Below are positions 1-64,000 of a stretch of 64,000 bases of DNA, in pieces. The stretch is from a virus: positions 1 to 64,000 of the IMG/VR virus record IMGVR_UViG_3300008954_000046. One strand, 5' to 3'. Position 1 is the stretch's first letter, and every line of letters starts with the position of its first letter. The position numbers were made by a program, and so were the translations under genes. The notes beneath the pieces were generated by a model. It worked only from the letters and a program-made list of their open reading frames with translations, did no database searches and was not told where the DNA came from.

Positions 1-50
1 TTAGGGAATAAACCTAATAAATAAGTCCCCTTATAAATAAAATATTAAAT

Positions 51-75
51 AAAAAAAGCGGTTTCGCTTTTTTTT
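51..75 (+). terminator. intrinsic-terminator-like hairpin
   Basis: A 10-bp perfect stem (AAAAAAAGCG paired with CGCTTTTTTT, loop GTTT) is followed by more T residues, so it could terminate transcription from the left and, because the stem starts in A residues, also from the right. It lies in the leader ahead of the gp32 gene and probably closes the preceding transcription unit, whose coding part is outside the window. The stem has few GC pairs but the T-tract is strong. Confidence 0.7.
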
Positions 76-207
76 ATGCCTACTTTTTCGTACCTATTAG
101 ATGTATAATTTTATAACGAGAAAACTCATATGTTTCTTTACTTAGTTGGATTTTCGTTGTATTATTAAAGGTGTAAAATTAATATATTAATTAAAAAAAA
201 TAATAAC
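76..207 (+). promoter_or_regulatory. gp32 leader region, no gene seen
   Basis: This AT-rich stretch lies between the hairpin and the gp32 start and holds no convincing reading frame. TATAAT-like words occur near 104-109 but no good -35 partner is visible, so the promoter for gp32 cannot be placed. The last 25 bases before the ATG are almost only A and T with no Shine-Dalgarno sequence. Confidence 0.4.
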
Positions 208-1065
208 ATGAGTAGTTTAGACGCAATTTTAGGACAGTACGAAAAGAATTCACAAACTGGTACTGAAAAAAGAAAGTTTGTGAGCAACGAAGATAGATTG
301 AAAAAATACTTCGCTACATTTTTACCTAAAGGACAACAAGAAGGTGAAAGTAACATAAGAATTTTACCTACATCAGATGGTACCTCACCTTTTAAAGAAG
401 TGTGGTTTCATGAAGTTCAAATCCAGGGAAGATGGCAAAAATTAATGGACCCAGGTAAAAATTCTGATGGTAGTAATAGTGGAGAAAGAAGCCCCTTAAA
501 TGAGGTAGAAGAAGCATTAAGATTAACAGGAAATCAACAAGATAAAGATTTAGCTAGACAATATCGTTCTAGAAAATTCTACATTGTTAAAGTTATTGAT
601 AGAAATAATGAACAAGACGGGGTGAAATTTTGGAGATTCAAACACAACTATAGAGGAGACGGTATTATGGATAAATTAATTCCAATCTTCCAAAAAAGAG
701 GAGATGTTACTAACCCTACAGAAGGGAGAGATTTAACATTAATTCTAAAAGCTGTACCAACACCAAGCGGGAATGGTACATATACATCAGTTAGTATGGT
801 AATGGCAGAAGACCCAAGTCCTCTAAATACTGATGAAAATACAACTAAAGAATGGTTAGGAAATGTAGAGACATATAAAGATGTTTATAGTCAGAAACCA
901 GTTGAATATTTAGAAGCCATCTCAAAAGGTGAAACACCAGAATGGGATAGTAATCTAAAGAAGTATGTGTATAGCACAACTGAGGAGTCTACAGATATGA
1001 GTCAACCAACTACACCAGTCGACCCACAAGCAAATCAAGGTACAGACGAAGACTTACCATTTTAA
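208..1065 (+). CDS. 32: single-stranded DNA-binding protein, gp32-like
   Basis: This 285-residue protein coats single-stranded DNA during replication and recombination. The N-terminal part (SNIRILPTSDG, then PFKEVWFHEVQI) follows the core OB-fold order of T4-type gp32, and the position directly ahead of uvsX and other replication genes supports the call. T4 gp32 holds a zinc ion through three Cys and one His in the segment after this motif. Here the matching segment (about residues 75-100) has no cysteine, and the protein contains none at all, so zinc binding has been lost. The C-terminus is acidic and ends in DEDLPF, closely resembling the partner-binding tip of bacterial SSB (DDDIPF), unlike the longer acidic tail of T4 gp32. 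The start at ATG 208 follows an A-rich leader. Confidence 0.85.
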   Translation: MSSLDAILGQYEKNSQTGTEKRKFVSNEDRLKKYFATFLPKGQQEGESNIRILPTSDGTSPFKEVWFHEVQIQGRWQKLMDPGKNSDGSNSGERSPLNEVEEALRLTGNQQDKDLARQYRSRKFYIVKVIDRNNEQDGVKFWRFKHNYRGDGIMDKLIPIFQKRGDVTNPTEGRDLTLILKAVPTPSGNGTYTSVSMVMAEDPSPLNTDENTTKEWLGNVETYKDVYSQKPVEYLEAISKGETPEWDSNLKKYVYSTTEESTDMSQPTTPVDPQANQGTDEDLPF

Positions 1066-1075
1066 GATTTAGAAC

Positions 1076-2071
1076 ATGGCAATTAAAAAGAAAGATTTTA
1101 GTCAGATAAAAGCAAAGTATTCTAAAAAAGCTACATATAAAGATGATAGATTTTTTGACTTAGGAAACGATTTTACAGAAGCAACGGGAATACCAGGTCC
1201 CTCAATGGGGCACATTAATATGTTGTTAGGTCATACTGACACTGGTAAGACCACAGCTTTAGTAAAAGCAGCTGTAGATGCACAAAAAAAGGAAGTACTT
1301 CCAGTTATTATAATTACTGAACAAAAATGGGACTTCCAACACGCAAATCTACTAGGTTTAGAATGTGAGAAGAACAAAGAAGGGGAATGGGACGGATTTT
1401 TCCTATTCAACAATGATTTTCAATATATTGAACAAATTACTGACTATATTAACGAACTATTAGACGCACAGGAAAAAGGAGAGTTAGAGTATGATTTATT
1501 ATTCTTGTGGGACTCTGTTGGTTCTATACCATGTAAAATGACATTTGATGGAAAAGGTGGTAAAATGCATAATGCAAGTGTATTAGCAGATAAGATAGGT
1601 ATGGGGATAAATCAACGAATTAGTGGAAGTAGAAAAGATAGTTCTAAATACACTAATACATTGGTAGTAGTAAACCAACCTTGGGTAGAATTACCCGATA
1701 ATCCTTTTGGACAACCAAGAATTAAAGCTAAAGGAGGTGAAGCCCTATGGTTAAACTCTACTTTAGTATTTCTTTTTGGTAATCAGAAGAACTCAGGTAC
1801 AAGTAAAATAACAGCAGTTAAAGATAAACGAAAAATCAAATTTGCTACTAGAACTAAAGTATCTGTTGTTAAAAATCACGTAAATGGTTTAGGTTATGAC
1901 GATGGAAAGATATTAATCGTACCTCACGGATTTTTGGCAGGAAAAGACCAAGCACAAGAAAAGAAATCCTTAGAAAAGTACAAGGCAGAACATGCTTCAT
2001 ATTGGAAAGACACCATAGGATTGGGTGGAGAATTCAATGTTACAGATGAAGCGACTGGAGAATTATTTTAA
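1076..2071 (+). CDS. uvsX: UvsX-like recombinase (RecA family)
   Basis: This 331-residue RecA-fold ATPase should form filaments on single-stranded DNA and pair homologous strands in recombination-dependent replication. The Walker A motif is GHTDTGKTT at about residues 51-59, and the Walker B strand is LLFLWDSVGS at about 140-149. A conserved VVVNQPWVELPD stretch and a GGEALW segment correspond to the later RecA/UvsX core. Its length is a little under that of T4 UvsX (about 390 residues). It begins 10 bases after the gp32 stop and is probably cotranscribed with gp32, its functional partner in T4. Confidence 0.85.
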   Translation: MAIKKKDFSQIKAKYSKKATYKDDRFFDLGNDFTEATGIPGPSMGHINMLLGHTDTGKTTALVKAAVDAQKKEVLPVIIITEQKWDFQHANLLGLECEKNKEGEWDGFFLFNNDFQYIEQITDYINELLDAQEKGELEYDLLFLWDSVGSIPCKMTFDGKGGKMHNASVLADKIGMGINQRISGSRKDSSKYTNTLVVVNQPWVELPDNPFGQPRIKAKGGEALWLNSTLVFLFGNQKNSGTSKITAVKDKRKIKFATRTKVSVVKNHVNGLGYDDGKILIVPHGFLAGKDQAQEKKSLEKYKAEHASYWKDTIGLGGEFNVTDEATGELF

Positions 2072-2101
2072 AAAGAATGTTTAACCCTATAAAAATGAGT
2101 A

Positions 2102-3103
2102 ATGAAGAAGGTATTAGTTGTTGATGGAAACAGTTTATTACAAATAGGCTTTCATGGTGTCAAGAATGTTTATAACAATAATAAACATATTGGAGCATTA
2201 TATCATTTTATAGTTACACTACGAAAACATTTAGAAGAAAATAGTTACGATAAAGTGGTGGTATTTTGGGACGGCCCAAAAGGTAATCACTTTAGAAAAG
2301 AATTGTACCCAGCATATAAAGAAACACGTAAGAAAAGAATGGATGATGAGCAGTTTCAATCCATGATAGACCAAAAGAATAGAATTTCCGAATATTTAGA
2401 AGAGTTATTTATCCGACAATGTCAATTTACGATGTGTGAAGCAGATGATTGTATAGCATACTATTGTCAATCTACACCCAAAGAACATAAAACTATTTTA
2501 AGTTCTGACAAAGACCTTTCCCAACTAATAAGTAAAAAAGTCTCACAATATTTTCCTATAAAGAAAAAATTAGTGACTAATGAACATAAAATATTAATAA
2601 GTGGAAGAGAAATTCCAACACAAAACGTTGTATTAGTGAAAACTTTGATGGGAGATAGAAGTGATAATATTAACGGTATAACTTATTTAGGTGATAAAAC
2701 ATTATTTTCTCTTTTTCCTGAAATAGAGGAAAAAGAAGTAAATTTAGACTATATTTTAGAAGTTAGTAAAAATAAACTTAAAGAAAATAAAAATAATAGA
2801 GCTTTAAAAAATATAATAGCGGGCACAACAAAGACAGGTGCTCAAGGAGAAGATTTTTATAGACTAAATAAAAAATTAGTGGACCTATCAATTCCTTTTC
2901 TAACAGAAGAGGCAAAAGAAGAAATAATGTTACTTGCACACGCAAGTTTAGACCCAGCAGGAAGACAAATAGAAAATGCTGTAGAAATGACAATCAGAGA
3001 TGGACTAAACAAATTCTTACCAAAAAACGATAATGATTGGTTAGATTTTTTTGAACCATTTATGGGGCTAATAAAGAAAGAGAAGAATAATTTTAAAAAA
3101 TAA
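2102..3103 (+). CDS. rnh: RNase H-like 5'-3' exonuclease (FEN family)
   Basis: This 333-residue protein matches the phage RNase H / FEN-1 nuclease family that removes RNA primers and trims 5' flaps. Metal-binding signatures appear in the usual order: VVDGNSLL near the N-terminus (Asp8), EADDCIAYY at about 113-121, SSDKDLSQLI at about 131-140, and the helix-three-turn-helix signature GDRSDNINGI at about 184-193. The length is close to that of T4 RNase H (305 residues). It sits between uvsX and an unknown gene in the replication cluster. The ATG at 2102 overlaps no other gene and leaves a complete first metal-binding motif. Confidence 0.85.
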   Translation: MKKVLVVDGNSLLQIGFHGVKNVYNNNKHIGALYHFIVTLRKHLEENSYDKVVVFWDGPKGNHFRKELYPAYKETRKKRMDDEQFQSMIDQKNRISEYLEELFIRQCQFTMCEADDCIAYYCQSTPKEHKTILSSDKDLSQLISKKVSQYFPIKKKLVTNEHKILISGREIPTQNVVLVKTLMGDRSDNINGITYLGDKTLFSLFPEIEEKEVNLDYILEVSKNKLKENKNNRALKNIIAGTTKTGAQGEDFYRLNKKLVDLSIPFLTEEAKEEIMLLAHASLDPAGRQIENAVEMTIRDGLNKFLPKNDNDWLDFFEPFMGLIKKEKNNFKK

Positions 3104-3134
3104 AATCATGTACAATAATAAAGGAGATAAAAAA

Positions 3135-3569
3135 ATGACAACAAAGTTTGAATTCTTATTAAAAATTAATGGTAACATAATTTGCCAACGATATTTTAAT
3201 GTGAGAGACTTTAATGATAAAACACTAGATTCGATTGAACTGTTAGACGAGGTTAATTATATAAAAATGAGACTAAAAGAGTATCTTAAAATGAGAAGTT
3301 TAAACTATTTATACGACCAATATAACCAGTACACTAATGTGGTTAATTTAAGTGAACAGGATTTGGAAGGGTCTGAAGATGAGGTTTTTGAGATAGAAAT
3401 TAGAAAGGATGGGAAGAACATTATTCACACCTTTATCCCTTCGAATTGCTACCCAACACGTGTAAGGTATACTGTTGATATTCGACCAATGATACCACGA
3501 ATATTAGGGGATTTGAGTGACACATTGTCATTGAAAAAACCTGTAAAAGTTATAGACTTATACAAATGA
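3135..3569 (+). CDS. conserved-looking hypothetical protein in replication cluster
   Basis: I do not recognise this 144-residue protein. An in-frame ATG also exists at 3108, but a rare good ribosome-binding sequence (AAAGGAG, 3119-3125) sits 9 bases before ATG 3135, which makes MTTKFEFLLK the likely N-terminus. The sequence looks soluble and mixed alpha/beta, with a Tyr/Asn-rich middle and an acidic stretch (DLEGSEDEVFEIEI). It has no cysteine cluster and only two isolated cysteines. Its place between rnh and the gp41 helicase suggests a role in replication or its control, but that is only inference from position. Confidence 0.7.
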   Translation: MTTKFEFLLKINGNIICQRYFNVRDFNDKTLDSIELLDEVNYIKMRLKEYLKMRSLNYLYDQYNQYTNVVNLSEQDLEGSEDEVFEIEIRKDGKNIIHTFIPSNCYPTRVRYTVDIRPMIPRILGDLSDTLSLKKPVKVIDLYK

Positions 3570-3574
3570 GATAC

Positions 3575-3584
3575 TATTTATTAA
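3575..3584 (+). promoter_or_regulatory. TATTTATTAA element upstream of gp41
   Basis: The sequence lies 29 bases before the gp41 start and resembles the element found before several late genes in this window (compare TATTTATTAAAAG before the 34227 gene). It is a weak match and could be chance in AT-rich DNA. Confidence 0.3.
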
Positions 3585-3603
3585 TACGCAAAAAATAATA
3601 CAT

Positions 3604-4983
3604 ATGAGTGGAAAAAATAACTTTGGATATCTAGGATATAACTTTCAAATTAAATTACTAAATCAACTAATTCTTGATAAGAATTTCACCAATTCTATCG
3701 TAGAAGTTATCGAGGCAAGATATTTTGATAATCAATATTTTAAGTTGGTAATGCAAATGATTAAGGAGTATCATGAAAAATACAATGTCCCACCATCTTT
3801 TGATGCATTAGACCAAATTACAAGAATTGAAGTAAGTTCAGAAATGGCAAGAACAAATATCTTTGACATGTTAAAAGATATTAAAGATTGTCCATATGAG
3901 GACCATTTATGGGTACAAGAAAAATCTCTAAAATTCTGTAAACAACAAGAACTCCAAAAAGCAATTACAAAAGTTAATAAAATTTTAGATGATGGTGATT
4001 TTGAGGCTTATGACCGTTGTGAGGAGTATATTAGAGAGGCAATACAAGTAGGAGAGATAGATGAGTCAACAATAGATGCTTTTAGTAGTTTAGAAGAAGT
4101 ATTAAAAGACGATTTTAGAGAACCAATACCAACAGGAATTATCGGCATAGATAATTTATTGGATGGTGGGTTAGCTAAAGGAGAAATTGGTGTATTTTTA
4201 GCACCAACAGGTGTGGGTAAAAGTACTATTCTTACGAAAGTTGCAAATTCCGCATATAATTTAGGTTTTAACGTTTTACAAATATTTTTTGAAGACAACC
4301 CTAAAATTATACAAAGAAAACATTTAACTTGTTGGACGGGAATTTCTTCTAAAGAGCAAGCAGCAAGAAAAACCGAAGTATTAGAAAAGATTTCACAGTA
4401 TCAGGGAAGGGGTAAATTACTTTTAGAAAAATTACCTTCAGATACTATGACAATGGCTCAAATTAAAAACAGGGTAAGAAAATTAATGGCAGAAGATGTA
4501 AAGATTGATTTAGTTGTATTAGATTATATTGATTGTTTATTACCAGATAGAGCTTTTTCTGATGAATGGAAAGGTGAAGGGTCTGTAATGAGACAGTTTG
4601 AAGCAATGTGTAGTGAACTCAATGTAGTTGGGTGGACCGCAGCACAAGGAAATCGTACTTCTATTAGTTCAGATGTTGTTACAACAGATATGATGGGTGG
4701 GTCCATCAAAAAAGCCCAAGTAGGACACGTGATAATATCAATCGCAAAATCCTTACAACAAAAAGAGTTAGGTTTAGCAACGATTGCCATTACCAAATCT
4801 AGAATAGGAAAAGATGGAATAGTCTTTGAGAATTGTAAATTTGATAATGAATTTTTAGAAATTAGTACAGAACAATCACAAACACTCCTAGACTTAGAAC
4901 ACACTCGAGAAGAGAGAAATGCACAAAGAGTGAGAACAGCATTAGCACGAAGAAACCAAATTAGCCAACCAAACAACGGTTAA
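3604..4983 (+). CDS. 41: replicative DNA helicase, gp41/DnaB-like
   Basis: This 459-residue protein is a DnaB-family hexameric helicase, the size of T4 gp41 (475 residues). The Walker A motif APTGVGKST lies at about residues 201-209 within GEIGVFLAPTGVGKST, and the Walker B region is LVVLDYIDCLLP at about 302-313. A downstream GWTAAQGNR motif fits the DnaB arginine/H4 region. The N-terminal 150 residues are helical and match the primase-interacting domain position. It should unwind the fork together with the primase encoded at 43927. It is followed after 39 bases by the ribonucleotide reductase gene. Confidence 0.9.
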   Translation: MSGKNNFGYLGYNFQIKLLNQLILDKNFTNSIVEVIEARYFDNQYFKLVMQMIKEYHEKYNVPPSFDALDQITRIEVSSEMARTNIFDMLKDIKDCPYEDHLWVQEKSLKFCKQQELQKAITKVNKILDDGDFEAYDRCEEYIREAIQVGEIDESTIDAFSSLEEVLKDDFREPIPTGIIGIDNLLDGGLAKGEIGVFLAPTGVGKSTILTKVANSAYNLGFNVLQIFFEDNPKIIQRKHLTCWTGISSKEQAARKTEVLEKISQYQGRGKLLLEKLPSDTMTMAQIKNRVRKLMAEDVKIDLVVLDYIDCLLPDRAFSDEWKGEGSVMRQFEAMCSELNVVGWTAAQGNRTSISSDVVTTDMMGGSIKKAQVGHVIISIAKSLQQKELGLATIAITKSRIGKDGIVFENCKFDNEFLEISTEQSQTLLDLEHTREERNAQRVRTALARRNQISQPNNG

Positions 4984-4996
4984 TTTAACACATAAT

Positions 4997-5004
4997 TATA
5001 AATA
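4997..5004 (+). promoter_or_regulatory. TATAAATA element upstream of RNR gene
   Basis: TATAAATA, identical to the T4 late promoter core, lies 19 bases before the ribonucleotide reductase ATG at 5023. The distance suits a promoter with a short leader. The DNA here is AT-rich, so a chance match is possible. The gene class is not normally late, which lowers confidence. Confidence 0.3.
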
Positions 5005-5022
5005 AATTTTAAAAAGTAGAAT

Positions 5023-6927
5023 ATGGAAATAGCGTCAAAAATTTTATCGGATATTACAGTATACATGAAGTATGCAAAATATTTGCCCGAGATAAACAGA
5101 AGAGAGACATGGGAAGAACTAGTTACTCGAAATAAAAATATGCATATCAAGAAATATCCTAAATTGAAGGATGAAATTAATGAGAAATATAAACTAGTAT
5201 ATGACAAGAAAGTACTACCATCGATGAGGTCAATGCAATTCGGCGGTAAACCAATTGAAATAAGTCCAAATAGAATATACAATTGTGCTTATCTTCCAAT
5301 TGACCATATAGATTCATTTAGTGAAACAATGTTTTTATTGTTAGGTGGAACAGGTGTTGGATATTCGGTACAAAAACACCACGTTAATCAATTACCAAAC
5401 ATCCAAAAACCATACGCAAAAAGAAAAAGAAGATTTTTAATTGGTGATTCAATTGAAGGTTGGGCAGATTCCGTCAAAGTCCTAATGAAATCATATATGA
5501 ATGGTGGGGGTAGTAGAGTGGAATTCGACTTTTCAGATATTAGAGCTAAAGGAGCTAGACTTGTAACATCAGGAGGTAAAGCTCCAGGACCACAACCATT
5601 AAAAGAATGTTTGGTTAAAATAGAAGGGTTATTGAATCAAAAAGAAAACGGAGACCAATTGACTACTATAGAGGTACATGATATTGTATGTTATATTGCA
5701 GATGCGGTACTTGCAGGCGGTATTAGAAGAGCAGCGTTAATTAGTTTATTTTCTGCAGATGACGATGCAATGATTGGTTGTAAAGCTGGTAACTGGTGGG
5801 AGTTAAACCCACAAAGAGGTAGAGCTAATAACTCCGCAGTACTCATGAGACATAAAATCACCAAAGAATTCTTTATGGATATATGGAAAAGAGTTGAATT
5901 ATCAGGAGCAGGAGAACCAGGAATTTATCTAAATAATGATAAAGATTGGGGAACCAATCCATGTTGTGAGATAGCTTTGAGACCTTATCAGTTTTGTAAT
6001 CTTTGTGAAGTAAATGTTTCAAATATTGAATCACAGGAAGATTTAAATGAAAGAGTTAAGACTGCAGCATTTATTGGAACACTCCAAGCAGGATATACCG
6101 CTTTCCATTATTTAAGAGATGTTTGGAGAGAAACAACAGAAAAAGATGCATTAATAGGTGTATCAATGACAGGTATAGGTTCAGGTCGAGTTTTAGGATA
6201 TGATATGTCCAAAGCTGCGAGTTTAGTTAAAAGAGAAAATACAAGAATATCTAAGTTAGTAGGAATAAATCAAGCAGCAAGAACTACAACTGTAAAACCA
6301 GCAGGTACAACTTCTTTAACATTAGGAACATCTTCTGGTATACATGCATGGCATAACGATTTCTATATTAGAAGAATTAGAGTTGGTAAGAATGAAGCGA
6401 TTTACACTTATTTGAAAGCTTATCACCCTGAATTGGTGGAGGATGAGTATTTTAGACCACACGATACTGCAGTGATTTCTATTCCACAAAAAGCACCACA
6501 AGGGTCTATAATGAGAACAGAATCACCATTCCAACTTTTAGAACGAGTTAAGAAGGTTGCGACCGAATGGGTAAATGCGGGACATAGAAAAGGTTCTAAT
6601 AGTCATAATGTATCGGCAACCATCTCATTAAGGGAACATGAATGGGACCCAGCAGGTGAATGGATGTGGGAAAATAGGAAATTCTATAATGGACTATCAG
6701 TATTACCCTATAATGGTGGAACCTATACACAGGCACCATTTGAGGACATCAATGAAGAACAGTATGAGGAGATGTTAAAAACTTTAACTGAAGTTGATTT
6801 ATCTAAAGTAGTGGAGTTAGATGATAATACAAATCTGTCAGGTGAGTTAGCATGTGCAGGTGGAAGTTGTGAAATAGATGTGGATATAAAGAGCATAGAA
6901 AAAGAGAAAGAACTAAATGAAGCATAA
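5023..6927 (+). CDS. nrdJ: class II (adenosylcobalamin-dependent) ribonucleotide reductase
   Basis: This 634-residue protein reduces ribonucleotides to deoxyribonucleotides for phage DNA synthesis. The layout is that of the monomeric vitamin B12-dependent class: a first redox cysteine in YNCAYLP (about Cys88), a GGIRRAALIS motif (about 232-241), the radical-site motif NPCCEIAL (about 312-319), and a C-terminal CX4C shuttle (CAGGSC) at about 611-616. No NrdB-type radical-generating subunit is seen beside it, as expected for class II. The host must therefore supply or salvage adenosylcobalamin. The coding end overlaps the next small gene by 11 bases, which suggests translational coupling. Confidence 0.85.
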   Translation: MEIASKILSDITVYMKYAKYLPEINRRETWEELVTRNKNMHIKKYPKLKDEINEKYKLVYDKKVLPSMRSMQFGGKPIEISPNRIYNCAYLPIDHIDSFSETMFLLLGGTGVGYSVQKHHVNQLPNIQKPYAKRKRRFLIGDSIEGWADSVKVLMKSYMNGGGSRVEFDFSDIRAKGARLVTSGGKAPGPQPLKECLVKIEGLLNQKENGDQLTTIEVHDIVCYIADAVLAGGIRRAALISLFSADDDAMIGCKAGNWWELNPQRGRANNSAVLMRHKITKEFFMDIWKRVELSGAGEPGIYLNNDKDWGTNPCCEIALRPYQFCNLCEVNVSNIESQEDLNERVKTAAFIGTLQAGYTAFHYLRDVWRETTEKDALIGVSMTGIGSGRVLGYDMSKAASLVKRENTRISKLVGINQAARTTTVKPAGTTSLTLGTSSGIHAWHNDFYIRRIRVGKNEAIYTYLKAYHPELVEDEYFRPHDTAVISIPQKAPQGSIMRTESPFQLLERVKKVATEWVNAGHRKGSNSHNVSATISLREHEWDPAGEWMWENRKFYNGLSVLPYNGGTYTQAPFEDINEEQYEEMLKTLTEVDLSKVVELDDNTNLSGELACAGGSCEIDVDIKSIEKEKELNEA

Positions 6928-7087
6928 AGTTAGTAAAGAAATTTTATACCACTTTAATTGTGGTAAATGTAACAAATGGTGGACTATCTCAGACCACCAT
7001 TTTTTATCTAAAGAGGGTTTAATTATATGTCCCCATTGTGGACATAAAGAAGAAGTAAAAGAAGTTAAAAATGAGACGAATGGATGA
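6917..7087 (+). CDS. small zinc-ribbon protein
   Basis: This 56-residue frame starts 11 bases inside the end of the reductase gene and overlaps the next gene as well. It has two Cys pairs, NCGKC (residues 14-18) and CPHC (38-41), spaced 19 residues apart, plus an early HF and WW, which is a classic rubredoxin-like or transcription-factor-like zinc ribbon. The second pair is followed by GHKEEVKE, as in many zinc ribbons. The function is unknown. The tight nesting between two genes and good zinc spacing argue that it is real in spite of its size. Confidence 0.75.
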   Translation: MKHKVSKEILYHFNCGKCNKWWTISDHHFLSKEGLIICPHCGHKEEVKEVKNETNG

Positions 7088-7283
7088 TTGGATTACCGAA
7101 TTACATTACAAAGAATTCCTCACACCAAAATATGAGACAGGGGATTTCTATTGGGAAAACGGTAAAATGGTAATGAGTGAACAATACCACCTTAAAAGAG
7201 GATATTGTTGTGGTAATGGATGTAAACATTGTGCATATTGGCCACCTCACCAGAAGAACAACCCCAAACCTAAAACAAATTAA
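7071..7283 (+). CDS. small Cys-rich protein, DUF5522-like
   Basis: This protein has 70 residues from ATG 7071 or 67 from ATG 7080 (MDDWITELHY); the second start leaves less overlap with the preceding zinc-ribbon gene. The core YCCGNGCKHCAYWPP (about residues 45-59) resembles the CCG.GC.HCPY signature I associate with the DUF5522 family of short proteins in bacteria and eukaryotes. Four closely spaced cysteines could bind a metal. Its position directly after nrdJ and another Cys-rich protein hints at a thiol- or metal-linked role, but the function is unknown. Confidence 0.75.
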   Translation: MRRMDDWITELHYKEFLTPKYETGDFYWENGKMVMSEQYHLKRGYCCGNGCKHCAYWPPHQKNNPKPKTN

Positions 7284-7292
7284 TGTTTGAAG

Positions 7293-7306
7293 TATTTATA
7301 AGAAAA
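7293..7306 (+). promoter_or_regulatory. TATTTATAAGAAAA late-promoter-like element
   Basis: This element ends 7 bases before the gp25 ATG at 7314 and starts 21 bases before it. Very similar elements precede genes at 52570, 53395, 56648, 57871 and, on the minus strand, 51924. It marks the start of the structural block and may be a phage late promoter. Confidence 0.45.
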
Positions 7307-7313
7307 CAATAAT

Positions 7314-7772
7314 ATGCCCGAATTTGGAACATATGGTATGAACTTTCCCTTTTCTGAAAGCAGATTGGGATACATGTTTGATTTAACTGATACGCCAGAG
7401 GAGGAAATCAGAGCAAACTTAATACATCTTCTTTTAACTAGAAAAGGAATGAGGTATTTCTTACCTGATTATGGGACTAGGCTATACGAATATATATTTG
7501 AACCCTTAGACACCATTACCTTTGACTCTATAGAGGCAGAGATAAGAGAACAAGTACAAAAATATATACCAAATTTAAGGATAGACAGTATAATAATAAC
7601 TCCATTAGCAGAAGCTGAAGAAGGTGAGGGTACATTAGTAACTGATAATGACGATAGAGTATTTAGAGTAGCGGGTGCGGGGACAGATGATTATACCGCT
7701 AAAGTTAGAATTGACTTTACTACAACGAGTAGTGCTTTCGAAACTAAAGATTTTGTAACTATTAATTTATAA
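7314..7772 (+). CDS. 25: baseplate wedge protein gp25
   Basis: This 152-residue protein belongs to the gp25/GpW-lysozyme-like family that starts sheath assembly on the baseplate. The segment TRKGMRYFLPDYGTRLYEYI (about residues 42-61) is the family core, in which a mobile loop is followed by the conserved FxPxxG(T/S)xL pattern, and FEPLDTITFDSIEAEIREQV follows as usual. T4 gp25 has 132 residues. The gp6 gene starts one base after its stop (TAATATGG), the standard T4 order gp25-gp6. Confidence 0.85.
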   Translation: MPEFGTYGMNFPFSESRLGYMFDLTDTPEEEIRANLIHLLLTRKGMRYFLPDYGTRLYEYIFEPLDTITFDSIEAEIREQVQKYIPNLRIDSIIITPLAEAEEGEGTLVTDNDDRVFRVAGAGTDDYTAKVRIDFTTTSSAFETKDFVTINL

Positions 7773-7773
7773 T

Positions 7774-9612
7774 ATGGCCAATAATAAGATTTCATACACA
7801 GAAAGAGATTTTGTAGGATTAAGGACTGACCTACTAAGATACGTAAGAGAACAATATCCTGATTTAATTCAAAATGCAAATGATGCTTCTATATTTTCAG
7901 TTCTGTTAGATTTAAACGCTGCGATAGGAGATAATTTAAATTATCATATAGATAGAAGTATACAGGAAACTGTATTACAATATGCACAACAACGTTCCTC
8001 TTTATTTAATATAGCGAGGACTTACGGATTGAAAATTCCAGGAAATAGACCTTCAGTAGCTGTCACTGATTTATCAATTACAGTTCCTGTAATGGGAGAT
8101 AAGGAAGATGTGAGATATGAGGGGTTACTTAGAAGAAATTCACAATTTAAAGGAGCGGGTCAAGTATTTGAATTGGTAGACGATGTAGACTTCTCTTCAG
8201 CTTTTGATAGTAGAGGGTTCCCAAACCGAACTAAAACCCCAAATTTTGATTCTAATGGTAATGTTATAAATTACACTATCACTAAAAGAGAAGTGGTGGT
8301 AAATGGAGTCACTAAAGTGTTTAAGAAAGTTATAACAGATGGAGATGTTAGACCATTTCTTAAAGTATTTTTACCAGAAAAGAATGTTTTAGGGGTTACT
8401 GCATTGATTCAAAAAGATGGAACTAGTATTCAAGCTTTACCAAAGAATGTAGACTTTATTAATTCAGATAATAAATGGTACGAAGTAGACGCTTTAGCAC
8501 AGGATAAAGTTTTTATTCCAGACCCAGGTAAAAAAGGAGACACTCCAGGAATAAAAGTAGGAAAATGGGTTAACACCAATAAAAGATTTGTAACAGAGTA
8601 CACCCCAGAAGGATTTTTCCATTTAACATTAGGGGGTGGAAGTAGTTCTGCGGAAGATTCGTTAGAAGACTTAACCTCTACAGGATATAAGTTAGATTTA
8701 CAACAATATATGAATAACCTTTCTTTAGGGAGTACACCTAAATCTAACACCACTCTATTCATCCAGTACAGGGTGGGTGGTGGAAAATCTACAAATGTAG
8801 GACCCAATAGTATAAATAATGTTGCTACAGTAGATTTTGCTATTAACGGACCTATTAGTACCACTAATACCGCTGTTAGAGAATCTTTAACAGTTAATAA
8901 TGTAAGTTCAGCAATAGGTGGAGCCAATCAACCTACAGTGGAGGAATTAAGAAATTATATATCTTTTAATTTTTCTGCACAACAAAGAGCTGTAACAATT
9001 AATGACTATGTATCTAGAATTCAGACAATGCCTAGTATATATGGTGCACCCGCAAAAGTCGGGGTGATGGAAGTAGAAAATAAAATAATGATTAATCTAC
9101 TCTCTTATTCGGAAGATGGAGCACTAACATCAAAGGTTAGTACGACGATGATGAGAAATATTGCAGAGTATTTGTCAGACTTTAGAATGTTAAACGATTA
9201 TATCAGTGTTACTTCAGCAGAAGTTATCGATTTAAGTACACAAATCGATTTAGTTATAGACCCAGGTTATAATCAAGCAGAAATAGTGACAAATGTAATA
9301 GATAAAGTATCAAGTTTCTTTAATCCAGATAATAGGGAAATGGGACAAGATATATTCACTGGAGAGATGGTTAAGGATATAACCAATCAACCAGGAGTAA
9401 TAAATTTAGTAGAACTAAGATTATATAATAAAGTAGGAGGTGAATATTCCCAAAATACTGTATCTCAACCTTATAAAGACCCAACCACCAAAGAAATCGC
9501 TCTAATTGACGGAACTATATTTGCACAACCAAATCAATCTTTCCAAGTTAAGTTTACCAGTAAGGATATTGTTATTAGGGTTAAATCAATGGCGCAACCA
9601 ACCATAAGTTAG
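7774..9612 (+). CDS. 6: baseplate wedge protein gp6
   Basis: This 612-residue protein fits T4 gp6 (660 residues), the subunit that forms the inner ring of the baseplate. Support comes from its place directly after gp25, its size, the N-terminal YTERDFVGLRTDLLRYVRE motif with the following SVLLDLNAAIGDNLNYHID helix typical of gp6/gpJ-type proteins, and a C-terminal half with the repeated alpha/beta domain of that family (TINDYVSRIQTMP and QIDLVIDPGYN). The stop is TAG, and 74 bases of AT-rich DNA separate it from the next structural gene. Confidence 0.8.
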   Translation: MANNKISYTERDFVGLRTDLLRYVREQYPDLIQNANDASIFSVLLDLNAAIGDNLNYHIDRSIQETVLQYAQQRSSLFNIARTYGLKIPGNRPSVAVTDLSITVPVMGDKEDVRYEGLLRRNSQFKGAGQVFELVDDVDFSSAFDSRGFPNRTKTPNFDSNGNVINYTITKREVVVNGVTKVFKKVITDGDVRPFLKVFLPEKNVLGVTALIQKDGTSIQALPKNVDFINSDNKWYEVDALAQDKVFIPDPGKKGDTPGIKVGKWVNTNKRFVTEYTPEGFFHLTLGGGSSSAEDSLEDLTSTGYKLDLQQYMNNLSLGSTPKSNTTLFIQYRVGGGKSTNVGPNSINNVATVDFAINGPISTTNTAVRESLTVNNVSSAIGGANQPTVEELRNYISFNFSAQQRAVTINDYVSRIQTMPSIYGAPAKVGVMEVENKIMINLLSYSEDGALTSKVSTTMMRNIAEYLSDFRMLNDYISVTSAEVIDLSTQIDLVIDPGYNQAEIVTNVIDKVSSFFNPDNREMGQDIFTGEMVKDITNQPGVINLVELRLYNKVGGEYSQNTVSQPYKDPTTKEIALIDGTIFAQPNQSFQVKFTSKDIVIRVKSMAQPTIS

Positions 9613-9656
9613 ATTGATTTACATATTTACGCTTTTAATTACCTTTAATTTTAATT

Positions 9657-9672
9657 AAATAAATATTTATTT
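9657..9672. promoter_or_regulatory. 16-bp perfect palindrome / TATTTAT element
   Basis: AAATAAATATTTATTT is a perfect palindrome in the 74-base gap before the gene at 9687. It contains the TATTTAT word that lies 20-29 bases before several other genes here. It could be a promoter core or protein-binding site, but its composition makes chance self-complementarity plausible. Confidence 0.35.
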
Positions 9673-9686
9673 GCCAAATTTAAGGT

Positions 9687-12600
9687 ATGCAAAAATCTTA
9701 TAGAATAAGAACAAAAATAGGTGAAGATTCTCACATCAAAGTAAATCTACAACAAGACTTTGATTTATTAGAGATTCTAAGTTTAAAATTAACCCAATCA
9801 GAAGTGTATTCGAGATTGTGTGCTGACTATGGTGTAGTAGTCGGAAGAGTGGTCGCAAATAGTGGATTGGGTATACCGAATGCAAAAATTTCTGTTTTTA
9901 TTCCTTTAACTGATGAAGATGCACAAGATGAAGTTATAACCGCTTTATATCCCTATACTGATGTAACAGATAAAAATGACGAAGGATATCGTTATAATCT
10001 TTTACCTACCACAAAACAACATAATCGTCACGCCGCTACAGGAAGTTTTATGGGTGCAGAAGAAGTAATATCTAATCCTTTAAAATTAGAGGTTTATGAG
10101 AAGTACTATAAATTTACCGCAAAAACTAATGAGAATGGGGACTTTATGATTTGGGGAGCACCTATTGGAGTTTACCAAATTCATATGTCGGTAGACGTAA
10201 GTGACATAGGCTGTTTTTCCATGAAACCCTTTAATTTTATTTCACAAGGAGTACCAGCAGAAAATTTTAAAAGTTCAGCAGAGTTCAAATCTTCAGAAAA
10301 CCTAGATACTCTCCCCCAAATTGTAATTCAAAATAAAACTATAGAAGTTGTACCATTTTGGGGGGATGATGAATTATGTAATTCAGGAGTTTCTCGAGTA
10401 GATTTCGATTTAAGAGATTCTAATGTAGAGATAAGACCTAATGCCTTATTAATGGGAAGTATTATTAGTGATAATAATGTAGAAAATGTAGGTTGGAAAT
10501 GTGGACCATCTAAAAGAATGGGTGAGGTATGTAAACTAACTACAGGGTCGGGAAAAATTGAAGCAGTCAGATTTACGATACATAAAGAAGAAGATGGCTG
10601 TACCCCTAAATTAGAAAGGATAAATTTATATAAAATAGGTGGTAATGGTTCCTTTGTTGCAGAGGTCCCAATGAATCTGGATTATCTCTATACTGATGAG
10701 TATGGAAACCAACAGATATCTGATGACCCATCTGTCGGTGTTCCAACAAGAGGAAAATATAGATTTAGAATTTCTTTTGACCAAGAATATTCCTCAGAAT
10801 CTAGAAAAGCCAAATACCTAGTCCCAAACCTACGAGAATATACCAACCAATATTTTCCTAATAGTTATAGTTTTTCTACTAATTTATTAGATTATCCTGA
10901 AGCGGACCCAGCATGGGGTGATAGTTGGGAGACTTCTCCAGCTTTCTTAACACAAGATTATTTTTATGAGATGAAACCAGATAGAGTATATTCGGTAACT
11001 CAACACATTGATTTATATAGGAATAATTATCAACCGATGCCATTTGATGGAGATGTGACTACAACTGGTGCGTGGCCCTTTACAAGAGCAGGACAAGGCT
11101 CCAAAGATAATAGATGGAATTTTATTGGTATTAAAAGTACTAATCCTGCATATGAAGCAGATTGTAGTGGGACCATAAAAGAGTTTCCACCAAATGACGG
11201 ATTTAGGGGCGGTTCTTTTATATTCTTAATGACTCAATTAAATCTTTTTGTGACACAATTAGCGATTTTCGTGCCCTTTATGTTATTGGCTTTAAGTGTT
11301 ATAATTGGAACCTTTAATCTGTTTATGCAATTAGTAGCCATGTTTGCAGACTTAGCAGCCCATAGTGCGGAGTTTATAAACTTTGTGGTTGGGTTAGGTG
11401 TTAATGTACCTTTAGGTGATATTCTAGGGGCGGTAGGGACTATTATTGGTGTATTTTTAATTGCTGCTACTGAAATTACACTATCTTTAATTATGGTAAG
11501 TGCAATTACCTCTATGAAATATAGGTTACCTTTAACAAAATATGATGAGTGTGAAAACTGTAACTGTGGTAACTTTTTTAAATTAGATATAATAGGTGTG
11601 TTCGGGTTGGGAGACTTTGAGGAAGAAGCTGGAGATGTTCTAGTGGATGACCCTTTATGTCAAATACCACCTCTATGTTCAGACCCAAGTGACCCAGGAG
11701 GTAGTAGTTGTGCAGGGAGTCCATTATATTATAGTGAGATTCATGGGGAAGAATTAGAGAATCAAGGAAGAGGAAGACTTAGTAATAAGGGGTGTTATAC
11801 TATTAGTTATGATGGTTCTGGATTTAGAACTGCCTTTGTGACGGCACTTATCACCTTAGCTATCGCGGGAATTGCATTAGGGATAATTCCAGGTGCGGGA
11901 GCTGCTGTAGGACCTTTAGTACAAGACTTAGTTATTGGGGGATTTGTTGCGGTAATTGCTGCTTTTCTATTAGCACGTTTAGCGACTATCTTTACGGCAC
12001 TTAATGAATGGAGGGTAAGAAAAAATATATATAATGGATTGTGTCAAGGAGTATTTAATCTAGGATTTTGGAATTCATGGATTAGAGGGACCCTATATCA
12101 CTTTAGATTTGAAAATAAAGTAGATGTAATAGTAGATGATGCCACCCTTCAAGAGACGAGAACAGATTTTTGTTGTAGAGATGTAATTATTACTCCAGAA
12201 GATTTAAGTGCAGATAATCCACATTATTACTATAGGTCATGTCCTTGGGGAGTAGCAGGATATATACCAGATGGTGGGGCCGCAGTCCAACAAATGAATT
12301 GGCAATACTTCTATACTGATAATGCTGATAATCTTGTACCTGCCTCTATAACCTATAGGGGAAATAAAGGGATAAACTACCCTACCACTTTAACTGAATT
12401 GGGTACTTTTGAAGATTTATCAACGAATAATTATTGTGTAGATTGTAATGAAGAAGCTGATACAGACTTTTTTATTAATAAATTAGAGTCATCATCTCAG
12501 AAGTCTCCTGCTGGAATATTAGATTATTTTATTAATCAGAAAATGATGAAATACAATTTCTGGAATATCCAAACTACTGGAATAAATAATTGGTTTGGTG

Positions 12601-13187
12601 GAAGACCAGGATTAATGACATTCATCTTTCCACCGATTAATACTGGTTTTGATAGAAATCAAAGAAATATAAGAAATGCACAATATAGACTCTTAGATGG
12701 GGATATCTCACAAGCGGTTGCTTTAAATAATGAACTTGGATTATATAAGTACCAAAGTCCTCTTCACTACCCAAGTGACCCTCAATACGGTCCATTACCT
12801 ACTGGTATGATAGACCCAGATATTGGGCCAACATTTGCAAAGAAAGAAATGAAAATTACTCCTGACAATGTAAGAGCAGATGTTATAGGAGGGAATAATG
12901 GATATACTTTTGCTCAACAAATTCCATATTATCCTTGGGGAAAAACAAACCAAACATTTGGAGATAGAGACAATAATTGGAGAACGGCACAATCTAACCT
13001 AATCACCAATAGAAACCAACCAGGAATCTTAGTAGAACCAAAGACTGGGCCAATATTTTATGGAATTCCACAAGGGGACGAACTCTCCTTTGGATATTTC
13101 CATTACTATTTTGGACTTTACCAAGGAGATACCGCGTACGACGAATTCGTGAATAAATACATACCACCAATAGAAGAAACATCGTAA
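9687..13187 (+). CDS. large baseplate/tail protein with membrane-like helices
   Basis: I do not recognise this 1166-residue protein by family. Its place after gp6 is that of T4 gp7 (1032 residues), so it may be the gp7 counterpart. Residues 50-175 look like a carboxypeptidase-regulatory-type beta domain (VVVGRVVANSGLGIPNAKIS, then ENGDFMIWGAPIGVYQI). Two strongly hydrophobic stretches follow, at about 507-610 and 711-773, each long enough for two to four membrane-spanning helices. Such segments are unusual in a baseplate protein and might enter the host membrane during DNA delivery. Cys-rich stretches (CENCNCGNF; CRDV) lie between and after them. The stop codon overlaps the next start. Confidence 0.75.
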   Translation: MQKSYRIRTKIGEDSHIKVNLQQDFDLLEILSLKLTQSEVYSRLCADYGVVVGRVVANSGLGIPNAKISVFIPLTDEDAQDEVITALYPYTDVTDKNDEGYRYNLLPTTKQHNRHAATGSFMGAEEVISNPLKLEVYEKYYKFTAKTNENGDFMIWGAPIGVYQIHMSVDVSDIGCFSMKPFNFISQGVPAENFKSSAEFKSSENLDTLPQIVIQNKTIEVVPFWGDDELCNSGVSRVDFDLRDSNVEIRPNALLMGSIISDNNVENVGWKCGPSKRMGEVCKLTTGSGKIEAVRFTIHKEEDGCTPKLERINLYKIGGNGSFVAEVPMNLDYLYTDEYGNQQISDDPSVGVPTRGKYRFRISFDQEYSSESRKAKYLVPNLREYTNQYFPNSYSFSTNLLDYPEADPAWGDSWETSPAFLTQDYFYEMKPDRVYSVTQHIDLYRNNYQPMPFDGDVTTTGAWPFTRAGQGSKDNRWNFIGIKSTNPAYEADCSGTIKEFPPNDGFRGGSFIFLMTQLNLFVTQLAIFVPFMLLALSVIIGTFNLFMQLVAMFADLAAHSAEFINFVVGLGVNVPLGDILGAVGTIIGVFLIAATEITLSLIMVSAITSMKYRLPLTKYDECENCNCGNFFKLDIIGVFGLGDFEEEAGDVLVDDPLCQIPPLCSDPSDPGGSSCAGSPLYYSEIHGEELENQGRGRLSNKGCYTISYDGSGFRTAFVTALITLAIAGIALGIIPGAGAAVGPLVQDLVIGGFVAVIAAFLLARLATIFTALNEWRVRKNIYNGLCQGVFNLGFWNSWIRGTLYHFRFENKVDVIVDDATLQETRTDFCCRDVIITPEDLSADNPHYYYRSCPWGVAGYIPDGGAAVQQMNWQYFYTDNADNLVPASITYRGNKGINYPTTLTELGTFEDLSTNNYCVDCNEEADTDFFINKLESSSQKSPAGILDYFINQKMMKYNFWNIQTTGINNWFGGRPGLMTFIFPPINTGFDRNQRNIRNAQYRLLDGDISQAVALNNELGLYKYQSPLHYPSDPQYGPLPTGMIDPDIGPTFAKKEMKITPDNVRADVIGGNNGYTFAQQIPYYPWGKTNQTFGDRDNNWRTAQSNLITNRNQPGILVEPKTGPIFYGIPQGDELSFGYFHYYFGLYQGDTAYDEFVNKYIPPIEETS

Positions 13188-14956
13188 TGGGTAATAGAAG
13201 TAATATAACAAAAGTAATTCCTACAAAAAGGTTCGCAGGTGCAACTGAAGAAGATTTAACATTCCAAGTATCACTCCAAGACACTTCCCGTGAATTAATA
13301 CAAGGGGATAGAACGGTAAATTTAAATTTGAATGACCGATTTAATGTAGAAAGACAAACCATATCCACCTATAGACCTTACGGTAAAATATACCCTATGG
13401 TAGACAACTGTTACAGTGGGTTAGCGGTTGATGAAGTAGCGTTGCAATTTACCAGTCTCCTATTCCAAGAACTATTCTATGACCAACCAGCCGCAAGTCC
13501 CTGGCCAGGATACCCACAATTCAAAGAGTTTGATATACAACGAGAAGATGTAGACGAATTTTTATCCACTACTACTAATTGGAATATGTTCATAACTTAT
13601 CCGACAGATTGTAATAGTGACGAGATAATGTATTACCAACAAGAAGAAGCACCAACGAGTAGAAGTATAAGATTTACTGCTTCACAAGGTATTCCTTTTT
13701 ACGTTTTAAATATTACAGAAAATGGAAGGGATGCTTATAGATTTTATTGCCCCACTCCTCACGGATTGAGTTTAGGTGAATATGTACAATTAAGTTTAGA
13801 TGATGGTTTAGGGACCAGTTACCAATTTGTGGGGGCAAGTAATACTTTTGCCGTTTATTCTCTTGGTGATGGAAAAAGAAATTCAGAATTAACAGTTTTT
13901 ACCCTAATAATTCCACAAGGAAATATTTCTACTACACCTCTTCCAGATTATACTTTCGGAACTATGAAGAGACAACTAAACCCAACTAATCCCGATACTC
14001 TATCTGTTTATTATGTTAGAAATCATAAAATATTAACGGAATATACCGATGCAGTGGTAAATGATTGTGGGTTTGAACAACAACCATTTCCTAATATAAA
14101 ACAAGTAGAGAGAGTAACCCCTACTGGGGTTTGTAGAGTGGCGACTAAGAACGCATATCCCGCCTATCTTTATTCTTTTACCAGAGATGTAGACGTTAAA
14201 GATTTGAGAGATAATTTAGGACGTCCACTTACTAATTTATATATTTCAGTTTTTTTAAGAAATGATTTAGGTTATTTTGATTACCCACCTCGTTATGGGT
14301 GGGAATGGAATTTTCCTCTTACCTTTATAGATTCCTCTATTGACGGAAATGGCCAAGCAGGGCCTAATGTAGTAAGAGGAGATGTAGGAAACCCACAACC
14401 TTCAGGAGTCATCGTAAGTAATGTGGGTGGTGGTGTAATGAATAGAGGAATTCCCCTTAGAGTGGGAGATACATTAAGAGGAGGGTTTTGTGAATATAAT
14501 AAAGAAGAATTAAAAGAAAGGGTTATTAGTGATATGAGACATAAGTTTAATTGGAATGAACAAGTGTTTAATCACGGCCAACGCATAAATATAACAGACC
14601 CATTTTTAGGGACTAATTACGATTTAATGAAGGGATACATTTATACTCCACATTATGAAGTACCAATCAGAAGATTTTCTACCTATATTGAGTTTGGGGA
14701 CCCAAAAGAAGTAATAAATGTACCAGATTGGGCAGAATATTGGGAAAGTAGTAAACAATGGAGATGGAGAGATTTATACGATATAGGGTTTATCGATAAT
14801 GGGGTAGGTGTGGATTACCCATTTTTAAATGACGCACAATATCCAAGTAATATCATACCTTTTTATGTTCAAAGACAAATCCGCTTTGAATCTGATGACA
14901 GTGTGACTGCAATAACAGAAACTATAGAAACATTTGTAATAGATGGCTGCGAATAA
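13187..14956 (+). CDS. putative baseplate/tail structural protein
   Basis: This 589-residue protein has no family I recognise. It starts on the last base of the upstream stop codon, and its end overlaps the next gene by 14 bases, so it belongs to a tightly coupled structural operon. The sequence is rich in Tyr, Asn, Pro and Thr with no membrane segment, typical of virion beta-structure. By order it stands where gp8 stands in T4, but the size differs (gp8 has 334 residues) and I see no motif to confirm that. Confidence 0.7.
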   Translation: MGNRSNITKVIPTKRFAGATEEDLTFQVSLQDTSRELIQGDRTVNLNLNDRFNVERQTISTYRPYGKIYPMVDNCYSGLAVDEVALQFTSLLFQELFYDQPAASPWPGYPQFKEFDIQREDVDEFLSTTTNWNMFITYPTDCNSDEIMYYQQEEAPTSRSIRFTASQGIPFYVLNITENGRDAYRFYCPTPHGLSLGEYVQLSLDDGLGTSYQFVGASNTFAVYSLGDGKRNSELTVFTLIIPQGNISTTPLPDYTFGTMKRQLNPTNPDTLSVYYVRNHKILTEYTDAVVNDCGFEQQPFPNIKQVERVTPTGVCRVATKNAYPAYLYSFTRDVDVKDLRDNLGRPLTNLYISVFLRNDLGYFDYPPRYGWEWNFPLTFIDSSIDGNGQAGPNVVRGDVGNPQPSGVIVSNVGGGVMNRGIPLRVGDTLRGGFCEYNKEELKERVISDMRHKFNWNEQVFNHGQRINITDPFLGTNYDLMKGYIYTPHYEVPIRRFSTYIEFGDPKEVINVPDWAEYWESSKQWRWRDLYDIGFIDNGVGVDYPFLNDAQYPSNIIPFYVQRQIRFESDDSVTAITETIETFVIDGCE

Positions 14957-15896
14957 ATATAAATTTACAATATCGACTAAAGACCCCACATTACAATTGG
15001 GATTCGCAACGACTTTTGATGAAGCTGGTAGAGAAGACTTAATTAAAGGGTATGAAGACGATGTGGTAAGAAAATTAATAAATCCTACTAAAGATTATGA
15101 GGTAACTAGATTCCGACATGCACCTTTAGCGGATAATTCAGAGGAGAGTCCAGATATTTTTTATCAATTTAATTTTTTCGACCCCTTAAACTCTACATGG
15201 CCTACAACTCTTCCTCTTCCTGCTCCTAATGCAGCGGTCCCATTTGGTTATAATTTCCAAGGATATGAAAATTTAGAAATAGCACAAAATACTTCAGACT
15301 TACAAAAAAGCTTTTTTAAGTTAGATTTTTATGATAGTCCTAACAGTACTAGGCAGAAATTTTATATGTCGAGTATATTGTCACCAGTTAAAGGGACTTC
15401 TGTAAATTTATTATCAATAGATTTAGATTGTTTTACCACTCCAGGTTCTGATTGGGATAACTTAAATTTACACGAACCAGATTCCCCTTTGACAGTGGAT
15501 TTTGATTTTAATAATGACGGGACAGTGGACCAAACAGTGGTTATCTATGAAACTGCACGAAATGTAGTAGTTCCTAGATTCCAGTTCGATATGGACGATA
15601 ATAATAATGGTTACTTTTTCTATTGGTTAAAAGGAGATAGTGTATTAAGTATTACTAATTTTTATATGTCATGTAAATTCTATAATGGAAGAGACGGTAA
15701 AATAAGTAGGTTCACCAATTCACTACCAAGTACGATACCTAACCCAACTAGTTTTAATCCTGCTACTTACTTATACTGTAGATTACGAATAAATAAAAAT
15801 GATTTTACCTATTGGTTGGAAGACTTACAAGGTAATAGGATAGGAACATCCATAAACACCCCAGTAGAATTTTGGGAATATATAAATCCAGTATAG
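14943..15896 (+). CDS. putative tail structural protein
   Basis: This 317-residue protein overlaps the preceding gene by 14 bases. It is predicted to be rich in beta strands and has an aspartate-rich stretch DFDFNNDGTVDQ at about residues 182-193 that resembles a calcium-binding loop. A second acidic loop (DMDDNNNGYFF) lies near residue 218. A calcium-stabilised adhesive domain is possible, but no family was recognised. The TAG stop shares its last base with the GTG start of the next gene. Confidence 0.65.
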   Translation: MAANKYKFTISTKDPTLQLGFATTFDEAGREDLIKGYEDDVVRKLINPTKDYEVTRFRHAPLADNSEESPDIFYQFNFFDPLNSTWPTTLPLPAPNAAVPFGYNFQGYENLEIAQNTSDLQKSFFKLDFYDSPNSTRQKFYMSSILSPVKGTSVNLLSIDLDCFTTPGSDWDNLNLHEPDSPLTVDFDFNNDGTVDQTVVIYETARNVVVPRFQFDMDDNNNGYFFYWLKGDSVLSITNFYMSCKFYNGRDGKISRFTNSLPSTIPNPTSFNPATYLYCRLRINKNDFTYWLEDLQGNRIGTSINTPVEFWEYINPV

Positions 15897-17779
15897 TGGA
15901 AAATTATTATTATAAAATAAAAAGAAGATTATATCCAGGGCAAATAGATGTCATTCCTACCCAGTTGCCCCAAACCTATGTTGCAGATACACACTATACG
16001 GTTAATACGGGAGAAAATTGTGGAAATTGTTTCTTTAATCAATCTGGGTTATGTACGTATTGGCAAGCACCCATACGAGAAGATTATTGGTGCCCAACAT
16101 GGAGAGACATCACCTCTACATCTCCGCTACCAACATCTCCAAGTTGTATTACAGGAGTGACTATTCCGATTCTTTTAACTCAAGATTTTAATGATATTGG
16201 GGTATATACTCCATGGGATGGCCTCGCATACCAAAGAGAAACTCTCAATAACTTTGTTTATACGGGTAATGGTAATTCTATTACAGTGTTCAATACATCC
16301 AACTTAGAGTTTAAAAAATTCTTACGAGTTGCACCATATACAATAGATTGGGGAGACGGTACAACAGGTACCCTATCTTCACCATCTCAGACTGTTGCTA
16401 CTCACACTTATACCACACCTTCCACAGCGTATACAATTACACTTAAACAAGTAAATCCGTGGGGTACAACGTATGTATCTAAAACTTTACCTATTCCGTA
16501 TTTAAATACACCACCAATTACTAATCCTTTTGGGAGCTTTGCAATTCAACCTCCTAATCTAGGAGACCCAATAGGTTGTCAGTATATCGCTCAAGATTGG
16601 ATATTTAGTGGTGATAGTAATCCAGATGTTTGGGACTTTTATAGTATGCATTATACAGATGTTCCCTTTCAAGTTACTGGTTATTCATATACTAGTCAAT
16701 TAAATATGTTAGCACAATATGGAAATGCTCCTTACCCATCAGTTGGGCAAGTGGTGAGTGTTGGGCTTTCAGGGCACGGAGTTATTAATACTATAGAACC
16801 TTCATATACTGCTTACACCATTAACCATATGGATTATACCGACTATAGTGGAGGAACCACCACTTATAGTGCTACAAGTAGAGGGTTATTCTGGGGCAAT
16901 CTCGATTATAATTGTTGTACAGATGAAGAAGGTGGGTGTGACTGTACTAATACTATTACTATTCAGCAAGGTAGTCACCCATACACTTTTGATTTAGGTG
17001 TAATAAGTCTCCTGGGTAATGGTAATCTGGGACCGTGGACTTATGGTTATCCTTACGTCCAAGGAGATATTGTCACATGGCCGAGTTCACGTGGAAATTG
17101 GGATTGTTGCTATGTCTGTATTGATGGAGTTAAATGTGAAGCTAATGACCCAAGTTTTGATACAATATGGGGAGCATGCACCGATTGTACTACACCAGGA
17201 GGAGGAGGTAGTAACAGAATAAATACTACGGGAGATAGACCACCCCACCCAATAGACCCAGATGAATTATATAGATGTGCAGAAAGTAGTTGTTCCCAAA
17301 TTCCTAAACCTGAGATAACCATGTCGGGAAACACTTACGCTTCATTATTATCACAACCAAATGTATATAAAACAATGTCAGAGTGTGAAGCAGCGTGTGG
17401 TTGTACGAATATCCAGGAATTAGAATTAACCATTACCAATCCAACTGTATGTAGTGCTTTTGTTGACAATAACGCGTGGAATCTTAATTGTGATGGAGTA
17501 GTACAGATAGTAGGTTTTGATGAGGCTGAAAGTAGTCAATATACAATAACAAATCATACTACAGGAGAGGTTAAAATCATAACACCAACAAATGGATATT
17601 ATAGTGGTGTAATTTTTGATAATCTTTGTCCAACTAGTTATAGTAGTGTAGGTGGTGCTCCTGCAGGACTTTATAATTTTACAATTGAGGATACTATTGG
17701 ATGTACCACCACTAAAACAATTTCTGTAGAACCCGACCCACTGTATTTTACAGTAATAGATGGTGGAGGTGTTTTTTAA
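15896..17779 (+). CDS. tail protein with PKD-like and SprB-like domains
   Basis: This 627-residue protein is probably an adhesive tail component. I chose the GTG at 15896, which shares a base with the upstream TAG; an in-frame TTG at 15872 would add eight residues. Near residues 145-195 lies a PKD-like domain (IDWGDGTTGTL, then HTYTTPSTAYTITL). At about 380-410 a YPYVQGDIVTWPSSRGNW stretch resembles a CBM5/12-type carbohydrate-binding module. The C-terminal 120 residues (ending PAGLYNFTIEDTIGCTTTKT) look like an SprB-type repeat. It has many cysteines, which is uncommon for phage tails. The domain set suggests binding to host-surface polysaccharide or protein. Confidence 0.7.
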   Translation: MENYYYKIKRRLYPGQIDVIPTQLPQTYVADTHYTVNTGENCGNCFFNQSGLCTYWQAPIREDYWCPTWRDITSTSPLPTSPSCITGVTIPILLTQDFNDIGVYTPWDGLAYQRETLNNFVYTGNGNSITVFNTSNLEFKKFLRVAPYTIDWGDGTTGTLSSPSQTVATHTYTTPSTAYTITLKQVNPWGTTYVSKTLPIPYLNTPPITNPFGSFAIQPPNLGDPIGCQYIAQDWIFSGDSNPDVWDFYSMHYTDVPFQVTGYSYTSQLNMLAQYGNAPYPSVGQVVSVGLSGHGVINTIEPSYTAYTINHMDYTDYSGGTTTYSATSRGLFWGNLDYNCCTDEEGGCDCTNTITIQQGSHPYTFDLGVISLLGNGNLGPWTYGYPYVQGDIVTWPSSRGNWDCCYVCIDGVKCEANDPSFDTIWGACTDCTTPGGGGSNRINTTGDRPPHPIDPDELYRCAESSCSQIPKPEITMSGNTYASLLSQPNVYKTMSECEAACGCTNIQELELTITNPTVCSAFVDNNAWNLNCDGVVQIVGFDEAESSQYTITNHTTGEVKIITPTNGYYSGVIFDNLCPTSYSSVGGAPAGLYNFTIEDTIGCTTTKTISVEPDPLYFTVIDGGGVF

Positions 17780-17816
17780 TATAATAATAAAATGAATAAA
17801 AAAAAAATAATATAAA

Positions 17817-20537
17817 ATGGGTTGTCCAGGAACACCAGTAACCGCCGGATTCTCAGGAATACAATTAGGTGATACAATTATAACACAAAGTTATCCCGCC
17901 CCTAATCTATGGAATGGTTATGGTTTATCACTAAGTACTATTAATAGTGTATTAGACAATCAATCTAATCCTTCAGGGTTAGACACAAACGGGTCGTGTT
18001 CGTGTTGTTGTTCAGGACTAAATGGTGGACTTACACCCACGTGGAGTCACTTCTATCAATATATAAATTCAAGTATCACACCAATTAGTGAGTCGACATG
18101 GCCTACCGAACAATGGTTACCAGGTGGTTCTACAGGAATTTATATGAATAATGTGGGGGATAAATTTTATTTCTTTAATGTAGGACAAGTTAGTAGATGT
18201 GGACAAATAGGAGCAGGTTTATATGACTTGTCTCCTGCTAGAACTAATACATTTCTCGCAACGTTCGACGTTCTTGACCACGTAATGGACCACTTCTTAT
18301 TAGGTAGTGGTGCCCCATGGTATGTGGAGACAGACCCAAATTTCAACGGTGGATACTCTGCTATAAGTTTATGTATACCTTGTTTTCAAATAGGTTCAGA
18401 CCCAGATGTGGCGGACACATGTCCACCTGCATCGTGTGCAAACCCAATGGATTATGGGACCGCTATACCAACGACTCCTATTGCAGGTCCAGGGCACAAC
18501 TTAGTAGCGGGATGTGGTAGTGGTACTGTTTGGCAAACATGTAACGATGACCCATGTTCCCCAAATGGACTTTGTTTAGGCCCTCCGAGTACTCCCGCTC
18601 CTACAGGGTGTATACAAGACGGTTCTCCTCTGACTAATAGTCCAGCTGATAATGTATGTTTTGATTGTGCAGGTAAACCTCTTTTTAACCCCTGTTATGG
18701 TGCTACCACTAACAACCCTACTAATTACGGGGTATGGGATATGGATGATAATTGGGTACAAAGTGGTGACAGAAATGGCTTTGATTGTGGAAATACCCAG
18801 AATGGAGACGGAAGTTGGGGTAGTTATAGTTCCGCGGGAGGAGACTATTACGCAGACTATAAACAAGACCCAAGTAACTGGGATAGTTGTTGTATGTATA
18901 AACAATATGGATGTACGAATCCTTTCTATGCAAACTTTAATGCAATCGCTAGTTTAGATTGTGCAGGACAACCTGACCCAGGAGATTTAACATGGTATGG
19001 AAGTGACCCTTTAGACCCTGCAAGTTTTGGACAAGTAATGTGTAGTCAAGCTAGTTGGTTAAATGGTGGTTATGCACAAATAACAGACCTGGGTGGTAAT
19101 AATTTCTCATGGTCGGTACCATTATTAGACCCAGTAACAGGTGCTCCAATATTAGACCCCACTTCAGGAGCTCCTATTATTTCTAGTCAAGGAACCGCAT
19201 CCCAACCAGGAGGAACAGATGTACCGTGTACTAGTTTAACTGTTAATGGGTCACCTAATCCAGGTGGGCACCCCTTATCTTGGTCAAAAACAGGATATGC
19301 ATCCGCAGACCAATGTTGTTGTAATAATGATGGATGTACCGACGCAGGTGTAGGAGGTACCCTATGGGACAATACAGGGAATCCACCCCCTAATGGAGGG
19401 CCTAACAATGTTTATCCTCCACTAGGACCAGGAAGTTCCCCAGTATTTAATACAGCGGGGGGATATGAGTGGTTAGGTACAGACCCTACTTACTATCAAG
19501 GATATATAGCTACTATTGGTTCTTCTTCTCCAACCACAATAAGTTCAGGTCCAGTAGCAGCATCTAATTATTGTGCCCAATGTAGTGGAGATTGTAATGG
19601 GGACCCCGTAGGTACTTTTAATCCAGGTTGGGCAGATTGTTGTTGGTATCAAATACCAGGATGTATGGATAGCACAGGAGGTCCAAATCCAGATATATTT
19701 GGTACAGGACCTACCTATTTAGTATGGAATTATAACCCTCTTGCAACTTATGATGACGGTTCATGTTTTTATCAAGAACCAATTCAAGGATGTATAGATG
19801 ATGGTGGTTTAGGATTAAGTAATATAATGGGCCCATATTTAGCTCCTACATATGCAGGTATCCCTGCAAATAATTTTGACCCTGATGCAAATATAATGGC
19901 GATGGGGACATGTACTTGGAATGAAGGATGTCCTGACCCATTAGCTGTCAATTATGACCCATGTGCAGACCCTAACGTTTTAGCCGATGTTATCACTAAT
20001 GCTTTTGGATGGAACTGTATAGTAACAGATGTAAATGGAATTGCATTACCGGGATTTTATCCTTCGGTACCAAATGCAACTCTATGTAATTATAACATTC
20101 CAGGAGCAGGACCAGGATGTATGGACCCACAAGCACTTAACTTTAATCCTCTCGCTACACAGGGTTGTGGAGGACTTTTTCCTCCACTAGATTTTACCTG
20201 TTGTACCTATCCAGTTGAAGGATGTACAGACCCAAATGCGTGGAATTATAATGCATTGGCAGTCATTGATGACGGGTCATGTGAATACCAAATTAATCCA
20301 TTTCAAGAAGGAGTTAATTTCCTAGATGGGACCAAAGTATTGTTATGTAGAGACCCACTGACAAAAGAAGAGGTATTAATGAATGTTTGTGAGCCGACAG
20401 AAATACAATCAGAAATATTTATCGAAAGAGGAAAACAAACAGTATTTGAACCAAATCAACGATTAGGGGAAATTAAAACCATGGGAGGGCTAGTAAACCA
20501 CGGTTATGGATATTATAAAATAAAGAAACAAGAATAA
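17817..20537 (+). CDS. Cys-rich tail protein with GCTDP/DDGSC repeats
   Basis: This 906-residue protein carries several copies of a Cys-containing repeat of the form GC.DP.A.NYNP.A..DDGSC.Y. Clear copies start near residues 364, 630-655, 685-722, 768 and 802; the last contains WNYNALAVIDDGSCEY. I know such repeats mainly from secreted or surface proteins of marine Bacteroidetes. The last 80 residues differ and are less Cys-rich (LDGTKVLLCRDPLTKEEVLM), perhaps a virion-anchoring domain. It is probably a tail fibre or spike component with disulfide or calcium-bound repeats. It starts after a 37-base A-rich gap. Confidence 0.75.
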   Translation: MGCPGTPVTAGFSGIQLGDTIITQSYPAPNLWNGYGLSLSTINSVLDNQSNPSGLDTNGSCSCCCSGLNGGLTPTWSHFYQYINSSITPISESTWPTEQWLPGGSTGIYMNNVGDKFYFFNVGQVSRCGQIGAGLYDLSPARTNTFLATFDVLDHVMDHFLLGSGAPWYVETDPNFNGGYSAISLCIPCFQIGSDPDVADTCPPASCANPMDYGTAIPTTPIAGPGHNLVAGCGSGTVWQTCNDDPCSPNGLCLGPPSTPAPTGCIQDGSPLTNSPADNVCFDCAGKPLFNPCYGATTNNPTNYGVWDMDDNWVQSGDRNGFDCGNTQNGDGSWGSYSSAGGDYYADYKQDPSNWDSCCMYKQYGCTNPFYANFNAIASLDCAGQPDPGDLTWYGSDPLDPASFGQVMCSQASWLNGGYAQITDLGGNNFSWSVPLLDPVTGAPILDPTSGAPIISSQGTASQPGGTDVPCTSLTVNGSPNPGGHPLSWSKTGYASADQCCCNNDGCTDAGVGGTLWDNTGNPPPNGGPNNVYPPLGPGSSPVFNTAGGYEWLGTDPTYYQGYIATIGSSSPTTISSGPVAASNYCAQCSGDCNGDPVGTFNPGWADCCWYQIPGCMDSTGGPNPDIFGTGPTYLVWNYNPLATYDDGSCFYQEPIQGCIDDGGLGLSNIMGPYLAPTYAGIPANNFDPDANIMAMGTCTWNEGCPDPLAVNYDPCADPNVLADVITNAFGWNCIVTDVNGIALPGFYPSVPNATLCNYNIPGAGPGCMDPQALNFNPLATQGCGGLFPPLDFTCCTYPVEGCTDPNAWNYNALAVIDDGSCEYQINPFQEGVNFLDGTKVLLCRDPLTKEEVLMNVCEPTEIQSEIFIERGKQTVFEPNQRLGEIKTMGGLVNHGYGYYKIKKQE

Positions 20538-20549
20538 AATTTAAAAAAT

Positions 20550-21455
20550 ATGGCATTAGGAGCATACGGAATAAAAAGACCAGCAGATGTATCACCAGAA
20601 GATGTGGATATAGTAATGGTATACACCCCCACTAGGGAATCAAATAGTGGTGTAATACTAAAAAGTTTAGACGCCAGTTCTATCTTAACCCCTTATTATC
20701 ATAATGGGGAGACTACGGGTAACGCAAACGTCGAAATTCTAGGTGGATTATATAATTTAAAATTACCTTCTACAGAATTTAATAAAAAAGGAATTTATAC
20801 GGTTTATATTAAACCAGTAGAAGTACGGACTTCAATCACCGACTGTGGTGTACTCTCTTCACTACCAAACGTTAAGGGATTAGTTTTTGATTTAAATAAT
20901 GTAGCTCCACAGTATAGGAATAAATTTGTAAACAATGGTTTAGTAGGGTTTAGGGTAGAATATCTAAATTCTGACGGAACTAAAATTCCTAATTTCTATA
21001 GAGTTGTCACCTCTTCCTTTTTCTGTGAACCAATTACACAAAATTTAACTAATAGTGCACAAAAAGCTATTAGATATCGTTATGTAAATGGAGGGAGTAA
21101 CTTATTGTTCTGTACACTAACACCAACATCAGCACCTTCCAATAAACCTAACGCATTACCATATATCGGACAACCCGACCAAAATGTAATTATAAGTAAT
21201 ACCTATTTTAATCCCATAACTTTAGAGATAGAGATGGTGGATTATGACTTAGAAAGTTTAGGTATAGCATTATATGGAAACCAAACTAAGTCATTAACGG
21301 ATGGTATTTACACCCTTTATGACGAAAATGATAACATTTATAAACAATATACTCTCTACGAAAAACGTGACCAATTTGGTAATCCTTTATATGAAGTAAG
21401 AAAAGATAGAGAGAATAATATAGACTTTAGTAAAGCTTTTAATAACATCCAATAG
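20550..21455 (+). CDS. putative tail structural protein
   Basis: I do not recognise this 301-residue protein. It contains no membrane segment and has the even spread of Asn, Tyr, Thr and Val expected for a virion beta-protein. The N-terminus (LGAYGIKRPADVSPEDVDIV) is charged and may dock onto a neighbour. It lies 12 bases after the Cys-rich repeat protein and 3 bases before the giant gene, so it may be a connector or a chaperone for one of them. Confidence 0.65.
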   Translation: MALGAYGIKRPADVSPEDVDIVMVYTPTRESNSGVILKSLDASSILTPYYHNGETTGNANVEILGGLYNLKLPSTEFNKKGIYTVYIKPVEVRTSITDCGVLSSLPNVKGLVFDLNNVAPQYRNKFVNNGLVGFRVEYLNSDGTKIPNFYRVVTSSFFCEPITQNLTNSAQKAIRYRYVNGGSNLLFCTLTPTSAPSNKPNALPYIGQPDQNVIISNTYFNPITLEIEMVDYDLESLGIALYGNQTKSLTDGIYTLYDENDNIYKQYTLYEKRDQFGNPLYEVRKDRENNIDFSKAFNNIQ

Positions 21456-21458
21456 TAA

Positions 21459-24400
21459 ATGGCAAATGGGAATAACACATATTCTTCACAAGCATCTAGT
21501 GGGTTAGATAGTTTTAGTGATGGTTTAGTTGGAAATCAATTTACAGATGGAACTACTCAGTTTAGTCTAGGTAATTTTGGTATTTCCATGTCTGTTACCG
21601 ATAAAGATAGTCGAGAATTTTCTTTAGGTAATTTTTCAGAACCAATCACTTTAGACAGTCTTAATTTTAGTAATGCACAAGAAGCAAAAACCTTAGTAAA
21701 TAATAGTTTAACTACTTTTATTAATTTTGATAGAAGTAAAATTACTAACTTTACTCTATATGGTTCCCTCGCAGAACGACTTAGAGTTGCGACCCAAAAT
21801 ATAATTAAAAAATTTCCAGCTGCAATTGTAGTTAATCGAATAAGACGAGATTATCTAACAGGGGTCACCGCTACTAATATCGTCTTTGACCCAACAGAAA
21901 ATGAAACCACATTAGATGTTAACATATCCCAAATGTCGAATCCATTTGCGATAGAGTACACAAGAATGGGGAATTTATTCTTTACTGGTACTACCGAAGG
22001 GGTTGATGAGATTCGTAATATGACTAAAAATTATTCTAAGTATAGTTTATTTTTAGGTAGTAGGGAATTTGAGATAGAAGTAATGACACCTGCGACGTCT
22101 AATACTTCAGGTAATTTAAATATTACGGTAAAAGGTAATCCATTTAGTGGAGCAAGTTTTGTAACTCAACAACTAATACTTAAACCTAATACACCTCAAA
22201 CAGAAGAAATATTTAAAAAGTTAGATGATGTAGAACAATATTTGTTGAATAGGACAAGTACTCCTATTTATACCTCGAGTTTTAAGGTGTTAAGAGAAAC
22301 TAATAGTGGTAAATTAGTAAGTTCGACAAAGAATTTAACGTGGCCTTTACAAGATACTTGGAATATTTTGATAGAAGGTGCACCATTTACAAATTATTTA
22401 GGGAGACTAAATGATATTGCTATTACTTTTGACGACTACAAAACTAACCTAGTCTCTCGTTTTTTAACTACGGGAGCACTTAAAGAATTTGATACGGAAA
22501 ACCAAGGATTTGAAAAGATATTACAAGTTTACGGAAGAAGTTTTGACCAAGTTAAAAAATATATAGACGGATTAGCTTACATGACCAATGTTAGTTATGA
22601 CGGTATAAATAATATCCCAGATACTCTATTAAAGAATTTAGCACGCATGTTGGGGTGGGGAACACCAAGTTCCATCCAACAAGTTAACTTTTTAGACTCG
22701 ATTTTTAATAGAGGTGGGGCAGAAGAATTTAAGGGGGAATCTACTAATAGTACCCCAGCAGAGTTGGACGTTGAACTCTATAGAAAAATTTTAGTTAACA
22801 CTGCTTATCTTTTTAAATCAAAGGGAACAAGAAAATCTATAGAATTCTTATTACGATTGGTGGGTGCACCAGAAGCATTAATTGAATTTAATGAACATGT
22901 TTATGTGGCTGGAAACCGTATAAATATGAATAAATTTGATAGTACTATTGAAAGTTTCTCGGGTGGAACCTACGTAGAGTCTATCCCTGTAGAAAGACAA
23001 TATTATAGTGCAGTTACTGATTCACTAACCTTCCCACCAACGGTGGTGACAGGATTTACGTTTGGAACAGAAAAAGTAACTTTACCAGTCACTGCTACTA
23101 GAGACCAATATCCAGTAGGGAAAGATGGTTATCCTAAACCACCTAAATTTAATAAAGACGGATACTTCCAATCAGGAGCTGGATGGTTTGAAAGAACACC
23201 AGAACATAAAAGCGACCAAGTAGTTAATGCAAAAAAATCCATTTTTACTGGTGACACCCCAGATATAAAAACACAATTTGCTCCTTTTACATACGGAGAA
23301 AAATATTTAGATTATCTCAGAAAATTCCCTGATATGAAAATGGGATTCGATTTAGTTAAAACTGTAGATAATAAAAAATCATGGGTACAAGTCGACCCAA
23401 GAAAAACTAATGAGAGTTTTAGAAACCTAGCAAATAGACAATCTGTTCTTAATACTCGCGGAACCAAATATCATGTAGATTCCGATAGACAAGTATTAAA
23501 TGTAAAGAATATAGAGTTATTCTTGAATGTAGGACAAGGATTAGAATGGGATGTATGGAACACTTCTAGTAAATTTGGTTGTCTATATGGACTTACCCCT
23601 CTAGGAGATATAACAACACCTGGGATATTCCCACCACAATACTTATATCCATCTCCAGGTGGTCCAGATTGGACTACAATTCAGATAGACGCTTCTAAAT
23701 TATCATTTTTTGAATTTGCAGAAAATTTTTGGAAAATCCACATAAATGTAAAAAACAGACAAACTATAGATGACGGACATGGAGGGGGTTATCCTACTCT
23801 ACAAATGGTTTATTTAGATTATTTAAACAGTAATAAAGTATGTGGTATTCCTAATAACAAATACACTTACGAAAAAATGTTAGACTTCGTAGATGGAATT
23901 AGTGATTATTGGGTGAGATTAATAGAACAAATGGTTCCTGCTACTACAATTTGGCAAGGAGGAGTAAAAATAGAAAATTCTGCTTTTCATAGATATAAAT
24001 ACGCGTATAAACATGAACCAGTCTGTGATGATTTACCGTGTTTGGGGTCTTTTGTGGAGTGTGTGGGGCCTAATTTTAATGAGGTACTCGTAAATGGGTT
24101 TATAGCGTCGGAAGGAATTAAGTTTAGTGGAGCAGGATGGTATAATAAAATAACATTAAACGGACAAGAATATACAGGAACATTAGGGCATAATTATATC
24201 TACTATAGTAGTACTACAATTAGTGACATACCAAGTACAGATGCATGGTTGGATAATATGGTGTCTATCTTAAGTGGTATAACAGGTCAATGTTTTAATT
24301 ATTATGTTTTTGATGATACAACTACAGGAGCACCACCTATCACCAACCCAAGGACATTAGTACTCCAAGGGTGTTGTGAAGGGGGAGTAGATTTATGGAA

Positions 24401-27400
24401 TTATAATACTGGTCCAAGCCCAGGTACTTTTATGGCAGAGACATGTCTAGAATTAGATGTAGTACGTGCAAGATTAACCGCGGCAACTGCTAATATTTAC
24501 GCATTCTATGACACTACTTCTTTAAGTGCATCGGTTGCATTTGCGGCAAGACAATCCCTCGATATGTATTCTACTCAAATTAGATTAACTGGTTGGAGTG
24601 GAAAAACTTATCATATACCAGTAGGACAAGAAAGATGGTTAGCTTGGGCTAATTATCCATGGTCAGGTGCTTTATCTGGAACTACAGCGGGAGGACCTTA
24701 TTCTGCATTAAGAACAACAATGCCTAGTGGATGTGTAGGACCGCCATGGTTACAAAATGTTACTTCTAGGCACTATTGTGATGTTGATAATGGAGAATTT
24801 GGAGTATTACCATACCAAGCAGATTTAACTGCTAATGGAAATGCAACCTTTAGTGGACAAGATAAGAATGTAATTGTAGTAAGTTTTGCAGATGAGACTG
24901 CACCATATAGGAGCAATAACGCGCTTTCAATCTTTAATGGTTATCATGGAGGTGGTGGTGGAACTATAAGATATGGTGGAAAAGCAAGTTATACAAACGC
25001 AAATGAACAACCAACCATGGGAATCCAAAATGATTGGAACGTAGGGTTTGATGTCACCCCATCTTACCCACAACCTAGACCTGCTTACCAGGAAGATTTT
25101 GATAACTTTAGAGGAGTCTTTAACAACTATAATTATTTTAGGTATTTCCTATACCCAATTATTGAAAATAATTTTACGGCAAAACTACATTTCCCACTTC
25201 AGGTTTATGGTGCAATGACAGGGGACTTTATAACTGGATGTACATGGACTAGTAGAACTGGAGATACATGTACAAATAACTTTGGTGTAGCAATAACTGG
25301 ATATACAGCTACTTCAGGACAGACTGGTTGGCCTGTATATACCTTAGATTGTGTTTATGACGGTTTAACTGGAAGTACGTGTCCATTGTCAAAACGACCA
25401 AATAATCCAGATGGAACTGGATATACTTTATATAGAAAATATAAAACAAAAGTAGTTACGAGTGATTGGGATGTAGGTACAGGTCTCGGTAACTTTACAG
25501 AAAACCCTACAGTAATGGGTGCGGGAGGTACCGTGTCAGCGATTACCACCAACTATAACCCATATACAGGTAGTAGTCTTTCGATGTATAATAGTAAAAC
25601 AGGATATTATGGTCCTGGGTTACAAAACTTTGGTTTCGGATGGAGAGGTAGTTTAGGAACAGAAGGTTGTACAACAGTACAAGGGGTAATTGGAGATGAT
25701 TGTCTACCAGCACCGAATCCATGTTGGGACCCACAGTGTCCTGGTACCTATTATCGTAACAATGGTTGTATGGCAACTGGGGCAGTAGGTGCAAATGGAC
25801 AGGGACTATTTCTTGCAGCGAACCCAATAAATCTTTTCCTAAACTCTGCAGGTGTAAGTGTATTCCAAGAAGACTTAACAGAATTCTTAAAAGCGGATAC
25901 TGAATTATTCTTAGGAGATTATGATTATTGTGAACCTACATGTTCAGAACCTTGTGACCCAGATGCACAAACTGTGTGGATAGGGGGTATAGCATACGAT
26001 AGAGGAGACATAGTACAATATAACAGACATTGTTGGTTAAGTAATGTTTCAGGAAACACTACAACTCCTAACCAGTTAATGGCTTCCTCATTTACAGGTG
26101 AATGTGCAAATGAATTCACCGCAATGACACAAAATAATGCATGGACTCAAATTGATATTTCCCCTCTTAAATTCTTAGGAGGTAATGATTTCAGACCAAG
26201 AGAAGATTGTGAAAGTTTAAAAGAAATACCAGAAAATCCAGAAACTACAGGTACTACAGTTGTTACCGACCCATTGAGTTTTAAAGACGGAATCTTTAAT
26301 ATTGGAGGTCAGGATTGTTATGAGTCAGCTTATTTTAATTGTGATGACCTTGTAAATCCATGTTCATGTGATGATGTTGTAAGTTCAGGACAAACCTACG
26401 ATGCGGGAATAGATGGAAACGGTCACGTTATACAAGCTTCATACACTGTCTACCAACCTGGAGATATTGTATGTTGTGGTGGGGGAACCATGCAAGAAAA
26501 TCAAGCTTATATATTAAGTGACTTTAGTTCCACTACATGGACACCAACTGGATGTACATTCGGAACTACCACTTGTACTGCTCAAGAGTTTAATTTAACT
26601 ATTTGTAATATGGGAACAGGAGGACCCGGTCTTATAAATAATATGGCACAACAATATGGATGTTGGATACCATGTGATAATTTAGGACAAGCTGCAGTAA
26701 TATTAGCGGGTACAGGAATTAGTTTGATAACAAATGCAGTAGACCCATGTGATAATCCTTCAGGCCTGAGACCACCACCACCCGATGATGATGATGGACC
26801 GTGTGTGTGTGATATACTCCCTAGTCAAAAAACTACAGTAGTAGATACATTAGATGGGACGTTCAATCTAATTCCACAACCAGTATTAGATTATAGGATT
26901 GAAGGAACTCAGCTTTTTTACAGTAGTAATGGAGCATATGAACCATTAAGTGCGGTCCCTTCAAACGCATATGAAGCAGCTACTGCACAATATTTCCCAT
27001 GTTGTTTAGGGGATACTATAGAAATAATTCAACATCTATATAATAGCTCCGATAATAATCCAGCAACAACTTATTTAGGTCAGAGAAAATGGAAGATTAA
27101 TGTAGATGCAATGACGTATTTATGGTTATATTTTGTAAGTGGACAGTCTATCCCGGGGACAGACCCAGCAGCCGATAAAGCATACATGAAAATACCAAAA
27201 GACTTCGTAACTTTTAATCCTGCGGACTCTACTATAGTAACCTCTGCGGGTGCATACGAAGGATATCCAGCAACAACAGATTTAGCAGATACTGATATTA
27301 TTCTTTTTATGTCCCCAACTAGTAATCCTGGATATTTTGGATTTGTGAATGGACAAGGAGCTACTTTTACGTCTACAATGGAATATTGGGGTGACCCATC

Positions 27401-30400
27401 CATTCTCACCAACCCAGAACCATTGATGGTTAGAGGTGATATTGACCGTACATATCCTGACTTACCCCCAAGTACCTCAAATCTAAAATATATGTACAAT
27501 ATGGAATTTAATTTCATATGTAATAGTAGTCCCGCAAATAGTGTAGAATTTACTTCTAATCCTATAGGATACAACAGCAGTGCGACTCTTAATGACATTC
27601 CAGAGAGTGAACCATGTCCTACTAATACAAAAGCAGCACTACCTAAAATGGCACCTAGAATGAGTTCTTCTGTAGAGTCACAAGGAGGTATATCCAATCA
27701 AAGAAGTAGTTCTCTAACCGAGACTTCAGGTGAAGGAGGGGTAATCACTTTTGACTATACCAAATATATGAGAAGGTATTATCCAGAACTTAATCCTTCT
27801 GATTATGAAATAGTTAGTGGAAATATTTACGCAGTCTTAAATAATGCTATTTATAAATCATCACAACAAATTCCATATAATCTTACAACCAATGCAGTAG
27901 TTGCACAAGATAGAAAAGGAGTACAAACTTACCTTACTTATAATGATGGTACGGATTACCCTAAGGCTAAGTTAAGATGGATGATGGATGTAGTAACCCA
28001 ATATCCTAATAACACAGTACAATTATTCTTTAGAAATAAAGAAATACAAGATGGGTTTGAATTCTCTTTGAAAGGAAAACAAATTGGAAATGTAGAATAC
28101 TATGATGTATATTATCCTAATTATGATAAACCAGGAAGTTATGGAGCGAGTAGGTTACCACAACTCAACTTTACTTTAAGTGGAGCATCTTTAATAACTG
28201 GAGAATTTTCTTCACCTAGTTATAGTCGTCTTCCAGTAGAGTATAAAAATTTACAAGATTGGGTAGACAGGAGTATAGGTAGTAATCCATTTAATAATAG
28301 TTATGTGAACTACCACCCAAATGGAAAGTTTCACAATTTTGAAATAAGAAGAAATTATACAACACCGATAGGGACAGAAGGTGGAGTTACTTACTACACC
28401 CCACTTAATAATTTAAATGTAGAGATAGTCGCAACCACTTATGGAAATTGGGATACATTTAAGAAAACTTCACCACCAATAAGTGGATTAACAAGTCAGT
28501 ATACTGGTTATACTAATTTATCACCGTATAATAATACTTTGGGAGTTGAAAATCTTACTAGTGATAAGGTATTTGATTTAAACTTTTCTTACACCGCTTT
28601 TACAGGAACAACTGTTATACCAATGAATGGACCTCGTCGAAATGATTCTATTCTTATGGGGGCATCCACTTCTATAACTGCAGCAAAAGTCGCACCAGAA
28701 TCGTTAAGTGAAAATAGTGGACCAGTAAACGTAGTTACTTCCGCTAATACCGATTACATCTACTATAAGGCAAAAAGAGATGGGTTATATAGATTCCAAT
28801 ACCAAGGAGCGGTAACTGTAGATTATTATGATACGGGATGGTGCCAATATTTAGAAAATGCTTATAAAAAGACAACCAATAATACTTACCCAGTTAATGA
28901 TTTACATTATGAAAATTTAATTAATAGTTCAATTCTATATGTAGGAGGTGGGACTGATATTACAACTACTGAAGGATATGTTTCTAACCCCTACACTAAT
29001 ATTCCACCATATAATATGGTGACTCCGACCTATGGTTTTAATAGAGGGGAAGGAATTAACTATTTTGATGCTCAAATTTGGATAGAAAGAAAATTCTCAG
29101 GAGATACAGCAGACGGTGTAGAATATGTTTCGGCTGCGACTCTAAGTAAACAAGCTATTGGTAATAATAGTGAACAATATCCAGATAATAGTAACTTTTT
29201 AACTCTAGAAATTACACCTGCAGATATACTCGCGAATACTTACACAAGTTCAGGGACTACATGTAGTGCAACTACCAGTCTAGTATTTAGTAAAACTATA
29301 GACATTAGTTTAGACACCAAATGTGTTAAATTAAATAAAGGAGACGAAATAAGATTAAAAAATCTAGTTACATGGCATTCTACAAGTAAATCTGGAGGAA
29401 CAACAACATTAGATGTTAGAATAGGAAGTAAAAATGAAATAACCACTTCCGTCTATAAAGGGGTTAAGACAACTGAAACACAGACAAGATACCCATGGTA
29501 TCGAGTAAGTGTAGATGCGTGTAATTTACAAAAAATAAGAAAAAATTTAATATGGGACCCACAACAAAGAGCACAAACACACAGTTGGTTTAATGAATCT
29601 AAGAAAGAAAGCCTCTCCGAATATGGTACTTTATATCTCACCACGTATTTTGAAGGTAAGGATTTAATTGTTCCACCTAGATTGAAGACTCTTAAGGATA
29701 TAAGTAATCTTACTTATTTAGATATACCTAAAGATTATACAGGACCTTTTGATTTACAAATTGTGGCAAAAAGAACCTCTAACTGGAATAAAGCTCTGGA
29801 AGAGGGTAGATTTACAGATGGAATCCAACCACTATCGAGCAAACCATTTAGTTTTAATGGGTTAGAAACCCAATGGACAATGCCTATTTTCACTTCTGAG
29901 GAAGGTAAAATACCACCATTTCCTAATTACTCTCACACATATCTGGTAGAGACACAGTTTAGAGTTAAAGGGACTCCACGAAGTTTTTCTCATGTAGTTG
30001 CATATACTGATGATATAAACACTTCGATAAGTTATTATAATAGAAGTAATGGTTTTAGTAATGTAGAGGCTCCATTAACAGGACAAGACTTTATTGTACA
30101 AAATGAACAACAAGATAAAAGAAAAATGTACTTTAGTCTTACTGACCTTATAATTGAAGGAGAACCATCAGTGATAAAAACTAATAATTATGATTTATAT
30201 TCTACAATGATAGATACAGTACACGAAACTTACGAATGTGAGTGTAGAACGGAAAGAGGAAAACTCATCGCCACCAACCGACTTGCATGCCCAGGGAATA
30301 CTAATTGTATAAAGAAATGTCAAGAGTTTTGTAAAGCGACAAGACCTAGTCAAAAATTAATAGGAAAATTAACCAATCAAGGTATAAACACTAACTCTAA

Positions 30401-30428
30401 CACAGGGAAAGGAAGACTTAATTATTAA
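21459..30428 (+). CDS. giant tail/baseplate protein (2989 residues)
   Basis: This is by far the largest gene in the window. Residues 1-370 are unlike anything I can name. At about 380-480 (LARMLGWGTPSS, then LFKSKGTRKSIEFLLRLVGA) there is a segment resembling the P2 gpI / baseplate-hub tail-protein family, which would tie the N-terminal part to the baseplate. The middle (about 850-1700) is Cys-, Gly- and Thr-rich with two stretches resembling CBM5/12 carbohydrate-binding modules (IAYDRGDIVQYNRHCW near 1512 and YQPGDIVCCGGG near 1664). The last third has few cysteines until a final CX9-type cluster near 2920-2970. It could be a long side fibre or multi-domain receptor-binding arm. Confidence 0.75.
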   Translation: MANGNNTYSSQASSGLDSFSDGLVGNQFTDGTTQFSLGNFGISMSVTDKDSREFSLGNFSEPITLDSLNFSNAQEAKTLVNNSLTTFINFDRSKITNFTLYGSLAERLRVATQNIIKKFPAAIVVNRIRRDYLTGVTATNIVFDPTENETTLDVNISQMSNPFAIEYTRMGNLFFTGTTEGVDEIRNMTKNYSKYSLFLGSREFEIEVMTPATSNTSGNLNITVKGNPFSGASFVTQQLILKPNTPQTEEIFKKLDDVEQYLLNRTSTPIYTSSFKVLRETNSGKLVSSTKNLTWPLQDTWNILIEGAPFTNYLGRLNDIAITFDDYKTNLVSRFLTTGALKEFDTENQGFEKILQVYGRSFDQVKKYIDGLAYMTNVSYDGINNIPDTLLKNLARMLGWGTPSSIQQVNFLDSIFNRGGAEEFKGESTNSTPAELDVELYRKILVNTAYLFKSKGTRKSIEFLLRLVGAPEALIEFNEHVYVAGNRINMNKFDSTIESFSGGTYVESIPVERQYYSAVTDSLTFPPTVVTGFTFGTEKVTLPVTATRDQYPVGKDGYPKPPKFNKDGYFQSGAGWFERTPEHKSDQVVNAKKSIFTGDTPDIKTQFAPFTYGEKYLDYLRKFPDMKMGFDLVKTVDNKKSWVQVDPRKTNESFRNLANRQSVLNTRGTKYHVDSDRQVLNVKNIELFLNVGQGLEWDVWNTSSKFGCLYGLTPLGDITTPGIFPPQYLYPSPGGPDWTTIQIDASKLSFFEFAENFWKIHINVKNRQTIDDGHGGGYPTLQMVYLDYLNSNKVCGIPNNKYTYEKMLDFVDGISDYWVRLIEQMVPATTIWQGGVKIENSAFHRYKYAYKHEPVCDDLPCLGSFVECVGPNFNEVLVNGFIASEGIKFSGAGWYNKITLNGQEYTGTLGHNYIYYSSTTISDIPSTDAWLDNMVSILSGITGQCFNYYVFDDTTTGAPPITNPRTLVLQGCCEGGVDLWNYNTGPSPGTFMAETCLELDVVRARLTAATANIYAFYDTTSLSASVAFAARQSLDMYSTQIRLTGWSGKTYHIPVGQERWLAWANYPWSGALSGTTAGGPYSALRTTMPSGCVGPPWLQNVTSRHYCDVDNGEFGVLPYQADLTANGNATFSGQDKNVIVVSFADETAPYRSNNALSIFNGYHGGGGGTIRYGGKASYTNANEQPTMGIQNDWNVGFDVTPSYPQPRPAYQEDFDNFRGVFNNYNYFRYFLYPIIENNFTAKLHFPLQVYGAMTGDFITGCTWTSRTGDTCTNNFGVAITGYTATSGQTGWPVYTLDCVYDGLTGSTCPLSKRPNNPDGTGYTLYRKYKTKVVTSDWDVGTGLGNFTENPTVMGAGGTVSAITTNYNPYTGSSLSMYNSKTGYYGPGLQNFGFGWRGSLGTEGCTTVQGVIGDDCLPAPNPCWDPQCPGTYYRNNGCMATGAVGANGQGLFLAANPINLFLNSAGVSVFQEDLTEFLKADTELFLGDYDYCEPTCSEPCDPDAQTVWIGGIAYDRGDIVQYNRHCWLSNVSGNTTTPNQLMASSFTGECANEFTAMTQNNAWTQIDISPLKFLGGNDFRPREDCESLKEIPENPETTGTTVVTDPLSFKDGIFNIGGQDCYESAYFNCDDLVNPCSCDDVVSSGQTYDAGIDGNGHVIQASYTVYQPGDIVCCGGGTMQENQAYILSDFSSTTWTPTGCTFGTTTCTAQEFNLTICNMGTGGPGLINNMAQQYGCWIPCDNLGQAAVILAGTGISLITNAVDPCDNPSGLRPPPPDDDDGPCVCDILPSQKTTVVDTLDGTFNLIPQPVLDYRIEGTQLFYSSNGAYEPLSAVPSNAYEAATAQYFPCCLGDTIEIIQHLYNSSDNNPATTYLGQRKWKINVDAMTYLWLYFVSGQSIPGTDPAADKAYMKIPKDFVTFNPADSTIVTSAGAYEGYPATTDLADTDIILFMSPTSNPGYFGFVNGQGATFTSTMEYWGDPSILTNPEPLMVRGDIDRTYPDLPPSTSNLKYMYNMEFNFICNSSPANSVEFTSNPIGYNSSATLNDIPESEPCPTNTKAALPKMAPRMSSSVESQGGISNQRSSSLTETSGEGGVITFDYTKYMRRYYPELNPSDYEIVSGNIYAVLNNAIYKSSQQIPYNLTTNAVVAQDRKGVQTYLTYNDGTDYPKAKLRWMMDVVTQYPNNTVQLFFRNKEIQDGFEFSLKGKQIGNVEYYDVYYPNYDKPGSYGASRLPQLNFTLSGASLITGEFSSPSYSRLPVEYKNLQDWVDRSIGSNPFNNSYVNYHPNGKFHNFEIRRNYTTPIGTEGGVTYYTPLNNLNVEIVATTYGNWDTFKKTSPPISGLTSQYTGYTNLSPYNNTLGVENLTSDKVFDLNFSYTAFTGTTVIPMNGPRRNDSILMGASTSITAAKVAPESLSENSGPVNVVTSANTDYIYYKAKRDGLYRFQYQGAVTVDYYDTGWCQYLENAYKKTTNNTYPVNDLHYENLINSSILYVGGGTDITTTEGYVSNPYTNIPPYNMVTPTYGFNRGEGINYFDAQIWIERKFSGDTADGVEYVSAATLSKQAIGNNSEQYPDNSNFLTLEITPADILANTYTSSGTTCSATTSLVFSKTIDISLDTKCVKLNKGDEIRLKNLVTWHSTSKSGGTTTLDVRIGSKNEITTSVYKGVKTTETQTRYPWYRVSVDACNLQKIRKNLIWDPQQRAQTHSWFNESKKESLSEYGTLYLTTYFEGKDLIVPPRLKTLKDISNLTYLDIPKDYTGPFDLQIVAKRTSNWNKALEEGRFTDGIQPLSSKPFSFNGLETQWTMPIFTSEEGKIPPFPNYSHTYLVETQFRVKGTPRSFSHVVAYTDDINTSISYYNRSNGFSNVEAPLTGQDFIVQNEQQDKRKMYFSLTDLIIEGEPSVIKTNNYDLYSTMIDTVHETYECECRTERGKLIATNRLACPGNTNCIKKCQEFCKATRPSQKLIGKLTNQGINTNSNTGKGRLNY

Positions 30429-30433
30429 AAGTA

Positions 30434-33400
30434 ATGGGAGGACCAATTTTTAACTCATACAATGTAAGATATACCTTAAGTGGTAGTTGTACTGGAAGTA
30501 TCACTAATGTGGTTCTAGAAGGTGGTGTAGGGCCCTATTCTTTTCAGTGGTTAGGAGCACCAATCGGAACAGGATACCCCATTACCTATACCGCAGCAAC
30601 TAGTAATATCCATGGTTTATGTACGGGTTCATATTCTGGAACAGTAACAGATATGCAAGGTTCTGCTACCACAGAAGTTATTGAAGTGGGAGAAATTCCT
30701 AACGTATCTCTATCTGCAACAGTAGTAAATAACGGATGTACAATTAGTCCTTCACAATTCTGTTCTATTAGGGTACATAGATTTACCCACACCCAACCAG
30801 AAGTTAGATATGAATTATACAGAGATGGTATTATCACTCAAAAAGCCACTTATTTAGGTTCGGGTAATCATCCACATTTATTTGAAAATTTAAGAACAGG
30901 AAGTTATACTCTTACCGCATATGACGGAAATATCTTTTCTTATGTACAGACCGCAATCACTGGATGTACAACTGGGGACGCTAATACAGGAGCAATGTCC
31001 GCCGCGACTATTGTAGAAAATTGGGATAGATGGGCAGTATGGGGTCAAGGAAGAACTACCTTTGACAACACTAACTACTACGGAACAGGACTATTTGACC
31101 AACCATATTTCTTTACTAACTTTAAAGATGGTGATGGGGGGTATTATGTGACAGGGGGTAACTTTTTAACTGATGAAGAATTAGAAGATGAAACAAAAGC
31201 ATTTGAGGACGAAACGGCGTATTCAGATTCAGATGTGATTTTAGAATCTGATTACGCACCTACTAAAAGTGGAGAGGCTAGTACGGGAGATGAGAGTAGA
31301 AGTAGTAGTGACTCGAGTAGTAGGAGTGATGATACGGCATTAGAAAATAACTACGCTCCTTATTTTTGGTTTTATACAGGCACAACATTTGCACAGAATG
31401 GTGATGACCGATTAACAGATAACTCAAAACAATGGTTTTACCAACCTCCTTTATCGGAACAAGCTTCTTATGAAGGAGAGGATTTAGGTCCATCGGGAGT
31501 GGCAAAAGCCGTTGCTAATTGGGGGTCATTTTACTATAGTACTAAAATTAATAGATTTGTAATTTTACAATATACAGCATTAGGAGGAACAAATTACGAA
31601 TGGGCAACTTTTAGACCTACCAGAGACCAAGGAAGATTTGGAAACCCAACCGCGGCAGATACACTAACCGACAATACTCAATGGGGGTGTGCAGATACTA
31701 CAGCAGACCAATATACTGTAAGTGGTGCACCACAAGTAGTCGTTAGTGCAGTAGAAAAATATAATGCAAAAGACCACCCAGATTTAAAACCTACTAGGCC
31801 AGGAAGTTGTATGATTCAAGGAACTGCTAACACAGGAGTAGCTAATGGATTTATAAGTAGTTGTGCTTATTTGAATTACACTCATGAAGTTACTTTAGGG
31901 TCAACTATGAATGATAACGATTCAATTGGTGTAGTTTTATGTTGGTTCAGGGATACAGAAGGAGATTATGGACCTAAAGGTACTTCCCATAGTATTACAG
32001 CAACACTCGGGAATCAAAATAACTCCAACCCACCAAGATTAACTATAGGTTATAATACAGGTCACAGTACATATGCTTTTAGAAGTATAGATTTAGAACA
32101 ACCTTGGAATAGTTCCTTTAGTAATACTGTAGGTTCTAGTTTAAGTACATATACGACCGCGGGTTCTCAGTATTTCCGTGACCAAGGATTTGTGAGAATG
32201 AGGATAAAAAGAAGTGGAACACAAGGAGAAAACTTTTTTATTGAAATGACGGATACTATGGGTAATACTGGAGGTATCCAAACTAATGCTACTAAAAATA
32301 TCGGGGACCTTAATCCATATAATAGTGCGAATAACTTCAGTTTCTCTCTACTCGACCCAACCACATGGTCAGGAAATACAACTACTGCACAAGATTACGT
32401 TACAGGAAAAGAATTAGTGAAATTTATCGGGTCTCAAAAATACGGATATTATGTAAGTTCCCAAGGAGCAGCTCAGTTTTTTGATATTGCTTTTTCTGGT
32501 TATCAGACTAATTTTATACCCGTAGCCACTCAAGCGGGAGCTAGTGAATCTGGTTACTTTGAGTTATTCAACTCTACCACGGTTAATACAGACCATAGTG
32601 ACACCTCAATAGATAATTGGAATAAACATTTCGGCGGTGGGTATCCTGGTATAGTAGAAGTACCAGTCATAAAACCTACAGTTTCCGTACAAATGCAAAC
32701 ATTTATTGAACCAGACGTGATAATTTCAGGAGCTACTAAAATTAATTACCCGAGCAGCCAATATGCTGTCTACTATTGTGATGATATTGAAGATGTACCA
32801 TTGACTTTAACATGGGTTAATGAGACTGTTGAAATGAGAACAAATAAATCTTATGGTAAATATAGTGTATTCCCATATGTTCCCGAAGCGGGAGAATTCT
32901 TAAGTAAACCATTAGTAAATAGAATGTTTGATAATACACCAATTGTAGTGTCAGGAGCAACAGGTCTTTTCACTCAAGCTTCCGACAATCTCCCAATATC
33001 ATATTTCCCATGTCAAGATTATTGGGAATATTGCATCAAACCAAGTTCTATTTTTAAAGATAGGGTAGATAAAATTTATTATACAGGATGTAAATCGAAT
33101 GTGTTATCAGGAACGACTAATACTTGGTACGATACCTTAGATTTAAATAGACGAGGAAATGAACAGTATGGTATCTATGACAGAAATAAAGACTATTATT
33201 TAATTCTAGTGAGTAGGCCTACCCTCCCTATAATTAGAACTGCAAATTTCGCATATGCAAATGAAGGTCCATGTGAGGTATACAATCAACAAGTAATAGC
33301 AATGTCCGCCAGTACCACCGCTGCTACGGGAAGTTTAATTGTTTCTGGAAGAACATGGGTTACTCCTCTTAATTATCCATGTAATGGACAAATGCAAGTA

Positions 33401-34183
33401 ACAGTAAATGGATTAACTTTATTTAAAGCAACTGATAGAACTATGGATGATGGGGATTTTTGGACAGATGGCCAAACCCTTTCAATACGTAAGGATACCC
33501 TAGAAGAGGATGACCTAATTAATATATTCTATGTTCCTAATAGTACTTACCGAAGTCACTATACCCAATACATTACAGTTCCAGGGACTATCACTAGTGC
33601 AGATACTAGTAATTTATATTATAATGGAATTTATTACATGTTAAAATTAGATGAAGAACCTTTAGGTGCTGTAGGAATGGTATTAAATGGAACCGTTTTA
33701 TATGGAGGAGCAGATTTTGAAGTAGTAGGAAGCCAACTCTTACAAATTAGTGCGGTTAATTATCCTGGTGGGCTACAACAAGGAGATAGGATAGTACTAT
33801 TTTATTTTACGAGATTAACAGTGCCTGGAATAGCTGCGGTGAAGAATCCAGAGGTCAAGATAACCCAAATAACTAATGTAAGAAATAATGAAGAAGTTAA
33901 ATTAGTTGTTTACAATTCATCAGGAACTAGTGTATTTAATCAAACAAGAGTATTGCCGAAGGGCATTTCAGGAAATAGGGATTTAGGATTTACTATTTCG
34001 GTACCAGAACCAGGTAGTTATTACTACCAATTACAAGCAATAAGAGAATATCCATTAATTAGTAATGATATGATAAAAACAGAAACATCGACAGAAAAGA
34101 TACCATTTAGAATGACACCGGCAACCTTTTACTCTAAAGCAGCAACAAATGTTTCCAGATACGGTACTGGAAAGGGCTATTAA
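30434..34183 (+). CDS. tail fibre protein with SprB-type N-terminal repeat
   Basis: This 1249-residue protein starts with a segment (about residues 8-80: LSGSCTGSITNVVLEGGVGP through GSYSGTVTDMQGSATT) that follows the SprB repeat pattern known from the Flavobacterium gliding adhesin. A second Ig-like repeat follows (to residue about 180). Residues 230-310 are low-complexity, acidic and Ser-rich (DESRSSSDSSSRSDD). The C-terminal third has NGxxL..GxDF-type strands (MVLNGTVLYGGADFEV) common in tail fibres. It is likely a receptor-binding or fibre protein. It starts 5 bases after the giant gene. Confidence 0.75.
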   Translation: MGGPIFNSYNVRYTLSGSCTGSITNVVLEGGVGPYSFQWLGAPIGTGYPITYTAATSNIHGLCTGSYSGTVTDMQGSATTEVIEVGEIPNVSLSATVVNNGCTISPSQFCSIRVHRFTHTQPEVRYELYRDGIITQKATYLGSGNHPHLFENLRTGSYTLTAYDGNIFSYVQTAITGCTTGDANTGAMSAATIVENWDRWAVWGQGRTTFDNTNYYGTGLFDQPYFFTNFKDGDGGYYVTGGNFLTDEELEDETKAFEDETAYSDSDVILESDYAPTKSGEASTGDESRSSSDSSSRSDDTALENNYAPYFWFYTGTTFAQNGDDRLTDNSKQWFYQPPLSEQASYEGEDLGPSGVAKAVANWGSFYYSTKINRFVILQYTALGGTNYEWATFRPTRDQGRFGNPTAADTLTDNTQWGCADTTADQYTVSGAPQVVVSAVEKYNAKDHPDLKPTRPGSCMIQGTANTGVANGFISSCAYLNYTHEVTLGSTMNDNDSIGVVLCWFRDTEGDYGPKGTSHSITATLGNQNNSNPPRLTIGYNTGHSTYAFRSIDLEQPWNSSFSNTVGSSLSTYTTAGSQYFRDQGFVRMRIKRSGTQGENFFIEMTDTMGNTGGIQTNATKNIGDLNPYNSANNFSFSLLDPTTWSGNTTTAQDYVTGKELVKFIGSQKYGYYVSSQGAAQFFDIAFSGYQTNFIPVATQAGASESGYFELFNSTTVNTDHSDTSIDNWNKHFGGGYPGIVEVPVIKPTVSVQMQTFIEPDVIISGATKINYPSSQYAVYYCDDIEDVPLTLTWVNETVEMRTNKSYGKYSVFPYVPEAGEFLSKPLVNRMFDNTPIVVSGATGLFTQASDNLPISYFPCQDYWEYCIKPSSIFKDRVDKIYYTGCKSNVLSGTTNTWYDTLDLNRRGNEQYGIYDRNKDYYLILVSRPTLPIIRTANFAYANEGPCEVYNQQVIAMSASTTAATGSLIVSGRTWVTPLNYPCNGQMQVTVNGLTLFKATDRTMDDGDFWTDGQTLSIRKDTLEEDDLINIFYVPNSTYRSHYTQYITVPGTITSADTSNLYYNGIYYMLKLDEEPLGAVGMVLNGTVLYGGADFEVVGSQLLQISAVNYPGGLQQGDRIVLFYFTRLTVPGIAAVKNPEVKITQITNVRNNEEVKLVVYNSSGTSVFNQTRVLPKGISGNRDLGFTISVPEPGSYYYQLQAIREYPLISNDMIKTETSTEKIPFRMTPATFYSKAATNVSRYGTGKGY

Positions 34184-34198
34184 AGTTTAGGTTATAAT

Positions 34199-34211
34199 AT
34201 TTATTAAAAGA
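34199..34211 (+). promoter_or_regulatory. TATTTATTAAAAG late-promoter-like element
   Basis: This element lies 28 bases before the ATG at 34227 in a 43-base gap and is similar to the recurring element seen at 7293, 53371, 56625 and 57846. It may start a separate transcript for the three paralogous structural genes that follow. Confidence 0.4.
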
Positions 34212-34226
34212 TAAAACAAAAAAAAG

Positions 34227-36716
34227 ATGAGCTATATATTAAAAAATAATTCTGGGTTAGTAACCGTCAGGTTAACAGACGCAGGAAGAAAGAAATTATC
34301 CCAGGGAAATTTATCCCTGTCACTCTTCCAACTAGGGGATAGTGAGTTCTGCTATGATTGTTATACAGATGTATTGCAATTAGATTCGGGTATATGGGTG
34401 ACGGAACCAAAATGGAACGCACAAAATATATCCAACGTAGCAGCCGAAAGAAATAAACAAAATGTTAAATACCCTATACCAGTATTATCTAATAATAGTG
34501 GGTCAACATACGGGGTTTTATCACCAGCACATAGTGAACAACCAGTCTATAATACTGCCAGACCAAGAGGATTTTTCTCAGGCTCATCTAGTAACTTCTC
34601 TCAGAATGGTCTAGCAGGTATGGGATTCAGTGCGTTTACGAGTGCAGGTTATGTTTTATCAGCTAATTGGTGTTTCCCATTGTCTGCAATGACAGGTGGG
34701 TCGGTGATGTATCTATGGAGTGGTAATACACAATGTAGTAATCAAGATTATTGGGCACAACCAGGGGATTTGGTAATGGTACAATATGTTAATCCATTTA
34801 CACCCAACCACTTATATCCAGGATGTGACGGAACCCAAGGAGGAACTGGTGGATTATTAAATATGCCAACCAATTTCTCCACCCCATATCTTTTCTATAA
34901 TGTAATTAGTGGGGCCACTAGTGCGGCCACCCACACTAAAATAACTCAACAATATATCACAGTAGATAGGAATTTACCAGATTGGACTTATTATAATTTC
35001 CCTCATTTTGGACCAGGTCTGGTTCCATCTGCACAAACTACATGTGCTAGAGTATTGATTATACCAGGAGGTGGTGTCACAAGTTACTGGGGTGCAGACA
35101 CCCCAATTCCTTATTGGTCTCCAGGTTCCTTATCTTTTGATAATAATTGTGACGTATCCGTTAAAGATGTGAATATTTGGAATATGAATATTAACTGGAC
35201 TCAATGGGACGGTAATAATATTAATGCAGGAACTGTTGCAGGAGTTAATAAAAATGTATATGAAAATGTAGATGGTTATGGTTCTACAGGTTATTGTAGT
35301 ACGAAAGAATACCTGGGTTATAATAGTGACGATGGTCAATTTGATACCACAAACGCTCAAGATTATTATGGAGCAAATAATGTAGAAGGGTACGAACCTG
35401 AAACATCGGGAACTTTTATCAGAGATTCTTTTGGTAAAATTAGAACTATTTTACCGTCTGACCAGAGATGTGTTGCGGTCTTACATTATACTAACTATAC
35501 TATTTCTAATTTCTATGGTGAGAAATTTGCATTAGAACCTAACGGTACAGTATTAAATGGTATAGGAGAAATGGATAACTTTAAAATTCATCTTCCGTAT
35601 ATTATGTGGCATAAGAAAAAAGGAAGTGGCACAGGTTTAGGAGATGAATGCCAAATAGGTCAAACTTTTTATGTGGACCCTCCAGGATTCTCAGTTGCAG
35701 AAGAACACTATATAGAGTCTACACCAAATCAAGACATGAACACACCAGGAATTAGGTATTATCATTTATGGGATAATAATTTAGCTGCTACCAATTCTAC
35801 AGGACAAGGTGTCCCAAATAGAGTAGGTAAAGTTTTTCCTGATTTACAGATGATTACTATAGATGACCAAGAACTTATTGCAGCACTTTCTTATAAGTCC
35901 AATAGAAACTGGACACTTCCGATGCCAAAACTAGAATTAATTCCAGCGGGAACTAATTGTAGTGGAACAGTAAGTCAGGTAGGACTATTTAATTCAACAC
36001 CAAACACAGAAGAGTTATATGTGTCTTATCTAATGGGAAGTGTGACAGGGTATACTACAGGAATGCATTGTAACTATTATAGTAAAATTATCGGCGATAC
36101 TTCAGCAGGTTCCAGAGATGTAACACTTGCCTTTGGTCCTGAATGGCCTTACTTGAGAGGTTATAACGCTGCCAATTGTACTTATTCAGGAACAGGATGG
36201 CAAGCAGATTCATTTAATGTCATATTCCAAAAGGTTCCGTACGGAACTTATCCAGACCCAGCTAATTGGAAAATTTATGATATAACGAGTCAAGTGAGTA
36301 ACCATACACCATCAAATCCAATATTTGGTACAAATATGGCTAATAGTAATTGTAGTTTTTACATCAATAATGACATTTACACAGGGGCAACGGGTTATAC
36401 TTTCCACAATTATATTAATGTTCCATTGAATAATGACCAAGAACCTTGGTTACTACAATTTGGAGACGAAGAATTTTTCTTTGGTAATTTAGAAACTGAT
36501 ATAATGGCTACAATATATGAAATGAAATATAATGTGACCGTAAGTAATAATCAATTTAACACCTCTTTAAACCCAACATGGGCAAATGCAAATACTGTTA
36601 GAATTACAGAGATTGGACTATTTGACGCTCAAAAAGATTTGATGGCGATAGCAAAATTAAGAAGTCCAGTAAAGAGACAAGGAACACAAACATTTGTGGT
36701 TAAAATTGATTATTAA
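34227..36716 (+). CDS. structural protein, first of three N-terminal paralogues
   Basis: This 829-residue protein begins with a domain (VTVRLTDAGRKKLSQGNL, then FQLGDSEFCYDCY) that recurs in modified form at the N-termini of the products at 36725 and 39962. The shared domain probably attaches each protein to the same virion site. The C-terminal 40 residues (ITEIGLFDAQKDLMAIAKL, then PVKRQGTQ) are shared instead with the end of the 42114 product. The middle is rich in Gly, Asn, Thr and Tyr with scattered cysteines, as expected for a fibre or spike. No enzyme motif was seen. Confidence 0.75.
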   Translation: MSYILKNNSGLVTVRLTDAGRKKLSQGNLSLSLFQLGDSEFCYDCYTDVLQLDSGIWVTEPKWNAQNISNVAAERNKQNVKYPIPVLSNNSGSTYGVLSPAHSEQPVYNTARPRGFFSGSSSNFSQNGLAGMGFSAFTSAGYVLSANWCFPLSAMTGGSVMYLWSGNTQCSNQDYWAQPGDLVMVQYVNPFTPNHLYPGCDGTQGGTGGLLNMPTNFSTPYLFYNVISGATSAATHTKITQQYITVDRNLPDWTYYNFPHFGPGLVPSAQTTCARVLIIPGGGVTSYWGADTPIPYWSPGSLSFDNNCDVSVKDVNIWNMNINWTQWDGNNINAGTVAGVNKNVYENVDGYGSTGYCSTKEYLGYNSDDGQFDTTNAQDYYGANNVEGYEPETSGTFIRDSFGKIRTILPSDQRCVAVLHYTNYTISNFYGEKFALEPNGTVLNGIGEMDNFKIHLPYIMWHKKKGSGTGLGDECQIGQTFYVDPPGFSVAEEHYIESTPNQDMNTPGIRYYHLWDNNLAATNSTGQGVPNRVGKVFPDLQMITIDDQELIAALSYKSNRNWTLPMPKLELIPAGTNCSGTVSQVGLFNSTPNTEELYVSYLMGSVTGYTTGMHCNYYSKIIGDTSAGSRDVTLAFGPEWPYLRGYNAANCTYSGTGWQADSFNVIFQKVPYGTYPDPANWKIYDITSQVSNHTPSNPIFGTNMANSNCSFYINNDIYTGATGYTFHNYINVPLNNDQEPWLLQFGDEEFFFGNLETDIMATIYEMKYNVTVSNNQFNTSLNPTWANANTVRITEIGLFDAQKDLMAIAKLRSPVKRQGTQTFVVKIDY

Positions 36717-36724
36717 GTTTTTAA

Positions 36725-39700
36725 ATGGGATTTTTAGAATTAGGAAATATAAAAATTAAAACACTTGAGTTATTCCTTACCGACAAGGGTAAAGAATTAA
36801 TGCTTGAGCAAAATGGGTTAGGGCTGCATGACTTAATTAGAAGATTTACACTTTATGATGAAGATTTTGATTATAGGACAACTTCATTGTATTGGGAAGA
36901 CGGACTATCTCCACAACCCCAAAATCCCAACCCACCAGGTAGTGACCAGGGACTAGTTAATGATTTTGGACTGAACCCGAATACGTCTTCTAATCCCAAA
37001 GCGGACGCTCCTACTTCAGGAACGAGTGCCTATTTCGATATTACAGATGTAAGAGGCCATAGAAATAGATTCATCCAAAATTGTTTTAACTTTACCGCTT
37101 ATACTTCAGGAATTACAGAATGTACTAACATCTATTGTTTTTATGATTGTACTAGTGTGTCCGAAGCTATTGCTATAGACGCAAAAGCAGGTATTGATAC
37201 ATGGACCACTGGTTATAGAGCGGCTAACCCAGATTGGTTTGGAAAGGTATTCCATGTTACTTTATATGGAGAGAGATGGATAAATTCTTCTTATTATCCG
37301 TGGCATGGAGAATTAGATACTGTTAGTTATTCTGTAAGTAGTTCACCTAACTCCCCAAGTACCAGTATGGTTAATGCGGCTACTAATTCCGTGTATTATC
37401 CACCAGGAGGTGGAACATCTCAAATAGTAGCAAGTAATCCTACGGGTGAACTATATGGGGTAACAGGTAATTTTTGTGGAACAGAAAGTAATAACGCTTA
37501 TGATGCATCATTTCAAGTCCTTCCTCCAGGAACATATTTAGATGATTCAGGTTCTCCAGGTTCTACAGCTTCTAGAGGTAGTAAATTAGTATATTATGTT
37601 ACAGGATGTAGTCATACACAACAAACAAATACTAATCACCAGGGTAATCTGAATAAAGAAATAGGTCCTGTTAATACCAGTACCCATGATTTACCTTACA
37701 CTGCTACAACTACTGGTACAATATGGGGAATCCAACCAGGAGGTTCATTATCTCCCTCTTTTACACATAACTCTTTTGTCTCGTTTGACCCTTCACAAAT
37801 TGATGGGGATTGTGCTGCTTTAGATTATTGGTTTACTGCAAATTTAGGGATGGCACTGTTTGATGATTTATGTGCAGATAATTGTTGTTCCGATGATTAT
37901 GTGGAGACGGGGAGTATATTTAGTTGTGGATGTCAGGTGTACGATAATGTAATACAACGTAGTACTGGGACGACAATTCAATCAACCTATGGAGGTTTAT
38001 ATCCTGGTTTTGCTTATGGAATATGTAAACACGTTAATGCAGGTGCAGGAATAACCGCACCCGGAGGAGTATTTAGTGGAAGTCCAATAGGTCAGGTTGC
38101 AGTAACAGGCTCAACCGTATTCAATAAGAGTAATTATCATTATCCTTGTGAAATATTTAAAGGAGGTGATAGAAATGTGATGATAATTAACATGACCGAT
38201 GAATCCGCGGCGTGTAAAGGGAACTCATGGGGAGGTATTTTCCCTCTGGGAGAAAAGAAATATTATGGTAAAGGAAGTGTAAGTTTAGGTGCACCTTCAG
38301 TCTCTACAATCTCACAATGGGGTACCTATACTGGAGAAAGAGGTTATCACGGAGGTCAAGGTCAAGCAGGTGGGTCTACTGATGACATCGACGCGACTTT
38401 CTTTGGAACAGCATCCGTCAAACAGGCAGAGGCTATGGGATGGAATGCAGATGGAACACAAAGTTTGGGACCTAATGGGTGTCATGATTTATCTGGTCTT
38501 ATGCCCGACCCACAACCAACTCCAGATTTCCAGTATGGTCAAGATTTATTTATGAGAACCTTACCTTTTTATGATAATTTTATCGGTTTTGCATATCCAG
38601 TAGTAAAAGACCAAAATGCTTGGTTATTTCATTATGTACAACATGTGTATGGTGCAGTTATAGGAGGAACTTTAGATTTATCGGCAGGAGCTCCTTATGA
38701 AATACCAGTCAACAAAACAATTTCTCAATTTACCACTTCCTACCAACAAGGATTCGGAGCATTAAGTGGGGCTAATCCTTATTGTGAGTTAATCCCTGTA
38801 ATATATCACAAACCAGACCCAGCAATAGACGGTCCTTATGGCCCTACTAAAACACCAGCGTGGGGTAATGACGGTAGTGGAGGATGTGCAGGTCAGATGG
38901 TACCAACTACTTCATGTATAGAATCACATACTTCTACTTGGGCGGCCGACTACCCATCAGGACTTATAAATTATGGATGGGGGATAAATCCAACCGTTGG
39001 ATGTTTGGGAGGGGTGCCATGTAGTAGTTCTGCTATTTTTACTTCACAAGATTTCCAAAATGATTTAAGTGCATTTATTTCAGGTGGTACAAGAAGTATA
39101 GTTGAATTAAGTGGATGTACTTACTGTCAATGTTTACCAGCAGTCTTTATTAATAGAATTGGACCACCAGACCCAGTTATAGTAGATAGTGGATGTCTCT
39201 GTCCAGATGGAACCTACTCACCAGCATGTTGTCCAGATGTTCCAGATATTGTAGAATCTTTATGTGGTCCACACCCGACAAGTTCAAGTACATTACGTAG
39301 TGTGAGAACTATTACCCCAACAAATCAATCTCCAACTCTTGATAATAGTGTTGATAGTAATCAAGTTTTAAGAAATTACGGTGGTGAAGGAAATTGGGGG
39401 AACGCACAAATGATGGGAGGAATGGACTTATCTACTGTTAGTTTATCTAAACAAAGAAGAGGACTAAGTGTTGATATTAAAGCTCAAATTCAACCATTTG
39501 GTTATGAAAGAAACGGAGAGACCCTTTTAGATTATGACGTTTTATTAACTAATGAAAGTTACATGGATGATTATAAGTTGACAAAAGGAGATGCCTCTTA
39601 TTATTGGATTATAGAGAGTGGACTAGAAGAGTTACGTCCAGGTTACATACCAAGACTTAAAAAATGTAATCAAATAGACGCATCAGAAGTAAGAATAAAA

Positions 39701-39904
39701 GCATTAGGTGGAGGAAACGAAGATTTCATTTATTTAAATACGATTAGAACCTTAAATGAAGGCCATTATTGGAAACACCAACAGACAGAATATTGTATAA
39801 CGTTAGCTGTAGAAATACAAGGAAAAATGTTAATCAACACCAAAAGAATAAGAATTATGGGTAATCCACATAGTGGATGGCACATTAAATCACTAACTAG
39901 TTAA
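36725..39904 (+). CDS. structural protein, second N-terminal paralogue
   Basis: This 1059-residue protein shares the N-terminal module of its neighbours (LELFLTDKGKELMLEQNGLG, then FTLYDEDFDYRT). The central 800 residues are Cys-, Gly- and Ser-rich with low-complexity Thr/Gly stretches. The final 170 residues are more compact and charged (YDVLLTNESYMDDYKLTKGD), and could be a folding or trimerisation domain. It starts 8 bases after the first paralogue. A receptor-binding or decoration role is likely but not demonstrated. Confidence 0.75.
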   Translation: MGFLELGNIKIKTLELFLTDKGKELMLEQNGLGLHDLIRRFTLYDEDFDYRTTSLYWEDGLSPQPQNPNPPGSDQGLVNDFGLNPNTSSNPKADAPTSGTSAYFDITDVRGHRNRFIQNCFNFTAYTSGITECTNIYCFYDCTSVSEAIAIDAKAGIDTWTTGYRAANPDWFGKVFHVTLYGERWINSSYYPWHGELDTVSYSVSSSPNSPSTSMVNAATNSVYYPPGGGTSQIVASNPTGELYGVTGNFCGTESNNAYDASFQVLPPGTYLDDSGSPGSTASRGSKLVYYVTGCSHTQQTNTNHQGNLNKEIGPVNTSTHDLPYTATTTGTIWGIQPGGSLSPSFTHNSFVSFDPSQIDGDCAALDYWFTANLGMALFDDLCADNCCSDDYVETGSIFSCGCQVYDNVIQRSTGTTIQSTYGGLYPGFAYGICKHVNAGAGITAPGGVFSGSPIGQVAVTGSTVFNKSNYHYPCEIFKGGDRNVMIINMTDESAACKGNSWGGIFPLGEKKYYGKGSVSLGAPSVSTISQWGTYTGERGYHGGQGQAGGSTDDIDATFFGTASVKQAEAMGWNADGTQSLGPNGCHDLSGLMPDPQPTPDFQYGQDLFMRTLPFYDNFIGFAYPVVKDQNAWLFHYVQHVYGAVIGGTLDLSAGAPYEIPVNKTISQFTTSYQQGFGALSGANPYCELIPVIYHKPDPAIDGPYGPTKTPAWGNDGSGGCAGQMVPTTSCIESHTSTWAADYPSGLINYGWGINPTVGCLGGVPCSSSAIFTSQDFQNDLSAFISGGTRSIVELSGCTYCQCLPAVFINRIGPPDPVIVDSGCLCPDGTYSPACCPDVPDIVESLCGPHPTSSSTLRSVRTITPTNQSPTLDNSVDSNQVLRNYGGEGNWGNAQMMGGMDLSTVSLSKQRRGLSVDIKAQIQPFGYERNGETLLDYDVLLTNESYMDDYKLTKGDASYYWIIESGLEELRPGYIPRLKKCNQIDASEVRIKALGGGNEDFIYLNTIRTLNEGHYWKHQQTEYCITLAVEIQGKMLINTKRIRIMGNPHSGWHIKSLTS

Positions 39905-39961
39905 CAGTTTACAAATAATAAATGATTATTAAGATAATTATAGAATAAAGAATAAAAGAAA

Positions 39962-41656
39962 ATGGGATACGTAACAAGTGCATCTACAACTTATTTAGAC
40001 TTACATATGACAATGGCAGGTAGAAAATTACTTTTACAAGGTAGTCTATCTGACACTATAACACAATTTGCAATAGGAGATACAGATGTAGATTATAGAA
40101 ACGCTACGGGGGTTTTACCCGCGGGATATGTACCAGATGTCACTGGGTCTCATTTAAATTGTATATTTGGTGTTAATGATGGATATGATATTAAACGTAA
40201 GTTAGAGTATGTCTTAGGCCAAACCACTGTGAATCAGACAGCAGCCCAAACAGGACAGATAGTATCTGGGTTTAGAAATAATTCTGGTACTTTAGATTAT
40301 GCATCAGACGCAAATGTTACTTTTTATGTCGCGGATATGTTTACTGGATTAAAGGCCCTCTCAATGACACAAATAGGTTTCCATCAATGGAATGGTTTAA
40401 CCGCAAATACATTTACTAATTACTATAAAACAATTTCGGATAGTAGTGGAAGAAATTATGGAGGAAGGTATACTCAGTTATTCGAGGATATGGAATATGG
40501 GTTAGGTAGAGGATGGTTCGTAGACCTGTCAGAAGGTTTTTACGCATCCATTGCTGGAAACATGCAAAATGTGAGTATTAGTATAGAACCTGAATCACCT
40601 AAAGATGCAGTCTTATTAAGAAAATTAAGTAGTGCAGCGTTTGTTAGTTCTAATAATACCACTATAACTAATAGTACAGAGAGAAGTGCAAAAATAGGTA
40701 CTAAAAGAACCAGAGCTTACGTTTCTCCATTTACGGTGGCGGTATCTGGAGTAAAAAATACTGAAGGAGGCACATACAATGGTTCTGGACCCCTATCAAT
40801 ATGTAATGCATTAGGAGATTATGGGTATGTCTTAGGTGATATCATTAATAAAAAGGTTGGGTATTATCCAGAATATGGAATAGGTGAAAATGCAGGAGGA
40901 TACTATCATCCCCAAATTATTGAAAATAGTAATTATGCACAAACACTAAATGAATCAGGTTTAGATACCTTAGCACCCGCAGCAAGGATTTTAGATAATA
41001 ATAATGCGAAAACCAATTATTACTATCCTTTACAAACTAATCAACTTAATACTGACCCAGGAGACAGAAGGTTCCAAGGTAAGGCAGCAGGAGATTATTT
41101 AGGAACTACAGGTGTACGAAATTCAACAACCTCCACTGAAACAGCATTAAACTTCTTTGTTGGAACACCAGAGTTAGAGTTATCAACCCAGTCAACAGGA
41201 AAACAACCTTTATCTTTAAGAACGGTACGAGCTAATATGTCACAAGAACCTAATTTAGGATTAAGTAGAATAGTACAACAAACAGAAGACTTCTTCTATG
41301 CATTGAGTAAAGACCCAGAATCTTCAAGTTGGGTTACGGTGAGTGGGTCTGGTAAGAATGCAGTATATTCGTTTACTATTAATTTAAGAGTTTCACCACA
41401 ATTAGAGAAAGATAGATATAAGTCAGCAAAATTAGCACTTTCCTTTGTATTTAGTATTCCTGCTTTACAACCAACCCTAACATGGGTAGAACCTACTCCA
41501 GAAACTGGGGGGAGATGGTTAATGTTCGGAGATTCAACAGTACAAATATTTGGTGAAGGATATAAGTCTTTAGCGGGACATTACGCTACTAACCCTACGA
41601 ATCTTGTTAATGTAAGTGGGGGAAGCATATATAGAAAAGTTACAATAAATCAATAA
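39962..41656 (+). CDS. structural protein, third N-terminal paralogue
   Basis: This 564-residue protein starts with the same module (LHMTMAGRKLLLQGSLSDTI, then FAIGDTDVDYRNA). Unlike its two paralogues it has very few cysteines in the rest of the chain and ends in a beta-rich domain (TLTWVEPTPETGGRWLMFGD) of unknown type. It lies after a 57-base AT-rich gap and 4 bases before a small downstream gene. It probably occupies the same kind of attachment site as the other two. Confidence 0.75.
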   Translation: MGYVTSASTTYLDLHMTMAGRKLLLQGSLSDTITQFAIGDTDVDYRNATGVLPAGYVPDVTGSHLNCIFGVNDGYDIKRKLEYVLGQTTVNQTAAQTGQIVSGFRNNSGTLDYASDANVTFYVADMFTGLKALSMTQIGFHQWNGLTANTFTNYYKTISDSSGRNYGGRYTQLFEDMEYGLGRGWFVDLSEGFYASIAGNMQNVSISIEPESPKDAVLLRKLSSAAFVSSNNTTITNSTERSAKIGTKRTRAYVSPFTVAVSGVKNTEGGTYNGSGPLSICNALGDYGYVLGDIINKKVGYYPEYGIGENAGGYYHPQIIENSNYAQTLNESGLDTLAPAARILDNNNAKTNYYYPLQTNQLNTDPGDRRFQGKAAGDYLGTTGVRNSTTSTETALNFFVGTPELELSTQSTGKQPLSLRTVRANMSQEPNLGLSRIVQQTEDFFYALSKDPESSSWVTVSGSGKNAVYSFTINLRVSPQLEKDRYKSAKLALSFVFSIPALQPTLTWVEPTPETGGRWLMFGDSTVQIFGEGYKSLAGHYATNPTNLVNVSGGSIYRKVTINQ

Positions 41657-41660
41657 AATT

Positions 41661-42089
41661 ATGGTAGGAGAAATAACAAATAATTTAGTAGTCAATTTTA
41701 ACGACAATTTTGGAAGAAATAATTCAATGGATTATGCTAAAGGAGGAGTAGCTTATATCGATAGAGGTAATACTCAAGCAGGAAATCTAACTGGTAATGT
41801 TACTTATGGAGAAAAGGCAAGTTTAAGTTATGGTCCAGCAAAATTATTATCAGTAGCTAATGAACAAGGAAATTATTCTAAAGGTGGGAAAATGTTCGCT
41901 ACAGAATCTTCAGTAATTAAGAGTTATGTAAATAGAGGAGATAAAAAAACGTCCCCACTTTACTATCAACGATTTTTCTTCCCAGGTAAAACAACTTTAC
42001 CATGGCAGACTAATAATACGTTGGGAGCAGCATCCGCGAGTCCTCTCAATCCTAATATAACCCCACGAGGAGGAAGTGCAGGCTATTAA
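41661..42089 (+). CDS. small putative structural protein
   Basis: This 142-residue protein is rich in Gly, Asn, Ser and Lys, with no membrane segment or cysteine. The segment MDYAKGGVAYIDRGNTQAGN and the Pro/Gly-rich tail (NITPRGGSAGY) do not identify a family. It is wedged between a paralogous fibre-type gene and the 42114 gene, so it may be a connector or accessory tail protein. Confidence 0.65.
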   Translation: MVGEITNNLVVNFNDNFGRNNSMDYAKGGVAYIDRGNTQAGNLTGNVTYGEKASLSYGPAKLLSVANEQGNYSKGGKMFATESSVIKSYVNRGDKKTSPLYYQRFFFPGKTTLPWQTNNTLGAASASPLNPNITPRGGSAGY

Positions 42090-42113
42090 TAAAAAGAGAT
42101 AAAATAAGAAAAC

Positions 42114-43292
42114 ATGGAATATAAAAATATAGCACCAGGCGATAAAACAGTACAAAGTGAAATTATACCTTTTGGAACCCTAAACCCCAACTTCAATGGA
42201 TATAATTCGTTAACTGGAACCAATTTACGATTTACAGTAGCACAAAGAAATCCTAATAATGGGAGAGTGTTTTCTAACCTTTACCCAGCATTTAGTTTAC
42301 CTACAGCAAATTTTGAAGTCACAGGATGGGATATAGATTGGGGGTCTAATTCATTAAGTGAGATTGATAGTGCGGGGGAAGTACTAGTGGTAGAATTTCC
42401 AAAAAATACATATGGGGAATTAATTGATGGAAGAACTATTAAATTAGACATAAATGTAAACAGTGGGAGTACACCCAACAATTTCTTTGTTAATTGTTAC
42501 AGTTCATACTTTGCAGGATTTAACGCATCGAGTGACCCAAGTGCAGAAGCAGAAGTGTTTGGACACACTTCAGCTTTTAATTATGTTCCACCAGTAAGTA
42601 ATCCAGGGGTAGGAGATTTGAGTACGAATGTTGCATTTTTATTTAGTGACCAAATTAAACCACCTGTTGCAGGAGGAAGTTGGTCGGACGGATATACACT
42701 TACACAAATTCCTAAAGGATATACAGATGGAGTAGAGACCGCTTACAATTTTGATAATGGTAAAGTAATTGGTACTTCTACTGATGGTGGTAGTGGAATG
42801 GACACTCCAGTGGGTGTTTGTTATTTAGATAAAGGGTTCTGTGTAGTAACACACCCAACCCTTGTAAATAATTGGAATTTCTCTGCATCTACTAAAATAG
42901 GAACAGGAATAGCATATACAGGGACAAGTTCTGGAGCCACTCAAGTATTTTTCAATGGAGGAAATACCCAAGCAACCTTCTTTAGTTTTGAAAAACAATG
43001 GGTATTAAATGTGTTATGTAGAGCAGAATCTAATGAATTTTATTTAACTCAAAATACAACCGCAGCCGATTTAAATCCTACAGTCGTAACAGGACCAGTA
43101 CTTTTACCTAATACTAATGAACTAGGAGCGGGAACCTTTTATGATTTAGATAGTGTGCAAAAACCAGCATATATTACAGAAGTCGCCTTATATGACCAAA
43201 ATGGAACGATGTTAGCAATTGCAAAACCAGATAGACCAGTTAAGAAATTATCTAATGAACCAGCATATTTTAATTTAAAATTTAGATTTTAA
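42114..43292 (+). CDS. structural protein sharing C-terminal domain with 34227 product
   Basis: This 392-residue protein ends in ITEVALYDQNGTMLAIAKPD, then PVKKLSNEP, which matches the last 40 residues of the 829-residue protein at 34227. Both therefore appear to use the same C-terminal domain with unrelated N-terminal parts. The rest is beta-rich with Asn, Gly and Ser. It closes the structural block; the RuvC-like gene starts 1 base after its stop, so the change of function occurs without a transcriptional gap. Confidence 0.7.
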   Translation: MEYKNIAPGDKTVQSEIIPFGTLNPNFNGYNSLTGTNLRFTVAQRNPNNGRVFSNLYPAFSLPTANFEVTGWDIDWGSNSLSEIDSAGEVLVVEFPKNTYGELIDGRTIKLDINVNSGSTPNNFFVNCYSSYFAGFNASSDPSAEAEVFGHTSAFNYVPPVSNPGVGDLSTNVAFLFSDQIKPPVAGGSWSDGYTLTQIPKGYTDGVETAYNFDNGKVIGTSTDGGSGMDTPVGVCYLDKGFCVVTHPTLVNNWNFSASTKIGTGIAYTGTSSGATQVFFNGGNTQATFFSFEKQWVLNVLCRAESNEFYLTQNTTAADLNPTVVTGPVLLPNTNELGAGTFYDLDSVQKPAYITEVALYDQNGTMLAIAKPDRPVKKLSNEPAYFNLKFRF

Positions 43293-43293
43293 T

Positions 43294-43887
43294 ATGGAAT
43301 TCACTAAACTACCAAAAGTATTAGGGTTAGACATTTCTACTAAAACAATAGGATGGGCATTATTTGATATGAGTAGTAAACAATTATTAGAGTTAACCCA
43401 TTTTACTCCTAACATTAAACCTAAACCAGCAGACAAAATAGAGGAAAATCTTAAAAAAGCTAATGCGTTTGAGAAGAAATTAGAAGAAGTAAAAGATTTA
43501 GGGATTGTAGAAGTTATAATAGAAGAACCTTTACTGACTTCTAATAATCTATATACCGTAGGTACCTTATTAAGATATAACTCCATGATAGTTAAGGTAG
43601 TATATGATGTATTAGGGTTGATACCTAAATTTGTTTCCACTTATAATGCTAGAAAATTTGCCTTTCCTAAACTAGTGAGAGAAAATATAAAAGGTAAAAA
43701 AGTTCTTTTTGGAGGGTATCCAAAAGGATGTAATAAAAAACAAATAGTGTGGGAGCACGTAAGAGAATCTGAACCACAGATTAAATGGTTCTATACTCGT
43801 AATAATACTCTTAAAAAAGAATGTTTTGATATGGCAGATGCATACACGTGTGTAATAGGACACATGAAGAAAGAAGGTATCTGGTAA
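43294..43887 (+). CDS. RuvC-like Holliday junction resolvase
   Basis: This 197-residue protein has the RNase H-fold pattern of RuvC: VLGLDISTKTIGWALF with Asp13 on the first strand, EVIIEEPLL with Glu77/Glu78 after the fourth strand, and CFDMADAYTCVIG near residues 175-187 with the final acidic pair. It would cut branched recombination intermediates, a role filled in T4 by the unrelated gp49 endonuclease VII. RuvC-like resolvases occur in other phages. It leads the second replication and recombination cluster (primase, nuclease, gp47 and gp46). Confidence 0.8.
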   Translation: MEFTKLPKVLGLDISTKTIGWALFDMSSKQLLELTHFTPNIKPKPADKIEENLKKANAFEKKLEEVKDLGIVEVIIEEPLLTSNNLYTVGTLLRYNSMIVKVVYDVLGLIPKFVSTYNARKFAFPKLVRENIKGKKVLFGGYPKGCNKKQIVWEHVRESEPQIKWFYTRNNTLKKECFDMADAYTCVIGHMKKEGIW

Positions 43888-43926
43888 AAAGTTGACTAAC
43901 ATTCAAATGTTGTGTAAATTTCTAAC

Positions 43927-44859
43927 ATGACAGATTTCGATTTAATAGTTGATACATTGGGAGATATCTTCGGACAATGGAAGAATCATAATTCCCATTC
44001 AGGACAAATTTCTTTTGATTGCCCTACATGTTCTTATGACATAAAAGGACTTGAGGACGGGGACGGAAAAGGAAATTTAGAAATCAATTATAAAAAACAT
44101 ATATATAAGTGTTGGGCTTGTTCCGACACACACAATACTAAAGGACGACTCAGTTATCTGATAAGGAAATGGGGGTCAAAACAACAATTTAAAATATTTA
44201 ATCTCACTAACCCTCGTAATAGAGATGGATTAAATGGTGAGGAAGAGGTTTATGAGGATATAAAAATACCTGAAGGATACAATCTCGTATCGGAAGGAAA
44301 TGTGCTTTCCCCCCAGTATAAAGAAGCTTATAATTATCTTATTAAACGAGGAATCACTAAAGATATAATGGTGAAATATAAGTTAGGGTACACCACTGAA
44401 GGACCGTATAGTCACCGAATAATAGTACCTTCTTATGATAAAGAAGAGGAATTGAATTACTTTGTTGCAAGAAGTTATGTAAGGACTAAATTAAAATATA
44501 AAAATCCCAAAGTTCAGAAGGAGAATATAATTTTTAATGAACATAAAATTAAATGGAATGAGGACATCTATCTCGTTGAGGGGGTTTTTGATATGTTCTT
44601 CTTACCTAACGCTATACCTTTATTGGGTAAAAATATTTCGGACTACATGTGGTCTAGTTTATATAAAAAAGCCCAAAAAAATATTATTATATGTTTAGAT
44701 GGTGATGCATGGGAATCCGCTAGAATATTGTATAAAAAGTTAAATGGGGGGAGACTCCATTCACGAGTAAGATTATTGAAACTCCCTAAAGATAAAGATA
44801 TTGGGGATTTAAAAGGAAATATAGAATCCTTAGAATTAATAGAATTAGAAAAAGATTAA
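43927..44859 (+). CDS. 61: DNA primase, gp61-like
   Basis: This 310-residue protein has the two parts expected of a phage primase. A zinc-binding domain shows FDCPTCSYD (about residues 31-39) and KCWACSDTH (about 59-67). A TOPRIM domain shows IYLVEGVFDMFFLP with Glu218 and IIICLDGDAWES with the DxD acidic pair near 258-260. It is close in length to T4 gp61 (342 residues) and would make RNA primers for the gp41 helicase complex. It starts 39 bases after the resolvase and ends 1 base before the next gene. Confidence 0.85.
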   Translation: MTDFDLIVDTLGDIFGQWKNHNSHSGQISFDCPTCSYDIKGLEDGDGKGNLEINYKKHIYKCWACSDTHNTKGRLSYLIRKWGSKQQFKIFNLTNPRNRDGLNGEEEVYEDIKIPEGYNLVSEGNVLSPQYKEAYNYLIKRGITKDIMVKYKLGYTTEGPYSHRIIVPSYDKEEELNYFVARSYVRTKLKYKNPKVQKENIIFNEHKIKWNEDIYLVEGVFDMFFLPNAIPLLGKNISDYMWSSLYKKAQKNIIICLDGDAWESARILYKKLNGGRLHSRVRLLKLPKDKDIGDLKGNIESLELIELEKD

Positions 44860-44860
44860 A

Positions 44861-45631
44861 ATGGATATAAGTGTAGAATTAAGTGTGTTTAATAATATTA
44901 AATATTATGATGAACCACATGAATATTATATAGATGGACGGAAGATGACTTCTGCCACTCGATTAATAGGTAAATTTAAACAAGAATTTGACTCGGATTA
45001 TTGGTCAAAAAAGAAAGCAGATGAACGAAACATAACGCAAGAGGAAATATTAGCGGAATGGAAATATAAGTCTGACTATTCCTGTGAGAAAGGAACTCTT
45101 TTTCATGAATATGCAGAGAATTATTTGAATAATAAAGTATTCCCCTACCCAGAAGATAAGGTAAGAAAGGTATTGGGTAATAATGATATAAAAAAGGATT
45201 TCGATAAAGTTGTAGAATTATTTCATAACTTTTATGAAGAATCTTATGGTAAATTAATACCTATAAAATCGGAGGTTATCGTTGGAGATGAAGAATTAGG
45301 GATATGTGGAATGGTAGACCAATTATTTTGGAATAATAAATCCGAAGAATTACAAATTTGGGATTGGAAAACTAATAAAAAAATTGGAAGGAATAATAGA
45401 TGGCAACAGTTCAAAGAACCTATTTCTCATTTAGATGTTTGTGAATTTAACACATATTCCTTACAATTATCTTTATATCGTTACCTTATAGAGAAGAATA
45501 CTAACCTAGAGTTAGGAGATTCTTACATTGTTTGGTTTAATGAAAAGAATGATAAGTATGAACCCATCAAGTGCAGAGATTATAGGGAAGAAATACAATT
45601 ATTAATAAAAGAATTTAAAAAAGATGATTAA
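44861..45631 (+). CDS. PD-(D/E)XK nuclease, RecB/Cas4-like
   Basis: This 256-residue protein resembles the RecB-family exonuclease domain. The N-terminal HEYYIDGRKMTSATRLIG strand-helix is typical. A KGTLFHEYAENYL motif (about residues 77-89) holds the conserved His/Glu. LGICGMVDQLFWN (about 147-159) has the first metal-binding Asp, and LQIWDWKTNKK (about 164-174) is the D-x-K signature. No Cys cluster is visible, so it lacks the iron-sulfur site of Cas4. It is likely a processing nuclease for recombination. It overlaps the gp47 gene by 8 bases. Confidence 0.8.
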   Translation: MDISVELSVFNNIKYYDEPHEYYIDGRKMTSATRLIGKFKQEFDSDYWSKKKADERNITQEEILAEWKYKSDYSCEKGTLFHEYAENYLNNKVFPYPEDKVRKVLGNNDIKKDFDKVVELFHNFYEESYGKLIPIKSEVIVGDEELGICGMVDQLFWNNKSEELQIWDWKTNKKIGRNNRWQQFKEPISHLDVCEFNTYSLQLSLYRYLIEKNTNLELGDSYIVWFNEKNDKYEPIKCRDYREEIQLLIKEFKKDD

Positions 45632-46406
45632 AAAGATAATCCATTTTTCTGATTTACATTTACGTCTCTTCAAAGAACATGAGAGATATAGAGCAACATT
45701 AGAAGAGTGCTTGGAAAAGTGGAAAAAAGAAAAACCCGATAGGATTGTTTTTACGGGAGACCTAGTACACTCCAAGAATCAGATGTCACCAGAACTTATA
45801 AATATGGTTAGTTGGATTCTTAAATCATGTGCTGATATTAGTAAAACAGTTATTCTTATAGGTAATCATGATTTTGTAGAAAATAACCAAGATAGATTAG
45901 ATGCTTTATCCCCGATAATTGAAAATCTTAATAATGAAAACATAGTCTATTATAAAGAAACTGGTGCTTATCTTGATGATAATGTAGTGTGGTGTGTCTA
46001 TTCTTTAGTAGACCACAATAAGAGACCAACCTTTAATAAAGAGGAAGGATTGTCCTATATAGGATTATTTCATGGAACCATTGAAGGGTCCACTACAGAC
46101 TTAGGATTCTTTTTTGAGTCAGGATATAGTTTAGACCGATTTGATGGGTTAGACGTAGTCCTAGCGGGCGATATACATAAAAGACAGGTATACGACATTG
46201 AAGGTGGGAATAAAGCTTATATGGTGGGTTCCCTCCTACAACAAAATTTTGGAGAAACAATAACAAATCATGGTTATGGGGTTTACGAAGTTGATAAAAA
46301 TACCTATAATTTTATAGATGTTAAAAGTACTTCACCTTACCTTAATTTTAAAATAAAAGATATAACAGATATTGAAAATGGAAAAGAAAAACTCACTAAC
46401 CTTTAA
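45624..46406 (+). CDS. 47: recombination nuclease subunit gp47 (SbcD/Mre11-like)
   Basis: This 260-residue protein is a calcineurin-like phosphoesterase of the SbcD/Mre11 type. Metal-binding motifs occur in order: HFSDLHL (6-12), FTGDLVHS (about 43-50), IGNHDF (about 92-97), FHGTIEG (about 150) and LAGDIHKRQ (about 183-191). T4 gp47 has 339 residues, so the C-terminal capping region is shorter here. The partner gp46 is encoded at 47301 but two genes intervene. The end overlaps the next gene by 29 bases. It would resect double-strand ends in recombination-dependent replication. Confidence 0.85.
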   Translation: MIKKIIHFSDLHLRLFKEHERYRATLEECLEKWKKEKPDRIVFTGDLVHSKNQMSPELINMVSWILKSCADISKTVILIGNHDFVENNQDRLDALSPIIENLNNENIVYYKETGAYLDDNVVWCVYSLVDHNKRPTFNKEEGLSYIGLFHGTIEGSTTDLGFFFESGYSLDRFDGLDVVLAGDIHKRQVYDIEGGNKAYMVGSLLQQNFGETITNHGYGVYEVDKNTYNFIDVKSTSPYLNFKIKDITDIENGKEKLTNL

Positions 46407-46980
46407 AATACCATCTACTCTTGATAAAGAGATAGAAATGTTTTGTGAATTAAACGAAATAGAGGATAAAGATGAACTTATCTTAGGGTGTATTAAAGGT
46501 GGATTTGCGATAGAAAAATTCGGAAGAACACCTGTTAAAGGAGGTAAAGAAATAATAGAAAAAGAGATTGAAGTAGAGGTAGAAAAAGAAGTGATTAAAG
46601 AAATAGAAAAGATTGTAGAAGTACCAGTAGAAAAAATAATAGAAGTGCCTGTAGAAAAAATAGTTGAAGTAGAAAAAGTAATTACAGATAATAGTAAGAT
46701 TCAAGAGTATGTAGAAAAAGTTAATAAACTCACTATAGGTAACAATGAACTTTTAAAGAAGTTAGAAAATATAAATCACGAGAATAGAGAAATGAAAGTA
46801 CAAATGCATAATAAGAACGTGATGAATGATGCAGCAAGAAATTTGGAAAAGGAGAATAAAGAATTAAAAGAAAAAATAAACGAATATGAGGATGTTCTTA
46901 ACCACTTTAGAAGATTCAGTGGGTCAAAAACTACTCATTTAAAATCATCAAGATTAGATGATGAATTATATACAGATTAA
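46378..46980 (+). CDS. coiled-coil protein with VEVPVEKI repeats
   Basis: This 200-residue protein begins at ATG 46378; a TTG at 46372 is also in frame. The first 45 residues (LTFKIPSTLDKEIEMFCELN) look like a small helical, perhaps ribbon-helix-helix-like, domain. Residues 60-100 are a run of charged repeats (EVPVEKIIEVPVEKIVEVEK), and residues 105-175 form a strong coiled coil (ENKELKEKINEYEDVLNHFR). It is located between gp47 and gp46 and overlaps gp47 by 29 bases, so it may work with that complex. No function is known to me. Confidence 0.75.
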   Translation: MEKKNSLTFKIPSTLDKEIEMFCELNEIEDKDELILGCIKGGFAIEKFGRTPVKGGKEIIEKEIEVEVEKEVIKEIEKIVEVPVEKIIEVPVEKIVEVEKVITDNSKIQEYVEKVNKLTIGNNELLKKLENINHENREMKVQMHNKNVMNDAARNLEKENKELKEKINEYEDVLNHFRRFSGSKTTHLKSSRLDDELYTD

Positions 46981-46983
46981 AAG

Positions 46984-47298
46984 ATGGAATTAATTATTTG
47001 GATTTTAGCAGCTTATGGAATGTCCCAAATCTTAGTATTTGGTAGTATATTCGACACACCAAGAAATTGGATAACAAAATACTCAAAGTTCTTGGGTGAT
47101 TTACTGGGATGCATGATGTGCACCTCCACCTGGGTAGGATTCTTTTATTCCTTAACATTTTACTCCCCAACCGCATCTATGATAATAGTTCCATATACTA
47201 ACGTATTTTTTGATGGTATGTTAGCAAGTGGTGGTGTATGGGCAATAAACGCAATAATTGAATGGTTCGAAGAGAATAAACCAGATAAAAAGGATTAA
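46984..47298 (+). CDS. small membrane protein, DUF1360-like
   Basis: This 104-residue protein has hydrophobic stretches at about residues 3-20, 48-64 and 66-90. The motif LLGCMMCTSTWVGFF (about 40-54) resembles the C.xC...W.G signature of DUF1360 membrane proteins found in phages and Bacillus spores. Its function is not known. It starts 3 bases after the coiled-coil gene and ends 2 bases before gp46, so it is cotranscribed with recombination genes although it probably sits in the host membrane. Confidence 0.75.
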   Translation: MELIIWILAAYGMSQILVFGSIFDTPRNWITKYSKFLGDLLGCMMCTSTWVGFFYSLTFYSPTASMIIVPYTNVFFDGMLASGGVWAINAIIEWFEENKPDKKD

Positions 47299-47300
47299 CT

Positions 47301-49643
47301 ATGGATTATGAAAATCCTTTTATAAAGGTTACCTGGGAGGACACCCCTGAAAATTTTACAACAGAAAGACTTAAGAGGGTTAAGAGTTATTTCAAGAAGA
47401 AATACGGCACTCCTAGAGTCAATGTTATAACTAAGGTAGTGGAGACAGACAACTCTAAAGGAAGTTTAGATGTGGGAGATAAGATTCTAGACCCCGCATA
47501 TCAAGATACACTCGTGAAAGACTTTTTAGAAGACCAAGAAGTAACTATAGATTGGGATAAGTTAAAAAGATTAGATAATAAGGTAGAGGAACACCTTTTA
47601 GAAAATGCAGGTATAGAGATTTCTAATAGAAAGTGGGACATTAAATGGATTGAATTTAGTAATTTTTTATCTTTTGGTGAAGACAACATAATTAATTTTA
47701 CAAATTTAGGGGGTATAACCGCCATAGATTCTAACCCATCCAATTTCGGAGGTAAAACAACCGTTAGTGTGGACCTTCTACTTTTCTTATTTTTTAATAC
47801 TACAACCAAATCCACAAAAGCGATTGAGGTATTTAATAGATTTACCGATAAAAATAGGGTGTTAGTGAGAGGGGAGGTAGAGATTGATGGTGACAACTAT
47901 ATTATTGAGAGAGGTATTGTTAGAAAATTAACTAAGAAAGGAGAATGGTCAGTAAAAACCGAATTAAATTTTAGTAAAAAACTATCTAACAATACATTAC
48001 AAAATTTGCAGGGAGAACAAAGACGAGAAACAGAAGAAATTATAAAGAATTCGATAGGTAGTGTAGATGATTTTCTACTTACTATATTAGCTACAGGAAA
48101 TAACCTAGAAGAGTTAATAGAATCCAAACCCACTCAAAGAGGACAAATTCTTACAAGATTCATAGGATTAGAAAGATTAAAAGAGAAAGAGGTTATTTGT
48201 AAAGAAATGTATAGTAATTGGTCAAAAAAATTAATATCCAATATCTACAATATTGTGGATTTAGAAACCGATAATGAAACTCTTACTGAAGAAATTAAAA
48301 ATAATACATTACGTATAGAAGAGGTAGAAGTTCTTTTAATTAGTAAGGAAAAAGAAATAAAAGTCGAAGAAGGAGTAAGAGATGAAGTAGCGGCAAGTAA
48401 ATATACGACTATAGATACTACTTTACTTACTTTGGACCCTAAAGAGTTAAAAAGAGAAATGGGAGTACTAGAAGAACAAGTACTAAAAAATAAGAAAGAA
48501 TTAGAAACTATTGTTCCCGAATCCCCTAAAAAAGAATATGATGAGAATGCACATAATACCTTAAAAGAAAGTTTGAATGAAAAAACTATTAATTTAAAAG
48601 TTTTAGAAAAAAATATAATAGATGATAAAAAATTTATAGAAGAACTTAAAAAGAGTGAAATATGTCCTACCTGTAAACGACCTCTAGATGATGTAAACCA
48701 CCAAGACGAAATAAAAAATAAATTAACGATAATAACAAGTAGTGAGAATAGTGTAAAAGAAGGTAAAAAAGAAATAGATAATTTGCAAACTCAAGTAAAT
48801 ATCCATAAAGAAACTATGGATGGATGGAGAGAATTCGAAAGAAGTAAATTGAAGAAAACCAAATACGAACTCCAACTACAAGATGTTGAAATAAAACTTA
48901 GGCACAAGAAAGAAAAGTTAGAGTTGTGGACCAGTAACGAAAAAAGATTAAAAGAAAATAGAGAGATAGAACAGAAAATGGTGACTTTGAGAACTAAGAT
49001 AGATAGTTTATATGCTGAAAGAGACAATCTAAAGAATGAAGTTACTAATTTAAAAGCAGTTAACCTTACTCATACTAATAAGATAAAAGAAAACAATAAT
49101 AATATTAGTAAAATTAAAGCAGAAGAAGAGATTGATAAAATTTTTAAATCTTATCTGATTGCTTATGGTAAGAATGGGATATCAAAGATTGTGTTAAGAA
49201 ATACTATTCCCTACATCAATGGCGAACTTAATAGGTTATTATCAGAAAGTGCTCTCTTTAGTATGGAATTAAAATTAAATGACAGAAATGAATTAGAATT
49301 CTGGATGAAGGATAATGATACTAATGTAGAAAAATTATTATCTTCGGGAAGTGGATATGAGAGAACCATCGCATCTTTAGCTTTACGTGCTGTATTAGCT
49401 AAAGTATGTTCTTTACCTAAACCTAATATTGTATGTTTTGATGAGGTATTTGGAAAAGTAAGTGATGAGAATTTAGAACTAATAGGAAACTTTTTTATAA
49501 AAATAAAAGACTATTTTGATAAGATACTGGTGATAACACATAATTCTTTAGTTAAAGAATGGTGTGACAATAATATTACTATTAAAAAGGTTAATAATGT
49601 TTCTAGTATTAGTGGAACAGAAACATCTAAGTACGGTGGTTAA
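47301..49643 (+). CDS. 46: recombination nuclease subunit gp46 (SbcC/Rad50-like)
   Basis: This 780-residue ABC-type ATPase pairs with gp47. The N-terminal ATPase half has FSNFLSFGEDNIINF and a P-loop at about 146-154 (PSNFGGKTT), long coiled-coil arms, a zinc hook (CPTCKRPL near 455), then the signature LSSGSGYERTIASLAL (about 681-696) and Walker B IVCFDEVFG (about 711-719). Two oddities are seen. About 110 extra residues precede the usual N-terminal strand, and the P-loop lacks the canonical first glycine. T4 gp46 has 560 residues. The stop overlaps the end of the convergent minus-strand gene by 4 bases. Confidence 0.85.
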   Translation: MDYENPFIKVTWEDTPENFTTERLKRVKSYFKKKYGTPRVNVITKVVETDNSKGSLDVGDKILDPAYQDTLVKDFLEDQEVTIDWDKLKRLDNKVEEHLLENAGIEISNRKWDIKWIEFSNFLSFGEDNIINFTNLGGITAIDSNPSNFGGKTTVSVDLLLFLFFNTTTKSTKAIEVFNRFTDKNRVLVRGEVEIDGDNYIIERGIVRKLTKKGEWSVKTELNFSKKLSNNTLQNLQGEQRRETEEIIKNSIGSVDDFLLTILATGNNLEELIESKPTQRGQILTRFIGLERLKEKEVICKEMYSNWSKKLISNIYNIVDLETDNETLTEEIKNNTLRIEEVEVLLISKEKEIKVEEGVRDEVAASKYTTIDTTLLTLDPKELKREMGVLEEQVLKNKKELETIVPESPKKEYDENAHNTLKESLNEKTINLKVLEKNIIDDKKFIEELKKSEICPTCKRPLDDVNHQDEIKNKLTIITSSENSVKEGKKEIDNLQTQVNIHKETMDGWREFERSKLKKTKYELQLQDVEIKLRHKKEKLELWTSNEKRLKENREIEQKMVTLRTKIDSLYAERDNLKNEVTNLKAVNLTHTNKIKENNNNISKIKAEEEIDKIFKSYLIAYGKNGISKIVLRNTIPYINGELNRLLSESALFSMELKLNDRNELEFWMKDNDTNVEKLLSSGSGYERTIASLALRAVLAKVCSLPKPNIVCFDEVFGKVSDENLELIGNFFIKIKDYFDKILVITHNSLVKEWCDNNITIKKVNNVSSISGTETSKYGG

Positions 49644-50113
49644 TTCCAGATTACGTTAACTGTTTTATCTTCTAAATCTATCTCTAACTCTACTGGAAAA
49701 ATAGGAGTACGAAAATCTTCGGACGTATTATCTACATAATACCACTTATCAGGGTCATCACTACTAAATCCACCCATATCATCAACAGCTAACTCTATTT
49801 CTTTTTCGACTTCTACTTTAGTGTAGTCCTCATCATAAATTTCAACCCACCCATTTATTAGTACACTAGTGGTATAAAAACTCACATCTTTAATCCCCCA
49901 ACTTCTTGCTTCTAATTCAAATCTCCAATTTACCGAACAATTAAGATATGAAATATCCATGTCATGACCTTTATATTCGGGAAAATAACTTTCGAGACCC
50001 GTAAACGTTACATCAGTCACATCTGTTGTGAATGCATTTGGGTCATCAGAAAACTGCTCTCTCATAAGAGTTTCTTCTCTTAATATTTGTTGAAGAGATT
50101 TACGGACTGACAT
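49640..50113 (-). CDS. hypothetical protein
   Basis: I do not recognise this 157-residue protein. It has a helical N-terminus (RKSLQQILREETLMREQFSD) and a beta-rich, acidic body (VNWRFELEARSWGIKDV; VEVEKEIELAVDDMGG). No cysteine cluster or membrane segment is present. It is the downstream member of a two-gene minus-strand unit: its start shares one base with the stop of the 603-residue gene upstream. It converges on gp46 with a 4-base overlap of stop codons. Confidence 0.7.
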   Translation of the reverse strand: MSVRKSLQQILREETLMREQFSDDPNAFTTDVTDVTFTGLESYFPEYKGHDMDISYLNCSVNWRFELEARSWGIKDVSFYTTSVLINGWVEIYDEDYTKVEVEKEIELAVDDMGGFSSDDPDKWYYVDNTSEDFRTPIFPVELEIDLEDKTVNVIWN

Positions 50114-51924
50114 TATTTATTTTTTTTTCTAGATTTTTGTAAACTCTTACATCTAGTTTTGTCCGTATTTAAATAAAGATTTGCTCCTTGGGCGTAGTTT
50201 TTAGTTTTTAATGCTTTTTCTACACATTCACAAGTTACTTTTCCACCACAGTAGTTAGTCAACTTATCGTCTTTCGCATCTTTATAAGCACCACCAATCC
50301 AGTTCTTTTTTTCTAATAGAACTTTTCGTGCGTCTGCAAACTGTTTGTTTATTCTTTCTTGTATAGTAAGTTTTTTAGGACGTTCCGATATTGCTCTTTC
50401 TATTACTTTTCTTAACTTTTCTTCCGTTAATTTTATAACTTTTCTATTTTTCATAATTTTTTTATTTTCTGTGACGAATCCACTACCCGCTTTATTAGTT
50501 TTACCTTTACCTTTACCCTTACCTTTACCACTTGCAGCTTGTGAACCAAACGGTGCTCCTACAGCTCCACTTCCTAATCCACTTTTTGCTTTAGGACCTT
50601 TTCTTATTGTTCGTGCTTTTATTTCTTTATTTCTGGCAGCTAAGTTCGTGTCTTGTTGTGCCCATACTGCACTTTGGTAGGCTGCCTGATTTGGATAATC
50701 TGACATAACTTTACCTACTTCACCTTGTTGTCCTCTAGTATGACCCGCTTGTCCCCACCAACTCTGTGCATCTTGAGCCGCTTGACTCGCAGTAGTATAG
50801 TCCGCTTCACTAGGGTAGGACGCATATGATACTCCATAAGGGTCAGCAGCAGTTTCTCCATATGTTCCCCAATACCAAGGATTAGAGGAAGTACCACCCC
50901 ATGCTCCTGAATCTCTGACAGTAAAGATATTTCCTCCTGGGTTACTAAGACCATAAGCACCACTACTCGGTGACCTATACGAAAGACCTTCTCTTCCACT
51001 TACACCTCTATAAATGTTAATCCCACCTCCAGAATCTGTATCTTGTGCTTGAGCTAATTGTTCTGCATCATAGGAAAATCCACCATCCCTATCTTCAGTT
51101 GGTGAAACCGCTCTACCATCTTGAGTATAGACAGCATATATATTTTCTGGTGAATCACTTAATCCGTCACCGACACTATGTGCCCATGTAGTAGTGAAGG
51201 CTCTTCCATCGTCCCCCGTCATTACTCCAGGTTGTGCTGGTGGGTCTGCAGCTTCAAAACCGTCATCACCATGACCTTCAGTTAATCTTTGAACATCTTT
51301 ATAAGACATCCCTTCTTCAAATAAAATCATTTGTTGAATACGGTCGATTTGTTCATTAAATTTTTTCATATCTTTTATATTTTCGTTTATATTATAAATA
51401 TTAGGCTTTTTCTCTAAGTTAGGGTTAATTGGAGCGTAGCCTACTAAAGGTAAATCCTTATCAGACTTATCCACCTCTATTTTCTTATTTAGATGGTCAT
51501 TACCTGTCCATCCATCATTTTTTACTTTAAGAAATCCTCCTTTTTTATGGCTTTTGGTATCATTATTAGGATTCTCACTCCAATTTACTTTATCCTTCCC
51601 TTCCATACCATGTTTTTCTATATGGTCATCACTTGTTTGTTCATCATGAGGATTAAGATAATCTTTATCAGGGTGTAAAGGACGTTTATTACTTTCTACG
51701 TCATTAAAACTTTGACTTTGAAACCACGCTTCCCCTTCATGTGAAGGATTATCATATTTTAATCTTGCTCCATCCTTATCATATCCACCTTCAGGCCATC
51801 CACTAGTTATCTCAAATTCCTGAGGTTTATCCGTTCCAGCTCTTTTTGCGTTAGATTTACTTTTTCCCACACCTATAGTGTAGTTAGATTTAGATTTATC
51901 GTGTGCAGATTTTTTTTCTATCAT
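50113..51924 (-). CDS. hypothetical protein, Gly/Lys-rich, possibly virion-associated
   Basis: This 603-residue protein is not recognised. Residues 1-160 are hydrophilic, Lys/Asp/Asn-rich and probably disordered. A helical segment (MKKFNEQIDRIQQMILFEEG) follows near 185-205, then a Gly/Ser/Tyr/Ala-rich low-complexity middle, a GKGKGKGKGK linker near 475, and a helix (KVIKLTEEKLRKVIERAI) near 500. The last 70 residues hold a few cysteines (YCGGKVTCECVEKAL). The basic linker and composition recall internal or head-associated phage proteins, but that is inference. It is transcribed away from the sigma factor cluster. Confidence 0.65.
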   Translation of the reverse strand: MIEKKSAHDKSKSNYTIGVGKSKSNAKRAGTDKPQEFEITSGWPEGGYDKDGARLKYDNPSHEGEAWFQSQSFNDVESNKRPLHPDKDYLNPHDEQTSDDHIEKHGMEGKDKVNWSENPNNDTKSHKKGGFLKVKNDGWTGNDHLNKKIEVDKSDKDLPLVGYAPINPNLEKKPNIYNINENIKDMKKFNEQIDRIQQMILFEEGMSYKDVQRLTEGHGDDGFEAADPPAQPGVMTGDDGRAFTTTWAHSVGDGLSDSPENIYAVYTQDGRAVSPTEDRDGGFSYDAEQLAQAQDTDSGGGINIYRGVSGREGLSYRSPSSGAYGLSNPGGNIFTVRDSGAWGGTSSNPWYWGTYGETAADPYGVSYASYPSEADYTTASQAAQDAQSWWGQAGHTRGQQGEVGKVMSDYPNQAAYQSAVWAQQDTNLAARNKEIKARTIRKGPKAKSGLGSGAVGAPFGSQAASGKGKGKGKGKTNKAGSGFVTENKKIMKNRKVIKLTEEKLRKVIERAISERPKKLTIQERINKQFADARKVLLEKKNWIGGAYKDAKDDKLTNYCGGKVTCECVEKALKTKNYAQGANLYLNTDKTRCKSLQKSRKKNK

Positions 51925-51929
51925 TATCG

Positions 51930-51960
51930 TTGTTTATATAAATAAATATACCTATCTTTG
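51930..51960 (+). promoter_or_regulatory. Bacteroidetes-type promoter
   Basis: TTG (51930-51932) and TATCTTTG (51953-51960) are separated by 20 bases. This matches the TTG / TAnnTTTG consensus of the primary sigma factor of Bacteroidetes. The downstream gene starts at 51981, about 21 bases after the motif. It shares the 56-base divergent region with the late-like element on the other strand. Confidence 0.6.
51931..51944 (-). promoter_or_regulatory. TATTTATATAAACA late-promoter-like element (minus strand)
   Basis: Read on the minus strand, this sequence lies 7-20 bases before the ATG of the 603-residue gene. It matches the element found before plus-strand genes at 53395, 56648 and 57871. It would drive the two minus-strand genes. 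Confidence 0.45.
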
Positions 51961-51980
51961 TCTTACTAAAAATTTATAAA

Positions 51981-52508
51981 ATGAAAAATAAAAATAAAAG
52001 AAATAAGGAGTATCTTTTAATGGTAATGGGATACTGGAGTGATATCACTGACATTATTACGGAACTCATTGAGGTATTAACTCCTGTCACGTCTGGTCCA
52101 AGAACAATTAAATATGTCCATGCGGATAATGCTCTTATTTGTATCTTTCGGAGTAAAGAGGATTTTGCAGAGATAAATGATTATTTTGATAGTGCATTTA
52201 GAGATATTGTAGAGGTTTATATTCTTTCCCCAAAAACAAGAAACTTTGGAATTAGAATGGAAGAAAGTTTAAAACATCACCTTTTAAGTAGTAAAGCACC
52301 ACGAAATGATGATGGTGTAGTATTACAAAATCTAAAAGATTTAATAAAAACTAAGGAAAATCCAGAACAAAGTAGCGAAGAAGTACGTATACCAAAGAAA
52401 CCCGTTGTTTTGGATTTAGACACAATTTTAGATAAAATTAGTGCAGAAGGAATAGACTCCTTAACTCCCGAAGAAAAATCATTTTTAAAAGACCAAAGTA
52501 AAAACTGA
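51981..52508 (+). CDS. small protein with Bacteroidetes rhomboid-type C-terminal motif
   Basis: This 175-residue protein has two parts. The first 100 residues (YLLMVMGYWSDITDIITELI; ALICIFRSKEDFAEINDYFD) look like a small alpha/beta domain of unknown type. The last 35 residues (LDTILDKISAEGIDSLTPEE, then KSFLKDQSK) closely follow the short motif found at the C-terminus of rhomboid proteases of Bacteroidetes (I believe DUF6576). It has a Bacteroidetes-type promoter of its own and precedes the sigma factor. Acquisition of the tail motif from a host gene is likely. Confidence 0.75.
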   Translation: MKNKNKRNKEYLLMVMGYWSDITDIITELIEVLTPVTSGPRTIKYVHADNALICIFRSKEDFAEINDYFDSAFRDIVEVYILSPKTRNFGIRMEESLKHHLLSSKAPRNDDGVVLQNLKDLIKTKENPEQSSEEVRIPKKPVVLDLDTILDKISAEGIDSLTPEEKSFLKDQSKN

Positions 52509-52519
52509 CAAACTGTCAG
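52505..52519. promoter_or_regulatory. operator-like inverted repeat upstream of sigma gene
   Basis: CTGACA-AAC-TGTCAG is a perfect 6-bp inverted repeat with a 3-base centre. It overlaps the stop codon of the upstream gene and lies 50 bases before the sigma factor ATG. It lacks a following T-tract, so it looks more like a dimeric repressor or activator site than a terminator. Confidence 0.4.
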
Positions 52520-52551
52520 GTCTACCCCTAGTGGTACACTTATTGTATAAC

Positions 52552-52566
52552 CTTTATATAAAAAAC
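52552..52566 (+). promoter_or_regulatory. CTTTATATAAAAAAC element upstream of sigma gene
   Basis: This element lies 4-18 bases before the chosen ATG of the sigma factor and matches the recurring TTATATAAAA-type element. A TATAAC word at 52546-52551 lies just upstream. Either could be a promoter core. Confidence 0.4.
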
Positions 52567-52569
52567 TAT

Positions 52570-53370
52570 ATGCGAAAATCAAGAACTTACATAAATCAAG
52601 ACGAAATACAACATTATCTTAAAGATGTTAGAAAGTTGAAAGTATTAACACCTGCTCGAGAAAAAGAACTATCTAAAATAATTCAGAGTAAAGATGTTAC
52701 CACACAACAAAAAGACTCTATTGAAAGAGAATTAATGGAAGGAAACTTACGTTTTGTTATTAGTGTGGCCAAAGATTATCAAAATCAAGGAATTGATTTG
52801 CCAGACTTAATAGCAGAAGGAAATATCGGTTTAATGAAGGCCATCAACAATTTTGATTGGGCCCGAGGATATAGATTTATTTCATATGCGGTATGGTGGA
52901 TTAAACAATCCATTCTCCAATCACTAAATGAACATGCACGAACAATTAGACTTCCAGCAAACATAGTACAGGAATTACATAGAGCTAAAAAAGCTGTAGA
53001 TGGAGAAGTTTCTCAACTACAAGGTAAACTGAGTATGTTACCTACCACCATTAATTTAAGTAAACCTATAAACGAAGATGGAGACACTCTAATCGAACTA
53101 ATACCTAATGACCAATCAGACGCACCAGACGCTCAATATTTTAATAATGATAGTTTAAAACAAGAATTAATTGAAATTATGTCAGTATTAGATGAGAGGG
53201 AAGGGGTAATTGTTAAAGAATATTTTGGACTAGTAGGTTACCCTAAAACACTAGCAGAAATAGGAGAAGACTTTAGTTTAACAAAAGAAAGGGTAAGACA
53301 AATTAAAGAAAAAGCTTTAAGAAAATTAAGAAATGAGAGTGAAACTTTACTTGACTACATGAGCCGTTAA
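52570..53370 (+). CDS. RNA polymerase sigma factor, RpoD-like (short Bacteroidetes form)
   Basis: This 266-residue protein should redirect host RNA polymerase to phage promoters. Region 1.2 (DEIQHYLKDVRKLKVLTPAR) is at 10-29. Region 2 is complete (LRFVISVAKDYQNQG; PDLIAEGNIGLMKA; ISYAVWWIKQSILQ, residues about 60-125), and region 4 has TLAEIGEDFSLTKERVRQIK near the C-terminus. Region 3 is cut down to a short linker (residues 135-180). T4 uses the much smaller, divergent gp55, so this primary-type sigma is unusual in a T4-like phage. I chose ATG 52570 over the in-frame GTG 52531, because the region between holds promoter-like DNA. Confidence 0.9.
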   Translation: MRKSRTYINQDEIQHYLKDVRKLKVLTPAREKELSKIIQSKDVTTQQKDSIERELMEGNLRFVISVAKDYQNQGIDLPDLIAEGNIGLMKAINNFDWARGYRFISYAVWWIKQSILQSLNEHARTIRLPANIVQELHRAKKAVDGEVSQLQGKLSMLPTTINLSKPINEDGDTLIELIPNDQSDAPDAQYFNNDSLKQELIEIMSVLDEREGVIVKEYFGLVGYPKTLAEIGEDFSLTKERVRQIKEKALRKLRNESETLLDYMSR

Positions 53371-53385
53371 TATTTATATAGAAAA
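53371..53385 (+). promoter_or_regulatory. TATTTATATAGAAAA late-promoter-like element
   Basis: The element starts right after the sigma factor stop and 24 bases before the next ATG. It is flanked by an inverted repeat, CCGTT (53364-53368) and AACGG (53384-53388). The same core precedes other genes in the window. Confidence 0.45.
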
Positions 53386-53394
53386 CGGTTAACT

Positions 53395-54780
53395 ATGAAA
53401 AAAAGATTTTTTCCTTTTATTATCGCTCTAACAGCACTGGCAGTTTCAGGTTCAGCAGCATTTTATTCGGTATTTGGATTGAGTAAACTCTTCGCAGGAG
53501 CTTCCACTCAAGTAATAATAATGGCGGGTTCTTTAGAATTTGCAAAACTTGTGGTAGCATCTTTATTGTACCAATATTGGAAAACAATAAATACATTTTT
53601 AAAAGGTTATCTAATGATAGCCTGTTTTGTTTTAATGGTAATTACGTCTGGGGGAATATACGGATTCTTATCAGGAGCCTATCAATCAACCGCAACTCAA
53701 TCTGAATTACTAGATAAATCATTAGCTATATTAGAACAAAAACAAGTTAGGTTTGAAGAAACCAAAGAAGATTTACTATTAGAGAAAACTCAAATAAACC
53801 AAACTATTTCTGATTTAAGAACATCACTTTCAAATCCAACTCAGGTATCGTGGTATGACAAAGAGGCAGAACAAGTAATTACGACAACATCTAGTTCAGC
53901 AAGAAGAGCATTACAAGCAGAATTAAAAACTACAATTGAAGATAGAGATGTTCTTAATATAAAGTTAGAAGCTATATTAGATTCTATAAACAAAACAGAC
54001 ATGGCTTTATTAGAAAAAGAAATAGACAATGAAGACCAAAGAGAATTAGGTCCCCTTAAATATTTGGCTAAAATTACAGGATGGCCAATGGACCAAGTTG
54101 TTAATTGGTTTTTACTTTTAATTATATTCGTCTTTGACCCATTAGCTATTGCACTGGTAGTAGCTGCAAATTTTGCATTTGCACAGATAAAAGGTGGACG
54201 TAAGGAAGAAGAGGTAGAAGTTCCTTCACCCCACTACACACCACAACCTATAGTTCCACGAGATGTTGTAATGGAAGAGCTAAGTCAAACAGAAATATCT
54301 AGAGAGTTAGATAAAAATAATGAAGAAGAGGTAGAGAACTCAGAAAGTGAACCATTACCTGAAAATGTAGTATGGACAAATCCACCAGAAGGATTACAAC
54401 CCATCAAACCAACTAAAGAAGAGTTAGAAAAATTAGAGTCTTTTTTAGCTGAGTTAAAACCAGTAGAAAAAAAAGAAGAGGAACCCATTAAAGATATGGA
54501 GCCCCCAGTAGGATTAAGAGAAAAAGATAATATAACTGAACCATTTGAATTACTTAAACAAAGAGTAAAAGAAAATCAGGATAAATTAAAGGATGTTGCT
54601 AATTCATCTCTCGATAAAGAGGACGAATCCGATTCAGCTGATACAGACGATATAGAAAAAGAAGTGAAATTAGATAAAAAAATAACTTTAGAATCCTTAG
54701 ATAGTGACTTACCTTTAAAAATAGAGGATAAACTAACTCAAAAAGAAAGAAAAGTTTTAAAATATAAGAAAAGAAAATGA
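53395..54780 (+). CDS. multi-pass membrane protein with coiled coil
   Basis: This 461-residue protein has hydrophobic helices at about residues 5-27, 39-58, 70-93 and 236-262. Between the third and fourth lies a 130-residue coiled coil (LDKSLAILEQKQVRFEETKE). After the last helix comes a 200-residue acidic, Pro/Glu-rich tail that is probably cytoplasmic. The family is not recognised. Its place before the amidase endolysin, whose start overlaps its stop by 4 bases, suggests a role in lysis or in reworking the host membrane. That link rests on position only. Confidence 0.75.
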   Translation: MKKRFFPFIIALTALAVSGSAAFYSVFGLSKLFAGASTQVIIMAGSLEFAKLVVASLLYQYWKTINTFLKGYLMIACFVLMVITSGGIYGFLSGAYQSTATQSELLDKSLAILEQKQVRFEETKEDLLLEKTQINQTISDLRTSLSNPTQVSWYDKEAEQVITTTSSSARRALQAELKTTIEDRDVLNIKLEAILDSINKTDMALLEKEIDNEDQRELGPLKYLAKITGWPMDQVVNWFLLLIIFVFDPLAIALVVAANFAFAQIKGGRKEEEVEVPSPHYTPQPIVPRDVVMEELSQTEISRELDKNNEEEVENSESEPLPENVVWTNPPEGLQPIKPTKEELEKLESFLAELKPVEKKEEEPIKDMEPPVGLREKDNITEPFELLKQRVKENQDKLKDVANSSLDKEDESDSADTDDIEKEVKLDKKITLESLDSDLPLKIEDKLTQKERKVLKYKKRK

Positions 54781-55379
54781 TAGAGACTACTGACATACAA
54801 GATACGTTCTATTCTGTAGATGTGGGGAAACCTAAAACACAGATAATATTATGTCATAGTGGAAGAGATATCATAAATTACTATAATAGTCTAAAGTATC
54901 GAATGGATGGAAAATATTCTAAAATTCCCCATTTTCTAATTACTAGACAAGGAAAAGTTATTGAGTTAATCCCACCAACCCACACTTCTAATTTTTTTGG
55001 ACAATCAGATGTAGATGACTGTGGAGTATTTATAGTATTAGAAAATATGGGATGGTTAAAAAAGAACAGCAAAAATAATAGATACACCAACTGGATTGGT
55101 GATACTTATAGAGGAGAGGTTCTACAAAAAAAATGGAGAGACCATTTTTTCTGGGCAACTTATACAGAAGAACAATTAAATACATGTGCAAACGTAATAA
55201 ATAAGTTAAAAGAAGATATGGGATTAGAACTAGACATGGTAGGACATAATGTAAGAGTTGAAGGTATAAATAAATTTAAAGGATTAGTTAGTCGAAGTAA
55301 CTATAATAATTTCTGGACAGATGTTAGTCCAGCATTTAATTTTGAAGAATTAAAAAATAGAATAACCAATGAAAAATAA
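54777..55379 (+). CDS. N-acetylmuramoyl-L-alanine amidase-like endolysin
   Basis: This 200-residue protein resembles the Amidase_2 / PGRP fold that cleaves the amide bond between muramic acid and the peptide stem. Visible features are ILCHSGRD with His27 as first zinc ligand, IPHFLITRQGKVIELIPP as the core strand, GVFIVLENMGW, YTEEQLNTCANVINKL as the family helix and MVGHNVRVEG with His157 as second zinc ligand. The usual third ligand (the DPG motif) is replaced by SPAF, so metal binding may differ. There is no signal peptide, so a holin would be needed. It overlaps its neighbours at both ends. Confidence 0.75.
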   Translation: MIETTDIQDTFYSVDVGKPKTQIILCHSGRDIINYYNSLKYRMDGKYSKIPHFLITRQGKVIELIPPTHTSNFFGQSDVDDCGVFIVLENMGWLKKNSKNNRYTNWIGDTYRGEVLQKKWRDHFFWATYTEEQLNTCANVINKLKEDMGLELDMVGHNVRVEGINKFKGLVSRSNYNNFWTDVSPAFNFEELKNRITNEK

Positions 55380-55911
55380 CAGTAGAAGTTTATTAGTTGA
55401 TAATGCATATGACGATATAAAGAATATGATAGCGGTAAGTAGAAATGCTATAAGGGAACAACAAGAAGAAGTGGAAACAGATGAGTTTGCAGAAAAAAAG
55501 AAAAAAGAGAAATCAAAAGAATATGTTGTGAGTGGAGGTAAAATAATTGTTCATGGAACTACACCACAAGAACTTAATCTAACGGGTGAAGAGAAATCCG
55601 CATTTCAAGAAACAATGGATGGATTTATAGAACAAGTTGCAGACTTAGTAGATTTTAACATTCTTAATATCTATGAAAATAATATAGAATGGTCAGGTAC
55701 CCTAATAAAATTTGACTTAGAATTCTTCTATGCTGTGGGAGAAACAAACGGAGTATACATTAACGGGTCTATGATTAAAATAGATGATGATTTTAGTGTG
55801 ATGTTAGACAAATTAACTCAATATTATGATGTCTTTTCTACTAAATGGGCTCAAGTATTAGCAGGTAGAAAGAAAACTGAGGAAGAGACAGACCAAGAAT
55901 TAGAAGCTTAA
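55369..55911 (+). CDS. hypothetical protein
   Basis: This 180-residue protein overlaps the end of the amidase gene by 11 bases. It has a helical Lys/Glu-rich N-terminus (AIREQQEEVETDEFAEKKKK), then a beta strand segment (EYVVSGGKIIVHGTTPQEL) and a helical body (FQETMDGFIEQVADLVDFNI). It contains no cysteine. No family is recognised. It lies in the endolysin and membrane-protein group. Confidence 0.65.
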   Translation: MKNNSRSLLVDNAYDDIKNMIAVSRNAIREQQEEVETDEFAEKKKKEKSKEYVVSGGKIIVHGTTPQELNLTGEEKSAFQETMDGFIEQVADLVDFNILNIYENNIEWSGTLIKFDLEFFYAVGETNGVYINGSMIKIDDDFSVMLDKLTQYYDVFSTKWAQVLAGRKKTEEETDQELEA

Positions 55912-55921
55912 AAGAGAAATT

Positions 55922-56236
55922 ATGGAATTTATTAAAAAATTTTGGAAATATATTGTAGGAACTGTAGGGTTCTTCATCGGACTAGTTTGGTTCATGAATA
56001 AAAATACTAGTAGAAAGGTAAAGAAAATAAAGAAAAACATAAAATCTAATGAGAAGCAAACTAAAGAAGTTGATAAAAAGATTAACCAAGTAAAAAAAGA
56101 AAAGGTAGTAACTAAAAAGAAAATAGCCAAAACCAACCAAGACCTTAAAAACGTAAGAAAGAAAAAACCAAAGGTAAAAAAGAAATCGGGTAATAATGCT
56201 GCAAAATCAGTTAGGAATAGATTAAAGAAAAAATGA
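55922..56236 (+). CDS. small membrane-anchored basic coiled-coil protein
   Basis: This 104-residue protein has one membrane helix at residues 8-25 (WKYIVGTVGFFIGLVWFM) followed by 75 residues of Lys-rich coiled coil (VDKKINQVKKEKVVTKKKIA). This plan, one N-terminal anchor with a charged coiled coil, is that of an inner-membrane spanin or a tail-membrane linker. The next gene overlaps its stop by 4 bases and encodes a secreted-type protein, which would fit a two-component spanin pair. No sequence family supports this directly. Confidence 0.65.
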   Translation: MEFIKKFWKYIVGTVGFFIGLVWFMNKNTSRKVKKIKKNIKSNEKQTKEVDKKINQVKKEKVVTKKKIAKTNQDLKNVRKKKPKVKKKSGNNAAKSVRNRLKKK

Positions 56237-56607
56237 AAAAATTAATTATTATTTTAATGTTGTTAACCCCAGTATGGGCCTTTACACAAACCCACACTCT
56301 AACAGATAAAGAAATGGTAGGAATAGACTCCCTATTTCAAGTATATGAACAAACCGATAGTTTACAAAAACTAGAAATTAAGTTACTAAACACCCAACTA
56401 CTTAACTATAAAAGATTACACCACCAAGATAGTTTAGAGTTACATTTTATGAATGAAAAAACAAACCTATTGTCCCAGAGAATAGATTTATATATTGACT
56501 TAACAGATGAGTTAAAACCTAAATGGTACAATAAACCTATCATTCATTTTTTTCTGGGAGCAGCTACCATCACTACCGCCGCAATAGTCCTAGATAAAAT
56601 CCAGTAG
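56233..56607 (+). CDS. exported small protein, spanin-like candidate
   Basis: This 124-residue protein begins with a clear signal sequence (MKKLIIILMLLTPVWAFTQT), with possible cleavage after VWAFT. There is no lipobox cysteine, so it is not a classic outer-membrane spanin lipoprotein. The body is helical (LTDKEMVGIDSLFQVYEQ), and a second hydrophobic stretch (IIHFFLGAATITTAAIVL, about 100-117) may cross or touch a membrane. It overlaps the preceding membrane protein gene by 4 bases, which suggests joint function. Confidence 0.65.
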   Translation: MKKLIIILMLLTPVWAFTQTHTLTDKEMVGIDSLFQVYEQTDSLQKLEIKLLNTQLLNYKRLHHQDSLELHFMNEKTNLLSQRIDLYIDLTDELKPKWYNKPIIHFFLGAATITTAAIVLDKIQ

Positions 56608-56624
56608 TTATCTTACCTTCCTTA

Positions 56625-56639
56625 TATTTATATATAAAA
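56625..56639 (+). promoter_or_regulatory. TATTTATATATAAAA late-promoter-like element
   Basis: The element lies 23 bases before the ATG at 56648 in a 40-base gap. It is one of the best copies of the recurring element. Confidence 0.45.
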
Positions 56640-56647
56640 CTATATTA

Positions 56648-56905
56648 ATGGCTTTAACAGCAACCGATAAAAAAGAAATTGAAAGAATCTCAAGGAATGA
56701 AATTAAAGACTTCCTTAAGAAAGCCCAATTTAAAAATACAGTCATAGATTTAGTGGGTAAAGAACTTGCTGCGTCGAATTCCAAATTTTCACGTGAGCAT
56801 AAAAAAAGAGTGGTAGATATTAGTACTAAAGTATTGATAGAACTTTATAGAACTTTTTGGTTAAGAAGAAGTTTTTGGGAACCACAACTTAAGAATGTAC
56901 GATAA
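56648..56905 (+). CDS. small helical protein, unknown
   Basis: This 85-residue protein is basic and helical (ATDKKEIERISRNEIKDFLK, then LRRSFWEPQLKNVR). No family is recognised. It has its own late-type element and shares one base with the start of the next gene, so the two are probably translated together. The neighbours look virion-associated. Confidence 0.7.
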   Translation: MALTATDKKEIERISRNEIKDFLKKAQFKNTVIDLVGKELAASNSKFSREHKKRVVDISTKVLIELYRTFWLRRSFWEPQLKNVR

Positions 56906-57840
56906 TGACAGATGTAAGGACAGGGATAAACAAAGCAACCCAATTCAATAAGACTGTAGAACAGGGTGTAGATAATGCATTACAACAATACGGAAGAGGA
57001 GACTCTTACTTTACTGTAAAAAAAGCGTTAGATTCAGATATTGATATTAATGATTTAAATGAAGAAAATGAGGAAGAAATGGATGAACAAACAATGACAG
57101 GAGGTTCTTCTGGAGCTTATGAGATGCCATTTCCTGGAATATCACAAAGTACTAAAAGAAAAACTAAGAAGAAAAAATCTGGAATCCCAAACTGGGAACC
57201 AACAACCTCTATTACTGAAGCAAAGAAAAAATGTCCCAAAGGAGAGTACTGGTGTTCAACAGATAAAATTTGTAAACCAGAATCCCAGAGAAAGAATAAG
57301 GAAGAAGAGATGGGAGAACAAACTGGGTCAGGTTCTTCAGGAGCATATTCACAACCTGCAATTTGGGCAAAAAACAAATCTAATTGGAGAGCAGTAAGTG
57401 ACCCTAATTTCCCTAAATGGGGTGGCCCTGGTGGTACATATGTAAAAGTAAAAGATAAGTGTAGAAAATTCCCATATTGTAATCAGGGAGAAATTAGTTC
57501 TCTAGAGTTTTATGAGAGTGGTAAATTAATGGAAAGTATTATGAGAGTTGCAAAACAGAAAAACAGACCTACATCATATGTCCTTAATATAGTTAGAGAA
57601 TCAATGAAGGATAGTAATTTAGGTAAAAAATTAAAAATAAAGAGTGATAAGAAATCTAAAGAATCAGAAAGTAAGAATAAGAGGTATAAAAAATCAGAAT
57701 TAGAAGAAATAATTACAAGAGGATTTTATAAATCTCCTGTTACTGACCCTGCCGCTGGAATCGTAGGTGTAGCATCAATGAACCTCCCAACAGGAAAAAT
57801 GTATTCATTTAAAGGTAATAAACCTAAATATGAACAATAA
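56905..57840 (+). CDS. hypothetical protein with duplicated EQT..SSGAY motif
   Basis: This 311-residue protein contains two copies of an acidic motif that precedes a Gly/Ser turn: EEEMDEQTMTGGSSGAYEMP (about residues 50-72) and EEEMGEQTGSGSSGAYSQP (about 132-150). Between them is a Cys-containing stretch, CPKGEYWCSTDKICKP. The C-terminal half has a helix (MRVAKQKNRPTSYVLNIVRE) and a Lys/Ser-rich linker. The composition resembles low-complexity internal or prohead proteins. Function is unknown. Confidence 0.65.
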   Translation: MTDVRTGINKATQFNKTVEQGVDNALQQYGRGDSYFTVKKALDSDIDINDLNEENEEEMDEQTMTGGSSGAYEMPFPGISQSTKRKTKKKKSGIPNWEPTTSITEAKKKCPKGEYWCSTDKICKPESQRKNKEEEMGEQTGSGSSGAYSQPAIWAKNKSNWRAVSDPNFPKWGGPGGTYVKVKDKCRKFPYCNQGEISSLEFYESGKLMESIMRVAKQKNRPTSYVLNIVRESMKDSNLGKKLKIKSDKKSKESESKNKRYKKSELEEIITRGFYKSPVTDPAAGIVGVASMNLPTGKMYSFKGNKPKYEQ

Positions 57841-57845
57841 ACATA

Positions 57846-57859
57846 TATTTATATAAAAA
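57846..57859 (+). promoter_or_regulatory. TATTTATATAAAAA late-promoter-like element
   Basis: The element starts 25 bases before the ATG at 57871. It matches the copies at 53371 and 56625. Confidence 0.45.
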
Positions 57860-57870
57860 TAAAAGAAACT

Positions 57871-59262
57871 ATGGCTTATAAAGTGAAAAATAAAAAGAAA
57901 AATTTAAAAGAATCTGTAAACGAGTTGGTTGCGAAGGATGTTAAAAAAGAAATTACTCTTAATGCATTAAAAAATAGATTAAAAGAGGCTACCAAAAAAG
58001 ACAGTATTCCTGGATTAGCAGTGACTGCTAAAGTACACAAACAAGCAGGTAGAGATAATAAGGAAGGAGTAGATACTATAGTTAAAAAGATTAAAGACTA
58101 CCTTAAATATAAAAATAATAGTAACCCTGAATTTCCACATCAAAATAATTCAAAAACAGATTATGAGTCTCCAATGTATAGAAATAGTACAGACCAAGAA
58201 GACTATATTGATACTTGGAGAGGAGGTGGAATGACAGACTTACAATATGATACTGAACCATCAGATGAGTTTAAAGAAAGATTTAAACAATATCTTGACG
58301 GGTCAATCGAAACGGGCAATAATGATGGTAAAGGGTCCGATGGACAACAAGTTGCAAACGTAGTTCCAAGTGAATTAGGTAAAAAGATTCAGAAGACCAT
58401 GAAAGCTAAACATAAGAAATTACAAGGACCAGACGGATACGCAATTCCAAACGATTGGACACAACATCCTAATCCTGGGTTTATTCCTGAAAGTATAAAA
58501 AAACTACAAGTTATTAGAGAACAATGGCAAGAAGTGGAGATGAATGAACAAGGAGAAGAACAGACAACGAAAGGAGAAGACACAGGAAAGAAACAAAGAG
58601 TATTTCGTGGGACACAAGAATTACCAACACAACCAAAAGTATTTATTGCGAAGATACAAGAGTATTGTAAGGCAGTAAAGAACTACAAGAATATACAAGC
58701 AGATGGTAAAATGAATCCTACAACAGTAGAGTGTATTAAAGAAATTCAAAGAGAGTTGGGTATTCCAGTAGATGGTAAATTAGGTAAAAAAACAGAAAAA
58801 GCACTTATGAAATTAGTTCATAAGAAAGGTGTTGTTAATGAATTAGAAATAAAACTTCCATTATCTGGTGATATTTCCCTAGGTGGTGATATTGGATTGG
58901 GAGGGGATATTGATGTAAGTGCATTAAGTGATAATCCAGGAGCTGATTTTGATTACGACGCAGATTTAGATATGTTTAACGATGCAGAATTAGGTCCAGG
59001 ACCTGATTTAACCAATATTAAATCTTTAGAAGGTGATACGGACCCTAATGTGAGTTTAGGTTGGGCTTCTGATGATGATGCTAGTGAGGATGGAGAAGAA
59101 GGTGAGGAAGAAGAAAGAATTACTAGTGGTCTCTTAAAAGATAGAAACTTAGATGGAAAAGATTCGACGGAGGAAGAAGAAGTTGTAACCATTAGTGAAA
59201 GTGTAAGTCACGATATGGATAACATCAAACATTTATTCACTTATAATAAGAAAACACAGTAA
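57871..59262 (+). CDS. protein with peptidoglycan-binding-like domain
   Basis: This 463-residue protein has a Lys-rich helical N-terminus (LKESVNELVAKDVKKEITLN). A region at about 250-325 resembles the PG_binding_1 fold: NIQADGKMNPTTVECIKEIQ, then LGIPVDGKLGKKTEKALMKL. The last 140 residues are acidic, Asp/Gly-rich with a GGDIGLGGDI repeat and a run of Glu. There is no catalytic domain, so it may anchor a virion or lysis protein to the cell wall. The gene is followed by a 37-base gap with a TATAAT word. Confidence 0.7.
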   Translation: MAYKVKNKKKNLKESVNELVAKDVKKEITLNALKNRLKEATKKDSIPGLAVTAKVHKQAGRDNKEGVDTIVKKIKDYLKYKNNSNPEFPHQNNSKTDYESPMYRNSTDQEDYIDTWRGGGMTDLQYDTEPSDEFKERFKQYLDGSIETGNNDGKGSDGQQVANVVPSELGKKIQKTMKAKHKKLQGPDGYAIPNDWTQHPNPGFIPESIKKLQVIREQWQEVEMNEQGEEQTTKGEDTGKKQRVFRGTQELPTQPKVFIAKIQEYCKAVKNYKNIQADGKMNPTTVECIKEIQRELGIPVDGKLGKKTEKALMKLVHKKGVVNELEIKLPLSGDISLGGDIGLGGDIDVSALSDNPGADFDYDADLDMFNDAELGPGPDLTNIKSLEGDTDPNVSLGWASDDDASEDGEEGEEEERITSGLLKDRNLDGKDSTEEEEVVTISESVSHDMDNIKHLFTYNKKTQ

Positions 59263-59299
59263 TCCTTTATTCCTTCATAAACTTTATTATAATTTAGGT

Positions 59300-59767
59300 A
59301 TGGAAGGAAGAAAATTTACCCCACATGAATTCTTAAGGTATATAGCCGAACCCTTAAATCAGAAGGACGTTGATTTATGGATAAAAGCTAATGGCATGAC
59401 TCTAGAAATGTCCAATCTCTTTTTTGATTTCATTAATTCTTTATACAATTTAGTTAATACTACTTATTTGGGGCCAGACGCGGTAATTACACCAGAAGAC
59501 CAACAGAATCATTTTAATTGGTGTTGGGATAAGGTAGTTAGTAATTTTAAAAAAGAATGTATCTACTTTAATAAAGATGGAAATCATTATGATTACTTTT
59601 GGGTGTTTTTTGAAGACACCTTCTATAAGAATCCTAGTCCAGTATTAATGAAAAAAGTGGAGGACTTCTTTAAAGTATTATTTGCACCCTCCACCAAAAA
59701 AACCAAATCCGAATTAGATATTTACACAGAAATGTATAAAATGTTAGAAAACAATCTAAAATATTGA
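59300..59767 (+). CDS. hypothetical protein
   Basis: This 155-residue protein is rich in aromatic residues (DYFWVFFEDTFYKNPSPVLM; NHFNWCWDKVV) and is probably all-helical. No family is recognised. A TATAAT word at 59288-59293 lies 7 bases ahead of the ATG but has no good -35 match. Its stop (59765-59767) falls within the -35 element of the next transcription unit. Confidence 0.65.
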   Translation: MEGRKFTPHEFLRYIAEPLNQKDVDLWIKANGMTLEMSNLFFDFINSLYNLVNTTYLGPDAVITPEDQQNHFNWCWDKVVSNFKKECIYFNKDGNHYDYFWVFFEDTFYKNPSPVLMKKVEDFFKVLFAPSTKKTKSELDIYTEMYKMLENNLKY

Positions 59768-59792
59768 CAACCACTATATTTTAGGTTATAAT
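59764..59792 (+). promoter_or_regulatory. perfect sigma70-type promoter
   Basis: TTGACA (59764-59769), a 17-base spacer and TATAAT (59787-59792) match the textbook sigma70 consensus at every position. The TTGACA overlaps the stop codon of the upstream gene. Transcription would begin near 59799, a few bases before ATG 59812. Bacteroidetes primary sigma factors do not usually use this consensus, so the phage sigma factor may read it. Confidence 0.7.
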
Positions 59793-59811
59793 TGTGAATA
59801 AAAACTATATT

Positions 59812-60030
59812 ATGAATAAAAGATTGTTTGAAATAGTAAGTAGTAAGTTAATTGTAGAGAAAAGTCTACTCGAAGGAGAACTAGAAAGAGTTCTACGAGA
59901 GCAAGAGGCTCTTTCCTTTAATGAACTGGCTGACAGAGCAGTAGAACTGAGTAAAAAGATTTCCCAAACAATGACTGCTATAAGCTTATGGGAATCATAT
60001 AATAATAATTTAAATAAAGAAGAAGAATAA
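59812..60030 (+). CDS. small helical protein, unknown
   Basis: I chose ATG 59812 (72 residues: MNKRLFEIVSSKLIVEKSLL). An in-frame GTG at 59794 lies 2 bases after the TATAAT box, before the predicted transcript start, so it cannot be used from that promoter. The protein is a Leu/Glu-rich helix pair (ELERVLREQEALSFNELADR) with no known family. It is the first gene after the consensus promoter and starts a run of small genes. Confidence 0.7.
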   Translation: MNKRLFEIVSSKLIVEKSLLEGELERVLREQEALSFNELADRAVELSKKISQTMTAISLWESYNNNLNKEEE

Positions 60031-60035
60031 ATATT

Positions 60036-60212
60036 ATGGAAACATTAGGTAAACTTAAAGAACTAGTTGAATGTCTATCAGTAGACACAACTAAATTTTT
60101 TGAAAAAGAAAATAAAAGTGCTGGTATTAGAGCAAGAAAATCTGCACAAGATATAAAGGCGTTATGTCAAGAATTAAGAAAAGAGATACTACAAGTATCA
60201 AAAGAAAAATAA
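60036..60212 (+). CDS. histone H1/Hc1-like DNA-binding protein
   Basis: This 58-residue frame begins 5 bases after the previous stop. The segment NKSAGIRARKSAQDIKALCQ (residues 26-45), followed by ELRKEILQVSKEK, closely follows the pattern of the small Bacteroidetes histone H1 / Hc1-like protein, which reads roughly NKAAGTRARK...EI..L..E.RK...SKK. An amphipathic helix (KELVECLSVDTTKFFEKE) precedes it. It would bind and compact DNA. Being below 60 residues it is easily missed. In the phage it might compact phage DNA or modify the host nucleoid. The family call rests on the motif; the phage role is inferred. Confidence 0.8.
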   Translation: METLGKLKELVECLSVDTTKFFEKENKSAGIRARKSAQDIKALCQELRKEILQVSKEK

Positions 60213-60213
60213 T

Positions 60214-60393
60214 ATGAATGGTTGGGGGTATTTACTGTTTTTTGTATTTAGTATACTAGTTAGTCTATACTTTCTAGGTACCTTTTTATTTAATTTATTA
60301 AGTAACCCTCCTCGTCCTATGAAAATTAGTTATTTAGAACTAGCAGCATTAGGACTTACCATTTCCTATTTTATAACTTATTTAATCCTCTAA
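60214..60393 (+). CDS. small two-helix membrane protein
   Basis: This 59-residue frame starts 1 base after the H1-like stop codon. It consists of two hydrophobic helices (YLLFFVFSILVSLYFLGTFL, residues 6-25, and LELAALGLTISYFITYLIL, 41-59) with a short turn NPPRPMK between. Such two-helix proteins may act as holins, but its place after a probable early promoter does not fit a lysis gene well. Function is unknown. Confidence 0.65.
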   Translation: MNGWGYLLFFVFSILVSLYFLGTFLFNLLSNPPRPMKISYLELAALGLTISYFITYLIL

Positions 60394-60399
60394 TTTATT

Positions 60400-60870
60400 A
60401 TGTATAACCAAATAGACTCATTACTTCCTTTTTTTGCTGGTATTAGATTACATGAAACCTATTTCATTGTAGACCTGAATCTACCAGCGGGATGGGTATT
60501 CAGTGAGGTATATGGAGATAATATTGCGACTAGGGTGAACACTACTTTTGAGAATGGAAACCTATCGGTATCACTATTCTCAACCTTCAACGAAGAAACA
60601 GTAGAAAAGGTACTCGAAGTTGGAAAACTTATCATACAGAATAATGAAGAAAGGGAAGAAAAAGAAAGACTTCTCCAAGTTAAAAAAATGGAATTAGAAA
60701 AACTATTTATAGAAAGTAATTTACAAGATTTAAAAGAAATGTCCTTTACTAAAAATAATATATTAAATAAATCTATATTAAATGACAAAGAAATCCCAAA
60801 AGTACTCAAAGGAGTGGCTCATGAAACAAGTGACAAGAGACCAACAGGAGACAGAGAAACTAAAAAATAA
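60400..60870 (+). CDS. hypothetical protein
   Basis: This 156-residue protein has a globular N-terminal part (LHETYFIVDLNLPAGWVFSE) and a charged helix (QNNEEREEKERLLQVKKMEL). No family is recognised. The last 30 residues lie in DNA that also encodes the start of the next gene in another frame over 89 bases, and their composition (KRPTGDRETKK) looks less protein-like. Either the overlap is real or a sequence change extended this frame. Confidence 0.65.
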   Translation: MYNQIDSLLPFFAGIRLHETYFIVDLNLPAGWVFSEVYGDNIATRVNTTFENGNLSVSLFSTFNEETVEKVLEVGKLIIQNNEEREEKERLLQVKKMELEKLFIESNLQDLKEMSFTKNNILNKSILNDKEIPKVLKGVAHETSDKRPTGDRETKK

Positions 60871-61003
60871 GATTATAGAGGACATAAAATTGGTGGACAA
60901 GACAAATATTAGAAATAGTGTAAAGAAACCAGTGAAGAAAGTTAAGAAGGAAGTAAAGAAAGACACTCTATGGACGAGACTAAAAAAAGTAATAGGACAT
61001 TAA
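60782..61003 (+). CDS. small basic protein, unknown
   Basis: This 73-residue protein overlaps the preceding gene by 89 bases; a later in-frame ATG (60821) would reduce the overlap to about 50 bases. It is helical and very Lys-rich (SVKKPVKKVKKEVKKDTLW), so it may bind nucleic acid. Its end overlaps the next gene by 34 bases. Function is unknown. Confidence 0.6.
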   Translation: MTKKSQKYSKEWLMKQVTRDQQETEKLKNKIIEDIKLVDKTNIRNSVKKPVKKVKKEVKKDTLWTRLKKVIGH

Positions 61004-61230
61004 AAGAACACTTAGCAAAATTTGCTGAGGTTGCAGAGTGTATAAATAATCTCCAAGTAGAAACCCAAGAAATAGATATAGTAGTTACTATCGAATCTCA
61101 ACTACACAGTGAAATCCAAGAAGAAATTTCCCACATTTCTAGATTAGAAATAGAAAAAAGTGAAAGCTTTAGTGTTAATATCTCTGACATCAATTTTACC
61201 TTTATAAAAGAAAAAAAGAAGAGTGAATAA
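60970..61230 (+). CDS. small acidic hypothetical protein
   Basis: This 86-residue protein begins 34 bases inside the preceding gene. It is acidic and helical with a beta-like middle (VETQEIDIVVTIESQLHSEI). No family is recognised. It ends exactly where the convergent minus-strand gene ends: the two stop codons are adjacent at 61228-61233, so there is no room for a terminator between them. Confidence 0.65.
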   Translation: MDETKKSNRTLKEHLAKFAEVAECINNLQVETQEIDIVVTIESQLHSEIQEEISHISRLEIEKSESFSVNISDINFTFIKEKKKSE

Positions 61231-61863
61231 TTACTGTGTGTAGTGTTTATATAAGAAGGACCTTTTAAATCCTTTGTTTTCTAAAATCTTATAAAGTTGT
61301 TTTCGTTGAATAGTGGAGAAATCTTTCACTAAGAGACAATTCATAATATTATTTCTTCTAAAATATTTTGCAATACAATCCATAAATCTTTTTGCTTCAT
61401 TTACATTCTTTAAACTAAAAATAGAGAATTCATCATCATTTTGTACAACTATTTTATTATTTAAACTAAAGATTTGGCATACACCTGTTTTAGGAACATA
61501 GGTCTCTATAAAATTTGGTGTTTCTATACGAGAGGAAGTTTGATGGTCATATAAAGATTCTTCTATTTGGTAGGGTTCTACCTCAGTAAAATAGTAATCA
61601 CTTCCTTTTATACTTAACTTTTGCCATCTTCCTAAACTATCTTTTATTAGTTTATCTGGAGTCCTTTCCGACTTTTGAGCAACTAAAGCCAATTCAAATA
61701 CACAAATTTTCTTATTAAGGACATTTATAGGAAAAATAACACTTGTTTTTTTGAGTAATTGTTTATATTTTTGTTTTACTGTTTTTTGCAAGTTAGAACT
61801 AAAAATTAATTTTTTCTTAACTTTATTATTAAACAGAATTATATGGTATTTTTTTGCCTTCAT
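61231..61863 (-). CDS. hypothetical protein (minus strand)
   Basis: This 210-residue protein is basic and mixed alpha/beta ([60 protein letters not shown]). It has no cysteine cluster or membrane segment. I do not recognise it. Its ATG is separated by a single base from the DnaJ ATG on the other strand, so its promoter must lie inside the dnaJ coding region. Confidence 0.7.
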
Positions 61864-61864
61864 T

Positions 61865-62839
61865 ATGAAAAATTATTACGACATACTTGGTGTAAGTAAA
61901 GATTCCACACCAGAACAACTTAAAAAAGCATATCGTTCGCTTTCTCTTAAATATCATCCAGATAAAAATCCAGAGGGGGAAGAAAAGTTTAAAGAGATAT
62001 CCGAAGCTTATTCTGTATTGGGAGATTCAGAAAAAAGAGCTAAATATGATAGAGGTGGTAGTATAAATTTAGAAGACCTTTTTGGGGGTGCTGGAGGAGG
62101 TCCTGACCCATTCGAAGCCTTCCAACAATTTTTTGGAGGAGGGGGACCTAATAGAGGGGCGGCACCTAGAAAATCACGAGGTAGAGATTTAAAGTTAAGT
62201 GTAAGAGTAACCTTAGATGAAACTTACTGGGGAAGAGAAAAGAGTGTTGTGTACCAAAAAAGACAAAGTAATGGTAAGAGATGTCCCCAATGTCACGGTA
62301 ATGGGGTTGTACAACAAATAAGAGGGACTTCTTTTTTTAGGTCCGTCACTCATATAGAATGTCCCGTCTGCCATGGAACTGGTTTCCTAAACGGAGGGGT
62401 AGTAGACCATAAGACTGTTAGCTTTTCTATCCCACGAGGATGTAGTAATGGCCACTTCCTTAAATTAAGAGGAGGAGGTGATGAGGTTTTTAATGGTGTC
62501 GCTGGTGATATGTTATTAATTTTAGAAATACAAGAAACGACCCACCAAAAGAAGAGAGAATTAGATTACTTATATACGACAAACATTTCTCCTATTGAAG
62601 CATTATTAGGTAAAGATTTAACAGTACCCCATTTTGAAGGAAAAATAGTAATAAAAGTTCCACCTCTTTATGACACGACTAAAGCCCTTAAAGCTCACGG
62701 TAAAGGATTCGTTAATGATATGGGTGCGTCTGGGGACATGTATATTCATTTAGAACAGAAGTTACCAAAAAGTTTAAATTTAGAAGAAAAAGAAACACTT
62801 AGAAAATTATTAAAGTCAGAAAATTTTAAAGAAGAATGA
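61865..62839 (+). CDS. dnaJ: DnaJ-like co-chaperone with half zinc domain
   Basis: This 324-residue protein starts with a complete J-domain ([20 protein letters not shown], then KYHPDKNP with HPD at 31-33), which would stimulate host DnaK. A Gly/Phe-rich linker follows (about 70-105). The zinc region has only two CxxCxGxG motifs (CPQCHGNG near 140 and CPVCHGTG near 167), where full DnaJ has four, so one zinc site is expected. The C-terminal substrate-binding domains are present. I chose ATG 61865, since upstream ATG 61751 would add 38 hydrophobic residues encoded opposite the divergent gene. Confidence 0.9.
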
Positions 62840-62991
62840 AAAAGAAACCCTGTAAGTCTTGTAAGGACAAAGAGAATAAACCTAGAAACCATATCCCTCC
62901 TATAGGGTTAACCATTTTTGCATTCATAACCGCTTTATTTGCAGTTTATGGATTTGTGAGATTAATAATGGATTTAATAGATTTATTTTAG
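62836..62991 (+). CDS. small membrane protein with CxxC motif
   Basis: This 51-residue frame overlaps the dnaJ stop by 4 bases (ATGA). It has CKSC at residues 6-9, a basic stretch, then one hydrophobic helix ([19 protein letters not shown], residues 23-41). The function is unknown. Tight coupling to dnaJ and an intact start and stop support it as a gene. Confidence 0.6.
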
Positions 62992-63003
62992 TAAATTTGG
63001 ACC

Positions 63004-63534
63004 ATGGATAAATTAAAATATAAAATAAAGAATGGTCCTCGAGTTGAATCCCTTAACCAATTTGAACTAACAGATGGAACGATTGTGGCCATCTTCCAAG
63101 GATTTCGAGGAGAGAACCCAGAGTTGGACTTTATTGTAAAATATAAAGAACCAACTAAAAGATTAAGAACACCCTCACACACTCATTGGATTGTAGATTT
63201 AATAGTCAAAGGAGAAGTTTATAGAAAAGACACATTACGTTTAGTAGAAGAACTTATAGAAATTTATGACAATGTTAAACCTTTCACATCCACCGACGAA
63301 AGAGATGAGTACCAGTTAGTTCACGCACATGAGATAGCAAGAGATTACTCCTGGTTAGACGGTACCGGTTCTTTATCATTAGAATTAATAGGCACTTTAG
63401 TAGAATTATTCTCTAAGTGTGAAAAACAAACTACAGGTGCATTTATGTTTAAGAGTATGTTGACCTTAGCAAAAGATTACTTAGAAGGAAAAAAAGACTA
63501 CTACCAAATCATAGGTACCTCAAAAAGAGTATAA
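63004..63534 (+). CDS. hypothetical protein
   Basis: This 176-residue protein has a beta-rich N-terminal half (FELTDGTIVAIFQGFRGENP; LDFIVKYKE) and a helical C-terminal half (LIGTLVELFSKCEKQTTGAF). No family is recognised. It lies 12 bases after the small membrane gene and 1 base before thyX. It may relate to nucleotide metabolism by position only. Confidence 0.65.
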   Translation: MDKLKYKIKNGPRVESLNQFELTDGTIVAIFQGFRGENPELDFIVKYKEPTKRLRTPSHTHWIVDLIVKGEVYRKDTLRLVEELIEIYDNVKPFTSTDERDEYQLVHAHEIARDYSWLDGTGSLSLELIGTLVELFSKCEKQTTGAFMFKSMLTLAKDYLEGKKDYYQIIGTSKRV

Positions 63535-63535
63535 G

Positions 63536-64000
63536 ATGAAAGTATCGTTAATTAGTGTAACCCCTAAAGCAGAAGAAAATATAGTTTATATAGCCCGAGT
63601 TAGTTCTAAAAGGGAAGATAAAACCTCTAAATCGGAAGGACTATTAAATTATCTCATCAAACATAAACATTGGAGTCCCTTTGAACACTCTCATATGAGT
63701 GTAGAGATAGAAACCAGTAAAGCTATTGGTATCCAACTCATAAGACATAGGTCCTTTACCTTCCAAGAATTTAGCCAAAGATACCAAAACGTAGAATTAT
63801 TGGGGGATATGTTTGAAGAAGTAGAATTTAGAAAACAGTGTGAAGATAATAGACAAAGCTCTACAGAGATACTTAAAGAGTCACATCCAGAAGTTAAAGT
63901 ACTTTTATTAGATATAAAAAGAATGTACCAAGGATTGTTAGAAGATGGGGTAGCCAGAGAAACGGCAAGAATGATATTACCTTTATGTACAAAGACTAGA
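63536..64000 (+). CDS. thyX: flavin-dependent thymidylate synthase ThyX (partial, cut by window end)
   Basis: The first 155 residues of ThyX are present; the rest lies beyond the window. ThyX converts dUMP to dTMP using folate and FAD. The N-terminal part (VSLISVTPKAEENIVYIARV), HKHWSPFEHSHMSVEIE, and the ThyX motif region RHRSFTFQEFSQRY (about residues 77-90) are clear. With the class II ribonucleotide reductase at 5023 it shows that the phage makes its own deoxynucleotides. Confidence 0.9.
   Translation, partial: MKVSLISVTPKAEENIVYIARVSSKREDKTSKSEGLLNYLIKHKHWSPFEHSHMSVEIETSKAIGIQLIRHRSFTFQEFSQRYQNVELLGDMFEEVEFRKQCEDNRQSSTEILKESHPEVKVLLLDIKRMYQGLLEDGVARETARMILPLCTKTR

Follow-up and report, generated by a model that had tools for sequence, protein, structure and literature searches.

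A tail-less Hc1-family (PF07432) gene in a probable Bacteroidota phage and its relatives

The 64,000-nucleotide stretch of viral DNA analysed here (the window; positions 1 to 64,000 of IMG/VR record IMGVR_UViG_3300008954_000046) carries a gene for a 58-aa Hc1 protein (PF07432). This is a genuine gene with a long history in its phage lineage, where it is under purifying selection. Hc1 is also common in large phages, as it was recognized on hundreds of viral contigs, many of them of T4 type (gp23-bearing). At a rough probability of 0.5, the protein is an intracellular nucleic-acid-binding architectural protein with a basic and polar face on its second helix, whose hairpins pair as a dimer.

The Hc1 gene, its neighbours and its promoter

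The gene and its surroundings in the window are arranged as follows.

59300..59767, + strand: 155-aa conserved upstream neighbour (30–58% identity in 30 contigs, L002-L031)
59764..59792, + strand: promoter of sigma-70 type, TTGACA-N17-TATAAT, where the 155-aa gene ends
59812..60030, + strand: small gene, 72 aa from ATG, probably co-transcribed as judged from the sequence (relatives in L003, L009, L012, L014, L016, and others)
60036..60212, + strand: Hc1 (PF07432) gene, 58 aa (Pfam, AlphaFold2 model, homologues in place)
60214..60393, + strand: hydrophobic (membrane) protein, 59 aa, starting 1 nt past the Hc1 stop
60400..60870, + strand: 156-aa conserved neighbour (37 contigs, 7 Hc1 clusters)
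61865..62839, + strand: co-chaperone DnaJ, which marks the common gene order (Pfam DnaJ, 2.1e-26; same place in relatives)

The Hc1 gene runs for 58 codons from ATG to stop. Its translation is METLGKLKELVECLSVDTTKFFEKENKSAGIRARKSAQDIKALCQELRKEILQVSKEK, in which the motifs quoted in a preliminary description of this DNA are present. The profile search suggested there returned PF07432 end to end, with positions 1–56 of the 57 in the profile aligned to residues 1–56 (Pfam, E 3.3e-18; 65.7 bits, with a curated cut-off of 23.5). All 16 of 16 aligned phage proteins also match PF07432 full-length, and the conserved core KF..N..AG.R.RK with R48, near-invariant in 210 proteins, is complete in the window protein. 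On these sequence grounds, the frame can be placed firmly in the Hc1 family. PHROGs and NCBIfam gave no useful match for the 58-aa protein, so automatic phage annotation relying on those alone would miss it. The default minimum gene length of Prodigal is 90 nt, and the previous statement that the gene falls below the cut-off of common gene callers fails for this program.

Searching viral contigs with the window protein alone as query revealed 95 relatives, the best of them 82% identical. In 27 viral contigs (L002-L028), a homologue with 61–82% identity lies at the same position, the place where related phages had been proposed to be searched. The shared order consists of 311-aa, 463-aa, and 155-aa genes upstream, often followed by the 72-aa gene, and of the 59-aa membrane protein, the 156-aa gene, an opposite-strand 210-aa gene, and DnaJ downstream; contig ends account for some absent members. 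The membrane protein is kept beside Hc1 in 35 contigs and 7 Hc1 clusters. For the 155-aa neighbour, no family match was found in Pfam and no relative among named phages when it was used as query. The nearest relative shows 82% identity in Hc1 but only 33–53% in the neighbouring genes. Identities at the three codon positions of the Hc1 gene are 0.74, 0.87, and 0.66, the second position being the most conserved, and the median pairwise dN/dS is 0.25 (NG86), a rough estimate because of the AT-rich DNA. It is the same surroundings in relatives, this ratio, and the codon-position pattern that identify a real gene under purifying selection. A chance frame was rejected on the PF07432 match, the 27 syntenic homologues, and the purifying selection.

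Some other features of the region are recorded here. In the 463-aa protein (57871-59262, + strand), whose gene precedes Hc1 in most of the lineage, a peptidoglycan-binding domain (PF01471) is combined with a long acidic C-terminal region. The 210-aa gene (61231-61865, minus strand) is head to head with DnaJ, with one base between the start codons, and near-abutting starts recur in relatives L002-L008; the promoters of both genes are thus each inside the other gene or elsewhere. The central region of DnaJ seemingly has two CxxCxGxG motifs only, which is half of the usual zinc domain, and its domain match is below the Pfam cut-off. An ORF of 2989 aa (21459-30428, + strand) and the very long frames behind it, which extend to about 39.9 kb, probably code for tail or adhesin proteins.

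The promoter at 59764–59792 is the sole perfect match to TTGACA-N17-TATAAT within the window, where 0.23 are expected, and the earlier claim of a consensus promoter shared with other small genes holds. The pattern TTGAC[AT]-N17-TA..T was found upstream of Hc1 in 19 relatives, either ahead of the 72-aa gene or, in several without that gene, 80–89 bases ahead of Hc1. It occurs in 7 of 1108 other 300-bp windows from the same loci (0.6%) and is absent upstream of Hc1 in eight more distant relatives. The promoter would drive the 72-aa gene and Hc1 together; an alternative GTG start of the 72-aa gene at 59794 would fall at the −10 box. Further upstream, a sigma factor is encoded.

52531..53370, + strand: phage sigma-70-family factor with regions 1.2, 2, and 4 (Pfam regions 2 and 4, E 3.7e-17 and 7.7e-14)

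This factor is a candidate reader of the Hc1 promoter, with the host sigma factor as the alternative. Copies with 60–68% identity were found in 14 of 15 lineage contigs, and in the contigs compared the gene precedes Hc1 by some 6–8 kb. Its true start is probably about 12 codons in. T4 gp55 is not known to have the clear region 4 that the window factor has, a region that could read −35 elements.

Predicted structure and the histone label

The AlphaFold2 model predicts an antiparallel two-helix hairpin for the window Hc1 (helices 2–24 and 27–57, no strands, mean pLDDT 96.2). No solved homologue was found by sequence search, and the fold search in Foldseek gave generic helical hairpins alone, none with E below 0.001; ribosomal and adaptor hairpins are among these weak, non-significant matches. 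Across 115 phage and 95 cellular proteins, K20, F21, N26, A29, G30, R32, R34, K35, and R48 are near-constant, although the invariance of A29, G30, R32, R34, and K35 is partly selection because the AG-R-RK motif was part of the search patterns, while K20, F21, and R48 are mostly free of that effect. Q38, K41, and Q45 are mostly kept in the same 210 proteins. By their spacing of 3–4 in the sequence, positions 34, 38, 41, 45, and 48 of helix 2 are on one face. Hydrophobic positions 33, 37, 40, 44, 47, and 51 lie away from that face and would pack on helix 1.

The window protein has a net charge of +3 and stops at residue 58 without a Lys/Ala-rich tail. Such a C-terminal tail was found in none of the 115 distinct phage members and in one of the 95 cellular ones (L203); the net charge of phage Hc1 proteins ranges from −3 to +6, with 29% at zero or below. 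The Pfam domain has its namesake in chlamydial Hc1 (HctA), which was named for a Lys/Ala-rich C-terminal part resembling eukaryotic H1 and tied to DNA binding, an extension that is absent in the window Hc1. Eukaryotic linker histone H1 is composed of a winged-helix core and Lys-rich tails; it has the name alone in common with the window Hc1, where neither the winged helix nor the tails were found, and no linker-histone family was among the Pfam matches up to E 1. Chlamydial Hc1 is lysine-rich, and DNA begins to be released once its C-terminal portion is cleaved (PMC1403754); according to literature cited in PMC12619734 and PMC1403754, it binds and compacts DNA. A search of the accessible literature on Hc1 function in Bacteroidetes and on DNA binding by tail-less Hc1 found nothing. 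The label "histone H1/Hc1-like" given previously is therefore right in its Hc1 part and was dropped in its H1 part, as there is no linker-histone match, tail, or winged helix. With the tail missing and the charge low or negative, PF07432 membership is firm and the "histone" function is not; "histone H1-like" is mostly a name, and the earlier idea that the protein condenses phage DNA or alters the host nucleoid is no more than a possibility.

Distribution of Hc1 and the source phage

When mostly cellular Hc1s were aligned and used as the query, at least 580 viral stretches were matched. Since Lak megaphages and moraphages carry Hc1 as well, the view that histone-like proteins are rare in phages had to be abandoned. 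The 162 extracted phage Hc1 proteins form 25 clusters at 70% identity. Named phages with Hc1 are Lak megaphages and the uncultured LR756500 (462 kb); their Hc1 is likewise phage-encoded PF07432, but it shows 37–63% identity and has other neighbours. Lak phages infect Prevotella (Bacteroidota). A large phage Hc1 cluster among the matches listed (L220-L249 and similar) has many members with net charge 0 to −3, and in those examined the gene is directly downstream of a gp32-like SSB gene.

PF07432 was also identified in 148 of 247 sampled Bacteroidota genomes, one of them with six copies, and short Hc1 is present in Ignavibacteria and Fibrobacterota. These cellular proteins are mostly 55–72 aa long, with one domain, the motif KF-N-x2-AG-x-R-x-RK, and R48, as in the window, and share about 38–52% identity with most of the window protein. 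Given this occurrence, acquisition of phage Hc1 from Bacteroidota-type hosts is the natural reading. In a tree of 210 sequences, the window phage lineage groups together without strong support and with a few other long-branched phage sequences inside, and proteins of 58 residues give too few columns to date or count transfers. Hc1 on a contig of a Rickettsiales MAG (L092, alphaproteobacterial) groups in the tree with marine T4-type phage Hc1s (L044-L079); this may be a mis-binned phage contig or a hint of another host group.

The source record is a fragment of 66,191 bases. It encodes SSB, UvsX-like recombinase, exonuclease, DnaB-type helicase, ribonucleotide reductase, baseplate wedge, and primase; neither gp23 nor terminase was seen on this 66 kb. 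In the 23 records sampled (22 Hc1-bearing kin and the window's own), T4-type gp23 was found in 19 and terminase in 16, while gp23 was absent from all 14 control genomes. With these counts, host contamination is unlikely as a general explanation of viral Hc1 contigs. The source is a tailed phage, probably of Bacteroidota bacteria.

Phage Hc1 is already in print for one related phage group: four complete moraphage genomes were reported to encode PF07432 (Perez-Hernandez et al. 2025, PMC12619734). Moraphages are described there as large aquatic T4-related phages, most with assigned Bacteroidota hosts and some with DnaJ, with genomes to 307 kb. The window phage has the same Pfam family, DnaJ, and T4-type genes, and the genomes of its kin, at 246 and 298 kb, are comparable in size, which makes it a probable moraphage or a close relative of one. 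The available part of that paper does not take up the gene order, the promoter, the absence of a tail, or how widely Hc1 is spread.

Possible role of tail-less Hc1

In the architectural reading preferred here, two Hc1 hairpins would pair into a four-helix dimer, and the exposed helix-2 residues R32, R34, K35, Q38, K41, Q45, and R48 would contact the DNA backbone, possibly RNA; an exposed face of conserved basic and polar residues points to such nucleic-acid contact. Made from its own sigma-70-type promoter, the protein would act inside the infected cell while DNA is replicated and transcribed, with the phage's or the host's DNA as its target, and would not be a protamine-like capsid filler. 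In other phage lineages, Hc1 is beside SSB, DNA polymerase, UvsX, NrdA, clamp loader, or exonuclease genes. SSB adjoins it at −1 in L220 and at +1 in L032, in L209 it lies between NrdA and DNA polymerase/UvsX, in L051 it is near clamp loader and Hsp20, and it was found near ribonucleotide reductase in L280 and near PhoH in L268. As T4-type genomes are rich in replication genes, these neighbours are support, not proof. Several observations count against the architectural reading: close neighbours of Hc1 in the window lineage are not replication genes, a minor coat protein gene adjoins it in L216, the charge is low with over a quarter of phage members neutral or acidic, and fold matches are to generic hairpins.

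Three other explanations were considered. The phage Hc1 could pair with host Hc1 and alter or block its work on the host nucleoid. The frequency of the family in Bacteroidota genomes, up to six copies in one, would provide a partner, the helical hairpin is suited to pairing, and the same residues are conserved in phage and cell copies; these residues are mostly polar or basic, however, and do not form an obvious pairing face. This explanation is rather unlikely. The missing tail and near-neutral charge would also fit an adaptor that binds RNA or protein and has no DNA role, for which the histone name would be misleading, and the ribosomal and adaptor hairpins among the weak Foldseek matches agree with it. 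Several basic residues are strictly kept on one helix, though, and the chlamydial namesake has a DNA role, which leaves the adaptor similarly doubtful.

More improbable still is a virion protein, packaged with phage DNA and condensing it in the head, as was proposed for moraphage Hc1 by analogy with giant viruses (PMC12619734). Large genomes, up to 298 kb in close kin, and the coat protein neighbour in L216 speak for packaging, whereas the low net charge, lack of a tail, acidic members, and replication neighbourhoods in several other lineages speak against it. An intracellular role on DNA is preferred to capsid filling, at about even odds versus all rivals together. A broader proposal is offered only tentatively and is itself unlikely, namely that tail-less Hc1 serves T4-type phages widely as an architectural protein cooperating with the replication machinery, was recruited several times in phages of Bacteroidota and others, and here has its promoter served by the phage sigma factor.

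The name "histone H1-like" should not be read as a function. A host-type small protein that is kept in hundreds of phage contigs and is more conserved than its neighbours is likely useful in infection. Since no known function was found for tail-less Hc1 in either cells or phages, the phage copies, with replication genes beside them, provide a starting point for working out the role of a common Bacteroidota protein.
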